Positions 1-64,000 of a DNA stretch of 64,000 nt are shown here, piece after piece. The notes under the pieces were generated by a model, which did not search any database, had not been told where the DNA came from, and saw only the letters and a list, made by a program, of their open reading frames with translations. The translations under genes were made by a program, and so were the position numbers. How positions within the stretch are numbered: position 1 is the first letter of the stretch; each line of letters begins with the position of its first letter. The DNA is from Batrachochytrium dendrobatidis JAM81 (Eukaryota > Chytridiomycota > Chytridiomycetes > Rhizophydiales), in assembly GCF_000203795.2 (NCBI RefSeq), contig NW_006281099.1:298690-362689 (forward strand), given 5' to 3'.

Positions 1-2945
1 GCAAAACGGTTTCGGGAAAAGCGTAGTCTAACAATACAAGAGCAAGAAGATCCAACAACGCACCACAAGTCTCGTCAAAACAATCTGCCATATACTCTTC
101 AAGAGTTTGTTCGTTTTTTAAAAGATCCACCTCGTCAAACACAGATGTATTTAAAAGTACAAATAGACACGATAAAAGATGCTGCACACTCTTGCATGAC
201 TGGAGTGTTTTTCTGGAATTTGAGCAGTCAGGACTGATTGAAAATCGAGACACAGTGCCAGCACGGCGTTTTTGAGGAGAACTGGGCACACTTGCTCCAC
301 CAAAAGTAACAAGCTCTGGCATGTAACTCATTAAAGGACTATCAAAGTTGGAACTGTGTTCATCATTTGCGCTGCTTTGGTTTGAATTTATCGCAAGATT
401 CGGAAATGCCAACTCCAAACATTCTGCAACCTTGAGTGGCAATCGCTGAACCAGTGGACGCACCGTAAATACTGTAATTTGAAACCGAAGACTCGGGTCT
501 AGTACATTCAGTGTAAACAAAATTATAATACAGTAAATAGGTTAATAAAAATACTCTGTTAAAAAGAAGCATGTTATTCAATTCAACACATTAAAACGTA
601 ATACCTTTGACAGCAATGGTAAGGAGTGCCTTTACAGCAACAAGTTGATTGGAAAGAATATAATTGCTGTTGAGATATGAGTCAAGAATCTCAATTCCAT
701 TTAATTCTGCAATCTGTTGGCATAATTGATCTAAATGGACATCCAGTTTAGTTGCATTCGTACATAAAAGATACAGCATACATTCATGCAGTTTGACACA
801 TACTTGAAAGTGTAGCAGCATTTAGCATCAATGCCGCGCCTGCATACTGGATTTCGGAATCTGTTGAATGGCAAAAGCTAATAATCAAATCAACCATTTT
901 AGAATTTGCCAACCGGGTCTGATTTGACGCTATTCAGCAAAACATACGAGTACAAAATGGTTAGAGTATCTCTTGTCCGTAACCGTGTAAATAACTGGAA
1001 AAGGCAAGGCGAGTCTACCATTTCCACAAAGATACACTAGCATATCGGCAATATACAGCAAAACGTGATGAGGAGCAGCTTTGGCTGCATGGGTTAGTGT
1101 ATCCAGTCCCCCACAATCAAGAAAAGTCTTGTGAATCTCCGCTATTATTTTTAAATAGAATAACAATAAAACAGAATAATCAGTTATGCAAGTTGGTGGA
1201 TCATAAAATATAGACATTTTGGCAAACTCACACTTGCTTGTCAACTCATGCATGACAGCCTGAAATAGAAAATACAACAATCAAATCATTAGTGCTACAC
1301 ATGGTAGTCATCATTCACATACAATACTTTTACCATTGCCCAATACTGTGCTTCTGAATCTTTGGACTCAAGTGCTGCAATCATTGGAGGAAGAAGCTTT
1401 GCACGGACTAAATCCCGCTGAAACTTGACTGGAGCATTTTTAATCAAAACCAACATGCATATCAGCGTTTGTAAAAAATACACAAAATAAGCTTTGACAA
1501 GGCCAGTCAACTCAACATACTGTTTTCGGAACAAAGACACTTGATGATTCTAAGAGTAATGCGCGCAATCACAGTCTCGTTATTTGCCAAGCACATTGAA
1601 AAGGTCTTGAACAAACCATTTATTGCTAGAATGCGATCTTTAGCAATATCTGAAATTCATAAAATGTGTTTAATTCAATTGCCTGTTGATTGAAAACCAC
1701 AAAACAGTTTACACTATTACTACCTTTTACAGCAAACTCGTGAAGTAGAAAAACAGCCCAGGAAACAAGTTCAACATCATCTGTGAAAAATATTAGTAGT
1801 GATGCCATGCATCTAATTTCTTGGTTCAAACCATACAGCAAAGCTTACCATGTCTAAGACACGCTGCAATGATATGGATCATTTTCATTTCAATAAGTAT
1901 TGAAAGTTGTGCAGGAGCCTCTATTGATAGTAAAATGTTGGAATCTGATTCAATGCAACATGTAATGGAGTAAATTTGATCACGTTCAAAACCTTTCAAT
2001 TGAATACAGACCTTCAGCAGGAAGACTTGATACAAGGCGAACAAGTGAGTGCAAGCATAATTTTTGCATACTCGTATTTCCGAAAATCAATCTCGCAACT
2101 CGAGCAAGAAGCTCGATAACGTTGTGCTTTACCATAATAAAATGCATATCTTCACTGATGGATATCTGATGAAGAAGCAGCAATGCCCAGTATTTCAAAT
2201 CGCTATTTAGTTTTGGAGTAGCTGAAAGAAAATGAGTCAAAGGCCCTAACACTCCATACTGTACAATCTTGTGCTTGCTTCGCTCTATTTAAAAATTTGT
2301 ATGAATATCCCAATTCAAGAAAATTATCCTAAACAAGAATCATATATACTCTTACCATCATTTGTAATAAGCGAAAAAATGGCACTGATGGCGTATCGCC
2401 TAGTGTCGTCATTGGTTTGGAAATTAAGAGATCGGACCAATATTTTAAGAGCCTTCATGCGAATAAGAACTGGACGGTTTTCCTCTAAATAATTGAAATC
2501 ATGTGGCATTAATTGCTACAACTTCCTAGACAATCTGAATACAACAAATCTAAAATAGACTGTGAATCAGAAACCTACCATCTTGTGCAAGTTGCTGTAC
2601 TGCATGAATGCCCATTCGAAGCATAATGGGATCATGTTGAAGAGTACAAGCTTTAAGAATATAAGGCAAGTGCTCTCCTGATTTCAGTAGTTTAATAGTA
2701 AAGACTAAAGTGAGCCAGCACGATCTGCAAGAAACAGCAGATATTTACTCGATACAATGAATTACCTGACATGGCTCTGTCCAATAAGATTTGAGATGCA
2801 CTATAAATTATATTGAATTCAGCAGCTGTAATACTTGCTGAACTACATTGATTCAACAGGCTATACATTGAGCAATGCAAGCACACCTATCTTGAAGTAA
2901 CAGATTTCCAGATCGACTCAACTCGGCTAGCGCTTCGAGACTTAG
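1..2945 (-). CDS. Armadillo-repeat protein, C-terminus beyond window edge
   Basis: Multi-exon gene read on the minus strand, N-terminus near 2.9 kb and C-terminal part leaving the window at base 1. Translated exons (about 2945-2888, 2820-2765, 2700-2585, 2480-2350, 2245-2000, then smaller exons down to base 1) give helical armadillo/HEAT-type repeats. Recurrent signatures are DLKYWALLLLHQISISED, VELVSWAVFLLHEFAVKG and SKDSEAQYWAMV, each the second helix of a repeat. The last exon in view (about 506-1) is more polar and Ser-rich, then a helical tail containing TLEEYMADCFDETC. Armadillo proteins are usually protein-binding scaffolds; no catalytic motif is visible and the subfamily is not recognised. 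The exact start codon is not settled: the first clear exon opens behind an AG at about 2950, so a 5' exon probably lies between 2950 and 3240. Confidence 0.7.
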
Positions 2946-3517
2946 TGCTAATAGTTCAAACAAGCAAAATCAATGACCGTCCAATCCACAAGAGGTTGGA
3001 ATATGCAATGCATTCAAGCTTCATGTCAAGTCCACAGTGATTGGTATGACGAAACAAGTCATTCCATCAACAACTTTACAACAATGACCACGCTCATATG
3101 CCAGACTAATGGACTGGACTGCAAACTAAATCCCCGATTCATAATACTAAATCCCAGACTTGATGGTTCACTCACTGTCCTCTGGTTTAGAAGAAATGCG
3201 TTTTTTTGATTCAGAAGAATGGCTGATAAAAGTAGCTTCTTGAAAGCTAGTCCAGATAGTATAGACTGTCAGCGTCAAGGCCAATCCAGTGGTGAATGCT
3301 AGCACATTCTGCTCGATTTGACTCATGCAAACTATTCAAGTTTTGGGTCGAGTCGTGCGCGACTTGAAGGTGGTTTTATGATTCAAGAGAATCCAACAGT
3401 CTCGTAACTCGATTGATATGTTTTTACAAATCGATTGATTCAAGAGCGACAACTGCTTCACCTGAGGACCAACCATGTGTTCTGTGCATGCACGTCAACT
3501 TTGGAATTAAACTAAAA
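2946..3517. other. Intergenic region between divergent genes
   Basis: Separates the armadillo gene (minus) from the LRRC71-like gene (plus). It probably holds both promoters and an unassigned 5' exon of the armadillo gene. A 78-codon reading frame at 2973-3209 has no recognisable similarity and no splice or start context that supports it. No repeat or RNA gene was recognised. Confidence 0.4.
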
Positions 3518-6200
3518 ATGTCGGAAGAAATAAATAACGAAGGTGTAGTTGACTAGAAACTTGATTTGAATAACTGTTTCCATTGGGAAATGCATGTGTC
3601 GTGTAGCCACATATATCTATTTCATTCTGTACATTCTATCGTATCCAGTTACTGCTGGCATTTCATTATCAACAGTATTGGACCAATACAATGCGTATCC
3701 ACTTGAATTCAAAAATAAACCATCCAGCTAAATACGTGCATTTTAATTTGCAATAAAATAGTGCAGCAGGACTTGACTGGTAATTTCGAGCAAGACTATA
3801 CAGAGACATGCCGTCGTTTGGGTATCAAACCATTCAATGTATTGAAATTCGGTCTACCATTGCCTCCACTTCCATATTACTCGCCTCAAAATGTGGATAC
3901 GACAAATGTGTCAGTTGCTGATGATATGCGCCGTTCCAAGCTAGATCTGACTGGAGATTCCAACTTGCTAGGAAAATACGGTGGTCGTGCGTCTCAAGAT
4001 AGTCAAGCTGTATCTGCTGAAGATCATTATGTCGAGGCTACTCCAAACATAAAGTCGAATCCACCAGGCGGAATCCACTCAGATGAAGGTAACCATGTCA
4101 GCGCTACAACCCTCATTTCGCTACCTGCACGCAGTACAACACATGCACCAAAATCGCATTCGGAAAAGACTAAACGCAGCATGCCAGATTTAAGCACGAG
4201 CACTACAAAACTACGCCATTCACGAATCTTTTCAATTCCAAATATCAATTATCAGTCACGATTTAAATTTTCCCCTACAATCGATGTTGAATCCAACGAG
4301 TATGAATATGAAGAAGAGGTGTACAAGATTGAAGTGCGAGGATGGAAAGTCTCCATACCAACCATGGAAGCTATTAATCTGGCCATTACGGCATGTTCCA
4401 CGATCACTCATCTAAAGTAAGTACAGCACTGGAAAATATGCCATTTCAGGAAATTGCATCGTGCATGATGCTTTAGCCCATACACTTTTTCAAGTGTGTT
4501 GCTGAATTGGATATCTCGACTAATGAAGCGCTTGAATGCAGTTTCTGGAATTGCGGATTGACAGAGTCGCATGCTAATCTATTGGCGACAGCCATTCCAA
4601 CCGTCAATATCCGCACGCTCGCTCTTGACCAGAACCCAAGTATACCAGAATCATTTTACTCGAGTTTTCTTGGTGACGACTCAATGCTAAAATCACTGTC
4701 ACTTCGAGGAAATGGGATTTCGGATATTGGTGTCAAATCATTTTCTGCAGCATTAAAAGTAAATCGATCCTTGTCTAATCTCAATCTGTGGGACAATCGT
4801 ATTACAAAAGACGGCGCGGAAATACTGGCCGAGGTGAGTGGAACTTTGCAATAGATTTGGATGAATTCATGTCTAGTTTAATGGGCCAAATATCTCTAGC
4901 TTTAATCCTTTTGTGAATTTGAAAATAATACACTAGTCCCTTCGGTTTGGCTGCAATTTACAGGTTCTTTCGCTTGGAAAGAATACAATTGGAGATGAGG
5001 GTGCTGCTTCGTTTGCCAAGGTATATAACGCTGCAATCAATTGTTGTCTGATTAAAAGTATATATGCAAATGTAACGGAATGTAAATTATATCTAGTGCC
5101 TTTCAAACTATTTATTGACCCAAGAAGAATTGCAAAATCGACGCAAACAGCTTGCCGAAATGGATCGATTGCGACATGATATGGAAGATGTAGGTGTATA
5201 TCAGTTTACTTGATATTTACATTCAGCATTCAAATACCTGCAATAATCATGCATCATTCATTGGAATACTATCATTTCTACTGCATTTTTAGGATACTGC
5301 ATCTAAAAAAAAGAATCGAGCAGGCAGAGGCGCTTCGGCAAAACCATTGTACGTGTATATCTGTTTTAAAGCTTGCTCATTCAGAACTAAATGATACTAC
5401 TCAATTTTTATTCATACCGATAGTGATGACAAGAAAGACGATAAGGGGAAAGCTAAACCCAAGCCACTTTCCAAAAAAGGACTGGATGTTGTTGCTACAC
5501 AAAGACCCATCAAAACCCCAGATGACAAGAACAAAAAAATGGTTTCAAATGGAACAGACGATAGAAAGGGAAAGGACAAGAAATGCGCTTTACCAACAAA
5601 AGTCGGAAAAAAGGTTAAATTGGAAGATACAAAGGAAGATATGGACGAAGTAGGTGGCTTCTATACTCAAGACACCAGTCTTTTATATTCAAGTATTGGC
5701 CAACTGAATCTAATATCACAATCATGTCGCTTTAATTTTTAGAACATGGAGTCTGCTAGCAGTGTTGAGCCAATGTTTGAATTTAACGGACAATGGTATC
5801 TTTTGGGAAATCGAACCCTAAACAGCCTGAATCTCTCTCATAATGGCATTGGGATGTTGGGACTCAAAGCGCTCAGTGACGCAATTATTGAACAAGAAAC
5901 CACCAACGATCAGTCCCCAGATGGCTTACTCGGTGTATTTCGACTCAATTTACAGGTAATCGTATTAAACTATTATAATAATCTTGATACTTGGAAATCG
6001 ATTTTAACATTATTTTTTAGTATAATTCAATTGATGCAGAGTCTGTACAGTACCAGCAACTGGTATCACTTTTGAACACACGGAACCCATTTTTTGAAAT
6101 AGCCGATTCTGAAGTAGTGCAAGACGGAGCCATAAGTGAGCAAAATGAGATTGCACAAAGTGACAATGGCAGTCTTCCTGATGACACTACTCAGCAATAA
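3518..6200 (+). CDS. Leucine-rich repeat protein, LRRC71-like
   Basis: Ordered domains fit LRRC71, a leucine-rich-repeat protein of ciliated organisms. A Ser/Thr-rich N-terminal region (exon from 3761) is followed by ribonuclease-inhibitor-type LRRs containing LWNCGLTESHANLLATAI, SLRGNGISDIGVKSFSAAL and NLWDNRITKDGAEIL. Next come LGKNTIGDEGAASFAKCL and the linker YLLTQEELQNRRKQLAEMD, then a Lys-rich charged segment (about 5300-5650) and a final LRR after YLLGNRTLNSLNLSHNGIG. The protein ends at TAA 6198-6200. A likely first exon is 3518-3542 (MSEEINNE), joined by an intron ending in AG at 3759-3760; the frame then continues VQQDLTG. Probably a structural or adaptor protein of the zoospore flagellum. 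The family match rests on domain order and motif similarity. Confidence 0.72.
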
Positions 6201-6617
6201 ATGAATTAAAATATATGCAACGCAAACACATTGTAAACTCTGGAGCTAGTTGGCAGAATGCTTTCATGTCGCTATTTTAGTGCAACCATACAAAGCATTG
6301 GAAATCGATAAGCATACACGACAGCATATCTTTTATTACTAACAAACCAAAATATTAGCATGTCTAGGTATTCAAAAGTTTGAAATGATCAAGTAGTTCA
6401 AATTCATAGTTTGGCTCCACCAGGAGATTCATTCAACGCAACATTCGTGACCATCCCAGAGCAAAGATGTAGTATTTTCGCGCTCAGTGGTAGAATACAA
6501 GTGTACGTTTCATGACTGCCAAGGTATGTTAAGCTCTGGAGTATATCCTAAAAGCTGGAGAAAATGAGATTTATAGTCAACAGAGAGCCCAGCGATTTTG
6601 CTTACTATGGGAGCCAA
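6201..6617. other. Convergent 3' intergenic region
   Basis: 417 bp between the stop codons of the LRRC71-like gene and the dynactin-p22-like gene. AT-rich; expected to hold both 3' UTRs. No ORF, repeat or RNA gene recognised. Confidence 0.5.
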
Positions 6618-7464
6618 TCAATTAGCTACTGACAACTTTTGCTCGAGCTCTGCCAAAATATAGTGATATTGCAAAAACAGCTGAGACACGGCCATATTCT
6701 ATTTTGAATAAACTGGTTAGTATGGATTACAAAAACACTGTTGTATATCATATTTGTTACTTGCAAATTCGTTATATTCTGCCAATACAGTAGTGAACTG
6801 GTTGTGCATTCGAGTAATTCGATCGACATCTTGATTCAGATCTGATTCAACAGCCGATAGCTGAGGTTGTAGCCTGGGCAGTTCTAATCATTGGATATAT
6901 AGTTGATGAAATGGATTGATGGTACAGATTGGCAGCTGTGGTTATATCTACAAATGACTGTCGCCTTGGTTTAAAATATAAAACATTTACTTACCACTTA
7001 GTGAAGGTATATCAATCAAGTTTTTAAGACTGTCGATTGCACTGAGATGATCTGCCATTTCAGTAAGATCGGCATCAGCAGCCAATACCATTTCTTTCAA
7101 AGTCGAATTTGATATATTTCGAGGCAATGTTCCAGGCATCAGCTGTCGAGTAGTGAACAGCGGCTCCATAGAATCATCTAGCAATAGTATTACATTAAAA
7201 TGCTTTACCACTAGTGGTGCATGAAAATACCCAGATACACATACATAGCTGGATAAATGAAGCAAGAGAGAGTTGTTTCTGTAGTTCCTTTTTCAGGTTG
7301 CTCTGAGCATCCTTCAATCCGCCAACAATGGTTGCTGATGGGTTGTCTGCTGGCACTCGGACACTGGCATCTAGTGTGGTTGGAGACACAATGAGTTCCA
7401 ATATATTCAGTCGATCACTGATACTATCTATAAGTGTGTTGATGCTATCTGTTGATTCCGTCAT
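6618..7464 (-). CDS. Probable dynactin subunit 3 (p22/p24)
   Basis: Four exons encode a helical protein of about 200 residues, close to the size of dynactin p22. It starts MTESTDSINTLIDSISDRL at 7464 followed by NILELIV, matching the opening coiled coil of p22 (a short helix with the LExxV pattern). The middle exon contains MEPLFTTRQLMPGTLP and HLSAIDSLKNLIDIPSL. Later segments read LPRLQPQLSAVESDLNQDV and LAELEQKLSVAN before TGA at 6618-6620. In dynactin, p22 sits in the shoulder with p150 and dynamitin and supports dynein-driven transport. A dynein intermediate chain gene lies 6 kb away. The p22 family is poorly conserved, so another small coiled-coil protein is possible. Confidence 0.5.
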
Positions 7465-8163
7465 TCTGATATGGATGCTGTTTGTAATGGCAAGTGTTGA
7501 AAGAAACTTTGGTTGATGATTGTATCCAACAGTCTATATACCATCATGTCTATTCGACTTGATCACTTGGAACGAGTGTCGATATTCATCAGCTCGATAT
7601 ATTCCAGATCTGACTTGACACTTGGTAATCCATGCATTTAAGCTTTCACTCTTGTCAGTTCGCATTTACAATATTTGTAATAATCACCTCGTACAACTGT
7701 ATGACTTGACTGTACTTGCAATCAATTCACAGGCCATCAAAAGTCGATAGTACAGACTGGTATTCAACCATTGTGTGTTGCTTGATAGCGATCAACTCCA
7801 AACATATTGTGTGTTGTGAAAAACTCAAAAAACATCAACGAGTATGTTATGCGTTGCAGAGGTTTATATCAAATCGACATGTTGATGCTATCATGTCAAA
7901 GTTTTGATTAAGCGAGTACAAGAATATTTCAATATCTGGAATGTGCTCAACTAACTTTGCATTGATACACGCTATAGAAAACTAACAATACTGTCACCAT
8001 CGAGATGGGTCAGAACAAAACTTGAGTTTGTTGTAGATTGAATGAGTGATATTGATGCACTGTATGGAATTTTACAGTCAATCGTTGGTCCAATTCAAAA
8101 CTATTTTGACTAAAATCAAAACATTAAAATCGAAATTTGTTTGCCTTTGTTATCACATTCAAA
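7465..8163. other. Divergent promoter region
   Basis: About 700 bp between the start codons of the dynactin-p22-like gene (minus) and the ZC3H3-like gene (plus), so it should carry both promoters. Short reading frames inside (e.g. 7716-7907) show no similarity or splice support. No repeat element recognised. Confidence 0.45.
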
Positions 8164-10768
8164 ATGACCTCGAATGAGGATATTAAACGTCAAATTGCTC
8201 TGCTTTCTGGTAAATGTTTTATAATTACATATGCTCTCAAGTATATGTATATTTAGATTGCCTTGATTCATATTAGCTGGCATGGCCAGACAGTGTTGGG
8301 CTTGAGCTGCTCAGTTTTCCCTTTACACATTATTATTTATCAATAGCACATCTTAATGCGATGCAAGTTCATTAATTATATATTCAATTACTATTGAACA
8401 GGAGCAATACAAATTCATAAAGAACAGCTCTCATTACATTCAAAACCTAGCCATCAACACCAGAAACCATTCCAGAAAAGAAACACCACTTGGGTTCGAG
8501 ATAAGAAAGCATCTTGTTTGCCAGCCTCGTCGAATCAGCAGCAATCCTATTCTTTTGTCAAAACGACTCCGTATGCAATGAGCGCTACTTCTAAACCTAC
8601 AGGTTTTGTACAATCACAACATCAAAAACTCGTCAACCTTCGAGTCATCCCGGATCAATCTATAGCTCAGACCTCAAGTAATATCACACTACAATCTGGT
8701 CAATTCTCTCAAGACAATACAAATACAGACGTTGGATTGGACCAACCATCAACAACTTGCTACACTCGACACAACAATTCACTCATTCGTTTGGATCATG
8801 CACAATCTTTTAAAAATAGTATGTGGCTGATTAGAGTTTTAACCATCATGTGTTGATTTCGTCTTTGTGGCAGTTGATGTTGAATTCAAGTGTTTATTTT
8901 TTGGGCTGGGTATATTTCTGCGACACTTCAATAGACTCTGTAAATTACTCCAAACGAAAGTTGGCCGATACGAGTTTTAATCCAAGGTATTTGACATGGA
9001 TTGGTTGTACTGATAAACTGGCTTGATTTAGGTTACGTTATTTATTTGACGCAATACCATTTTTTGTTTAACCAATGCAATCTATTTCAAACGATATGTA
9101 TAGGAAAGCACCAAGTATGAGTAAAAACAAGAAACTTCTTGTAAGGGATGGCATGCTATATCGCTCAAATAGTCGCACATTAATCTCTGCTGCTTTACTT
9201 ACGAGCGACAGCAAATCGGATGGCTCTATTCATAGCGATTGGAAGCGTAATACAACAAACATGTCTTATAGCAATCCTGTCGGCAATGCGTATGAAAACA
9301 ATAGACATTCATATATCAAACCTAATGGATTTGGGCTTCATAAATCAAAAACTCTGAGAAGAGTAAATATCAATGGCACAGAATTTATGACTGACCTTTC
9401 TGGACGCAAATTGATTCGTACCACAGGTATATCTTTGAATTTGTAAATGTGTGCCAAGTTTTGTGTATTTATATATTGTCTACAGTGTACTTGATTTGCA
9501 ATATTGCATATATTTATTTCATAACTTGCGGATTTTTTACCATGATTTTCTAAACCATCTTGTTGGGTAGATGCTAATCAAGGCAGTATTAAATCAACAC
9601 CAAGGAATGTATTGGTCAATGGTGTTCAGTTTGTACGCAGCAAACGAGGAAACTTGATTTTGGCAAAGACTATACAAAAGACCCGACAAGCATCGGGTGC
9701 ATTATCTCTACAAAATAGAGTTTCCAGGCAAGTGTTTTGCTAGTATTCTTGTTTATTTTCAAACCTACACTTTGAGTGTTTACCTTTTGGATAAATTTGT
9801 CGGTAGTATAGTAACTTTATCATTTATTAGATCTAGTAAATTCAAATGGGAAAAGACACGTTGGAATTCTGCAAAAAAGAAGGGATATTGCCAGTTTTAT
9901 CGATATGGTTCGTATATATATATTTAGTTTAATTTGTATCATCATAACTATAGTTATCATTTTGTAGATGGCGATTTCTACTGACCATCAATGACTAAAT
10001 CCATTGGTACCAAAACACACTGATTTTACACTGGTTTGCATCTCATCAGGACGATGTGATAAAGGCGATGCATGTAGATTCATTCATGATCGTCGGCGAA
10101 TAGCACTATGCTTTTCATTTCTTAAAACAAAGACCTGCAATGACATGCCAGACTGCAAACTGTCGCACGAACCTACAGATGCCACAACTCCCTTTTGTGT
10201 TCATTTTGAACGTGGAAGATGTTCTAATGAAGACTGCCATTATTTGCATGTCAAACTATCCCCTGGAGCTCATGTATGTGCAGACTTTGCCAAGCAAGGC
10301 TATTGTGAAAAAGGCAGTATGTGTTTGCAACGTCATATCTTTTTATGTCCTGATTACGAAAAAAATGGTGAGTGTCCACTTGGAGAAAAGTGTCGTCTTC
10401 CGCATCGGTCAAAAACCAAACCGACCCGGCCAGTTTCGTATAATGATGCTTCTCGCAATGGATCGAGTGCATTGCTCACTGAAGAGGATACAGATGAGGA
10501 GCTGCAACTACCACCTCGACCTGATTTTCGACAGCTACAGTTGGACATTCAAGATGTTTCATTTAACTCTAGAAATCATGACGAAAAGGAAAGTATGGAT
10601 GATGAGGTAATGAAGGACGATGATTTTGACTCTGATGTTGACGATGATTCTGGTGAAAGTGATACCTTTGAATCTATAAGCAATCGACAGGATATCTACA
10701 CTGTAGATATCTTATCAGATGAGGACTCGAGTCGTTATAGTATTGATCATGATGATGTTGATGATTAA
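8164..10768 (+). CDS. CCCH zinc-finger protein, ZC3H3/Red5 family
   Basis: Nuclear RNA-surveillance and polyadenylation factor of the ZC3H3 (animal) / Red5 (fission yeast) family. The first exon MTSNEDIKRQIALLSG is the short N-terminal helix typical of ZC3H3. Basic, Ser-rich exons follow, with two motifs of the form RRVNINGTEFM and RNVLVNGVQFVRS. The C-terminal half (exons to 9905 and from 10034) carries five tandem CCCH fingers: CQFYRYGRCDKGDACRFIH (split by an intron), CFSFLKTKTCNDMPDCKLSH, CVHFERGRCSNEDCHYLH, CADFAKQGYCEKGSMCLQRH and CPDYEKNGECPLGEKCRLPH. Five closely spaced fingers with the final CPDY...CP.G..C...H pattern are diagnostic. A very acidic tail ends at TAA 10768. Red5 works with the MTREC/exosome pathway; an exosome subunit (Rrp40) is also in this window but is unlinked. 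Confidence 0.88.
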
Positions 10769-10975
10769 AGTGTGATATATAAACCTGTGTGCGTCAGTAT
10801 CTTGATAAATTCAAGGCTTGATCATTCATCTCAACGAGTTTGAGCACGATAATGCTCAGAATTGTCTAAGCCTAAAAACCTGCAACGCAAATAAAAGTTT
10901 ATTGAATATGCAAGATGAATGGCATTATTGTAATAATAAATTTATTCCTAAAACCAGTCTTGATGCATTGCAACA

Positions 10976-12502
10976 TTACGAGCTTGTGACATTTACTGTA
11001 GTCACTACATTGAATTTTTGATCACACCATGGCAGTCCGGGAAGGCAATTAAAATACTTGCACCATGTACAGTTATTGCTTCCATCGTAAAACGATTTGG
11101 TCATGACAACAAAAAAGACAATCAGCGCAGGCAAAGCAGCTACCATTAATGCAAACTTGCGTCTTTTATCCCATTTCCCAAAATAAATCTTGGGCATAAA
11201 TAAAATTCCCAGACATATTCCAGTAATGAACCCGCCCACGTGCGCCAAATTATCAATGTACGGCAGCATACCAAGGAGAAGGGAAAATATAATATTGCCA
11301 ACCATTTTTAACAGTTCGATCCAGGGACGTTTAATTAAACTCCAGTTTTGAATGAGATCTAATAACAGACAAGCCACCATGCCTAATACCAAAAAAGGTT
11401 ATACAAGATAGGATTCCACAGTTTTGTAAATAGATTCATCACATCTGATGGCTTACCATACAAAGATCCAGATGCACCGACACTTGGAACCCGAACATCG
11501 CTTAAACTAGCGCCAAATACAAAACCGCCAACACCGGATCCAATATAAATCAAAGCCATTCGCCACCAACCCATATCTTTTTCCAGCTGCAAGCCAGTCT
11601 GTAACTGAAACGACATGTTAAACAAGATATGTACAATTCCACCATGGAGCATAATAGGAACAAAAAAACGAAACCACTGATCGGGATGACCAGATGGAAA
11701 TCCGCCCCATTGGCATAGGTCTAATAAAGTACAGTATGTATTATTGTTGATCGAGCCGTAAATTCCTGCGGGACATGCTATTTGGAGATTAGGTGTGTCA
11801 AAGCCAGTTCCTTGCTTCATGCATGGGATGAATCTTGCACCCATGATCATAAGTGTCTATAGATGCCATGTCAAAAAACAATTTCGTTGATCAGCATATC
11901 AAAGAGTAGTTGAATAAAAATGTATCATCAAATGGTTGAAAATAGGTGAATTTAGCGATTCCATTGTCAGCGAGTTGAAGGTGGATAACAATGAAAATAT
12001 TAAAACAAGATTCAATTATTTCTTGAAGACCAGTCAGACTTACACCAGATGTGGGACCAATCATGTAGTTGAATGGATTCGTAGCTATGGGCGACCCAGT
12101 TGTTTTCGCATTCAAAATAAACGACGCGACTACAGCTGCCACTTGACCAATAGTCATCAGCGTAAGAAAGTAGGGATAGTGAGTCTTGAGTTTGGACAAC
12201 TGCTTTCTTACAAATGGGTCGTATAATGCAGGAGGTAGATTCTTTTGATTTGCTCCTCCCTTCTTTTTCCCATCCCGAGCAAGTGTGGCCGATTCTTGCT
12301 CGTCATAAACCTGGCCACTTCTTGACATGACCTGTGTTGGGTTCATGGGGATGGTCGCGCTTAAATCACTTATTGAAGGCTCACGAGAGGCCGGATTAGA
12401 GTAAAAGAGGTAGTCATTGCGGATGTCCAGCTCATAGACTGTTGCGAGTGAACCCTCTGCATGTTCAGTAGTTGATTGCTCGGCTTGTAATCGCTGTGCC
12501 AT
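10976..12502 (-). CDS. Rhomboid-family intramembrane serine protease
   Basis: Three exons: 12502 to about 12045, about 11856-11455, then about 11385-10976. The cytosolic N-terminus is long and polar (about 105 residues). It is followed by a first membrane segment (PYFLTLMTIGQVAAVVASFI), a lumenal loop with several Cys, and the rhomboid core. Signature motifs are HGGIVHILFNMSF (TM2 His and Asn), GSGVGGFVFGASLSD, the catalytic serine in SVGASGSLYG, and the catalytic histidine in NLAHVGGFITGICLG. A seventh hydrophobic segment and a short Cys-containing tail follow. All active-site residues are present, so it should be an active protease of the secretory/Golgi type rather than an iRhom. Convergent with the ZC3H3 gene, 207 bp apart. 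Confidence 0.92.
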
Positions 12503-13290
12503 TCCAGGTTCTTGGTCAGTAATTGAGAATTTTTAAAACAACACTATGGCAATGATTAGCAATAAGCTCTCCGTTCTATTGGATAGGTAAAGCCTGTAGA
12601 AATTCAACCGCCAGTTATATAAGAAACCCAATTCGAGAATTCCGACTTACCCGCTGGTGTTGCAATACAAATAATGACTAGTACAGTAGGTATAAATAAA
12701 GATGTTGGAATTGGTGGAATTTATTTTACTAAGATTTCTCAAACAAACCAGTGACAAACTTATTCAAGGGTGGAAATCGTTCAGCTGTGTCAGCTACTAG
12801 CGTTGAAGCTTGGCTGTCCGCATATCACTTTAGAAAGTATATACTGTACTTTACAATTGGAAGTTACACCAGTTGATTCTGTGACTAGATTATCTAGCTT
12901 ATATGTGGACAAATTAGCTGCCTATTCTACTCAGTAGACTACTTTGGTATCATGAAGCTGTTAAGAGGATGGGTTATTCTAAATAGACATCCTAAAGTCC
13001 TGTAGTAGAACAGAGGATCAGGAAAAGCTGTTTTATAAGTATAGGATTGGCATTCCATAAATACACGACTCGATCGCACTCTACACATGTAGACCATCTT
13101 AAATTAGCTAAATGGCAGTAGCACTCAGGAATACCTTGCAGCCAAATCTACACTCTTATGGTTTGCTCACTATGCAAATCAATATTATAGCTACCGCTTA
13201 ATATACATTTCAGTTTGGCATGGATCAATGAGCGTGATTACATCTTTCAAACCATAGTGGTAGATGATCTTACAGAACTCAGTATCCAAT
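12503..13290. other. Intergenic region upstream of rhomboid gene
   Basis: 788 bp between the rhomboid start and the end of the dynein gene, both on the minus strand. It should contain the rhomboid promoter. No coding exon, RNA gene or family repeat recognised. Confidence 0.45.
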
Positions 13291-16271
13291 TTATTGTTCA
13301 ATTGCAAATTCTTTGAGAACATTGTGAAATCTGGAGGCATCCTCTTGATGAGCCAAACACAGCTAAAATGAACAAGTGGGTCATAGATGCAATATACTTG
13401 AAAGTCAGCAAAGGATAACAAGCGCATCTCGGCACACGAGAAGCATGGCAATGGCTAGACAACTTGCAATTGCAAATCCACTCACCTTTCCTGTATCATA
13501 TACAGACAACGATCCATCAATGGATGCTAAACCAACATGTCTGCCTTCTTTGTCCCAGCCAAGCTTGTTGAGTGCCTTTTTATTGGGCACGACTTCTGTA
13601 GCAATTGGAACTTCCGAAATGGCCAAATTATACAAATCAAATCTGCCACTGCTATCAACGGATCCGAATATGGCGGGATGGGTAGGACACCAAGCAACAT
13701 CGAATATATAGTCTTGAGCCTCGTCAAACGAATGGAGGCACGATATAGGACCAGAGGATTGCATCCCCACTCTAGAGGTCTATAATCGCAGGAATAAAAA
13801 AATTATATATTTGTATCGCCATACAGTTTGAATCAAACTCAGTATGCCGGCACATTTACCTGTGCTTTCCATAGCTTCACAGTCCAATCCACAGACGAGG
13901 TCAAAAATAAATCGCAAAACCCTGCATCCGTTTCTGATGGATGAAAATCTATTCCAGTAATCATGCCATTATGTCCGCTATATACAAACTGGGAATCAAT
14001 GCCAGCCTTGCTATAAAATTCAAACACATAAATTGTGAATAAATCAAGTTTGCCAAATGACAATATAATGTAAAACGTCAAGCCATTGATACACACCTTC
14101 CAGCACGATCGTGACGATTGGATTGATATATGTTGCCTTCTTCTGTTCCTACCCAATAAGTTGTAAAGTCATTTTTGGAAAAGTCCATACAAGAAATCGC
14201 AACTTCGTCTGTTCGACTATTGCTGGGATGCGTCAACTCAATCAGATCCTTAAGCATAGTTAAAAATACAACGATTCAGTAGTGTTCATCAGTTACTAAA
14301 TACAAGCTCAATTCATACCTGAGGATGAGCAAGCATATCCAATTGCCAAGTGCAGACCACACCGTCTGTAGATGCAGTAACAAGATTGTGTGCATTTTGT
14401 GTTCCAACGATCGAAAGTGAGTAAACCGGATGGGAGTGTCCGGGTGATGATAATGATGTCTTGAGAATGGGTGTACTCTTGGCTCTGGTGTCCCAAATGA
14501 CAATCTGTCCAGAATAGGTTCCACCAACCACAAGATTATGGTGGAAAGGAGAGAATTTTGCAGTCATAACATCAGACTATTGTCAAGTGAATCAGGAAAA
14601 TCTCGCAAATAGTTAGTCGACAATTAAACAAATGCAATATTTAAAATATGAAGCATTGTCCTATATATACCAAAGATAAATCAAACCTACCTGGGCTTGA
14701 AGTGAAAACTCTGGCCGACCAGCCATATGGAGATTCCACAGTAAAACCAGCCCATCAGGTTCGTTGATGTTGGCCGAGTTTTTATTGTAAGATCCCAGAA
14801 GCAGTTCAGGATAGTGTGTTGACCAATCCAAATCGGTAACAGATCTATTCTTTGTAAGTTTTTCATTGGAAAACACGCATTTTCGCTGAATCTCGGCGAC
14901 TCCTTTTGATGGTCTGTCAAGTCATACTATGTGTTATTAATTGATCAACACGCAGTATTTCCATATTTAAATGTTGTTTACAAACTCACAGTTGATCTAC
15001 AGTAGCAGTATAGTCTGAAAGAATGTCATAGTCTTCCGCAAGAGCACGCTCGATATATCTTGTAGATTGATCAAAAAAGTGCAGAAAGTCTTCAGATGTA
15101 ATGATTGCAGCCTTTTCCTGCTCGGAAAGTTCTGGTATATGCATTTCTAGTACAAATTATTATGAAAAAATAATTGACCAAGTTAATACATTTTAAATGC
15201 CTATAAACATAGTGCTTGTAACAAAGTAAACAACTGAAACACTCACCAAGAGACTGTTTGGTTTCTTCTAAAATGGTCGGTTTATCTTGAAATTCGGAAT
15301 GAGCAGTGTCCCTGGATACAGAACGAAGATCTCTGGTAGATACCTTTTGTACCAAGCTGGCTTCGGATGATTTTCGTCGAAGAGCCGTCTCTGAATTTTT
15401 TCGTTTAAGAGACTGGAGCTCGGATGGCTTACGCGACAATGTAGGTGATTCTGGCAAGGAAGTTTCCCAAAATGTTGAAAAAGTTTCATCTGTCTGTACT
15501 TCTTTACTATATGTCACTACTTCAGGCTGATAGATATCATTATAGATGGTGCAAGGATTGTTGGTAAATTATCTATACAAGAAACTTTGATATTAAAAAC
15601 AGTCATGATTTACCGCAACATCAAGCAAAATGGGAGATTCTAATTCCTTTGATGCATTAGAATCGATCTGCAGGTCACTAAAACTGAACAAAATACAGCA
15701 ATCAATCTAAAAAGAATACAAAGCAGAGCCAATTTTGATTGAATTAAACGTACTCTGTATCTAAGCTATTGGTGTTGGCAGGCATGCCCTCAATGAACTG
15801 GCTTGCAGATTCGAGTGCTTCTGCTGCAGGAGCAGTCGAGTTGGCAGGTATGCTGGGTTGAACTGTAGATAATGGATCTTTTGCAGTTTCGTCATTTTTA
15901 GTAGATTTGGCATCCGAGACGGAGAGATGAGTGATTGTGGCTATTGGTCCAATTAGCGACTCGACCAATTGATCAACCTCTTGACGAAGTGTTAAATGAG
16001 AAGTCTGTACATGATTCAAGCACATTAGTCATACTAAAAACACATGAATTCAGTTGTCTGGTCAAGAACATACAGCAGCAACATAAGATGTCTGTGATGC
16101 CACTTCCTGTCGTTGCAGTCGGGCTCTCTGCAACTCTTTGAGTCTTTCGGTTTTACGAGCAATCTCTAATCCAGCAATTCAAACAAGTCAGCACGACTGA
16201 ATAGTAATATCATATCAACTGAATCGCTCACCCTGTCGCAGTCGAGAAGAATTGGCTGTATCTAATGGCAT
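13291..16271 (-). CDS. DYNC1I: Cytoplasmic dynein 1 intermediate chain
   Basis: Ortholog of dynein intermediate chain (animal DYNC1I, fungal Pac11/NudI), the WD40 scaffold that links dynein heavy chain, light chains and dynactin. It starts [13 protein letters not shown] at 16271, followed by the charged N-terminal helix ([20 protein letters not shown]) that binds dynactin p150. The hallmark [12 protein letters not shown], a TQT-like light-chain site, follows, then a Ser/Arg-rich segment. [20 protein letters not shown] and [15 protein letters not shown] precede the propeller, whose blades include [76 protein letters not shown] and [20 protein letters not shown]. The last exon, after the intron ending at about 13358, gives [20 protein letters not shown] and stops at TAA 13291-13293. 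It shares a 95-bp divergent promoter with CstF64. Confidence 0.95.
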
Positions 16272-16366
16272 TGTCAAAGACTTGCAATTCCGAATTGATT
16301 GACAAACTTTGAAAATGAACAACTTTCCCTCGTTGCAACCTGCTCGTCCGTCTGCATCATCCAGTC
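16272..16366. promoter_or_regulatory. Short bidirectional promoter
   Basis: Only 95 bp separate the start codons of the dynein intermediate chain gene (minus) and the CstF64 gene (plus). Both transcripts must start from this interval or within the neighbouring 5' exons. No TATA box is obvious. Confidence 0.6.
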
Positions 16367-17839
16367 ATGTCAAGAGTGGTCTTTGGTAGGAAACTTTGGT
16401 TTTGAAACACTAATCCGACTAGTTTGGGATATTATTGGATATTGGTATTAACCGTCAAATTCCTGTCTGACTATCAATCTATCCCAACACAACTCCAGTT
16501 GGAAACATCAACTATGATTTATCAGAAACTCAAATCATCGATATCTTTAGAGAGGTCGGAACTGTAGTGTCCTTTCGTCTTGTTTTTGATAGAGAGACTA
16601 GCAAGCCAAAGGGTTACGGATTCTGCACATTTCAAGGTATGATCAACGTAATATTTAAACATTGATCATTGGTACAACCATCTACTTTGGACAAACATGC
16701 ACTCCAACCGCATATTCTGGTTAAACGTCTTTTTTAGATCATGAAACTGCTGCCAGTGCTGTGCGTAATTTGAATAACTACGAGATCTCTGGTCGGCCAC
16801 TTCGGGTTAATTTCGCTGATGCAGATAAAGAAGCAGGACCAGATGGACAACCCATTAACTGGTCTGAAGAAGATGCGGTACGCTAAATTTAATTATATAT
16901 CTGTGATTACCTTATTGAGCGATATTTAACTAATGGAACATGTTTAAATTACTAGCGACGTGGAGTATCTTCTCCAGCTCCAGGCGTAGGTGCAACACCC
17001 CGTGTACTACAAGGTGTCAATTCCACAGAAGCAGTGTTACAGGCAGTTGGATCTTTTCAGGCTTCGCAGCTAACTGAGCTTCTTGGTCATTTAAAAGTAT
17101 GTAAATACTCGAATGCATTCTATTGTTTAAAATCTATTGTGAATCAATTGGCTTATTTGGAATATTTGCAGTTGATGATCCAAACCAACCCAGAACAATG
17201 TCGAACACTATTAATAAGGAACCCACAGTTGGCATATGCAGTGTTTCAGGCACTAATATCACTGAATGCTGTAGACCAGCCCACCATGCAGGTAATATTT
17301 TACGCGAATATATGATGATTATTCCTGTACTAACTTTAAATACCTTGATACTGGATTGCCAACACATATCTAGAAAATCTTACAAACTCAAAGTGCACCT
17401 CCTGTTGTTCCTGTAGTAGCTGCTACTCCCATGATACAACCTATGGCTCAAACCCCAGCAGTGGCTCCAGCAGGAGCACCTTCCCAAGCACATTTGGGTA
17501 AGCCTTTGATTTTGGTAGGATAGAATGTCAGATCTAACCTTGACCCCTTTTTATTTAAAACTTAGCCAATTTGATCGAAGAGCAGCAAAAGGTAATGGTT
17601 ATATATCAACTGTGTTTATTTGGACATGCACACTATTTATTATGAACAACCACTAAACTATTTATACATTTAAAACTATAAATCTTTCTGAAATACCCTA
17701 CACTTGCGATTAATGAAATCTTTTATAGCAACTGCTGTTGCAAGTCCTCAATCTTACACCGGAACAAATCAGTGCACTTCCAGCGGATCAGCAACAACAG
17801 ATTCTTGCATTGCGTGCTCAAGTATTAGGTGTGCAATAA
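16367..17839 (+). CDS. CSTF2: Cleavage stimulation factor subunit 2 (CstF64)
   Basis: RNA-binding subunit of the 3'-end cleavage and polyadenylation machinery (CstF64; Rna15 in yeast). The start is ATG 16367, because only this frame joins across the intron 16386-16500 to give [16 protein letters not shown] with an intact RNP2. The upstream ATG at 16315 is out of frame. The RRM continues with [11 protein letters not shown] (RNP1) and [20 protein letters not shown]. The hinge domain that binds CstF77 follows ([47 protein letters not shown]). A short Pro/Ala linker comes next, then the C-terminal helical domain ([20 protein letters not shown]) that binds Pcf11. It ends VLGVQ at TAA 17837-17839. 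Domain order is complete; the linker is much shorter than in vertebrates, as usual in fungi. Confidence 0.95.
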
Positions 17840-17875
17840 ACATTTTCTATACTCCACCCATTTATTCAGATACTT

Positions 17876-18427
17876 GAAGTTGTATTCATGTAAAATAGAA
17901 TACTTGTAATCTTTTTTGGAATAGCCAATTGTTAAGCACTCTTGTGTTTTCCTATCGAGACTCTCAACTCATTCAAACACAGCGTTCATATGATGCACAA
18001 TCAAAATGAGATTGTCCTCATTTGGTAGCCATACATTGTACAACTGTCAAGTTTATCCATTCCAATTCAGATTTGTAGTTTATGCTTACAAACTCTGCAA
18101 ACTCATCTTTATATTCTAAAATCTCAGATACTTTGCGTTCTAGTTTAACAATTTCGGGAATGCAACTATACGTGCCAATCATCCAATGTTTGCAGAAAGA
18201 GGGTTGTATATTGAGCAAATATCAAGGATGTGTGATGTATTGAGATAGAAATATGGAAATTCATCCAGTTGTACAAGAATGAGCACAAGAAAAGAATCGG
18301 TCAATCTTTTCAAAAAGTTTAAATATCACAGTGCTGTCCAGTACATCTGGAATGAGCTATTATTTCATGAGACTGATGTTTACTATGCACTTTGACTCTT
18401 AGTGCTTCATTTTATGTGAACAGCAGA
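17876..18427 (+). mobile_element. MITE-like element, copy 1
   Basis: A 552-bp element in the 3' flank of CstF64 and upstream of ASF1. The left end (GTATTCATGTAAAATAGAAT) and right end (GTGCTTCATTTTATGTGAA) are inverted versions of the family terminus. The interior carries the family core, including CATACATTGTACAACTG and TCGGGAATGCAACT. The 66-codon minus frame inside it (18018-18218) is not conserved in other copies and is not called a gene. Confidence 0.75.
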
Positions 18428-18579
18428 TTTCTTGTATTTATACTTCAGATACCAACCACTATATGGCAGCATACAAATAAACGGTCCAGACCCCATTCTG
18501 CTTTTGAACTTTCGTCTGATTACTCGTACAATCGGAAATCTTGTCTGCCAATCTACCAGTCTGCATACTTCTACGATTC

Positions 18580-19817
18580 ATGTCACTGGTTAACCTCTTA
18601 AATGTTCAGGTAATTTATCTTTGGAATATTCTTTTTTTATTTTTTACAATCCATTCTGTCCTATATTAGCATATGCATCTTGATAATAAAAACTTGTATT
18701 CAAGTCACTCATGTATATCACCTAATCAACATGCAATTCTATTATACAAATGTGTTATTGCTATCAAGTTGGAATTGTTTCTAAATTGTATTTTATAAAT
18801 TGTAGGTCTTAAATGACCCAGCACCTTTTTTGGCACCGCTCCAGTTTGAGATTACATTCGAGGTTGTTTCCGAAGTCAAAGAAGGTTTGAGATTGATGAT
18901 AGATCTTGCTGTTTGACTCGACTATCTATTCATACTATATTTGTATTTGCTTTTATCAGATCTGGAATTCAAAGTTATTTATGTGGGCAGTGCACAGACA
19001 CAAGAGTTTGATCAAATTCTAGAATCCGTCATGGTTGGACCTGTGCCTGTCGGTGTAAGCAAGTTTGTACTCGAGGTAAATCCATATCATTTTTACCATG
19101 TTGACTCTATATCTGTCGTATTTAATTCACATGCATATCTATACATTTGTTTGTAGGCACCAGCGCCTAACCCTGACAAGATCCCTAGAACTGATGCATT
19201 GGGTGTTACTGTGAGTTTTTAATTTTGCAGCTATTTGTATACCTTTTATCATTGCAACAGAGTCTGATCTAAATCTATCATCCAACACATCATTCTTTAA
19301 ATGAAATAGGTCTTATTTCTCAGCGTTCTTTATATGGGCCGAGAGTTTGTGCGAGTAGGTTACTATGTCAATAACTCTGTTATGGACGAGTCATTGGTAG
19401 AGCTATACGATCCAGAAAACCCTCCAACAACAATTGATTTCAATGTCCTCAAACGTAGTATTTTAGCAGAAAAACCAAAGGTAACAATTTTAGCTTTTTG
19501 GCAGTGCAATGTTGAATATTATCAGCTCACTATCATTTTATTTTGATGGCATTTAAATATTGTATTAATGCTTGTAGGTTACACGATTCCAGATCAAATG
19601 GTAAGCTGCTTGTGTTTTATTTAATTGATGTCGTTTCAGCTCGATATTGATCCAACATTCACCCATTCTTTTGTATCTTGCTATTAACTTGATGCTTTAT
19701 GATAACAGGGATCCAGAAGTTGATGCAGCCGCTACTAATAATAGTTCTTTAACCTCGGCTGGAAAGTGTGACATGATGGCACAGACACACCCAGGAGCAA
19801 TGAACATTGAAATGTGA
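18580..19817 (+). CDS. ASF1: Histone H3-H4 chaperone ASF1
   Basis: Anti-silencing function 1, the conserved chaperone that binds the H3-H4 dimer and hands it to CAF-1 or HIRA. It starts [10 protein letters not shown] at 18580, followed after an intron by [20 protein letters not shown], the canonical ASF1 opening. Further exons give [83 protein letters not shown] and DPEVD. The immunoglobulin-like core of about 155 residues is complete. After the core only a short tail follows, ending at TGA 19815-19817. The long acidic C-terminal tail of budding-yeast Asf1 is absent, so this is a near-minimal protein. At least five introns. Confidence 0.96.
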
Positions 19818-20034
19818 ATGATACACATAATGATAAACACTTGAATAAACCATTGAAAATAATGTACTAGAAACTGAACATTCATTTTACAGTTCTGGCC
19901 AGATCCCGATTACTGCTGGTTTATATAGCTGATCATGACCTGATGACATGTTGCCATCTCAAGCAAATTGACTTTCAAATGTTGGCAACGAATGGTTCGA
20001 CCGCGCAGTCCAGCAACTAGTATTCCCATTCAAC

Positions 20035-21642
20035 ATGTCCAAATGGCGTACTTCAACCATTACTTTTGCTAGTCTATTTGCTGCTGGCTCACTGTGGGTT
20101 TGCAGCAAATATGCTTTTTCTGCCTACCGATCGCTCACTCCAGAGGAGCTTGGTCTGGATGAGTTTGGTAAGTTGAATATGGATCAGATGCTGATGTTGG
20201 GATTCTATAACATATCGCAATCTCCCTGACTGGCTAACGTATGCGACTTGCCAACACTTGTCATTAGAATCACTGCATCAAGTAGGCAAGCTCAAGCTGA
20301 ATCGATATTTGAGAATTCATCCAACCAACACTGATATCTGCTATATTGTTGTTCATGGGTTTGGAGGCCAGGTGATACTGCCAAATAATGAGTGATATTA
20401 CTGATTGACTGAATGCATATTAACGGAGATTCTGTAAACTGCAAATAACCAGATGTTGAGCTTGGCACCAGTAATCAACTTGCTGGCAGATTTTGGCAGT
20501 GTTTTTGCAGTAGATCATGTTGGTCATGGCAAAAGTCAAACCTCCACCGATCCTCTAGACTACTCAACAGAGGCAATAGTCGAAAGTATCGCATCCACAT
20601 TCAAATCCAGCTGTCCCCAGTTTAAAACGGTCGTCGTGATTGGCCATTCATTGGGATGTGCTCACAGTGTCAGGCTATCCAACATTCTTCAAGAGAGTGG
20701 AGTGAATGTCAAGGGCATTGTACTAGTCAGTCCCAAGTCCACTGAAGAAGATCTACCCATGCTCAAGAAAATGGTGCAAAGAGTATCGCCTATAGCGATC
20801 GACTTTATACGCTTTGTAGAATCGTTTGCCGGTGCATATTCAACTTCTGTCAATCGGATAGTGCATAAAAACGACTTGACTTTGCGTCATCGAAGTTGTC
20901 GATGGAATCGTGCTACACCATCATCGGTTATTAGACTGACAGCTCTTGGAGTGAGTAGAACGATCGATTTGTAATTTTACAACCGTACTCGCATAAAATG
21001 GAGCCTGTATTCATCTTGCAGTGATGTACATTACAATCCAAATATTGGGTTCTGATGTTGTCAATCAAGCTTCTTTTTGTTGTATTCTAAAATATCAGAC
21101 ATGTTTTCGTTCAAGAGGGCAAAGATTGCAATACCAAGAATGCAACTGTTTCCATGCTGATAATCACCAAAAGGAACCCCACTAAACTGAGCAATCGTTT
21201 TATAAAACTAGCTGTTTATTGCATACTCTGTAATCCTTATTTGGCATTCCATTTTACACAAATGCTACTATATGTCTTTATAAATTTCAACGCAGCCTAA
21301 TATATTTTTATTTGTAAAATAGATTCACCTTCCCGAGCCTAAAGACTACGAGAGTATTCGTGCACCGTTATTGATGGTATGGATTACACACTGAAAATGC
21401 CGTTTGTATATACTATTGATAGATGTGGCAAAATGCTTACGAATCAATGACTTTAGCTCTATGGCATTCACGATACTCTTACAAAATATGATCCAAATGT
21501 GACCAACATTGAGAAGTGGGCCAAGAATTCCCAAATCTCAATTCATGAGCTTGATTCATCCCACCTTCCAATGTGGGAAGATAATGACAATTTCAACCGC
21601 CATCTTTTAGCCTTTCTCAAGGACATCAAGGCTGTTGTATAG
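20035..21642 (+). CDS. Membrane-anchored alpha/beta hydrolase
   Basis: Serine hydrolase of the alpha/beta-hydrolase fold. The N-terminus (MSKWRTSTITFASLFAAGSL) is a signal-anchor-like hydrophobic segment. Downstream exons give YIVVHGFGG (oxyanion loop), FAVDHVGHGKSQT, the nucleophile elbow VVVIGHSLGCAHSV, the acid in GIHDTLTKYDPN and the catalytic histidine in LDSSHLPMWEDN. The order and spacing of the Ser-Asp-His triad look complete. It ends LAFLKDIKAVV at TAG 21640-21642. Substrate cannot be inferred; ABHD-type lipid hydrolases are the nearest general class. The intron after about 20950 is unusually long because it contains a MITE-like element (20979-21273). Confidence 0.8.
20979..21273 (+). 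mobile_element. MITE-like element, copy 2, in an intron
   Basis: About 295 bp inside an intron of the alpha/beta hydrolase gene. Left end CCGTACTCGCATAAAATGGA and right end CATTCCATTTTACACAAATG are degenerate family termini. The interior keeps the family core around CAAAGATTGCAATACC and GAATGCAACTGTTTCCATG. Shorter than most copies, so probably internally deleted. Confidence 0.65.
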
Positions 21643-21818
21643 TCTAAATATTACATTCTATTATTTTGGATGCTGTAAAGCATTGCACCGTTTACTTTAA
21701 TGTTACACGTGTATTCACCAACAGTTTAACAATAAATATTTAAAACTTTGAGTAACTTTATTTTCATGTCAAGCCTCTGGTTCCATGCGTGCTAAATAAC
21801 TGACGACAATTCAATGTT

Positions 21819-23411
21819 CTAAACTGTGGTAGTGCCAAGGGGTCGACTTATTTGTTGCTGTGATGCGCTTGAAAAGTTGGATGATTTTAAATGCTCCTTT
21901 TCCTTTTCGGCATGTATTTCTGATGATACTTGAGTAAAAAGCAAATCCCAATCCCATGGTTGATCAAGTTCGTCCAACTGTGACGGTGGGCAAAGTGCAG
22001 CACGAATCAAAATCGACATATCGATTCCAGGCACAGATAGATGCTGCAGCTAGTCATTGATAGAGCGACCACACATTAATTCAAAACAATCTAGTTGTTG
22101 ATTAAAAATGCAGCCCGGATTCAATTTAACAAGTGTACCTGATTGACCACTGCATCGCTTTGAGAAATATCACTTTCAATTTCACTAATGGTTTTCATGG
22201 CTTTAGTTTTGATGGTAGGTGCAACTGCAACAGTCGCGCTCATGTCTTCGTCCTCGACATCCATAAGATCAGGAATAATCACCATGACCTGATCACCATC
22301 ATCCATTTTACGAGATGATGCTGCATAGGCAGTCATTGGTCCGGCAACAGTTGTTTTTCTATAAGAATAAAAAAGGTTAATGACTTGCCAAAGACTGCCA
22401 AACATGAACACCTCACCTGACTTTTTCCTTTTCGTCGTCTATATCATTATTTGCAACAGGGACTCCAGAACGACTACCACGCCGATCTCTTCTACTAGCA
22501 GTCTCTCTCCCATCAGTCATATTTATCTCGTTTGAAGCAGTGCCAGACTTTTCAAATTGAGTACCTGAAAAATTAGGTAATGTAGGGCTTTGTACATCTG
22601 TGCTACTCATCTTTTTTGTGCTTCCAGCGTCTAGTTTAAGCATATTGCTCAAACTGAATTTGGGGATCATGTCGATTGATGCTCGAAAACGAGACTTTCG
22701 TGTAGGCGATGCCGATGCAAGATCGTCTTGATCCAGCTTGATAAAATGGCAATATCATACATGGTTTTAGTCGTCAAAATATAGAATGTGTTAAAACAGC
22801 GCTATTCTGATGGGACTGGTTTAAAAGATGATGCATATTTGAAGACTTCAAAATACTGCAATATGCTCAACATCGAGATATACCAGACAAGGTAAATTCA
22901 GCAACAAAAGCAGACAAGTGCGGTCTGCAATTGATTCACCACGTCCTTGAATGCATATATACCATTTCATTTATTTAATATACAGTATAATGCAACTTAC
23001 TTGCTCTTGAAGTGAATCGGTTCGACCTAAAAGCTCAGACACATTTTCGTTGCTCGACATATTTGCTTTAGCTAAATTGTTGCTGCTTTGGCGTTGATAG
23101 TCTGAAGTCTTTAACGGCTCAGTTTTAATGGGTAAACTGTAGCCAGAATATCTATTCATTGAGTGGTTGGCTCCAAAGTCACCTTCATCGGCTGCTTGAA
23201 CATTCCTGCTATTTCCACTTGAAGCTGCATGAGCGCGTCTACCAGCTATTGGATGGGTAAAGCTACCATTATTGCTGCTCTTGGGAGCAGTTGGAACAGT
23301 GTTGGGTTCAATGGCATTGATAGCCTCAGCCAAGGACTCATCCATTGAAGAAGATTTTAAAAAACTAGGCACCGAGTGATTGTCTGTTTCTTCATTTTTA
23401 AACAGCGACAT
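21819..23411 (-). CDS. IFT43: Intraflagellar transport protein 43
   Basis: Subunit of the IFT-A complex that drives retrograde transport in flagella. The start is taken at 23411 (MSLFKNEETDNHSVPSF). A long Ser-rich, probably disordered N-terminal region runs over two exons. The diagnostic IFT43 region is C-terminal: VMVIIPDLMDVEDEDMSATV, then TIKTKAMKTISEIESDI, LSVPGIDMSILIRAALCP, and DQPWDWDLLFTQVSSEI. These correspond to the conserved IPDLEEVQEED, LDxxxL and SWDWDxLFTEVSSE blocks of IFT43. It ends GTTTV near 21819. This gene is strong evidence for a flagellated organism. It lies tail to tail with the hydrolase gene (176 bp) and just downstream of RPB7 on the same strand (141 bp). Confidence 0.9.
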
Positions 23412-23552
23412 GATAATGCTGGGTAGCAAACCTGAAATATGCTCAGCTTGAACTGGTAGGAAAAAACTTGAAAATGTCAATGGTGGTTCTTTTCAAGAAA
23501 ATACAATATACATTTAAACATAGCATTGGGTCGTTTAAGATAAATTTGTTGT

Positions 23553-24572
23553 TTATTGTGCCGATTGCGCAGGTCCCAAAAAGTCTTCCTTGATGGTACC
23601 AATTGCAAACTGTAAAAATATCAATTCAAATCCAAATAAAATGAATAGCCAAATCAACAAATAGCAGGGTGTATTTTATAATCAAGCCATTTTCCAATAT
23701 CAAGATCGATTCATATTAAAATTACAAAGCAATTAATGAGTAAACTTACAATTTCGGTCGCATCCACTCTTGTGCCAACAATACGAAGTCGGACAACTGC
23801 TCCTTTTTCCACCCGTAATGCAGCCTCTCCAAACTCCTGTAAATTACACAGTACTCATGTAGATTAGCCATATGCTTGAAATTATGGTATGTTGAGTTCA
23901 AAATAGGTATAGTTGCCTGACCTGACCTTCGCCTACATATGCTGGAGGGTTTGCATTTGCATCGAATTTGAGATATCCTGGAATCAGCTAGTTTGATAGA
24001 GTCAGTATAAAATGGAAACATTGAAATTAGTTGCTTTCTCGAAGCGTTTCTGATGGACTCTGCTGACCCATTCGAGCCTGTGCTTTATTTAAGCAATAAG
24101 ATCGTTGAAGATAATACGCAATCAGATTGGTTACAAATGATAACCTACATGGCTAGATACAAAAACTTGTAATGGTCCAACATCTGCCCAAAACCCAATC
24201 TAATTATCCAATACGAATTTATTAATAACTGCATGCAAAGAAGTCGAGTCAATCAATATGGGACACTTTAGATCAAGAGCAAATCTACACCTTATTCACG
24301 GTAGTAACGAGCCCATCGACGACTTGGTTCTTGAACGGTTTAAATACAATAGCTTTGTACAAGATTTCGAATTGGGCAAATCCAGTATTGCTTTGCAAGA
24401 CTCCTTTGCCAACGTCGACAATATCCACTACAGAAATAATGTAACCAAACTGTCCTGAGCAAATGCCTTCGACTTCTTCGTAGAGTCGGCGAGTGAGAAA
24501 AGCTCGGATTTGTGGTCCAAAGAACTGTGGATGTAGATTGATGGTATGCGAAAGTTGTTTCTGTGTATTCAT
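23553..24572 (-). CDS. RPB7: RNA polymerase II subunit RPB7
   Basis: Stalk subunit that forms the Rpb4/Rpb7 heterodimer of RNA polymerase II. It starts MNTQKQLSHTINLHPQFFGP at 24572, the N-terminal ribonucleoprotein-like (SHS2) domain. RRLYEEVEGICSGQFGYII and FKPFKNQVVDGLVTTVNK follow. The S1/OB domain is spread over small exons: IGFWADVGPLQVFVSSH, LIPGYLKFDANANPPAYVG, VEKGAVVRLRIVGTRVDATE and FAIGTIKEDFLGP. It stops at TAA 23553-23555 after AQSAQ, slightly longer than the usual GPL end. About 170 residues, as expected, with at least five exons. Rpb7 binds nascent RNA and couples transcription with processing. Confidence 0.97.
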
Positions 24573-25145
24573 TTGTCAAGATACAAGGTTCGTTTTTGAG
24601 ATCCAAGTCATTATGAATATCGAAGTGGTGAGTGATGCATATTTCAACTCCTATTGTTATTGCAAGTCAAACAACTGCACTATATGCCATATATGGTCAT
24701 CCTGTTTCAATTGGCATATGCCTGGAACCCATACAACAATACCCACCAAAAAGAACATTGTCAGTTATATATATGACACCACTTGTAGTTCTTGTGTAGA
24801 ATTGAAGTGTGCAAAGTATAGTCGAGTCTAGAATGCATCATTTTTTTCACTTGACGCATTGCATGATCAAGAATGCAAGTTGATTCTTGGTCACTATAGA
24901 TTTCATTGCAGTCATCCACGACTTGATCTTTTGTTACCGCATGTTCCACACTAAGTGCATGCATCAATGCGCTTGATTAGACTCGTGAGTTGTATCTAAA
25001 CTGCATGTTTTAAATTAAATCCAGACACTGTAATGATACTTGAATCTATAAAAATTGTATTATATAAAGTGATGGAAAGGTGTATTTGTAGATATCTAGA
25101 TGCCTTGCTACCCCAAATGGTTAAACTGCAGGACAATCAAGCTGT
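24573..25145. other. Intergenic region upstream of RPB7
   Basis: First part of the 990-bp gap between the RPB7 start and the coiled-coil gene. It likely holds the RPB7 promoter. Small frames on both strands (24493-24831, 24761-24967) overlap each other and show no recognisable similarity. Nothing else recognised. Confidence 0.4.
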
Positions 25146-25529
25146 TTACCACCATATTCACGTAAATACAACACCAAGAGTCCAAGTAATAAACAGCCAA
25201 TCTCATAGAATGATGGTCGTTGTGTTTGAAACCTGATCAAGGGAGCGACAAACACTATATTCAAAACCTTTTAAATAATGATATTGGTAGAATGTTTTGA
25301 AACGCAATCCTATTCATAGAGTTACAGGTTCACTGATTAAATCCTGCATAAAATGTAATGGTTTTGTATGGCATGCAATTCCAAACACAAAAAGTTGAAA
25401 ATATCAGTTGAAGAAGCAATCAATTTCTAGTAGAAAGATGGAGAGAGTGTTTAACCTGGTATATTCTCGAGTAAATAGTCATTGCGAGATAAATACAAGT
25501 GTTCCATTTTACGTGAATACGGCTATAAA
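25146..25529. mobile_element. MITE-like element, copy 3
   Basis: About 384 bp ending 33 bp upstream of the start codon of the coiled-coil gene. The left end has CATATTCACGTAAATACAAC. The right end, GTTCCATTTTACGTGAATAC then GGCTATAA, is a good family terminus. The interior is shorter and more diverged than in other copies, so orientation is unclear. Its position makes it likely to contribute to the promoter or 5' UTR of the next gene. Confidence 0.65.
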
Positions 25530-25562
25530 TTACACTTTATTTTCTTGAATCTAATCCAAGAC

Positions 25563-27481
25563 ATGTCGTTCCTGTTTGGAGAGTCTCAAGAAAAGTCTTT
25601 GGCCCAGCTATCGACACATACTCGTAATGGTTTTAACCAAGAAACTCCCTTGACCGATGCTCCTGATACGGCGGTCGGAGCAGAGACTAGCACAATGCAT
25701 TTTGCCATATCTACCAAACTTGGTTGGATAGCGTGGAAAGAATCAGAAGCATCCCTTTATAGGCAAGTTGGTATTGTGTATATTTACAGCCTATATTTCT
25801 GAAAGCTCCTGTTTAAACCCATGTTGTTTGAAATAATCACATGTACGATGGCCAATTGGTATTATAGTATCATGGAAAGAGCGTTTGGAGCTACGCGATG
25901 TGAGCTAAAACTATCGGATTTTTTAGACCAAATGGCAATGGAGGTTGAGATCCCCAATGAGCAGATTGTGAGCCTATATTTAGTATATTATCAAAAATCA
26001 TATACTTACAACAACTATCCAAGAACAAGCTACTTTATTGGATCTAACCTGTTGAGAATTTTAGGACAAGTTTACAAAGTATTTTAACCAAGATACGCTG
26101 GCGGCAGAGATTGACAAGTTGCATGGGCTTGAGCCAGTTTTACACAGATATCGCGATGTGAGCCATATTGTACCATGGTTTAATTGCGAATTACATGGCA
26201 TTCTAATATATAATAACTAGGTAAAGCTTAGCGGGCTAAAAAGAACTTTAGGATCTACTTTAGCAGTGGTGAATGGTACTTTTGCGTTTGTATTGAGATT
26301 TATTTACGTGATGCTCTTGGACTAATCTTTCCATTATAAAATAGTAAAAAGTTCCATTGACTCGCTTTTGAATCGAGTCAGATTTCTAGAGTCGTGCGGA
26401 CAAGGACGAGAGAGAGAGGTGAATGCTATTCTAGAGATTGCCACCAATCAGATGAAGGATATCATGTCAAAATATACGGCCTGTGTCGATCATATTGATG
26501 CCAAGATTATGGAAAAATGTGAGGACAAACTCACTGTGGTTGAAGATAAAATTCTTCGGGTTGTTAGGGACGATCTATCTTTTATCAAGGAATTGCCTGT
26601 AAAATTATCACATCTGACATCTGCTCCCATTACCGCTCCAAGTACACCTATTAGTACGAATCTGACGGATCAGTCTCAGGTCAACAAATTGGGACAGGAG
26701 GATTTGTCTGAGCAAGTAGACAATAGTCGAAAATTAACTGCGGCAGTTAGTGCAGTCAAATCTACTCCAGGATCTGTCAAGATTGGAATAGTCAAATGTA
26801 AATATGATTTAATCTAGACATATTCTACTGGTACTATCCAAACAACTGACTCGACACTTTGTACTTGTTTGAACTCATCACTGATGATTATAAATACGTC
26901 ATATAGCGCCTATTGGGAAACTATCTACACCTCAACAGGCTCTAGCAGCATCCTTGGCTCGGTTAGAATGCCTTTTAGCAAATAGAAATACCAAGTTTCC
27001 TCAAACAAGTGCCGAGATGGCGGCGCAAATAATCAGGGAAACAAAAAGCACTCTAGACAAGGCATTGGACAAATCTCTTTCTACAGATGCCGAGACGGGA
27101 TCGCACACTGAGCCTATACTCACGATGGCTGATACCAGATCTGAAGAAAGTACAGTACATTTAGGAGCATCCATTGTTCTTGATCCTGCTCCTGAATCAT
27201 ATGCTGTCAAGACAGCCTTGCAGAAACAACAAAATACACAAGATCAGCGCCTTCCAGTTCTTCCCAGAAAGGTATCCGAGTCTCAGACTGATACTTTCAA
27301 TGCAACTGTATCTGATGTCAGTGCAGTGGTCAAGACACAAGAGTCGGTCATGGAACTGGAACCATTGGAGAAAACTTTACAGAAAAGTGTTCAAGAGGAC
27401 GAGGGTAAACTGGTTGAAACAGAGCAAGGCATCAAGGCCTTGAATGCCAACCACACCTCGACTGAAGAGAATCCCTGGTAG
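25563..27481 (+). CDS. Coiled-coil protein of unknown function
   Basis: Not recognised. Starts MSFLFGESQEKSLAQLSTHT at 25563. Exons then give MERAFGATRCELKLSDFLDQ, DKFTKYFNQDTLAAEIDKL, VKLSGLKRTLGSTLAVVN and VKSSIDSLLNRVRFLESCG. A long helical region follows with heptad-like spacing (about 26400-26600, including HIDAKIMEKCEDKLTVVEDK). A Ser/Thr/Pro linker comes next, then a second helical stretch (ASLARLECLLANRNTKFPQ, AAQIIRETKSTLDKALDKSL) and a polar, Glu/Gln-rich C-terminus ending NPW at TAG 27481. No catalytic motif, signal peptide or membrane segment. The exon structure with good GT-AG junctions and a continuous frame support a real gene. A cytoskeletal or scaffolding role is possible but not shown. 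Confidence 0.7.
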
Positions 27482-27822
27482 TTTATTGATACTGCATTGA
27501 AATAGATAAAGGATGCAGATTATACCACAAATACCTTTCCAATTGTTACTGATGTGGGCCAATTTTAATCCCACAATTGATACGCGATAACTATGTCCCA
27601 ATTTTGCTGCCAGAGCTGGAATGCACTATAAATACAGTCAAGCACCCGCGAATCTTTGAATTGGTATTCTTGCACGGGAGCATTATCCATAACTGTGAAG
27701 TTACGACTGAGTTTGGATTATTGCTGATTGAAAACTAATTCCAATCGGCTCTTGACGCCCTACTGGGGCGGCAAGGAATTTTTGGACCCATTACTTAATA
27801 AATATAAGAAGAAACTAGACAG
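27482..27822. other. 3' flank of coiled-coil gene
   Basis: 340 bp between the coiled-coil gene and MITE copy 4. Expected to hold a 3' UTR. No ORF, RNA or repeat recognised. Confidence 0.4.
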
Positions 27823-28361
27823 TTTATAGCTGCACTCATGTGGAATGAACTGTCTGCATTTGTCTTGCAATGAACTGCCTCTTGCAATAGACAGCGGTTG
27901 ATTTTTGGATATTGACTGCTTCAATACACACAGCAATCCACCATGTGTGATGCACAGAGTTAGACTAGCTTTGAATCTCCCTTTTTCATTTTTGGCTTGA
28001 TCGTGCGTTGTGTGATCACCAGATTCTCACCGCAATTGTATTGGAGTCCGACTGTTTCAATGCCCACAGCAAAACTGTACAAACCCATTGTATCCTAGTC
28101 ACGCTTGTGTTTTCAAGAGAATATCGGGAATACAATTGTTTTCATGTCAATACTTGGTTTGAAAGGAAGGAGAGTTGAACAGGTGTGAGATGGGCCAATG
28201 TACATATTTCAGTTTTTATCACACATGAGCAAAAGACCCGCAGAGTTTGAGGCTAGAAAACAATCTTGTCCAGTAATATGGTGTGAATTATCGTTCCATG
28301 ATACTGATTGTTTACACATGACACTTGTTTAGTGCTTCATCCTACGTGGATACGGCCGTAA
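27823..28361 (+). mobile_element. MITE-like element, copy 4
   Basis: About 539 bp just upstream of the PNS1-like transporter. The right end is well preserved (GTGCTTCATCCTACGTGGAT, then ACGGCCGTA). The left end is decayed (TATAGCTGCACTCATGTGGA). The interior aligns by eye with copy 8: a TGACTGCTTCAATACACAC block, GATCACCAGATT, and GAATACAATTGTTTTCATGTC. Older than copies 11 and 12 judging by divergence. Confidence 0.65.
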
Positions 28362-28480
28362 GTCAAGTCTAGGGAACTGGAAACCAAGCAGTTTGTTGAC
28401 AAAAAGATCGAACACGATCAAAAATGATTTACAATTGAAATAGTCAATTCAGAGCATTGACAACTAGTTGTTGCATCGAA

Positions 28481-31397
28481 ATGTCCAATAATCCTGTAAG
28501 TCATGGCATTGTGTTTTGCCACCATCTAGTATCATGATCAATCTATTAACCTTATTACTAATATCAGCCTCAACCACAGTATCAGCCTATATATGGGCAG
28601 CAAGGTGGCCAGCCTTCATATCCTCAACCACCGCAGCCTCCATATGCTCAACAGTATGGCCAACAACCTTCATATCCTCAACCGCAACAGCCTCCATATG
28701 CCCAACAGTATGGTCAACAGTATGGACAGCAACCCTCATATCCTCAACCACCGCAGCCTCCCCAGTACCAACAGCCCACCTATAACCAGCAGGCCTCTTA
28801 CCAACAGCCCAACATGCCGCCTCCTTCTCAACCTTACCAGCAGTCTCAGCAATATGGAGCAACTCAGCAAAACTATTCTTCTTCTGGTATAGCTTCCACC
28901 GACGGCCTGGTTCCCAAAAAGGATGGTCGTTTTCGTAAAGATTCCCCATACAAAGTAAGCTTGACTTCATTCTGAACATTGGCGACTGGATGATTTTCTG
29001 CTTCCATGCAGAAACTACACTGTATTTCTGCTGTAATTATTGAATCTATTTGCCCTTGAAGGGCTGTGTTGGATGCTCCCTACCAACGCCTCAATTTTAT
29101 CAAAGGCCGTATTCACGTAAATGGAATCTGTATTATCTTGCAGCCTCTTTTACTTTGGAGTAGCCAATCGTTAAGCATTTGCCATGCTTTCCTACTACAT
29201 ATTGATTGCTTTTTCAATAGACAATCTCCATCCTTTGAAGCAACATCCATTGTACAAAATCAAACTATAGGTTTGAACCTCCCTTTCTTCACTTTGGCAT
29301 CATACATTGTACGGCTGATAATGATGCCAATCAACCTTTGTACAAACTCTTGTATCCTAAAATCTCGGATACGTCCGCGTTCTAGTTTAGGAAAAAGATT
29401 GCACATTTCAAAAGTGCAGCTGTCGTCTCCATGCCAATCACCTAATTTCTGAATATTCATTTGGTTGTTTATAAAAAAGCATGGATGAAAAAGACTCAAC
29501 TCAAAAAGTTCAAAGCATACAATACACTTTGACTTTCTTGTTTAGTGCTTCATTCTACGTGAACATGGCCGTAGTCCAGTCAGTATTGAAATAATTTGTT
29601 TCCATGGGTCTAACTCATTTTTCTCTTTCTAGGACGTATGGGCAACTATTGCCTTTTTAATATGTCTTGCCGGGTTTATTGCTGTATCTGCATTTGGTGT
29701 TACTAAATTGGACTTGAAAAACACTAGTAGTGGTGTATCCACTTCGAATGTACGCAATCGTGCTAGTAAGTATACATTGTTTAGAAAATTGCTGCACTAT
29801 ATTTGAACGACTTGCATTTAACATGTGTCGAAATTTAGCTACTGGAAACACCAGTTCTAATAGAACTGCTACGCCGATTGAAATATATATTCCGGCTGCA
29901 GATATTGGCGGTATCCTTGTTTCTAATGTTGCTGTCGGCCTTGTGCTCTCACTTGCGTATTTCTTGCTTATGCAACGGTAAATAGGACATGCTTTTATTG
30001 TGGTGACTCTTGTAACATGATGTATTCCCATATTTATTCGAGTTGATGGTTGAATATAGATTTGCTGGAAAGATGATTTATGCCTCGGGAATTCTTAGCA
30101 TCATGTTCACCTTGGCTTTAGCTGTAGTGTTTGCCTATTTTAGGATGTATATTCCTGCTGTTCTATATGTTGTCTTTGCGGCTCTTTTTGCCTGGATGTT
30201 TTATTCATGGAGACACCGTATTCCATTTGCCAAACTTATGCTCAAGACTGTCACCAAGATCACCGCAAAGTATCCTGCAACTTTGATTGTCGGTATCTTT
30301 GGTGTGATTTTCTCTGCTGCATTTTCTGTTCTGTGGGTTGTTGGTCTTGTTGGAATCACCAATTTCCTCAATGCCGAAAAAACTTCGCCTGGTCTCTCTT
30401 ATTTCATGATGGTTTTCTCGCTGTTTGTGTTTTACTGGACCAACCAAGTCATTCAAAACACCGTGCATATTACCATTTCTGGTCTTTTTGCCACCTACTA
30501 TTTCATGGGTGTTGCTGATAGTCAGGGAAATGTTACTGTCAATATCAAGAATCCTACTGCAGCTGCAGCTAAACGTGCTCTCACAACTAGTTTTGGCCCC
30601 AATTGCTATGGTTCTCTGTTGGTTGCTATTATCCAAACCCTTCGTGCCATTGTTCGTATGGCCAGTGAAAACAATGACAACCCTGCTATTGCGATTATTT
30701 TGTGCTGTATCCAGTGTCTTCTTTCTTGCATTCAGGGAATGGCCGAGTATTTCAACAAGGTATGTTGTAAACAGTCGACAGTTTAAATTTAATCTACATG
30801 TGACTATATACTTATAAACATTTTTTGCTATATAGTATGCATTTACTCAAGTTGCAATCTACGGCAAAGATTACTGCACTGCAGCCAAGGACACGTGGGA
30901 ATTGATCAAATCGCGTGGTATTGATGCTATTATTAATGACGATCTTATTGGAAACGTTCTTAACGTTGGTGCATTCTTTGTTGGTCTAGTGACTGGTGTT
31001 GTTGGTTTTACTTGTGAGTTTTGTTGCTTTGTTACTATGCTGCTACAAGTCAGTCTTTAACCTTTTATTTTGTCATGTTTTAGATATTCAACTTTCACCC
31101 ACAATTCCTCACTACACAGCCAACTACATTGTCATTGTTTTCGTGTCGTTCTTTATCGGAATTGTTGAATTCTCTGTTCTCTCTAGCGTCATTGATTCTG
31201 GAGTAGCAACCACGTTTGTGTGCCTGTAAGTATTTCTGCGAATTTTCTGTTTTTGATTAGCTATTTACAATTCTTTTTTACATTTTGATTAAACCCATTC
31301 AATTAGTGCCGAGGATCCCTCTGCGCTTGCACGCACCAAGCCAGATTTGTACCACAAGATTGCAGAGGTCTATCCCCAAGCATTGATTCAGTTTTAA
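28481..31397 (+). CDS. PNS1/choline transporter-like membrane protein
   Basis: CTL/PNS1 family protein (Pfam Choline_transpo type). A tiny first exon (MSNNP) is followed by a cytosolic Gln/Pro/Tyr-rich region built from imperfect repeats of the form YPQPPQPPYAQQYGQQ (about 28580-28880). The KKDGRFRKDSPYK motif comes next, then the first membrane helix DVWATIAFLICLAGFIAVSA. At least ten more hydrophobic segments follow, including the family core ATYYFMGVADSQGNVTVN with GPNCYGSLLVAIIQTLRA after it, and AFTQVAIYGKDYCTAAKDTW with ADDLIGN-like NDDLIGNVLNVGAFFVG. The C-terminus has FVCLAEDPSALARTKPDLYH and ends ALIQF at TAA. Fungal PNS1 is a plasma-membrane protein of uncertain substrate. The intron 28955-29632 is long because it holds MITE copy 5. 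Confidence 0.93.
29104..29573 (+). mobile_element. MITE-like element, copy 5, in an intron
   Basis: A 470-bp element lying wholly inside the third-exon-flanking intron (28955-29632) of the PNS1-like gene. Left end GGCCGTATTCACGTAAATGG; right end GTGCTTCATTCTACGTGAAC followed by ATGGCCGTAG. The interior carries the core (CATACATTGTACGGCTG, AAAATCTCGGATACGTCC, GTGCAGCTGTCGTCTCCATG). Both splice sites of the host intron remain outside it. Confidence 0.8.
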
Positions 31398-31661
31398 AAG
31401 TCACTGCGACTTATTATTCATTTACTCATAGTTTATTGACCCCCTCCAATCTGCTTTTTCTTGCACTTTTTTTTGATAATGGTTGGAATGAAATAAAGCT
31501 TATCTAGTCACCAAGTGCATGTTTTTCTATTCTTTATGTTTGTCAGCCAAGTCGAGGTTAATGTGCTGTCATTCAGTTGCTAAAAAACAAGATTATCACG
31601 AGCGTTACTCGAATGTCTGAATAATTCTGCAGGTTTTTGCCTGTTACTAAAAACCTATAAA

Positions 31662-34600
31662 ATGGATCCATTGATGGATCTGGAATATTTTGAGGTAACT
31701 ACAGTAGAATCTACCTTTACCCATAGCAAGCACTGCTATACTGGATAGTGTGATGTATAGACTAGATATTCAAAACACTGCTAGAGCGATCTATCAAAAA
31801 CATGAACTGATTACTGGATGGATTTAAATGCTAGTTTTTGCAGTTCATTCATATTCATTCGGATGCATTGGTGCAGCATTTACATTCTAAACTCGATAAG
31901 GAGGTACTCATTAATAAGGCAGCTGCTGGTTCAACTCTCCACAAGAATCTCATGTGAGTTTCTATCAGCATTGATGCTTGTTGGCTTAGTCATTCATTCC
32001 CAACGGACTTGTGAATAAATTAGGATGATCTGGACAGTAGTCATAGCAGACGCATTATCTATTTCGAATAACAAGGAATTCAAGAACGTATCGGTTCTAG
32101 GCGAAGATGTAGCTGGACTGAAATGCAAGTATATTGTCTGGCTATTCGTCTGGGCCATTCAATCGCTAAATCAAGATATACAGGTTTGGCTTGTAATGGT
32201 TTATTTGGATAGAGACCATGTTGGCTTTTAGAGTTTCAATTGAACTTTACTTGATTGGGTAGATTCTCGTTCCGTTAATGTTGGCACCAGAACATTTATC
32301 GCTCGTTTCTTCAGTTTCTAATGCAATCGATGGCAATTTCGAACAGGTATACGCATTTTGTTGGTTTGTAATCTAAAATCAAGGCTTACATTTAAAATAC
32401 ACTCTACCTTAGCTTATTCATGCCATCATTTTATGTGAGATACAAAACAATTGGCTGCGTCCGTATGTAATGTACGTTGATACTGGTATTGCAGATCTGT
32501 TGCAAATTTGAGATTAAAACTCTTACAATTCGCTCAATATTTAGTATATACATAGCAAACCTAGCTGTAAAAAAAGGTGATGCACAACGAATTTGTACGG
32601 TGCTTGAAAGGAAACAGATGTATCTTGATACAGTATTGAGATTGATACACGATCATGGCTTGGATTTGGTAGGACTATTCACTATTGCTTATCGTGTATG
32701 CATTGGATATAAAATGTTTTAATTGTGGATCATTTGGTATTGCTTGAAATCGACACTTAGATCACACATTTAAATCTGGTTTCGCAATATCCTGCATGGA
32801 TCAAAAACGATGCTCGATACTCCGTGTCACTTTTAAACAAACTACGCACTTTGTTTTTAAATGGATTGGTAACGTATTATAGCCAATGCTACTTACGACT
32901 CTTTAAAAATACTTTTTCTGACAACTCTATATGTTTACCAGCTGCCCAAACTCCAAGAATCGGCAATAACGAATTCTGCTCTTATTCTTAGAGCATATTG
33001 CACAATTGAGGCTGCATGGGGAATTCAGCTTGATATTTCAGAGATCGAGTGTTGTTTATCAATTGGACAGAAATCTAGTGGATTTAGGTATATTCTCATC
33101 ATCTCTTTTATGCTTTTATACCAAAACACTGATACGTATGCAATGGTTTATCAGTGTTAATCAGTTCTTTACCACTTTCCTTATTCTTGTGGCGGACCAA
33201 GCTTTCATCCTATGCAAGGTAACGATATGGCTTTGTATCAATTTCCACAATTGCAGTGGTTTTTAATCGGAATTTCAATTATTTGTTTAAACTGTATTTT
33301 AAACGCAGGATAAATTCAAAAATGCTCTTCATACAATTCTGAAAAGCGACCATTCAGAGTTTTCCCATATCATTGGAGTGTATTTCTATACAGATCAGCC
33401 TGCTGAAATCAAGAAACTTTTGGCTGGCACACTTGGAATGCCATGTCCCATCCGTAAGCAACTGTTTTTGCAAAAATTAATGTATAGTAATTGTATCTAA
33501 CTATTCTTTTATTTACAGGAAATGAAAGTTATTCTTTACTTTGCAAGTTTTTTTTGGAGGAAGTGTTTACCAAGCAAAAACTCGCTGAAACTGCTTTGGC
33601 GCTTGTGAACAAGAAAACAAATGTATTATATCTGTTTCTGATCACCTTTTGAAGTTGGTTTATTTTTTCATTTTAACTGCTTTTAAATATTAATTAGGTA
33701 GTTATTGGTATCGAAGATCTATCCATTAGTCTCACATACAATATGCTGAAAGCCAAGATTTTTCACAGTACTGGAACAAATCTTCAGCGGGCCATTTATT
33801 TGCTTATTCATCAGGCTCAAGATGGCACGCAAGGATCACTGCTTCCTAGTCTACTAAAACTGTATTGCGAGAGGTATATCGCGTGTTTTAAAAACGATTT
33901 TGAGCATGGCAGTGTGCTGCTATATCATGCCTTCAACTGCTGATATCCGCTTGTATTTTACCTAGCTCATTTGATTCAACAGGTCCATTTAGCAAGCTTC
34001 CAATCGAAACAAGCCATATTTTACATACTCTTAATAGCACAAGTTCACATGTAGCAGAGCAATCGCTTCTTTGCTTTTGTATCTTTTATCATCGTCATCA
34101 ATGGTACTCCAAAGAAATGGATAGTTTCAGTAAGTTTCAATGTATGATTCAATAACCAGTTATAGTTTCACCATACTGATTTTAGCCCGTACATCAATAC
34201 AATATAGACACATACACCGATGAGTTTGTCGATAATCTTCATCTCAGACCTATTTTGGATTTTGCCGAAGAGCACGTCAATGCATCACCTCTTTATGCTC
34301 AACTTGTTGCGCTGATTTTTGCCCAATGCCCAGAATACTACGACCCAACGATTTATTTAGACACCCAAATATATGCTACGCCGTTTGATCTGATAGATTC
34401 ATCAATTCATGCTCAGATACAATCTCCTTTAGGAAACGTCACATACGAAACTTTTGATAAGCTCATCTTGGTTCCAGACGGATTTCTGTTGAGATCAATT
34501 ATTACTGATGTATCCAAGCAAGAAGAAAACGTGATCAAAAGTATGCCAATTTCTTTATATGCTTGTAGCAATGAATGTGCGCTAATCCAGCTGTAATGTT

Positions 34601-36353
34601 TAGTTCTTAAGATGCTATATCGTAAACATGCGCGTCAAGTGTTTCCGCTTTTCGATACCTTGCTTTTGCTTTTGGTTCATGTGTTGCAAAAAGGGTATGG
34701 CATATGCTTTTGCCATTCTATACAATATATATTCCAATTTTTATTGTATTGCTACTAATTCAACTGTTCTATTAGGGGATCCAAAACATTGTACTATTGG
34801 ATCAAGCAAACCTGGCTACGAATGCTAAGATATCATCCACAGCTGACCTTTACCAAAACTATGTCAAAGTTGAACGATATGCCAAATTTGCTGAAAAGAT
34901 CCGCAACCGTGTATGTATTTATTGTCCATCAATTGGTTTTATGTGGCTTGCTTTTATTTGTCAACTAACTTGATATTGAAACCATTGCAATCTAGCCAAG
35001 CACAAGATAACTCTAGCCATATCCAAGAAGTTTTAAAATTTGGAATAGTGTTTGTGCAGACAGTTGGTTTACTTCCAATTTTTTTGCATGTATGCTATGA
35101 TTGATACTTGGGATTTACGCAAAGTGTAGTTGCTTTCAAACGACTTATAAATAGTTGGCTGATTATTTTTGCAACTCTATACATCTGAATCTGATTTTTA
35201 GCTTGTTAATATATCGGCTTTATTATTTTCAACCAAGATCAAGCGAGCCAAGGTCAGTAGTATCAAGCACAGTTGTTATAAAAAATTTCAAAGTCTATTT
35301 GTCGAGCCAATTTCACTGATGCTATTAACAGGTGTTGAATGAGGCTCAAAAAAATTCTGTACTGCTGGCCAAAGATGCAATCATTTTTCAATCGCTGATG
35401 AAACTTTGTGACTCTGGTCCAGAAATGAAAGGTAATGCTTGATATTAGCGCCATCATGTTTAGTTGTCTACCATTCAGTACTAACAAGATATAATGCTTT
35501 TTAGAATCGGTGCAAGAATTATGTCTGTTTATCCATCAGATATTTGTTAACCAAGTTGGATCGCTTAGGTTGGTGCATTTTCAAGGGTACGATTCAAAAC
35601 TAATTCCATTAGCAGTTGAGCACATTCCATCGTTACGTAAGTTTTATAAAAATGGGGGTTTAATTGTACACATATCAGATATTTACTGCTGTATGCTATA
35701 GATGTTGTCACAGATCTGATACCTGATCTGCTGATAGAGCCAATTACACATGATCGATTTGTATTTACTATCATTCTTGCCTCACATCTGTTTGCAAAGT
35801 ATCCACTTGAGAAGAGGTACATCAAAACATTTGTGTACACTGTTTAGCTTGAACGATCGACCTGAAGTTTTTAATTGTTTAATTACCCAATTTTAGTTTG
35901 ATAATTGCCAAGGATCTAGTTTTGCCTGCTATCATTAAATGGTCGCTGCCATTGTACAGACTAGCAGAAACAAGCGCTGTTAGCAGTACTAAAGGGGGTT
36001 TGAGCACCGGCCAATCTACTTCTGACTATGCTAGCACGTTTTTCGGACTTACAGAAATCATGCCCAGTCTTGTCACTCTGGGATTTGCGTTTCCCGTGCT
36101 TTTAGATCCTATCGCGAAACTACTTTCTGGTATTTTTTGTAATTTAAACTAGCTTGAGCTACAGTGTAGTATATTAACACGTTTCTGCTGTCATTGGTTT
36201 TGCTTTGATCCTATAGATTTAGAAATGCTGCTACGCAAAACTGCCAAAAACACTGCATCACAGAATTTGGAACTTGCAGTCATGAAGACATTGGCAGGCA
36301 TTGCGTCTGATGTTATTCATTCCAAGAGCGGGCTTAACAAATCGCTCATGTAG
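31662..36353 (+). CDS. INTS2: Integrator complex subunit 2
   Basis: Large helical protein over about 16 exons, matching INTS2, a backbone subunit of the Integrator complex. Integrator cleaves and terminates snRNA and paused mRNA transcripts. It starts MDPLMDLEYFE at 31662. Central exons include HLNLVSQYPAWIKNDARYS, NGLLPKLQESAITNSALILR then AYCTIEAAWGIQLDISEIEC, and LRPILDFAEEHVNASPLYAQ. The best family match is C-terminal: LRLVHFQGYDSKLIPLAVEH, IPSLHVVTDLIPDLLIEP and LASHLFAKYPLEKSL, corresponding to the VHFQGYxxxLLPL and IPELxxxPxxxxQ blocks of animal INTS2. It ends SGLNKSLM at TAG 36351-36353. Integrator is missing from yeasts and most Dikarya, so its presence fits an early-diverging fungus. 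Confidence 0.8.
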
Positions 36354-36603
36354 TCGTTAGAACAATTCCAACCACGAATATCTAGCTAATAAAAAACAGT
36401 AGACTAGGAGTTAAAGTATTGAATCCGTCTACAATCTCGAATCAATGCAGCAAAAGTTCAAGTCTTGATTTCATTTATTAAACCATCAAGATGCATGTTA
36501 TCAAACAAAGTATACATTGCAATGCGCCAAATGCAAGTGCTGTTTATGAATGTAGCAAAACGAATCTGCTTGACCAATTGGAATCCACCTGATTTTAGAC
36601 ACA

Positions 36604-39600
36604 TCATAAAGTTGACTGTTTGCAAGAGTTTAAATTGACCATATCTTTCAAAGTTGCTTTTTTGGTATGCTTCAAAACATTTAGAGCTTTTATAGATGCG
36701 TGTTGCTTGGCTAGCTTCAAAGTCGTAGCTTGGGAAGTAGCAAGAACTGTTCCATAAAATACTACCGACGCCTTGTGAAATCCATCGGCATTGCTTTCGT
36801 CACTAAACTCCAACAGTTTAATCATTATTTAGTAAACCCCCCAAATCCAACAGTAAACCCCGAGATGACCGCGAATATTAACAATAAGCTTAAAACAAGC
36901 AGATGTACAGTCATATTAAACTATTACGTACCTTAACTCTAGTTTTTCCGATGAAAATCCCTGAGATTGCACAAAAGCAAACAGTTGCCGAATAGGTGGC
37001 TCAGTAATAGTCTCAAGATTAATATTGCTTTGAATGAAGCTGTGTACATACGGGAAAATCACCAACCGGGTTCTTTCCAGATTGTATCCAGTATCAATAA
37101 ATATTGCTGCAACAATCACCTCAAACACATCACAGAGTACTTTTGGTCCATCAATTGCTTTATCTGCCTGTTTAAATGCATGTTGAGAATGACTATTTTG
37201 AATATAATTAGCATAAAGCACAATAGCTTCCTTGGAGTGCTGAGATAGTTGACTAGATTGCAAAAGGTGCTCGTGTAGTTTTAATGATACTAGTATTTTG
37301 CAAAACGCAGGCTTGCATACCGTCGCTTGAATCATTTTTGAAAGTGAGCATGGGTCTGCATGTTTATAATGTCGATAAAAATATCGTGCAACCAAAATGT
37401 CCATGATTGCGTCGCCCAAGAATTCAAGTCGTTCAAATTTGCTCTTGACAAAATAAAATGGAGTCATGAGGGCAATAAGTAGCAGTTCCGGATTATGAAA
37501 GTTGTATGACAATTTCTGTTGAACATGGTCAACGGTTTCTTGATCCAATCTACTGAGAATGGGGTTTTGCATAGACGATATTTGATGATCGTGCAACTTA
37601 TTAGTGTCGCCGTGTCTAAAACAATGCGGCGGTATCTCATTTATCAGTCTAAAAGTGCGCATCAGATGCAAAGCTGCCTCAACCCCACATTCAAGAAAAT
37701 ATGCACCTAAAAGGGCTTCGATAAAGTCCGACTGCTTTTTTCCACAAAATACACGATTGTCTAAACAATCAACAGATGCGGTAGGTGCTACGAATATCCT
37801 TGTTTCGAAACAAAAAGATGGTGGGGTCCAGGAATTGGATTGAAATGGCGCTGTATTCAGCATGCCAGTCAAACTGTGTTGTTGAGCAATTTCAAAAAGA
37901 TTCTTGTTTGAAACAAGGCCTGATAGTATCGTGGAAAGCTGACCGACTTCATACGACTGGTATGAACTGTGTAAATAATGAGCGACTCCGAATTTTAATA
38001 CCTTGTCCCCCAAAGTCTCGAGTCTTTCATAGTTAGTTATACTATTTGCAGCTGGGGTTGTAAATGCAGACATGAGAGTAGATAGTGGAATTTGCTTTGG
38101 GTATAAACCATACTTTTGATCAAACTCGGCCGCAAGACACGCCGTATGAAGTGAATAAAGAATGGAAGGCAAATAATGAGCTACCATAGTAAGTTTCGCC
38201 GAAATCGGTGATACGCGAAATGCATCTGGAACCAGTTGAGGAAGATTGTCTAGGTTCTGATTATCATCTACACAATTATGTTTGTTTTTGGTGGCTTGAC
38301 ATGAGCGTCTGTAGTCCTTGATATGAGGAATACGTACACATTTAAGTAAATTGGCATTTGGATGATCGACAGTATAGCCTTGAGATGAAGCAATAGCCTG
38401 ATAAGTTGTAATGTGTTGGCCCTTGCCTTTTCCAATAGTGAGCTCAGAATAGGCATTGCAATTTTCACTCCAGCATTTAATCTGATACTTGATATTGTTA
38501 TGAGGAGTATATACTATAATATCTTTGGTTAAATCAACAATAGGTGCTGAAAAACAAGTAGAGTACTTTCCTGGTAAATTATGCAATGGGGATATTTCAT
38601 TGACCAATTTCCGCAAAGAACTGTGATCATAGCGAGGATCAGAAAAAATACGATATAGACTCTGATGGCTAGGAAAGCAAGCGTTTGGTGGAGTAATTCC
38701 AGAATCAATCACATTTTGAACAGTAATCAAGGAATGGGGTTCAAGAACGGTAGTGCACAATGATACCCATTCAGAGAAGCTAACCTCGCGTCTAGAGTTG
38801 ACCAATTCTACCAAATCCCAATTAATGGCCCAATCACAACCAGATTGCCGGTACATGGGAACCACTTCATAATAAAGATTCGAATTTGAATCATTGTTAG
38901 AACAGTCGTTTTTTTTACTTGTAGATGCACTCAAAGACTCGTCAAATACACAGTTACAACGATCATGATTTTGAAGCACTAGATTCCAAAACTGATGCTG
39001 AAATCGAAGAATCTGCTCATATTCTTGAGCAGAAAACTTTGTCTCAGTTGCAGTAGTCACTTTGCCAGATTTACTCCATGGATGGATATCGACGGGTGTA
39101 TACGAAAAAGAAAGATCACACCATAATTCTGTAGCGCACAACGCATTACCAGGAAGTGCGCCAGTTGTGAGCAGCGCCAGTGTAGAGTCGGTCTGGAGCT
39201 GATCAGATGAACTGTCGGTTAACAAAGCGGCAGCAGACTGCAATACTAAAGATGCATTAGAGTGAGTGGTATTTATGTCAATGACCGTGACAAATCTTGA
39301 ATGCGTTTCTGTTTTATTAGTTGTACCCAACTTGGACGAAAAGTTGCTAAATGAGTGTGGAATAGAGCGATGATGGCCAGTCTCATGGTTGGTATGGTTT
39401 TGTGGAAGTTGATTTGAATGACTATCTGGCAAAACAATATTGGAATGCACGGTTTTTGTAGCGTCGATTGTAGATTTAGAGAGGCTTTTAACAGGCGTCC
39501 GAGGCTGTAAGCGTTCGTCCAATTCCCCCATGTTATACAAAACTCGGCATGCCTCGAGAGCAGAGTCTTCACAAGCAAGTTTTTCAGTAAGCTGCCACAT

Positions 39601-42168
39601 TCCAATAATTGTATCAATTTTGAGAGTGAGCCATTGTGGAATCTTCACTACGCATATATATCCAATATTTGGCTCCTTTGGGCACATCTTTGCTACCATT
39701 TCTGAATCTGATAAATCTATATCAAATCTAGTCGATCCACTATACAACAAACCATCAGCATTGATACCAGCACCATGTATAATGGTAGAGTTTTCATGCT
39801 TGGGATCAGATTCAGATGTAGCATAGACTTTTTCAAGATACTGTTGCGAGATTTTTAGCAGATACTCGTCCCATGGCATGTAATTTGATATAGACTTGTA
39901 TCCATTTTTAACGGTTTGGTATATAGATGTTGGCCAATCCAACTGTTCCGAGTTTGATTTAGAAACAAGGTAAAAATCTAAAACTCTCTTTGCATCGGCC
40001 CGAGCTAAAATCGTGCCTTTGCGAGTACGAAATACACTTTTGCGTTTACCAAACAATAGTGGTCCAACCAAGTCATCTACGTGTGTTGTTTTCACAAGTG
40101 TTAAAAATGGTACCATGTCGTTTTGCAAATCTTCTTGATGACTGCTTTTTTTGAATCGATATAGCTTTTGAACCACCGAGCAAGAAAAGGAAGCAATTGA
40201 CTCTGCTTTAGCAATTGCTTTTTTCAGTTTTGAGTGTCCTTTTGCTACCATTACAATAAACTGTGAACCAGGTACGCCTCCAGTATATCCCTTCAATCTC
40301 TCATAACAGAGCTGCTTGCGTGGCCAATCGAATAAAATAACCAGCCCACACTTTGGTCTAGTGACAATAAAACTATTAGCAGACATATCAACACGTAAAT
40401 GTATAAATAATCAGCAACATCACTTACAAATGACACCTGTTTTGTCCAAAATTCGAAACAACAAGCACATTCAATTCTCGAGATTTGAATCTCTGAAGAG
40501 TGTTTTGAGTAGAATTAGTGCCTTTTTCAAAAGCATGGTCTACCACAGAGTGCGAAACAGAATAGCTGGGTGATTCAGTGTTCATCATGTGAATAGTTGA
40601 CCCATTAATAAATCCACATCTAATAAACGGATACTTTTGAAAAGCACTACATTGGATGAGATTGCATAGTTTTTCTGCAGTTTGATCATCATGCACATAG
40701 ACCAAAGATTGAAAGGGTTGTTTACCAAAATTGATAGTGTCAGTGGATTGATTATGATTTTTTGCAAGTGTTTTAAGGAGTGTATGCACTTTGATGCTGA
40801 TATCAGCAGTGGGAATCTCAGATATAGACGTGTAATCATTCTGACTGGGCAAAGAATTGGTGCTGCTGGATTTTAAACTTGATTGCCAATCAGTGTCGGT
40901 AAAAGTATCGTCAAGATGCACTGCCTTTCGTTTTTTTGAAGCAGCTGCGTGTGTAACACCAAGGATCTCTTTGACCAACTTGATCGTGCACCACACACCC
41001 AATTCTGAAAAAGTTGCTCGGATCCTTTTTAATTGTTTTTCAGTGACTATCAAGCGCTTTGAATCTATGGATACCGTATCATGTTGTAGTTGAATGAAAT
41101 GCTGAGCTGCTGCTATTTCGTCATCGAGCTGTTGTGTAGAAACAGTGTACGATTCATCTGAAAATGCATTGCCACCATCTCTCGCCTGTGGGAGCTTGCA
41201 AAAATAGCTTTGCAGTTCTTTTCTATCATGAGAATCAGTTGAATGAAAAGTAAAAAGGCTATTGAAATCATTGGTGGTTGAATCATATTCAAGCACTGTG
41301 ACATCTGTGTTTCTGGGCTGAATATTGTCTTGACGTCTATCTGGGACTACTACGGTCTGACAACTAAACATTACCATTAAATCTTTCAAATTTTTCTCCA
41401 GATCTTTCAAATTCATAGATATAGAGTGGATAGGTATGGAAGAAACCACAAAGATCTTGGGTCGTGGAGAACGGACTGGGATATGGCAATAAAATCCGTT
41501 CATAATAGCCTGATGCTCCTGTGCATTACGAGAATGGTGGCATTCATCGAATATAATCAAGCATATATGCTTGGAAAGATCGAGATATTTTCGAGTCAAT
41601 AAATTGACGAATAGCTGTTGTGGCATGACCAGAACTTGGCTGTTTGAAAACTCTTTTTGCCAGTGATTGTAATCAAGATGTGATATAGAACTGCTTTCCT
41701 CCCCAGAATAACCCCTGACTACTAGATCGGTATACTGATGGATTTCATTTGCCTTTTCCTTGACAGCTCCTTTGGTTCCAACACATACAATAGTCTGAAT
41801 TCAATCTAGGTTAGTATCGTAATAAGCATACTACACAAGCCAGCAAGTGCTTTTAAATTTGAACACAATGGTAAGCCCAATTAAAAATGGACCCACTGGA
41901 ATACTTGAATCACCATTACCTTGCGAGAGTTCAAGGTTTCTGAGTTCTGGATGTGATAGGTCGAAACAGCCAAGTTGTTTTCACTGGTGGAATAGGTTTG
42001 TTGAGAAGGCTGAACATGTACAAGTGGTAGTTTCTCGGTAATTGCATCAATCAGCATGATAGAAACCAGAGTTTTGTAGTCATTTGAATCCATAAAGGCA
42101 ATTACATTGTGGTGGATTGCCTCTTCATATACTCGGATCTGATATGGTTTAATATTTTCTTCAAGCAT
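36604..42168 (-). CDS. DCL: Dicer-like ribonuclease III
   Basis: RNA-interference enzyme that cuts double-stranded RNA into siRNAs. Four exons (42168-41920, 41794-40437, 40372-36932, 36802-36604) join in frame to 1748 residues. The N-terminal helicase has DECH at about residue 165, but the P-loop position reads DSNDYKT (residues 27-33), and motifs V and VI are also changed. The helicase C lobe (RFKSRELNVLVVSNFGQNS) is followed by a dimerisation/PAZ-like middle region (IVDLTKDIIVYTP, HITTYQAIASSQGYTVDHPN). RNase IIIa has NYERLETLGDKVLKF and DFIEALLGAYF. RNase IIIb has KFERLEFLGDAIMDILVARY and CDVFEVIVAAIF. Both carry the acidic catalytic residues. The last exon adds a dsRNA-binding domain (SVVFYGTVLATSQATTLKLA). 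A MITE sits about 90 bp upstream of the start codon. Confidence 0.93.
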
Positions 42169-42256
42169 TAGATTGGAGAGGATGGATTTTGTTGGAAAAG
42201 TACTACTATTGATGCTGTCATGAGTGTTGATAGAATCAAAAGTCTTGACTGGCCAT

Positions 42257-42733
42257 TTACAGCTGCATTCACACGTAAAACAGAATACTTGTATTTATCT
42301 CGACTTTATTTAGATTTGGGATAAACGATGGTTGAATGCTTGTTGCTCTTTCCTATTAGAAATCGGACCACTGCTGAGCGCTTTAATAGTAATTGCAAAA
42401 TCAAATTATAGTTTTGAGCCGATTCTTCACTTTTGTTAGTCATACATTGTACGATCACCAGATTTGCTACAATCCAGACATTGTGCTTGGTTGATAACAT
42501 TAGCAATCGAACCCTTTTTGTCATATCTTAACATATCAGATATGCTCTGGTTCAACAAAACAAAGATTGCAACTTGTTTTCATGTCAATCACTAGGAAAA
42601 AAGACCAGCCAGCTTTAATAAGCTCAGAACACACAATGCTGCCTAGTAAATTGGCACCCATCATGCCATGAGATGAACTGTTTATGATGTGATTGAAACC
42701 CTTTTAGTTTCCATTTTCATGAATACAGTTGTA
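42257..42733 (+). mobile_element. MITE-like element, copy 6
   Basis: A 477-bp element between the divergent start codons of Dicer (42168) and phosphatidylserine synthase (42847), so within both promoters. Ends: CAGCTGCATTCACACGTAAA on the left and TTTCATGAATACAGTTGTA on the right, both flanked by TA. Core sequences CATACATTGTACGATCACCA and GATTGCAACTTGTTTTCATG are present. Confidence 0.78.
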
Positions 42734-42846
42734 TAGCTGGTGAATAAACGAAACAAAACAGCACCAACATTTGTGTTCAAAGTCGAGTCTAGAAATTCAA
42801 AAATATATTTTTCCTTTTGTTAGAACTCACAATCGCCTGCATTAGC

Positions 42847-44946
42847 ATGTCCTCTGTTGCCAGTGTCAGGAAAAGAGCTTCTTCCACCATGGGTGGTTCT
42901 CACAGTCCGGACAAACCGTCTCTTTCTATTACTACCGTCGATCAAAAATCAATGGCTCCTTTTTTTGTCAGCACTGCCGATAGAGTGGTTTCTCTAGCTA
43001 CAAAGGCTTCTGTATGTTAAACTGTATGGAATATCACTCTTTTCAATTGCCATATTGGTTAGCCAGTCTGCTATTCAATGATCTTGTTGTTCAACACGGC
43101 ATAATATAACGGGTGTGGTGTTCAACTACCACCATTCTCTAGCTAGGATTGTTCGGCCTGATTCTCAATTTTAGCTGATACTCATTGACCAACTCCTGCC
43201 ATTATTTTAGGTAAAATAACAATGCTGATTTATTTTAAACTTGTAGGTCACTATATTTTGTGCATTGGTTATATACTATGGCATCATCAATCCCTCTGCT
43301 GATTCTACTCTAAATACTAAAAGGTATAAATTGACTTTTAACGGATACTGCCAAAAGATACTTGATGTCAAACCTCATTCATTTCAATCCATATATGTAG
43401 AGGACTTGCTGCAGGAGCATTTGCTGTTTGTCTTGTTGGACTATTCCAGTTCAATGACGGACCATTCATTCGACCTCATCCTGCATTCTGGAAGTTGGTG
43501 CTGGCAGTCGGTGTTTGTTACCAGATTGCTTTGCTCTTTTTACTCTTCCAGGTATTGATCAATCTGTATTCACTTGATGGCTGGATATATTCCTTGTGAT
43601 GGCTGTATCTAATCGTAGTTTTTGTAAAAGACCAAGGAGAACGCACGAGCACTTTTTAACTACTTTGATTCGTCACTCGGCATTCCTCCACCAGAAAAAA
43701 GTTATGCTGAAGACTGTGCAATTACTTGGGAGATTATCTACGTATGTTTTAAGCACTTGATTTGAAGGCAGTATTTATGTTGACTAACTGTAAATACCCT
43801 TTATTTTAGAATCAAATGGATGTGTTTGTGATTGCACATACTATGGGCTGGTTCTGTAAAGCCTTGGTACTACGTGATTACTGGCTTTGCTGGATCGTGT
43901 CCATTATGTTTGAAGTCATGGAGTACTCTCTTGAGCATCATCTACCAAACTTTGCTGAGTGCTGGTGGGATCATGTAAGTTTTGCTAATCGACACATCCT
44001 CTTGAAGTGATTCTTTGTAAGCCACCACTTCAATTTTATTGTACTTTATATTTGATGATGTCAGAATAGATTTAATACTATTTTGTTTATTTGTAGTGGG
44101 TTTTGGATGTGCTGATTACCAACTGGATTGGAACCTATTTTGGCATGAAAGCTTGCGAATATTTTGAAGTCAAGGTATGAACTAGATCTCCTGATCAGAA
44201 TGTTGATTGGACACTATCAACATTCAACTTTTTAAAATTTAAATAGCACTACTCGTGGCGAGGAATCGGTGAAATCCCCACTATTAGAGGGAAACTTGCG
44301 CGAACAATGGGTCAGTTTACTCCGTATAGCTGGGTCAAGTTTGAGTGGCATTCGACCAAATCCTTTCGTAACTTTATTGCAGTTATTGGCATACTGTGTC
44401 TTGTAAGTTGTTATTATTTTTATTAGTGATGCTGATTTAGCTATGTCTCGTTTTATTCATCCCAATTGCTTTGTTTCAACTACAACAAACTTGGACTATC
44501 AGGAGCTGCAATGTGAGCTAAACGCATTCTACTTGAAGTATCTGCTTTGGGTTCCCGTGTCACATCCCATCAATTTGTGTCGTCTACTGTTCTTTTTTTT
44601 CATGTGTCTACCCGCTCTACGAGAAGCATATCAGTACTTGACAGATCGCAACTGCAAGACATTTGGGATGCATGCCTGGGTGACTTCGATATGCATTATT
44701 ACCGAGTTACTTATTGTTATCAAATTCTCCGAGGGTGAGTTTACCAAACCTACGCCCAAACGCATCATTGTGTTGTGGACAATCCTTTTATCGTCTTTGG
44801 TTGGATACTCCATCTGGAGATTTGGAATTCCGTGGCTGCACGGACGCTCGTCCTCATTGCCATCACCAGTGCACCAAACCATACCAGAGGTGTCGCCAAT
44901 CAAAGCCTCGCACTCAACTAACAAGACTGTCAAACATACGCAATAA
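42847..44946 (+). CDS. Phosphatidylserine synthase, base-exchange type (PTDSS)
   Basis: Multi-pass ER enzyme that makes phosphatidylserine by exchanging serine for the head group of phosphatidylcholine or phosphatidylethanolamine. Starts [20 protein letters not shown] at 42847. Membrane exons follow: [39 protein letters not shown], then [20 protein letters not shown]. The conserved family core is [60 protein letters not shown] and [35 protein letters not shown] and [20 protein letters not shown] come next, then three more hydrophobic segments and a polar tail ending KHTQ at TAA. This differs from the CDP-diacylglycerol-dependent Cho1 enzyme used by yeasts. Its stop lies 41 bp from that of the convergent RRP40 gene. 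Confidence 0.95.
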
Positions 44947-44987
44947 ACCATTTTGGAAGTTTTTAAATTAAAATATCAGTGCACAGT

Positions 44988-45997
44988 TTATTCATCATCC
45001 ATAGCATCCAACTGTTTTTTGAATGCTTTTAGCATGGAAAGAACTTTGGAAGGTGCTGCACCATCTGCTGCTCGAATTAAATTGGCAATCATAATGATTT
45101 GTTTAGGTGTTTCTGCATTGATCCATACCCGTCCATTCATACCAATTGCTGTTTCAAATGGAAACAAGCTCGATATTTGAGCAAGAATTGTATTATTTTT
45201 AGCCATCAAACTAGATTCATCGTGTCCAAATTTCCAAAAACGCAGATATACATGAATTAGTACATTGACCGATCATGCATTAGTATCAACCTACTAAAAA
45301 TACGAGTTTTTCGAGTTGTGATTCAATTGACAAACCTTCTACACATTCCAAGAGAGCACTTGATCATGAACCCATCATTGAGTTCTCCAAATCCATCAGC
45401 TTTTCCAGAGGAAGGATTGATGCATTCGATCTCTGGCTCCATATCTTTATTTGCAAGCGAGACACGGGCATATACCAATGCACCGACTTCTAGATTGGGT
45501 TTGTTACGCTTGGTTGCTCCTTCAAAGGCAAGTACAGGAAGTGCAGCGGGGTGTGGGCCACCAATATCTACTCGGTAACTCTCCATATGCTTTGATGATA
45601 CAACTGCTAGTACTGGCTCACCAAGTGCTGGAATATACTGTTTACAGCCAAATGCATAGATTCAAAATGGTGATCAGTTGTTTCGAATTAACAAGTTGCA
45701 TCATCCAATTAGACAAACAGTTTTGGTTCATGATAAAGGAAGGTTTGAATTGGAATATTCTCGACTCAGTTTGAAATCGATTACTGCATTGACTTGGTTT
45801 AAAAATGCACTCACCTTTTTTTGTGAGGCGGTCAGCCATAATCGGTTGCCTGACGCTTCTGTAACAAAGCCCGACTTGATTGCCACTATAGTGTCCTGCT
45901 TTTGTGATAGTCCAGGACCTAGTCTCAATGGACTAGCTACATCTATGACATCGGATGGAACAACGATATCACCAGGAAGCACAAACGTCGGCATCAA
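44988..45997 (-). CDS. RRP40: Exosome complex subunit Rrp40
   Basis: Cap subunit of the RNA exosome (EXOSC3 in animals), with N-terminal, S1 and KH domains. Starts MPTFVLPGDIVVPSDVIDVA at about 45994 (a second Met precedes it at 45997). Exon 2 has YIPALGEPVLAVVSSKHMES, VDIGGPHPAALPVLAFEGAT, NLEVGALVYARVSLANKDME and GDFGELNDG-like GFGELNDGFMIKCSLGMCR, the S1 region. Exon 3 carries the KH part: FPFETAIGMNGRVWINAETP with a GMNGRVW signature and KQIIMIANLIRAADG. It ends KKQLDAMDDE at the TGA/TAA near 44988. Length (about 240 residues) and block order match the family fully. Confidence 0.95.
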
Positions 45998-46539
45998 AGT
46001 TGATTAAATTAAAGACAAGGAACGAAAATATTTATATTTCAACTCAACTTCACCATGTTCTGAAAGCAGATTGCTGTTGTAACCTTTCAACAGCGTAAGT
46101 GATTCATTTGTAAAACTGCACGATTATTTCAGGTTTGCATACACACTTTATATAGATGAAACACTCAAGATCGTGCTAGAACAAGATCAACACCAAGCTC
46201 AGCGAGCTCAGTAAGCTCAGCAAGCAGCCACTGTTAGACTAAACAAGTGATGCTCTATACTCAGTCAAGTGAAGCAGTGAATTCTTCAGCCAATTGGCTG
46301 TGCCAGCAAGTCAGATTGTTGCCATGATACAGGAAACACGATCCATGGATGATTCTGCCATCCAAATCAACAATCTACCAATATTTGCGAAAGCATCACA
46401 AGAAAGTAATCAAACAAACGTAAGCTTGCCCCTTCTAAAGCCTCTTGCTCAAACTTTAAAAAGGTATTGTAGATGTGGTGGTAGTCGCTGCAGGAGGAGC
46501 AAGAATCAAACTGGAGCACAAACATATCTAGGATTAGAA
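45998..46539. other. Upstream flank of RRP40
   Basis: Probably contains the RRP40 promoter. A short direct repeat of GCTCAG units is visible at about 46197-46225 (AGCTCAGCGAGCTCAGTAAG, then CTCAGCAAG). The plus-strand frame starting at 46294 runs into the MITE remnant that follows and has no recognisable similarity. Confidence 0.4.
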
Positions 46540-46766
46540 TACAACAAAAATGAATCTGTAAAGCTCAAGAAAACGGATTGCATGTCTCTGGAATGCAACT
46601 GCTGCTTTCATGTCATAACATTTGGTTTAGATGAAGGAGAATGGAGAAAGATCAGAAAACTAGAGTTTAGCCAACATAGTAATCTCCAATACATCTCAAA
46701 GGCTGGCTGTTTATCATGTACCTTGACATTCTTATTTAGTATTTCATCTACATGAATATGGTCGTC
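46540..46766 (+). mobile_element. MITE-like element, copy 7 (partial)
   Basis: Right-hand part of a family element. It keeps a core block (GGATTGCATGTCTCTGGAAT then GCAACTGCTGCTTTCATGTC) and the right end (AGTATTTCATCTACATGAAT then ATGGTCG). No convincing left end was found, so this is either a truncated copy or one whose left half has decayed. Confidence 0.5.
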
Positions 46767-48086
46767 AAGATATTCAACCCAAGCCATTCCCCACTTTGAA
46801 TTTTAGTAAATAAACCGCGAAGCTAGATCACGCAGCAAGAATAATCATTTAAACTTGCTATGCATCTGACTATTCACTGCATCATACATTTGTTTATTAG
46901 GCTATTTTACAGTATAGATCGGCAAAATCAATATTTTTACAAGAATTACATGGCTATGGGGCATAGCACCAGATTGTTTGTGCCCATGATAGCATAATGA
47001 TTAAATGTACAATCTTGATATGAGCTGGTTCAGATTGACACCAAGAGTCACGCATATAGAGATGTTGCGTGTTTTGACTCGAATCAAAGCAGTTTGCTTT
47101 GATCTGGTTTGTCATTTGTTATTGTCAAGTATTCACTATACCGCTGGAATTTTTGGGAATATAGATTATTGGACACATTACTGAGGCTTTATATGAGCGG
47201 ATAATTAGATTAGATCAACAAAAAATACATGATGCTTGTACCTAGCCATGCTTGATGATCCCCAGCCCTTATACCACGCTAATGGCTGTAAACAGGTATG
47301 ACTTGTCATATGCGGCTCTGACAGAGTTGGTCCAACCCGTGAAATGGTAATTTCTAGAAACAGATGCAACATCATGTCAAAACCAATCAAGCCGGTTTCA
47401 AAAGCTCAGTAAGAATGACGAGTCATGCTTGACCTGTTGCTCCTATCAAGACTGTTGGTGTTGAATGAAGCAGGTTTAGAGTGCACCAGATAGAGTATTT
47501 GCACACTAATGAGTGAAATAAATAAAAAGGCATAGCATATGAATAAATGGAAAATGATCATTTGCATCTGCCTATTGCCCCACGTTGGCTTAGCATAGCT
47601 CGAGTTTTTCCATTGAAATAGGGGCAGCCTATGGTACTATTTTAATGTTTTATTAGGTATTTCAAATTTGCAATACTTGAAAACTTCTTTTTTTAAAAGC
47701 GAAACTAAGTTTGAATCTATAGACCATCTATTCTGGTTTAAATAAAGGTCGAGCCTTTACCAATTCACACCCAACCAGTTCCCTTGTGGTAAGTCTTTGT
47801 TGACTAAGCCATTCGAATTATCTAAATGCACGACTGCCTTTCTAGCACCAAAAATTGGTCTTGAACAGTTTATAGAGGGACTGTATACCAAGACGATGCA
47901 AACCACGTTGAATTATTCAGACCAATCTCAAACAATGACTTGTGCTCTTGTTGACAATTGAGCAAAGCATTTCCTTTTACAGTATATTGCTCAAATCAAA
48001 ATGCTTGATCACTAGTATAAATCGTCTAAAGTGTCTGCCTTGCCCGTAGTGGGTAGTCAGGATCGATACATTGTTGATGCGTTATT
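46767..48086. other. Gene-poor stretch
   Basis: 1.3 kb without any frame that shows similarity, codon-like bias or splice structure. AT-rich. No RNA gene recognised. Together with the flanking MITE copies it forms the largest gene-free interval of the window. Confidence 0.45.
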
Positions 48087-48778
48087 TTACAGCCGTATTC
48101 ACGTAAATGGAGCACTTGTATTATCTTGGTGACCACCTTCTATTCTATTTCGGAGTAGGCAATGGTTAAATATTCATTGCGCCTTTCTACTACAAACTGG
48201 CTGCTTCTTCGATAGACATTCTCAATTCTTTCAAACAATGTCCATTTTAGATACGAAATCAAACTATAATTTGAACTCGAGTGATCTTTTTAAACCTCCC
48301 TATCTCCACTTTTGGCATAGCCATAGATTGTACGATCAACAAGTTCGAAACCAGACTCATCCACTGGAATCCAGATATTGGGCCCGACTGTTCTAATAGC
48401 CAATCCCCACTTTGTTGTATCCTGATATCAGATATGTTTGCGCTCTAGTTCAAAAGAACAGTGATTGTACATTTCAGTAATGCGACTGTTTCCATACAAT
48501 CACACAATGTTTACTTGTAATGTTCGGTTTGTAGAAAGGGAGAGTTGGAGATTGAACAGATGTGAAGGATGCGAAATGATTCAAACAGGAATGTGGATGC
48601 TGCTTTGAACACTCGCTCAGTATTTTTATATAAAAGTGAGCGCAAAAAGAGATCAGTAAACTTAATGAGTTCAAACATTGTTCAGTAAATTTGGTGAAAT
48701 ACCATTTCATGAGACTGGCCATTACCATACACTTTGACTCACTATTTAGCGTTTCATTTTACGTGAATACGACTATAA
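48087..48778 (+). mobile_element. MITE-like element, copy 8 (longest)
   Basis: A 692-bp element, the longest copy in the window. Left end CAGCCGTATTCACGTAAATG preceded by TTTTA; right end CGTTTCATTTTACGTGAATA then CGACTATAA. The core includes CATAGATTGTACGATCAACA, ATCCAGATATTGGGCCCGAC, TCAGATATGTTTGCGCTCTA and ATGCGACTGTTTCCATAC. No frame long enough for a transposase. Confidence 0.8.
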
Positions 48779-49318
48779 TATTCTCACCACTGTATCGATC
48801 TGACTAAATTCTACTTATTTTTCTTCTGCCGCTGTTCATAGCTCATTAAAGTTGTACTTGCACTTACATTTTTTTCTGGAAATATAGGGTCTGTGCGAGT
48901 GAATTCAAACTACATTACTGATTCATATTACTTTGCTCTTGCTTTTCGTCTGACGGAAAAAATAGCAGTATTCCCCTACTTCACTACCAAATTGCCCAGC
49001 CACTGTTTTTTTTTCTAGCATTATACAAACAAGCCAATACTATTTATCCCCACTCAAAATCTTGTAGATTTCTTGGCAACCACGAAGCCCGACTAGATTT
49101 TCTTGCCACACATACTATTTACCGAGTCAGAAAACCTGAATTTATTTATCGGCAGCAGAACTGTATAGTAAATTTGGATTCACTGATAGCATTTACGCTA
49201 GTGCCTTCATAATCTGCACAACCAATTTTACTTCCGCTAGAAATTTAACCTTGCTTTGCAGCAACCAAAAGCACAATCCTACAAAGAGATATAGGCTTGG
49301 GGATCACTCTTTAAGGAG
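48779..49318. promoter_or_regulatory. Upstream region of the Myb gene
   Basis: 540 bp directly upstream of the Myb start codon. Pyrimidine-rich tracts occur (e.g. TTTTTTTTCTAGC near 49010). Expected to hold the promoter and 5' UTR. No discrete site can be named with confidence. Confidence 0.35.
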
Positions 49319-52300
49319 ATGCCTGCACTTTCCCAGCTGCCGTTAGACACGACAGAAACAGAAGCCGTCATTCCCATACCTGTCACGATACCCTCGTCCA
49401 TTTTGATAGCATCAACGGGCATCTCCCACAACAGTGCTTTATCAAACCCTGCCACTTCAGCCAGCACTCCATCTGCCACTATTATTAGTAGTATCAATCT
49501 GCGCGACCAGCAGCACACGGAGGATGAAGTGAGCACTGCTCAACCACCTTCAATGGCACGACAGACATGGTGTCATCAAGAAGCACAAGCCAGACCAAAT
49601 CCACATCAAGCCAACAATGATACTGATGGGCCTGTTGTATCTTGTAGTAATAGTGGTGGCCATGATAATAATATCGCATTGTGTGATCCAAATTGTTCTC
49701 CTGTCGGCTCACGCAGCACAGATCAGCCATTCTATTACTCTGCACAATCCATGAAGCCATCTTGCTCCACAGACGAAGCACGTCCAGGCTTTCCACACCC
49801 TTTGCAGCACATTGAGAGCAAAAGACAGCCACTAACAGAGCAAATTCACACACCACATAGTCATAATAATGCGTTGGGCAGAAACCGCTTATGCTCAGAC
49901 TCAAGCCAAGCCAGCTTATTCTTCACACCTGTTGAGTCGGCTCAAACCAAAGTCGCCAAGTTGACTGAAGAATCTCGTTGGTCACTTGGTCGCACAATGG
50001 CAAGCACAGCCACTGACGCGCTTGTGGCGCCAATCACTCATGCGTCGCGATCCCAAGCATTTATACGAGATTCATTATTCACCTCCACACCATCTGGCCA
50101 TTCATGCCCAATACCCTCAACCAAAGCACAAGGAAAGACAACAGAAGCATCAAAGGATGGCGAGGAGAAACTGTATCAGGGTTATGTGCATGAAATTCGA
50201 TTGGGGGCTGGATCGCGGATGGACCAAACTCCCACCATTGACCAAGTGACACCGTTGATTATGAGCCATGGCACATTCGACTCTAATTCTAATCAGCAGT
50301 TAAAAGGTACCCATATGTGTCAGGGTAAAAATACTCAATTTCAATACGGTTGCAATTATAACCTTGATCCAAACCATTCAAAGACTTGCAGCCCCTTGGA
50401 TAGCCACGCATTTTCGCAACATCCATCCCAGTCACCATCGCTGCAATATAGTGCTTATAGTAGATCTGAATCTACTATAAGCACTTCACTTCAATCTTTA
50501 GAAAAACATCGGGCTCCGACCATGTCCTCCTTACCAACAACACATTCAACTATCTATCCATCAGACTTACATCAATACCACCAGAAAGGTCACGAATCCG
50601 GACATATACCAGAGTCAGAAACAGATCAAAAGTTAAAGCCAGAGTCGATTCAATATAATGAACAGAAGCAATACCAGAAACCTCAACAGCCAATTTCTCG
50701 CCCACTTTCATTGGAATCTCGGCACCAGCAGTCATATCCAAGTTCCACTTCGCCATTCAATATACCATTTCAGAGTAGTCCACTTTCCACTCGCCCAGCA
50801 CGTAGATTGTCAGCATCACCACTATTGTACCCAACCCAACCTACTTTACATACATCGGTAGCACCATCATTGCCTACTGCAGCACATCTCATGCAAGGAC
50901 TTGGCTCTACGACATCCTCCTCGCGTCGTGGTGGAAAGGGTATTGTGCGGCCTTGGACTATTGACGAGGATCAGGCTCTTGTAGATGCCATCCGAAAACA
51001 TGGGACTCAATGGACTATGGTTGCATCCATCATCCCAAATAGTAAGCAACTTGTCATATTGACTATATATCCTTGGTTTCTAATCTTTTTGATTCCAACT
51101 CACCCGTCTTTTTAATATCAGGAAATCGTCGCCAATGCAAGGAGCACTGGGCACGAGTATTGTCCAAGCAAGTTCCACAATCAATGGTAGCATGCTTACC
51201 CAATACCACCTCAGCTATTTCTCAAGCCGCTACAGAATATACGTCTTCTTCAGGATCTACATGTGTCTCAATGTTACTGAATGATACCACTAGAACAGTA
51301 CTTGGACAGAATGCCATCACATCACGTAAACACAATTTAGATGACTTTTCAGGATACCCAACTTCTCATGGATCTCATGCTCGAACAGCATCTAGCATGG
51401 ACTCATCTGGTACGCCATCGTCCCATTATACCTTTGCCCATTCAAACCTACATTTTTTAAAACAGGATTCAGCGGCTACGCTTTCTAATCTGACTGAGCA
51501 AGATATGCCTCAATCGGGACAAAATACCAATCCTCCAAACTCATGGATTCAATTACACAAGAATTCATTCTCTTCCAATAGCTTACAGTCAAAAACTTTG
51601 AAGTCACCGGCCTTTTCTTCCACACAAAAGGATGGATATGCTTTGATGTCACCAAACCAAAATAATCGCATGCTTCGCCATAACTTAGTGGTGTCAGATA
51701 CAGGAGTATCCACGGACGATGGTATGGATATTGACATGGCAGGAGACGATTATTTTGGCACATTGGATCCAGGAAACGAAACCGAGGAGACTCTTGGCCA
51801 AACAGATGCATCAACACATTTTTTAAAATTAGGCGTATCTCAGCTTACTTCAAGAGTAGGTCTATGGTCTCACGATGAGGATTCCAAACTACTCAAGGCT
51901 TACGAGTTGTTTGGTCCCAGATGGGTAGTGATTTCAAAGCATATTGCTGGACGAAATCATCGACAGTGTGAGAAGCGGTTCCGTCGTATACGGAAAGCTG
52001 CGGCGGATGTTGCAGATATTCCGAATGGCACGCAAACCAGCTCTGTCGAGATAGATCATGCTTCGATGTATTCAACAATCCCGAAATACAAATCTCCTCC
52101 ATTTGATCAGAATTCTGATGTAATACAACAGGATAACCATGTTGCTTTACAATCACGGCGTAATTCACAAGAATCAGAGTCTTCGTGTCTTGTGTCGGCA
52201 CGCACCGCTAATTCATCAATACGTTTACCGTCACTTCGAACTATCATTCCGGCCAATATTCTTGACGCTTCTCCACATTTAGATACCTCTTCATCAACTG

Positions 52301-52425
52301 GAGAACCACCTAGTCAATATATCCGATACATCAGCTCAAATAGCTACCAATTGAATCCCGATCCAGTTGGACCAAGTGCGCCTCAATTTGACATTTCACA
52401 TACTCTTATGCATGAAAAACAATAG
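49319..52425 (+). CDS. Myb/SANT-domain transcription factor with two separated repeats
   Basis: Two exons (49319-51041 and 51122-52425) join in frame to 1008 residues. The first 540 residues are Ser/Thr/Gln/His/Pro-rich and probably disordered. Myb repeat 1 starts near residue 543 (RPWTIDEDQALVDAIRKHGT then QWTMVASIIPNRNRRQCKEH, WARVL); the intron falls inside its third helix. About 235 disordered residues later, repeat 2 reads GLWSHDEDSKLLKAYELFGP then RWVVISKHIAGRNHRQCEKR, FRRIRKAA (about residue 822). Both keep the spaced Trp residues and the RQC recognition-helix motif of c-Myb-type repeats, so DNA binding is likely. A low-complexity tail ends LMHEKQ at TAG. Start ATG 49319 is the first in frame. 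Target genes cannot be inferred. Confidence 0.85.
50450..50485. repeat. Perfect 16-bp inverted repeat in Myb coding sequence
   Basis: AGTGCTTATAGTAGAT and its exact reverse complement are separated by four bases (CTGA). The 36-bp palindrome lies within exon 1 of the Myb gene and codes for a Ser/Thr/Tyr-rich stretch. It would form a stable hairpin in mRNA or single-stranded DNA. Confidence 0.9.
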
Positions 52426-53008
52426 AGTTTGAGTCGTATTATTTTTGGATCATTCTAAATATGGATTTTTGTTTCCAATTTTTAAACTTTCCAGGTTTGT
52501 TTTGTTTTTATTCTTCCATTCTGGATTCTTTTATGTTCTGCTTCTATACCCATTTGTGCATTATTTAAGAGGTCAAGGATGGATGCATTGTTTAGTAGTT
52601 TCTGTAAACGTATGTCAGATCTAGATCTTTGCCTTTTGTTTCATGCCATCCTCGATCCACTTTGACCAATCTCAAACTAGTGTTGACTTTGATTGATCAA
52701 AATGCACTGACTAATGCATGTCAACTGTTTGTATATCTGCTGCTTGGTGTCAATTGCACTCTTTTACTTTCCCTTTTCTTTTATTATATCTAAATACCCA
52801 GTTCTTTTTTGAATACTATTTTGTTTTTTCAAACGGCATGTTTGGTTGTTAAAAATGATTTGAAGGGGAGCTCATCAGATGGGGTTGTGTAAAACTGTTG
52901 TGGCTAGAATGGCTAGCATTATCACTGGATACAGCAAATTTTGAGCTGAAATACAATATATATAATCATTTCAAATCAAGCCAACATTTTGCAACGCATT
53001 GGCCTGGT
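52426..53008. other. Convergent 3' intergenic region
   Basis: 583 bp between the stop codons of the Myb gene and the DUF84 phosphatase gene. T-rich downstream of the Myb stop, consistent with 3' UTR sequence. Nothing else recognised. Confidence 0.45.
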
Positions 53009-54013
53009 TTATTTATCCCATAGATAGGGCTCAGATACAAATGGTCCAAATGCAAAAATAACTCCAGATACATACATGTCATCTCTTTGAATTAGTCCGT
53101 TACTAATGAGTCCTATAACCCAACCAACATTCAGTCACAGTTGCCTTTTATCAATTCAAAATAGAGATGCTTGAGCTATAATGTCGTACTAAACATACCC
53201 ATGGCACCAGAATTCGATCGCACATCTTTTAAGCCTGAGAGTTCATCTATGACCTCTGCAAGCTCTTGACCAGTAAGAATCTTTGACATGATCTTTTTAG
53301 AAAGTTCAAAACGACCACTTGATGCTAAACCCATTTCCCCCTACATTAAATAATTTATAGTTATTAAGCTCTATTACCAATCTGTCAGACCTCAGTGTTT
53401 CATCAAGGTTTTTAGCGTGCCCATATGCTCGATTAAAAAGAATATGTATTCCAACAATTAAATCCAACAATCAGCATCAATGCAAAACAGAATACGTACT
53501 TTGTTACTCAGGACAGCTATCCATCCAGACTCAAACCATCGATCACCGATCTGGTGGATTCCTCCTTCAATCCCTAAAGCTGATTAAAATGAATTAGCTT
53601 TACAAAAGCGGTATTGGAATAAATTGCCAATACGACAGGAAATTGATTTTGGAATCAGAATAAAGTACTTTTAGGATGCCGACATGACTTTGCATTAGTG
53701 TGACTAGATAGTGGGCAACACTAGCCCAGCATCGAAACTCACCGTAGTCCGATTGAGGCCTAGCGCATAACGAAGCCTTTGCTCTGTTTTCAGCTCCTCG
53801 TATAGTTTCATTGTCTGATAGGGGTTGGGCAGCAACTCCGCTGGGCACAGATAAACCCTCGACAATAACTGAATGGGTAGAAAATATCTGTGAACAAGCG
53901 GTTCGAGCAGCTCGTAGCTTTGCAGCATTGGTTGAGCCAACTACAATATGCAGAACAGGCTGCTGCGTTTGTATTGGCTTCGGATGCAGAGTGTCGAGCT
54001 CTGAAGCTGACAT
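53009..54013 (-). CDS. Inosine/xanthosine triphosphatase, DUF84 family
   Basis: House-cleaning nucleotide phosphatase of the DUF84/YjjX type, which removes non-canonical ITP and XTP from the nucleotide pool. Starts MSASELDTLHPKPIQTQQPV at 54013, followed by the family opening LHIVVGSTNAAKLRAARTAC. VEGLSVPSGVAAQPLSDNET and IRGAENRAKASL come next, matching the VPSGVxxQPxxxxET...GAxNRA signature. Later exons give GIEGGIHQIGDRWFESGWIA, VLSNK, GEMGLASSGRFELS-like GLASSGRFELSKKIM, KILTGQELAEVIDELSGL, GAMGLISNGLIQRDDMYVSG and VIFAFGPFVSEPYLWDK, ending at TAA 53009-53011. Family features run the full length. Eukaryotic members are uncommon and usually single-copy. Confidence 0.88.
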
Positions 54014-54113
54014 GATTGAAAGTCCAAAACAATAGAAAAAATGGCCCTTTACTCTGGTTGTCTTGTATTTTGTTTAACCCAGCGCAGTGCGGTCGAGGGT
54101 TATTTGAAAGTTT

Positions 54114-54602
54114 ATTACTGCTGTCTTCACGTAAAATAGAATGTCAAGAATGCATAACAGTCAGTTTCACCAAGTGATTGGCGTCAGTTTACTGGACAGT
54201 ATTGTCCTCGAAACTCCTCGACAAAGTTGATTGGTATTTTCCCAGCGATCGGCATGAGAACAGTTGCATTCCTGAGATGTACAATCGGTTTCTCAACGCG
54301 AATGTAATCTGATATTTCTGGAATACAAATACGAGCTTGTAGGGGTTGAAAACAATCATACCCAATCATTGGATTGCAATGGATGAGTCTGGAGATTGTA
54401 GTGTATGACTATACCAAAAATGAGAAAGGGATTAGTTTGGTTCAAAGCAATAATCTGAGCATCATATGATGAACATTGTGCTTTGAAGAAGTGAAGCGAT
54501 GCAGTCAATCTCTGGTAGGAAAATGGAGCATATCTTTTATTGTTTTAGAGCAAGAGGCAGTGACTATGACACAGAATTCTATTTTACGTGAGTACGGCGA
54601 TG
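54114..54602 (-). mobile_element. MITE-like element, copy 9
   Basis: A 489-bp element about 100 bp upstream of the DUF84 gene, within its promoter side. Left end CTGCTGTCTTCACGTAAAAT; right end TCTATTTTACGTGAGTACGG. Its core is in the same orientation as copy 11 (CATTGGATTGCAATGGATGA, GACTATACCAAAAATGAGAA), so it is inverted relative to most copies. Confidence 0.75.
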
Positions 54603-55333
54603 AATATGACACTAATCAGATGATGTTTATTCAACAGGTATGCCAATAACATTGCTCAGGTCTATTCTCGGTTACCAACACCAAAAAAATGTGTCGAGTA
54701 GTCAGTACCAAGCAATGGGAAGTTTGAAATACAAACCAAGCATTTCTGTATCTGCACTGTGGTTTAAAATCAACCCATGACAATGCCCAATAAAAATCAA
54801 CAAGCTCAATAGTATCAAAGGAAATCCACGCATCGAACTACTGCCACACGTCCTTATTGAGCTGCTGAGTTTGAAAGAAAATAGCTTTCATGTGAAAGAC
54901 GTTTTAAAAAGCAAAGCACTGATGTGAATACATGCTGCTATGGTAGATTCATATGGGATTTTAGTATAGTTTTGATTCAGTATTGCGTATCACATTGATA
55001 GATTCAGTTGTTCGAGTTTGGTAGCACTGCCAAGATGGTCTATCGAAATGGTCGAGTAAATAGACAAACTTGATATACATTCATTATACATAAACCAAGG
55101 TAGACAGTGCATGTCCAAGCCCAAGATTCTACAATCCATGGTTACAGCTTGCATGTTTGAATATTTTCCACATTCATCCACCCTAAATCAAAAGGTTAAA
55201 AGTCGCAACCGTGATCAGACTCCGATTCCCACTACATCTATTCTACTAATTTGACTAGTAGAAACAGCTAATCTGTCTTTATTTTAAATATAACCTTTTA
55301 ATAACACTCGATCCTTTTCTTACAAAGTATTCC
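54603..55333. other. Upstream region of the ammonium transporter
   Basis: 731 bp between MITE copy 9 and the ammonium transporter start. Should hold the transporter promoter. A single GATAG occurs near 54996-55002; no cluster of GATA-type sites is evident. Small frames have no similarity. Confidence 0.35.
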
Positions 55334-56989
55334 ATGTCAGTTATGGTTTCTGATCCTGGCACTTCATCCATCGGGTTTGTCATTGCCTGCACTGGACTAG
55401 TGTTTATCATGATTCCTGGTGTTGGGCTATTTTATTCTGGCTTGGCTCGCTCCAAAAATGCTCTCTCTCTTATCATGCTGAGCATGCTATCCATGTCTGT
55501 TGTAACGATTCAGGTAAGACTCTAAAGCAGATGACTAAATAAAAGTGGATATCTCGTATCCAATAATGCCGACGGTAGCATATCAGATGACCTCTGTTCG
55601 TGCAAGGACAGAGTAGACCACATGCCATATTTGGTGTTTCCACTGTCAATCTATCGGCATTTTTGGATATGCAGTCAGTTGATAAGATTTGCTGCTAACA
55701 TCTTTATTGGCTGAAATACAATAATCTAATGCTCGTTGGAATACACTTGATAGTGGGTACTGTTTGGATTTTCGCTCGCCTTTTCAGATACTGGATCTGC
55801 CATTATTGGCAACTTCGCCATGGGAGGACTTAATTCGGTGGGAATGGATCCAATCCCTGTTGTTGCTACGTTTATTCCAGGAATCCTTTTTGCCGTATAC
55901 CAGATGCAGTTTGCTACAATCACTGTTGCCCTAGTGTATGGATCAGTTGTTGAGCGTATTCGTTTAGTTCCTGCTTTGGTGTTTGCGTTTGTGTGGACTA
56001 CCGTTGTTTATGATCCCATTGCTTACTGGTCCTGGGCCAATCGCGGATGGGTTCGTAACATGGGTTGTCTGTCTACCACTGCCCTAAATCAGACCCCGTG
56101 TGGTATTGGATCGCTGGACTTTGCTGGTGGTGGTCCCGTCCACGTGGCTTCGGGATTCGCCGGTCTCGCTTACTGTCTGGTTGTTGGCAAGCGAAGGAGC
56201 ATTGGTCCTGGCTCCGAAAAAGTAGAGTTTCTTCCTCACAACATCACCAACGTATTCATTGGTGCTGCGCTACTTTGGTTTGGCTGGTTTGGGTTCAATG
56301 GTGGGTCTGCACTTGCTGCAACCCCTCGTGCTGCAATGGCTGTGACTGTTACCACCATTTCTGCTGCAACAGGCTCACTTGCTTGGACTATCATGGCGTG
56401 TCTTAACCACAATCGTTTATCCGGTATTGGGTTTTGCTCCGGCGCCATTGCTGGATTGGTTGCTATTACTCCTTCCGCAGGCTATGTCGCTCCTTGGGCT
56501 GCTTTAATTATTGGATTCCTCTCTGGCGTTTCCTGCTACTACGCAACGCGCATCAAGGATGCATTTGGGTTTGACGACTCTCTGGATGCGTGGGGAGTAC
56601 ATGGAGTCGGTGGTATACTTGGTAGCCTTCTTACTGGTGTGTTTGCTCAAAAGAAAATAGCTGCGCTTGATGGGGCCAGTATTGATGGCGGATGGATTGA
56701 TGGAAACTGGATTCAAATGGGCTACCAGATTTCGGGTACTGTTTCGATCGCTGTCTGGTCTTTTGTTGGTTCTCTGTTGATTCTTCTCGTGATTGATGTG
56801 ATTCCCGGTCTTTCACTACGTCCTACTCCCGAGGATGAAGATGCCGGTGCTGACTACTCTGAAATGGGCGAAACGTGTCACAGCAATGAGTCGACTCGAA
56901 TAATCAATGGAACAAATCCGTCTCTGAGTGATGTGTCGGCCAATCGATCTAGTACACACACTCTTCGAGTGGGTACAGAAGTATTTTAA
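55334..56989 (+). CDS. Ammonium transporter (Amt/Mep family)
   Basis: Eleven-helix ammonium channel/transporter. Exon 1 (55334-55513) encodes MSVMVSDPGTSSIGFVIACT and LVFIMIPGVGLFYSGLARSK. A 240-bp intron (55514-55753) is followed by WVLFGFSLAFSDTGSAIIGN. Total 471 residues. Family residues are present: the twin pore histidines are near residues 190 (FAGGGPVHVASGFAGLAY) and 343 (DAWGVHGVGGILGSLLTGVF), with the motif LLWFGWFGFNGGSALAATPR between them. The C-terminal cytosolic tail (from about residue 420) has the acidic PEDEDAGADYSEMGE segment and a Ser-rich end, TEVF. Intact and probably functional in nitrogen uptake, possibly with a sensor role like fungal Mep2. Confidence 0.96.
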
Positions 56990-57584
56990 GTTTGGCTGTG
57001 ACATTAGGATGTTTAAAGACTTATCAACTTTTCCAACTTTGAAACCATACTGTCCAGAACCAAGTGCTTTTTAAAATAGGTTGCACTTTTTATGCTCAAG
57101 ATTTACATCAAATAAACTTTTTACAGTTCTTGAGATTAAATGTAGTTTTTGTTCAAACGCCAAATAGCTGGACAATAGTAAAAACAAGCTGCTTGAATTT
57201 AGAGCTTGCAGAAACAGTGGTTGAAAATACAACATTGGCTGGATCCAGCAGAATACTCGGCGACTTGAATCAAAAAAACACTGACAATTCCATGCAACTG
57301 GGATATCTTTTAATGGCATAGTTATCGGTGTTTAAAAAATGCTATTTGATAAAAACAAGATCAAGGGACTGGGTAATTCAAACACCGACTCGTCTTGTTC
57401 ATTACCAGCATCTGTAATAAATACAGGCTAGTTCTAATCACGGTTTTGGCAACTTTGAAATGACTGAATCATGGCTTATCATTTTATCACTGTTACAATT
57501 GAAATAAATCATACTTTTTAGCTAGGTTTAATCCCACCACACCAATATGGAAAATATTGACGAGCATATTTGAAATAAGTGTTA
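56990..57584. other. Convergent 3' intergenic region
   Basis: 595 bp between the ammonium transporter and the Nudix-like gene, tail to tail. Short overlapping frames at 57064-57321 on both strands have no similarity. Nothing recognised. Confidence 0.45.
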
Positions 57585-58760
57585 TTAAATATATTCGTTT
57601 TTTCTTAACCAGTCAGTAGCCATGAGTGCAGTCTGGACTGATGGAAGCATCACAAGCCCTTGAAGAATATATGTGTGCAATGTATCCAGTGAAATATCCA
57701 ACGGTTCAATGTATTCTACAATCACCAGCATACAACGTTAAATTTGGATCGTGATATGGACATGACCACTGCAAATCTACACGAATGCGTTCAAAATAGT
57801 GTTGAAATACATAAGCAGCGTATAGATGATAAACTCGTACCTTCAGTATCACAAGAAAGTGGAGCTATATCATCCTCTGGATCAATCACAAGAAATGGAA
57901 CGAATTTGTTGCGACTCCACTTGAGTTCAGGAATGCCGTCGTGATCGGGTGGAATCAGTCGAATCCATTTACCACCTCTCAGTTTGGCTTCTTCAGACAA
58001 TTCTGACTCTGCAGTGTCTTGAATGCTGCTCCATAATAAAGCATCAAGAATAAATTGAAATGAGTTGAAACAGTCGACTTTCTACACTTTAGATGTTTAG
58101 CCTACTTTTTATGTTTCTTGGCATCAAATCCACCAGCAGCAAAAGTATATGCCATGACGTTTGGACCCTGTGCATATTCTACCAGCAAACGGACAGTTTT
58201 CTAGACCATCATGATTACCGTGGTTAACGCTCCAAATCAACGACGGAAATACTAGATCTAGTACTGGTTTCAAAACATTACCTTTTTAGAATTGTAGGGA
58301 AATACTGTTGCGAAAGCAGGAGCTTGAGTGCCGTGCCCAGCAACATCCCTACAAGATGATTGTAATGCAATATTGGACAAGAAATGAGATTTGCTAATGC
58401 GAGATACTGTTCAGATTGAGCTTGAACTTACCAATCAATCACACGGCCATCTGGAGACTGAACCTGACGACTCCATACTGTAAGAAAGCGCTTATACGTT
58501 TGCTGTTCAGAAACAATAGGCTGCTGTTTTCTGCTCTGAGCCAATTCATTCATCTGCTTGTCCAACATACTCTGAGCCCAACAGTTATCAGAGCTACTGG
58601 GATGAGTATTGTGTAAAACGGAGCCAATTTTATATTGGTTATTAGCTTTGGTGGTAAAGTGGTTTTGAAGGCATGCGAATACTATTCGAGTGGATGGAAT
58701 ACAACTTGGGCTGTTGCCAGCACTCAGTTCTAACAACGCAGAAACTCGACTAAAATGCAT
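57585..58760 (-). CDS. Nudix-like protein with altered Nudix box
   Basis: Starts MHFSRVSALLELSAGNSPSC at 58760; the Ser/Arg-rich, acid-free first 45 residues look like a mitochondrial targeting sequence. Then YKRFLTVWSRQVQSPDGRVI, DWDVAGHGTQAPAFATVFPY and VRLLVEYAQGPNVMAYTFAA precede the Nudix position, GGFDAKKHKSIQDTAESELS followed by EEAKLRGGKW. The consensus GX5EX7REUXEEXGU is only partly met: the first Glu is Lys, the Arg of REU is Ser and the later Gly is Lys, while the core ELSEE is kept. LIPPDHDGIPELKWSRNKFV, PFLVIDPEDD and EYIEPLDISLDTLHTYILQG then VMLPSVQTALMATDWLRK follow. These surrounding blocks resemble eukaryotic ADP-sugar diphosphatases. Activity is uncertain; stop TAA at 57585-57587. 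Confidence 0.7.
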
Positions 58761-58801
58761 TGTATCTATATCTACTCAAGACTAGATATTCAAACCCTTG
58801 A

Positions 58802-58992
58802 TATTGCCATGTTCACGTAAAATGGAGCATTAAAGCGATAAACAGCCAGTCTCATATGATGGAAGTTGTGTTTATTGAAGAATTGGGAATCTCGATCTGT
58901 ACCAAGAATGCCCAACAGATATCCAGTCGTTGTTTATTCCTGAGCAATGACATGATGAATACAAGTTCCGTTTTACGTGAATACGACTTTAG
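58802..58992. mobile_element. MITE-like element, copy 10 (short)
   Basis: A 191-bp element with good ends: CCATGTTCACGTAAAATGGA on the left and GTTCCGTTTTACGTGAATAC then GACTTTAG on the right. The interior is almost entirely deleted. It lies between the Nudix-like gene start (58760) and the 3' end of the RhoGAP gene, and overlaps the last six codons of the latter. Confidence 0.75.
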
Positions 58993-61423
58993 ATTCAAGT
59001 GCTTGCCCATGATCCGACTCTAATGGTGATGCAGGAAGAGGCTGGGAAGTCGTATCTGTTGAAAGTGAATGACCCGAACTCACAAAATCACAAGTGCTCT
59101 GTCCTACAATCAGTGGCTCTTCCAAGGTCAGATCTAACAACTGTGCTGAAATCGGTGCATCCGGTAATGCTCTTGCGCTGGACATGGATGTTGCAATAGA
59201 ACTACTTCGCCTTAATTCTTGGACGTAGTCTCCAAAAATCTCTTCGTATGACTCGATACATGTCTTGACAATCGTCCCGATGCCTGCACCTTGGACGCCA
59301 ATGGCACACATTCCAACATCAAGTACTGGATTATCGCTGTGCACAAAATTGGGCGACCATACAATCGTTAGATTACGTGATGTCATGAGATTGGTTTCGC
59401 TGTGCATGTACACGGCATTGAGGAGATCAAAGAGCTGGCAAAGAATGAGTTGCGTGGGTATCGTTAGACATGGGAGAAACTTTGTTCGGATAAAGTCTAT
59501 CTTGTTGTTTGCTCCTATATATTTCAATGTATACAGCCAATATACATGTTAGAGACATCACGATTGATGTAAATACACGCCAACAGTAGTGACAATCATG
59601 AGACTGAATCAACTTTTGGTACATACGTTCAACCTCACGGACTGTTGGATATAATGACATGTGAACCAATGGTAATGGCAATTCTCGAAACCACAATTTA
59701 AGTAGACTGCACACAGTATGAATGCCACCTAGCTCATCAAAATCCACTGGAAGCCCTTCGTTATATAGGTTTTTGGCTTTGTGCAATGCAGTGAGCGCGG
59801 CAGATTTTCGAAACAATCCCTCAACATCCATACCTGTGCACAACCAATAAATGCATTAGATAATCTGAAGCCATATAATGTAGAATGGGCTCATTGAACT
59901 CGATCATTCATATAGCAAACATACCATTCTTCTTGATATAAGTCACACAATCAAGAAATATAGATGGACATCCTTTTGAGCCATCAACACCCATTAGAAC
60001 ATCCAAGCCCACTTCAAACACCTTTGTGCGGATTTGGCGTGTGGGTCTCCGTGAAAAGGATAAAAACCCAAATGCCTCTTGCTTTTGATTGTATCTAAAA
60101 GTACAACAGTGCATTAAAACTCGAATGATTTAGAAATCAATCTCAATATTACAAGACTCAATATATGATGGGTTTATACGCAACTCTTGAACCGCAGCAG
60201 GCATTTCGAGTTTTTGCATTGGAACTAAAGTTTCTAGTCGTGCAAGACTATCGACCCATACAAGCTTACTAGCAAACTTTGGACTAGAGTCAAATCATAC
60301 AATTCAAAATTAGCCTATATTCTTTAGTTTAGACATGAGATTTAAAGTGATTTTTAAACATTGGCACAACCCAGCTCAACTGGCAGCCTAATAAACAGAT
60401 CAAACATGGTATCAACGCAACACACCTAACAATCATTCCCATGGTTTGCAGCAAAAATTTGGGCCACATGGATGGATGAACCACATAAAGAGCTTTGAGG
60501 TTTTTGCGAATACTTGTGATCCAAACATTTAGAATCATTGTTAGAATGAGTTTGTAACATCAGTGTGGTTTTGAAACTGATCTAATCTCATTGACCTCTT
60601 ACTTTCTGCTAAGTTTTGAATAAGCCTGAAGAGTCCAGCTCCAAGTTGGATAGTATGTGGCTCCGCCCGCAAAAAGAACTAGAGAATACTCATTGACAGA
60701 CAGCGCTTCTAGCCGCTCCAGTAGCAATCTAGTCAAAAACTTTGATAATCAGCTTGACTGAGCAGACACTCCATCAACAACATGATCTGAGCAAAGCTTA
60801 CAAGAGTAGTATATCATAGTTGACGGATTGCGGAGATGGTAAATGACAGCAATAAAAGGCATACATGCTTCGCCCGTTATTGTCTGTGCCTAGTTATAAA
60901 ATAGCATATAGTAGTTTGATTCAATATGTCTGCTCCCAAATACAACATCAAGATGATCGGTAGTGAATAAGCCAATATATGGCTAGTAAGCATTTAGAAT
61001 GTGTTTTTCCCACTCTTGCCAAATGAGCACAAGGGCTAGTTTGTGAATGGCAGACTGAAGGTGCTCAAGTTTGTCAGCTGTGGCTTTGCATACAAGGACA
61101 CATCCATGTAGAGCGTGAAGAAGCGGCTTTCAAGCTTATTCAATGTCAATTGGTGAGCCATTCCGACATGCATGCTGGAAAAGCAGCGGTTCTTCAATGC
61201 ACATTTTCATCCGAATACAAAAGTACGTTTGTGGAAAAGTGACGGAAACACAAGACATGGATTACAGACTGAACACACCTGCACTCCTGAGCAGACTGTC
61301 AGAAAGGGCAGAGCGAATATCTTCGTCAGTCATTTGTTCACCAATATCAATGCAGCAAGGGTTTTTAGCAAGAGATTGTTTGAGCAGACTCGTAGGAGAT
61401 ACTGGAGAGAGATGCAACTGCAT
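58973..61423 (-). CDS. Rho GTPase-activating protein with Sec14/BCH domain (ARHGAP1-like)
   Basis: BCH(Sec14)-RhoGAP protein like animal ARHGAP1/p50RhoGAP, which turns off Rho-family GTPases. Likely start MQLHLSPVSPTSLLKQSLAK at 61423. Small exons give PLLHALHGCVLVCKATADKL and the Sec14/BCH part: LERLEALSVNEYSLVLFAGG, ATYYPTWSWTLQAYSKLSR, ITSIRKNLKALYVVHPSMWP and SPKFASKLVWVDSLARLETL. The RhoGAP domain follows: FEVGLDVLMGVDGSKGCPSI, MDVEGLFRKSAALTALHKAK (arginine finger in GLFRKSA), GGIHTVCSLLKLWFRELPLP and LTIVWSPNFVHSDNPVL (conserved Asn). The Ser-rich tail ends LESKVVFT; the last five residues and TAA (58973-58990) lie in a MITE terminal repeat. Confidence 0.88.
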
Positions 61424-61598
61424 TGAACAACTAGAGCATATACAATGTCGTTGAATGACAATGTTGAAGTCCGTTTGTCAAGTTCGTGTAATCCGCCGTA
61501 CTCACGTGATGATTCGTCTGATAAGCTTTTATGATTTGATTGGTCAGACATTCATGTGTTGTTGGATCAAAAGACTACTTTTATGCACAATGAATCGT

Positions 61599-62171
61599 AT
61601 TCTTGATTTACAGTCGTATTGATGTAAATGGAATACTAAAGGCGTCAAATTACATAATAAACGATCAGTTTCAGATATTACTGGACAACATTGTTTGGTA
61701 AACTCTCTAGTTTATTGGCCTTGTGCTCATTTCGTATCAACTCGACACATGTTTATATTACAGTTTCAATCAGTTTTCAACCCTTGCAAAACATTCAAGA
61801 CTGGCATGAAAACAACTTGCATTTCTGGAATGTGCAATCATTGTTTTTTGAACCAGAGCGCGACGTATGTTTTTAGAATACAAGAGTGGAACTCGTAGAG
61901 TTTGACAACGGTTGAACCCAATATCTGGATTGCAATGGATGGATCTGGTGACTGTGCAATATATGGCTATGCTAAAAGTGAAAAAAGGGACAATTTCAGT
62001 TTGAAGCTAGTGTTATTATAGACGGACATTGTGGTTCAATTGACAATGTCAGTCATGATTAGGAGAGTGAAACAAGTATTCAATGAATAGTCAACCACTG
62101 TTCATCTCGAAACAAAAGAGTCACTGCAAGCTAAATGAAAAAGTGTTCATTTTACATGAATACGATTGTAA
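61599..62171 (-). mobile_element. MITE-like element, copy 11 (left arm of inverted pair)
   Basis: A 573-bp segment that is the near-perfect reverse complement of copy 12 (63302-63873). The element proper runs from CAGTCGTATTGATGTAAATG at 61611 to GTTCATTTTACATGAATACG and ATTG at 62168, with TA on both sides. A further 10 bp of left flank (ATTCTTGATT) is also shared with copy 12. It ends 26 bp before the stop codon of the cytidine deaminase gene. The 61- and 67-codon frames inside are shared with copy 12 only because the DNA is duplicated. Confidence 0.92.
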
Positions 62172-62196
62172 AACAAAATTTAACCTTGGAAACCAA

Positions 62197-63211
62197 CTAT
62201 TTGTCCAAATCCTCGGGTCCAAAACTGTCAGGAAGCAACTCCTTAAGAGATTTGATTTCCACCTTGTCAAAGCTTGCAGAAAACTGATAAACCTAAGATA
62301 CAAGTGTTGTTGTAAATTTGTCAATATAAAACTAGTGAGTAGTTCGTATGCTGTTAAAGGCACAATTTACCTGAATGTGTTTTCCAAACTCGACCATGAA
62401 CTGGCGACAGAATCCACAAGGTGAAATGGCAGCTTCCTTGTCACTATTCAAACATACAAAATACCCGGGTTAACAGCTTCATTGTGGCTCTCAGTTACAC
62501 TCAAAACTTGATCGAGTATAGTGGCATAGATACAAATGCTACACTTACGTGATAACAGCAATTGCCAAAAACTTTTTGTGGCCTTCACTCTAAAAATTCA
62601 AAAAAGTATAAACTCGGTCAGCTTAAACCGATCTACAAGAGCTAAACCAATATCCTGTTAAAAAGTCGAGTGTATCAACATGACTAACCACAGCTTTAAC
62701 AAAGGCAGTTCTTTCAGCACATATGGTTCCTCCGTATGAAGCATTTTCGACATTGCATCCTACAATATATTGAAACAGGGGTAAGTACAACTCGATGACT
62801 TGCTAGGATAGATTTAGTTCAATAAGTTGAATCTATCATTTCAATCATAAAAGACATTGCTTGCCTAGAAAGACTTCGCCGGTAGGAGCCAAAAGAGCAG
62901 CACCGACTCGAAACTTGCTATATGGAGAGTAAGACATCTCCTTGGCTAATTGCAATCCAATTTATAAATAAGGTTATTTATGTATAATCGCAGATACCAA
63001 ATCCATGAAATAAGAATATCATATAGAAAAGGTCTTTAGTTTACCTTGGGTGGCAAACTGAGCCAGTTGCAACTGTACATCCTTGGACAGGACTCCTATT
63101 AGTAAGCCGAGTATGGGTAGGATCAGTAAAGCTACTCTATCTATGAAATCAAAAATCATCAGTACCATTGGGAGTGAGAGTAGCGATGTGTTGAGCAGAC
63201 AGGAACGGCAT
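62197..63211 (-). CDS. CDA: Cytidine deaminase
   Basis: Zinc enzyme of pyrimidine salvage that converts cytidine and deoxycytidine to the uridine forms. The start at 63211 gives [15 protein letters not shown], joined over the intron (about 63166-63097) to [17 protein letters not shown]. Small exons then give [85 protein letters not shown] and [20 protein letters not shown], ending DK at TAG 62197-62199. The catalytic CAE and the PCGxCRQ zinc ligands are intact. About 150 residues, like tetrameric CDAs. An upstream Met at 63285 gives an implausible hydrophobic leader and is not used. The gene is tightly enclosed by MITE copies 11 and 12. Confidence 0.95.
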
Positions 63212-63301
63212 AGTTGACAGTTTGTTGAATTGATGGAAAGTACAACTTGCTTATTGCTTTTACAATACAAGCAAATGCAGTGCACAAACCTTTATAATGA
63301 A

Positions 63302-63873
63302 TTACAATCGTATTCACGTAAAATGAGCACTTTTTCATTTAGCTTGCAGTGACTCTTTTGTTTCGAGATGAACAGTGGTTGACTATTCGTTGAATACTTG
63401 TTTCACTCTCCTAATCATGACTGACATTGTCAATTGAACCACAATGTCCGTCTATAATAACACTAGCTTCAAACTGAAATTGTCCCTTTTTTCACTTTTA
63501 GCATAGCCATATATTGCACAGTCACCAGATCCATCCATTGCAATCCAGATATTGGGTTCAACCGTTGTCAAACTCTACGAGTTCCACTCTTGTATTCTAA
63601 AAACATACGTCGCGCTCTGGTTCAAAAAACAATGATTGCACATTCCAGAAATGCAAGTTGTTTTCATGCCAGTCTTGAATGTTTTGCAAGGGTTGAAAAC
63701 TGATTGAAACTGTAATATAAACATGTGTCGAGTTGATACGAAATGAGCACAAGGCCAATAAACTAGAGAGTTTACCAAACAATGTTGTCCAGTAATATCT
63801 GAAACTGATCGTTTATTATGTAATTTGACGCCTTTAGTATTCCATTTACATCAATACGACTGTAAATCAAGAA
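63302..63873 (+). mobile_element. MITE-like element, copy 12 (right arm of inverted pair)
   Basis: A 572-bp segment, inverted relative to copy 11, starting 91 bp upstream of the cytidine deaminase start codon. Left end CAATCGTATTCACGTAAAAT; right end CATTTACATCAATACGACTG, each next to TA. By eye only a few mismatches to copy 11 were found, two of them near the left end. It also shares the 10-bp flank of copy 11 (AATCAAGAAT on this strand). Its right edge is 8 bp from the stop codon of the next gene. Confidence 0.92.
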
Positions 63874-63880
63874 TCACTAA

Positions 63881-64000
63881 ACTAGGTGAAATTAGTTATC
63901 CAGCAACTGAGAATTAGACCTTGGTCATCAGATAAAGGCTTGATGATCTGGTCACCAGTCCAAAATGTTCCGACTAGAATACGTTTTCTATGCTCAACAC
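63881..64000 (-). CDS. C-terminal exon of an unidentified gene, partial
   Basis: An open frame on the minus strand enters from the right edge and stops at TAG 63881-63883. It includes RKRILVGTFWTGDQIIKPLS then DDQGLILSCWITNFT. The composition looks like real protein, but 38 residues are too few to name the family. The stop codon lies just outside MITE copy 12. Confidence 0.4.

What the first reader, a model, noticed from the sequence alone, without database searches (positions are those of the whole stretch)
61599..63873. Cytidine deaminase enclosed by a near-identical inverted element pair
Two 572-573 bp copies in opposite orientation flank CDA, leaving 26 bp on the 3' side and 91 bp on the 5' side. 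The arrangement resembles a composite transposon carrying one host gene, or a gene whose promoter and terminator both come from elements. The shared 10-bp flank beyond the terminal repeats argues against two independent insertions and for a segmental duplication/inversion or gene conversion. The transcript could form a long hairpin, or the locus could produce dsRNA that the nearby Dicer could process.
Basis: partly seen in the sequence, partly recalled or inferred. Interest (0 to 1): 0.8.

Follow-up and report, generated by a model that had tools for sequence, protein, structure and literature searches.

The report
Gene framed by self-matching mirror repeats
In a chytrid fungus that infects amphibians, the cytidine deaminase gene sits between two almost identical mirror-image copies of a short transposon-like element, one of 22 neighbouring pairs examined here, and the two were likely made alike by the cell copying one onto the other during DNA repair, which would let such pairs flip or silence the gene between them.

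Summary
In detail: two 573-bp arms (61599-62171, 63302-63874) in opposite orientation differ at 3 sites and enclose a 7-exon cytidine deaminase gene (CDA, 62197-63211). The genome is taken to be Batrachochytrium dendrobatidis JAM81. Each arm is a 564-bp member of an old, common element family with 21-bp terminal inverted repeats (8% of this window) plus 9 bp of shared outer flank. Distant copies are mostly 65-80% alike. Near-identical neighbouring copies, inverted or direct and 0.5-25 kb apart, recur. Of 22 pairs inspected, 6 are mosaics whose identity stops inside both elements and 7 share 7 bp or more beyond the element; precise transposition makes neither. Six copies without a local partner had no scored match above 80% over 150 bp. 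The best reading is local, homology-driven copying (gene conversion) between neighbouring elements. A composite transposon is not supported: one CDA locus was found. Local transposition remains a rival for the 8 element-exact pairs, and one dispersed near-identical subfamily shows that recent transposition likely occurred. Inversion of CDA and dsRNA from the arms are untested predictions. New variant of a known kind, moderately interesting.

The parts
61599..62171 (+). Left arm: 564-bp element (61608-62171) plus 9 bp of outer flank shared with the right arm
   Evidence: Self-comparison and profile hit over model 1-520 of 520
63302..63874 (-). Right arm: the same element in opposite orientation (63302-63865) plus the same 9 bp of outer flank
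   Evidence: 570 of 573 bases identical to the left arm
61599..61607 (.). 9-bp outer flank shared by both arms (left copy), outside the element
   Evidence: Alignment of the pair with flanks; flanks of 13 family copies show no common motif by eye
63866..63874 (.). 9-bp outer flank shared by both arms (right copy)
   Evidence: Alignment of the pair with flanks
62197..63211 (-). Cytidine deaminase gene, 7 exons, 152 aa, one GC-AG intron
   Evidence: Exon model translates exactly to P0001; PF00383 and PF08211; only matches in the genome are at this locus
61608..61628 (+). Outer 21-bp terminal inverted repeat of the left element
   Evidence: Motif search in L031
62151..62171 (-). Inner terminal inverted repeat of the left element, 25 bp from the CDA stop codon
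   Evidence: Motif search in L031; gap
63302..63322 (+). Inner terminal inverted repeat of the right element, 90 bp from the CDA start codon
   Evidence: Motif search in L031; gap
63845..63865 (-). Outer terminal inverted repeat of the right element
   Evidence: Motif search in L031

Best explanation
The cytidine deaminase gene lies between two oppositely oriented, near-identical copies of a common transposon-like element that were likely made alike by local gene conversion, in which repair would have copied one neighbour onto the other together with 9 bp of its flank. The elements would have inserted separately long ago, like other family members that are now mostly 65-80% alike. Later a break in one copy would have been repaired from the copy 1.1 kb away, with synthesis running through the element and a few bases past its outer end. 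The same process would explain the other neighbouring pairs, in both orientations, including mosaics where only part of the two elements is alike. Shown here: the pair, the family, the recurrence of local pairs, the mosaics and the shared flanks. Inferred: the repair mechanism, its direction and its timing. Predicted and untested: crossover between the arms would invert CDA, and read-through RNA would fold into a hairpin of about 570 bp that Dicer could cut.
For: The arms are 99.5% identical while distant copies are mostly 65-80% alike. Identity runs 9 bp past the outer end, which a precise transposon would not carry. Near-identity is concentrated among neighbours: 7 of 13 alignments of at least 100 bp between copies under 10 kb apart reach 95%, against 1 of 500 for distant ones; 29 of 59 hit pairs within 25 kb share a footprint and similar score, against 79 of 5090, and 22 of the 24 distinct near pairs proved at least 88% identical. 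Of 22 local pairs, 13 inverted and 9 direct, 6 have identity that stops more than 25 bp inside both elements and 7 run 7 bp or more past the element (end positions corrected with the terminal repeats). In the C6 pair both block ends lie inside. Six copies without a local partner had no scored match above 80% over 150 bp. Mitotic recombination with loss of heterozygosity is reported for the species (PMC2680619, passages).
Against: The CDA pair itself is not a mosaic: its identity covers the whole element. 8 of 22 pairs are element-exact, as recent transposition would give. A dispersed subfamily on five contigs is 89-99% alike, so recent transposition likely occurred. Two inter-contig segmental duplications exist. 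The loci were chosen by similarity searches, so the paired fraction is not an unbiased rate; in the window itself 2 of 12 copies are paired this way. No second strain was available.
Confidence: 0.63

Rival explanations
1. Recent local transposition: one element hopped a short distance and inserted in the opposite orientation on the other side of CDA, and the two copies have had little time to diverge.
For: 8 of 22 pairs are element-exact, and a dispersed subfamily on C10, C27, C7, C15 and C12 is 89-99% alike, with a C10/C7 block of 484 bp that matches the element's extent. Copies carry terminal inverted repeats.
Against: The CDA arms share 9 bp beyond the element. Six pairs are alike over only part of two elements, which whole-element movement does not make.
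Confidence: 0.2
2. One-off templated or segmental inverted duplication: a repair or replication error copied the element with 9 bp of flank to the other side of CDA, where no element had been before.
For: The copied block is not element-precise at its outer end. Other pairs carry longer flanks (C31, C4) or belong to longer duplicated blocks (C1:3015/3038, C12:843/852).
Against: The inner ends of the CDA arms stop exactly at the element end. Mosaic pairs show copying onto elements that already existed.
Confidence: 0.13
3. Composite transposon: the two elements move together and carry CDA as cargo.
For: Two inverted elements flank one gene.
Against: The CDA protein matches one locus in the genome. 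No direct repeat abuts the unit (sequence). Other inverted pairs enclose unrelated ordinary genes.
Confidence: 0.02
4. Assembly artefact: one element was placed twice around CDA by the assembler.
For: No raw reads could be inspected.
Against: Flanks on the two sides differ, the arms differ at 3 sites, and the pattern recurs at many loci with different spacing.
Confidence: 0.02

Closest known systems
Arm-to-arm gene conversion in palindromes of mammalian sex chromosomes (PMC8981503, start of the abstract seen in the listing)
   Same: Inverted repeats with arms above 99% identical, explained there by frequent gene conversion
   Different: Those palindromes are large; here the arms are about 0.6-kb mobile-element copies and the gene lies in the spacer. 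Conversion at the CDA pair is inferred, not observed.
Miniature inverted-repeat elements of Tc1/mariner type (Stowaway and similar; the general features are recalled, listings)
   Same: 400-650 bp, 21-bp terminal inverted repeats, TA-rich ends, no Pfam domain found in the arm frames tested, many copies near genes
   Different: A conserved internal core, and neighbouring copies that are near-identical while distant ones are diverged
Ectopic recombination between transposon copies causing inversions, such as Galileo in Drosophila (PMC10990002, start of the abstract in the listing)
   Same: Homologous recombination between separate element copies
   Different: There the result is large inversions by crossover; here the trace is short copied tracts, and inversion is only predicted
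Composite transposon
   Same: A gene between two copies of one element
   Different: No sign that the unit moves: one CDA locus found, no direct repeat abutting the unit

Membership tests
Miniature inverted-repeat transposable element (Tc1/mariner type) | Terminal inverted repeats | tested here: met
   21-bp repeats at both ends of both arms and of many copies
Miniature inverted-repeat transposable element (Tc1/mariner type) | TA target-site duplication | tested here: inconclusive
   Of 13 copies, 10 begin TTA and 11 end TAA, but no empty site was available for comparison
Miniature inverted-repeat transposable element (Tc1/mariner type) | No coding capacity | tested here: met
   Three of the arm's longer open frames scanned: no Pfam match over cut-off
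Miniature inverted-repeat transposable element (Tc1/mariner type) | An autonomous relative with matching ends | tested here: inconclusive
   24 DDE_3 matches in the genome; one lies within a family-like copy in L064 but falls below cut-off when its frame is scanned alone
Composite transposon | The unit occurs at more than one place or is known to move | tested here: not met
   CDA protein matches one locus only
Composite transposon | Direct target repeat outside the two elements | tested here: not met
   The bases abutting the arms differ (sequence)
Inverted repeat homogenised by arm-to-arm gene conversion | Arms far more alike than either is to other copies | tested here: met
   99.5% between the arms; 76-78% over about 180 bp to the next relatives
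Inverted repeat homogenised by arm-to-arm gene conversion | Tract ends independent of element ends | tested here: inconclusive
   At CDA one end is exact and one runs 9 bp past; clear tract ends inside both elements in 6 of 22 sister pairs
Inverted repeat homogenised by arm-to-arm gene conversion | Both elements older than the homogenisation, shown in another strain or species | not testable with these tools

The most novel reading that the evidence does not exclude
An old family of scattered short elements in this mainly clonal fungus now evolves less by jumping than by neighbour-to-neighbour copying, which keeps resetting local pairs to near identity and so surrounds ordinary genes with long mirror repeats. 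Such pairs act as standing switches: crossover flips the enclosed gene, and read-through makes long hairpin RNA. In a species reported to have Dicer and Argonaute but no RNA-dependent RNA polymerase, such hairpins would be the main native source of silencing RNA.
Probability: 0.15. Interest if true: 0.8.

Novelty: new variant of a known kind. Interest (0 to 1): 0.46.

Why it matters
One genome here holds many scattered element pairs with readable tract ends, at spacings of about 0.5-25 kb and in both orientations. That would make it possible to measure how repair copying depends on distance and orientation in a fungus reported to reproduce mainly asexually (PMC2680619, passages). The inverted pairs surround ordinary genes: CDA, and in the four other intervals scanned with Pfam a ribosomal L18a/L20 protein, a TPR protein, a CAP-Gly protein and a mitochondrial carrier. 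They are candidate sites for gene inversion between strains, and candidate hairpin sources in a species reported to have Dicer and Argonaute but no RdRP (PMC9926174, passages).

Tried and rejected
Rfam search of 61400-64000 at E up to 1: no match among 4227 families. tRNA search with the bacterial code: none. Pfam DDE_1: no match, but no control genome gave one either, so this shows nothing. Bacterial promoter/terminator scan: 9 promoter-like sites against 8.2 expected and 1 terminator-like against 1.4, uninformative for a fungus. Composite transposon: rejected, see the rivals. The idea that the 9-bp flank belongs to the element was dropped because flanks of 13 copies show no common motif by eye. 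An unselected long stretch for a clean estimate of the paired fraction was not obtained, so no genome-wide rate is given. Literature: searches for Batrachochytrium with MITE, with repeats and Dicer, with gene conversion and LOH, and with miniature inverted-repeat / ectopic recombination / terminal inverted repeats (the last with any 2 of 4 terms), and general searches, showed in their listed rows no paper on such pairs in this fungus; several searches held more papers than were listed. The library holds only openly licensed papers. Passages were read in PMC9926174, PMC6572847 and PMC2680619; all other papers were seen as listings only.

Rows dropped before a count: 40 of the 312 rows answered were left out, namely 8 rows of the queries themselves (both CDA arms included) and 32 short secondary pieces of copies, leaving 272. 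In one search, profile hits of about 60 bp or less were left out.

Full report
What was checked. Between them lies a cytidine deaminase gene on the minus strand. A 7-exon model (62197-63211, one GC-AG intron, the rest GT-AG) gives exactly the 152-aa protein P0001, named by a source as a B. dendrobatidis protein, with cytidine deaminase domains. The window's contig C1 (4,429,270 bases) has the length recorded for the contig of P0002, a B. dendrobatidis JAM81 protein, so the genome is taken to be strain JAM81. The gene ends 25 bp from the left arm and starts 90 bp from the right arm.

What the arms are. Each arm holds a complete element of 564 bp with 21-bp terminal inverted repeats. A profile built from 13 full copies gives 13 hit rows over 60 bp in this window, that is 12 copies, some partial, covering 5141 of 64000 bases. 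In seven genome searches the first look gave 51 to 665 candidates per query, of which 40 were scored each time, so the family is large but its size was not measured. Distant copies are mostly 65-80% alike. None of the three arm frames scanned has a Pfam match over cut-off. One family-like copy, in L064, contains a stretch that matches the DDE_3 transposase family in the genome search (32.7 bits, one in-frame TGA) but only weakly when its frame is scanned alone (14.3 bits against a cut-off of 28.6). A DDE_3-type (Tc1/mariner-like) ancestor is a lead and is not shown.

The pair is one of many. Self-comparison of the first fetched loci showed six further near-identical local pairs. In that set plus the window, 7 of 13 alignments of 100 bp or more between copies closer than 10 kb were at least 95% identical, against 1 of 500 between distant copies, and that 1 extends far beyond the element. 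From, 272 of 312 rows were compared (8 query rows and 32 secondary pieces left out). Of 59 pairs of hits within 25 kb, 29 had the same footprint on the query and a similar score, against 79 of 5090 distant pairs. The 29 reduce to 24 distinct pairs. When read, 22 of these were at least 88% identical (21 at least 95%); the other two were the CDA arms against a third copy 2.2 kb beyond the right arm, about 78% alike. These counts are not independent and the loci were chosen by similarity, so they show the pattern and not its rate. In the window itself, 2 of 12 copies are paired this way.

How the pairs differ from plain transposition. For 22 local pairs, 13 inverted and 9 direct, I compared the ends of the identity block with the ends of the elements. 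In 6 the block stops more than 25 bp inside both elements, which go on as family members. For five of these the outside part was aligned, and 70-84% of aligned bases match, with many gaps, which flatters the figure. In the C6 pair both block ends are inside. In 7 pairs the block runs 7 bp or more past the element in both copies. Among them is the CDA pair (9 bp at the outer end, exact at the inner end), and two of the seven (C1:3015/3038, C12:843/852) appear to belong to longer duplicated blocks. In the C33 and C5:486/490 pairs the overrun is 7 bp once the terminal repeat is placed by its motif. In 8 pairs the block is element-exact to within about 16 bp. One (C15:677/687) could not be judged, because the fetched stretches end there. 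Precise cut-and-paste transposition explains only the 8.

Controls and contrary results. Six copies without a known local partner, five in or beside the window and one on C3, were searched against the whole genome and had no match above 80% over 150 bp or more, though short stretches reach higher (only the 40 best candidates of each were scored). Against a purely local process stand a dispersed subfamily on C10, C27, C7 (two copies), C15 and C12, 89-99% alike, and two inter-contig duplications, C1:858/C32:420 and C1:1681/C21:776, whose blocks reach the ends of the fetched stretches. So some members likely transposed recently, and local hopping cannot be excluded for any single element-exact pair.

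What lies inside other inverted pairs. Of five other inverted pairs whose interval was read (L033, L053, L054, L066, L067), four were scanned with Pfam. L066 encloses a ribosomal L18a/L20 gene; L067 a TPR protein with a PB1 domain just below cut-off; L053 a ubiquitin-like plus CAP-Gly protein and, below cut-off, a YBL028C-like gene; L054 a mitochondrial carrier and a leucine-rich-repeat protein. L033's 500-bp interval was not scanned. The enclosed genes are ordinary and unrelated, and there is no sign that CDA is cargo. The CDA protein's four exon matches in the genome all lie at this locus.

Mechanism. The best single reading is homology-directed repair copying between neighbouring elements. 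Repair begun in one element uses the neighbour as template, and synthesis sometimes stops inside the element (mosaic) and sometimes overruns it (shared flank). The direction at CDA is unknown. The 3 differences all lie within 88 bp of the inner end, as expected if the tract faded there (chance 0.004). Mitotic recombination with loss of heterozygosity is reported for this species (PMC2680619, passages), which makes such copying plausible. Predicted consequences, all untested, are inversion of CDA by crossover between the arms, element-derived transcript ends, and a hairpin from read-through RNA (the inner 150 nt of the two arms pair at -256.7 kcal/mol in a duplex calculation). A Dicer-like gene is encoded in this window: RNase III and Dicer-dimer domains at 36916-40386, with a helicase-like match just below cut-off at 40424-41626. 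PMC9926174 (passages) reports Dicer and Argonaute but no RdRP in this species and suggests dsRNA-mediated control of transposons.

Verdict. The composite transposon is rejected. The phenomenon is wider than the one locus. It is a new variant of a known kind, gene conversion between repeats, and one comparison between strains could settle the claim.

Noticed in passing
window 36916-41626, minus strand: Dicer-like gene: two RNase III stretches and a Dicer-dimerisation domain, with a helicase-like match just below cut-off upstream.
   Followed up: partly
L064 2036-2774 (C4:449935-450673): A longer family-like copy interrupted by a DDE_3 transposase-like stretch, possibly a decayed relative of the autonomous element.
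   Followed up: partly
C10:171592-172075, C27:1077651-1078142, C7:371865-372348, C7:524844-525329, C15:466135-466489, C12:1211775-1212133: Six copies of the family on five contigs, 89-99% alike: a dispersed, likely recently moved subfamily, unlike the local pairs.
   Followed up: partly
C1:857854-858750 / C32:419700-420596; C1:1680939-1682234 / C21:775600-776895: Two near-identical stretches between contigs that run beyond the element, 99.6% over 897 bp and 98.8% over 1296 bp, cut off by the fetched ends.
   Followed up: no
C5:422876-448400: A local cluster of four family copies within about 25 kb, 89-99% alike pair by pair over 384-533 bp.
   Followed up: partly
window 62197-63211: The public JAM81 gene model of CDA (P0002, 163 aa) is only 91% identical to my exon model, while P0001 of another record is identical; the GC-AG intron may have misled the older model.
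   Followed up: no
C27:737750-746890: Spaced direct copies of a longer unit carrying the family's end: three 97-98% alike over 767-888 bp and a fourth 91-92% alike over 144 bp.
   Followed up: no
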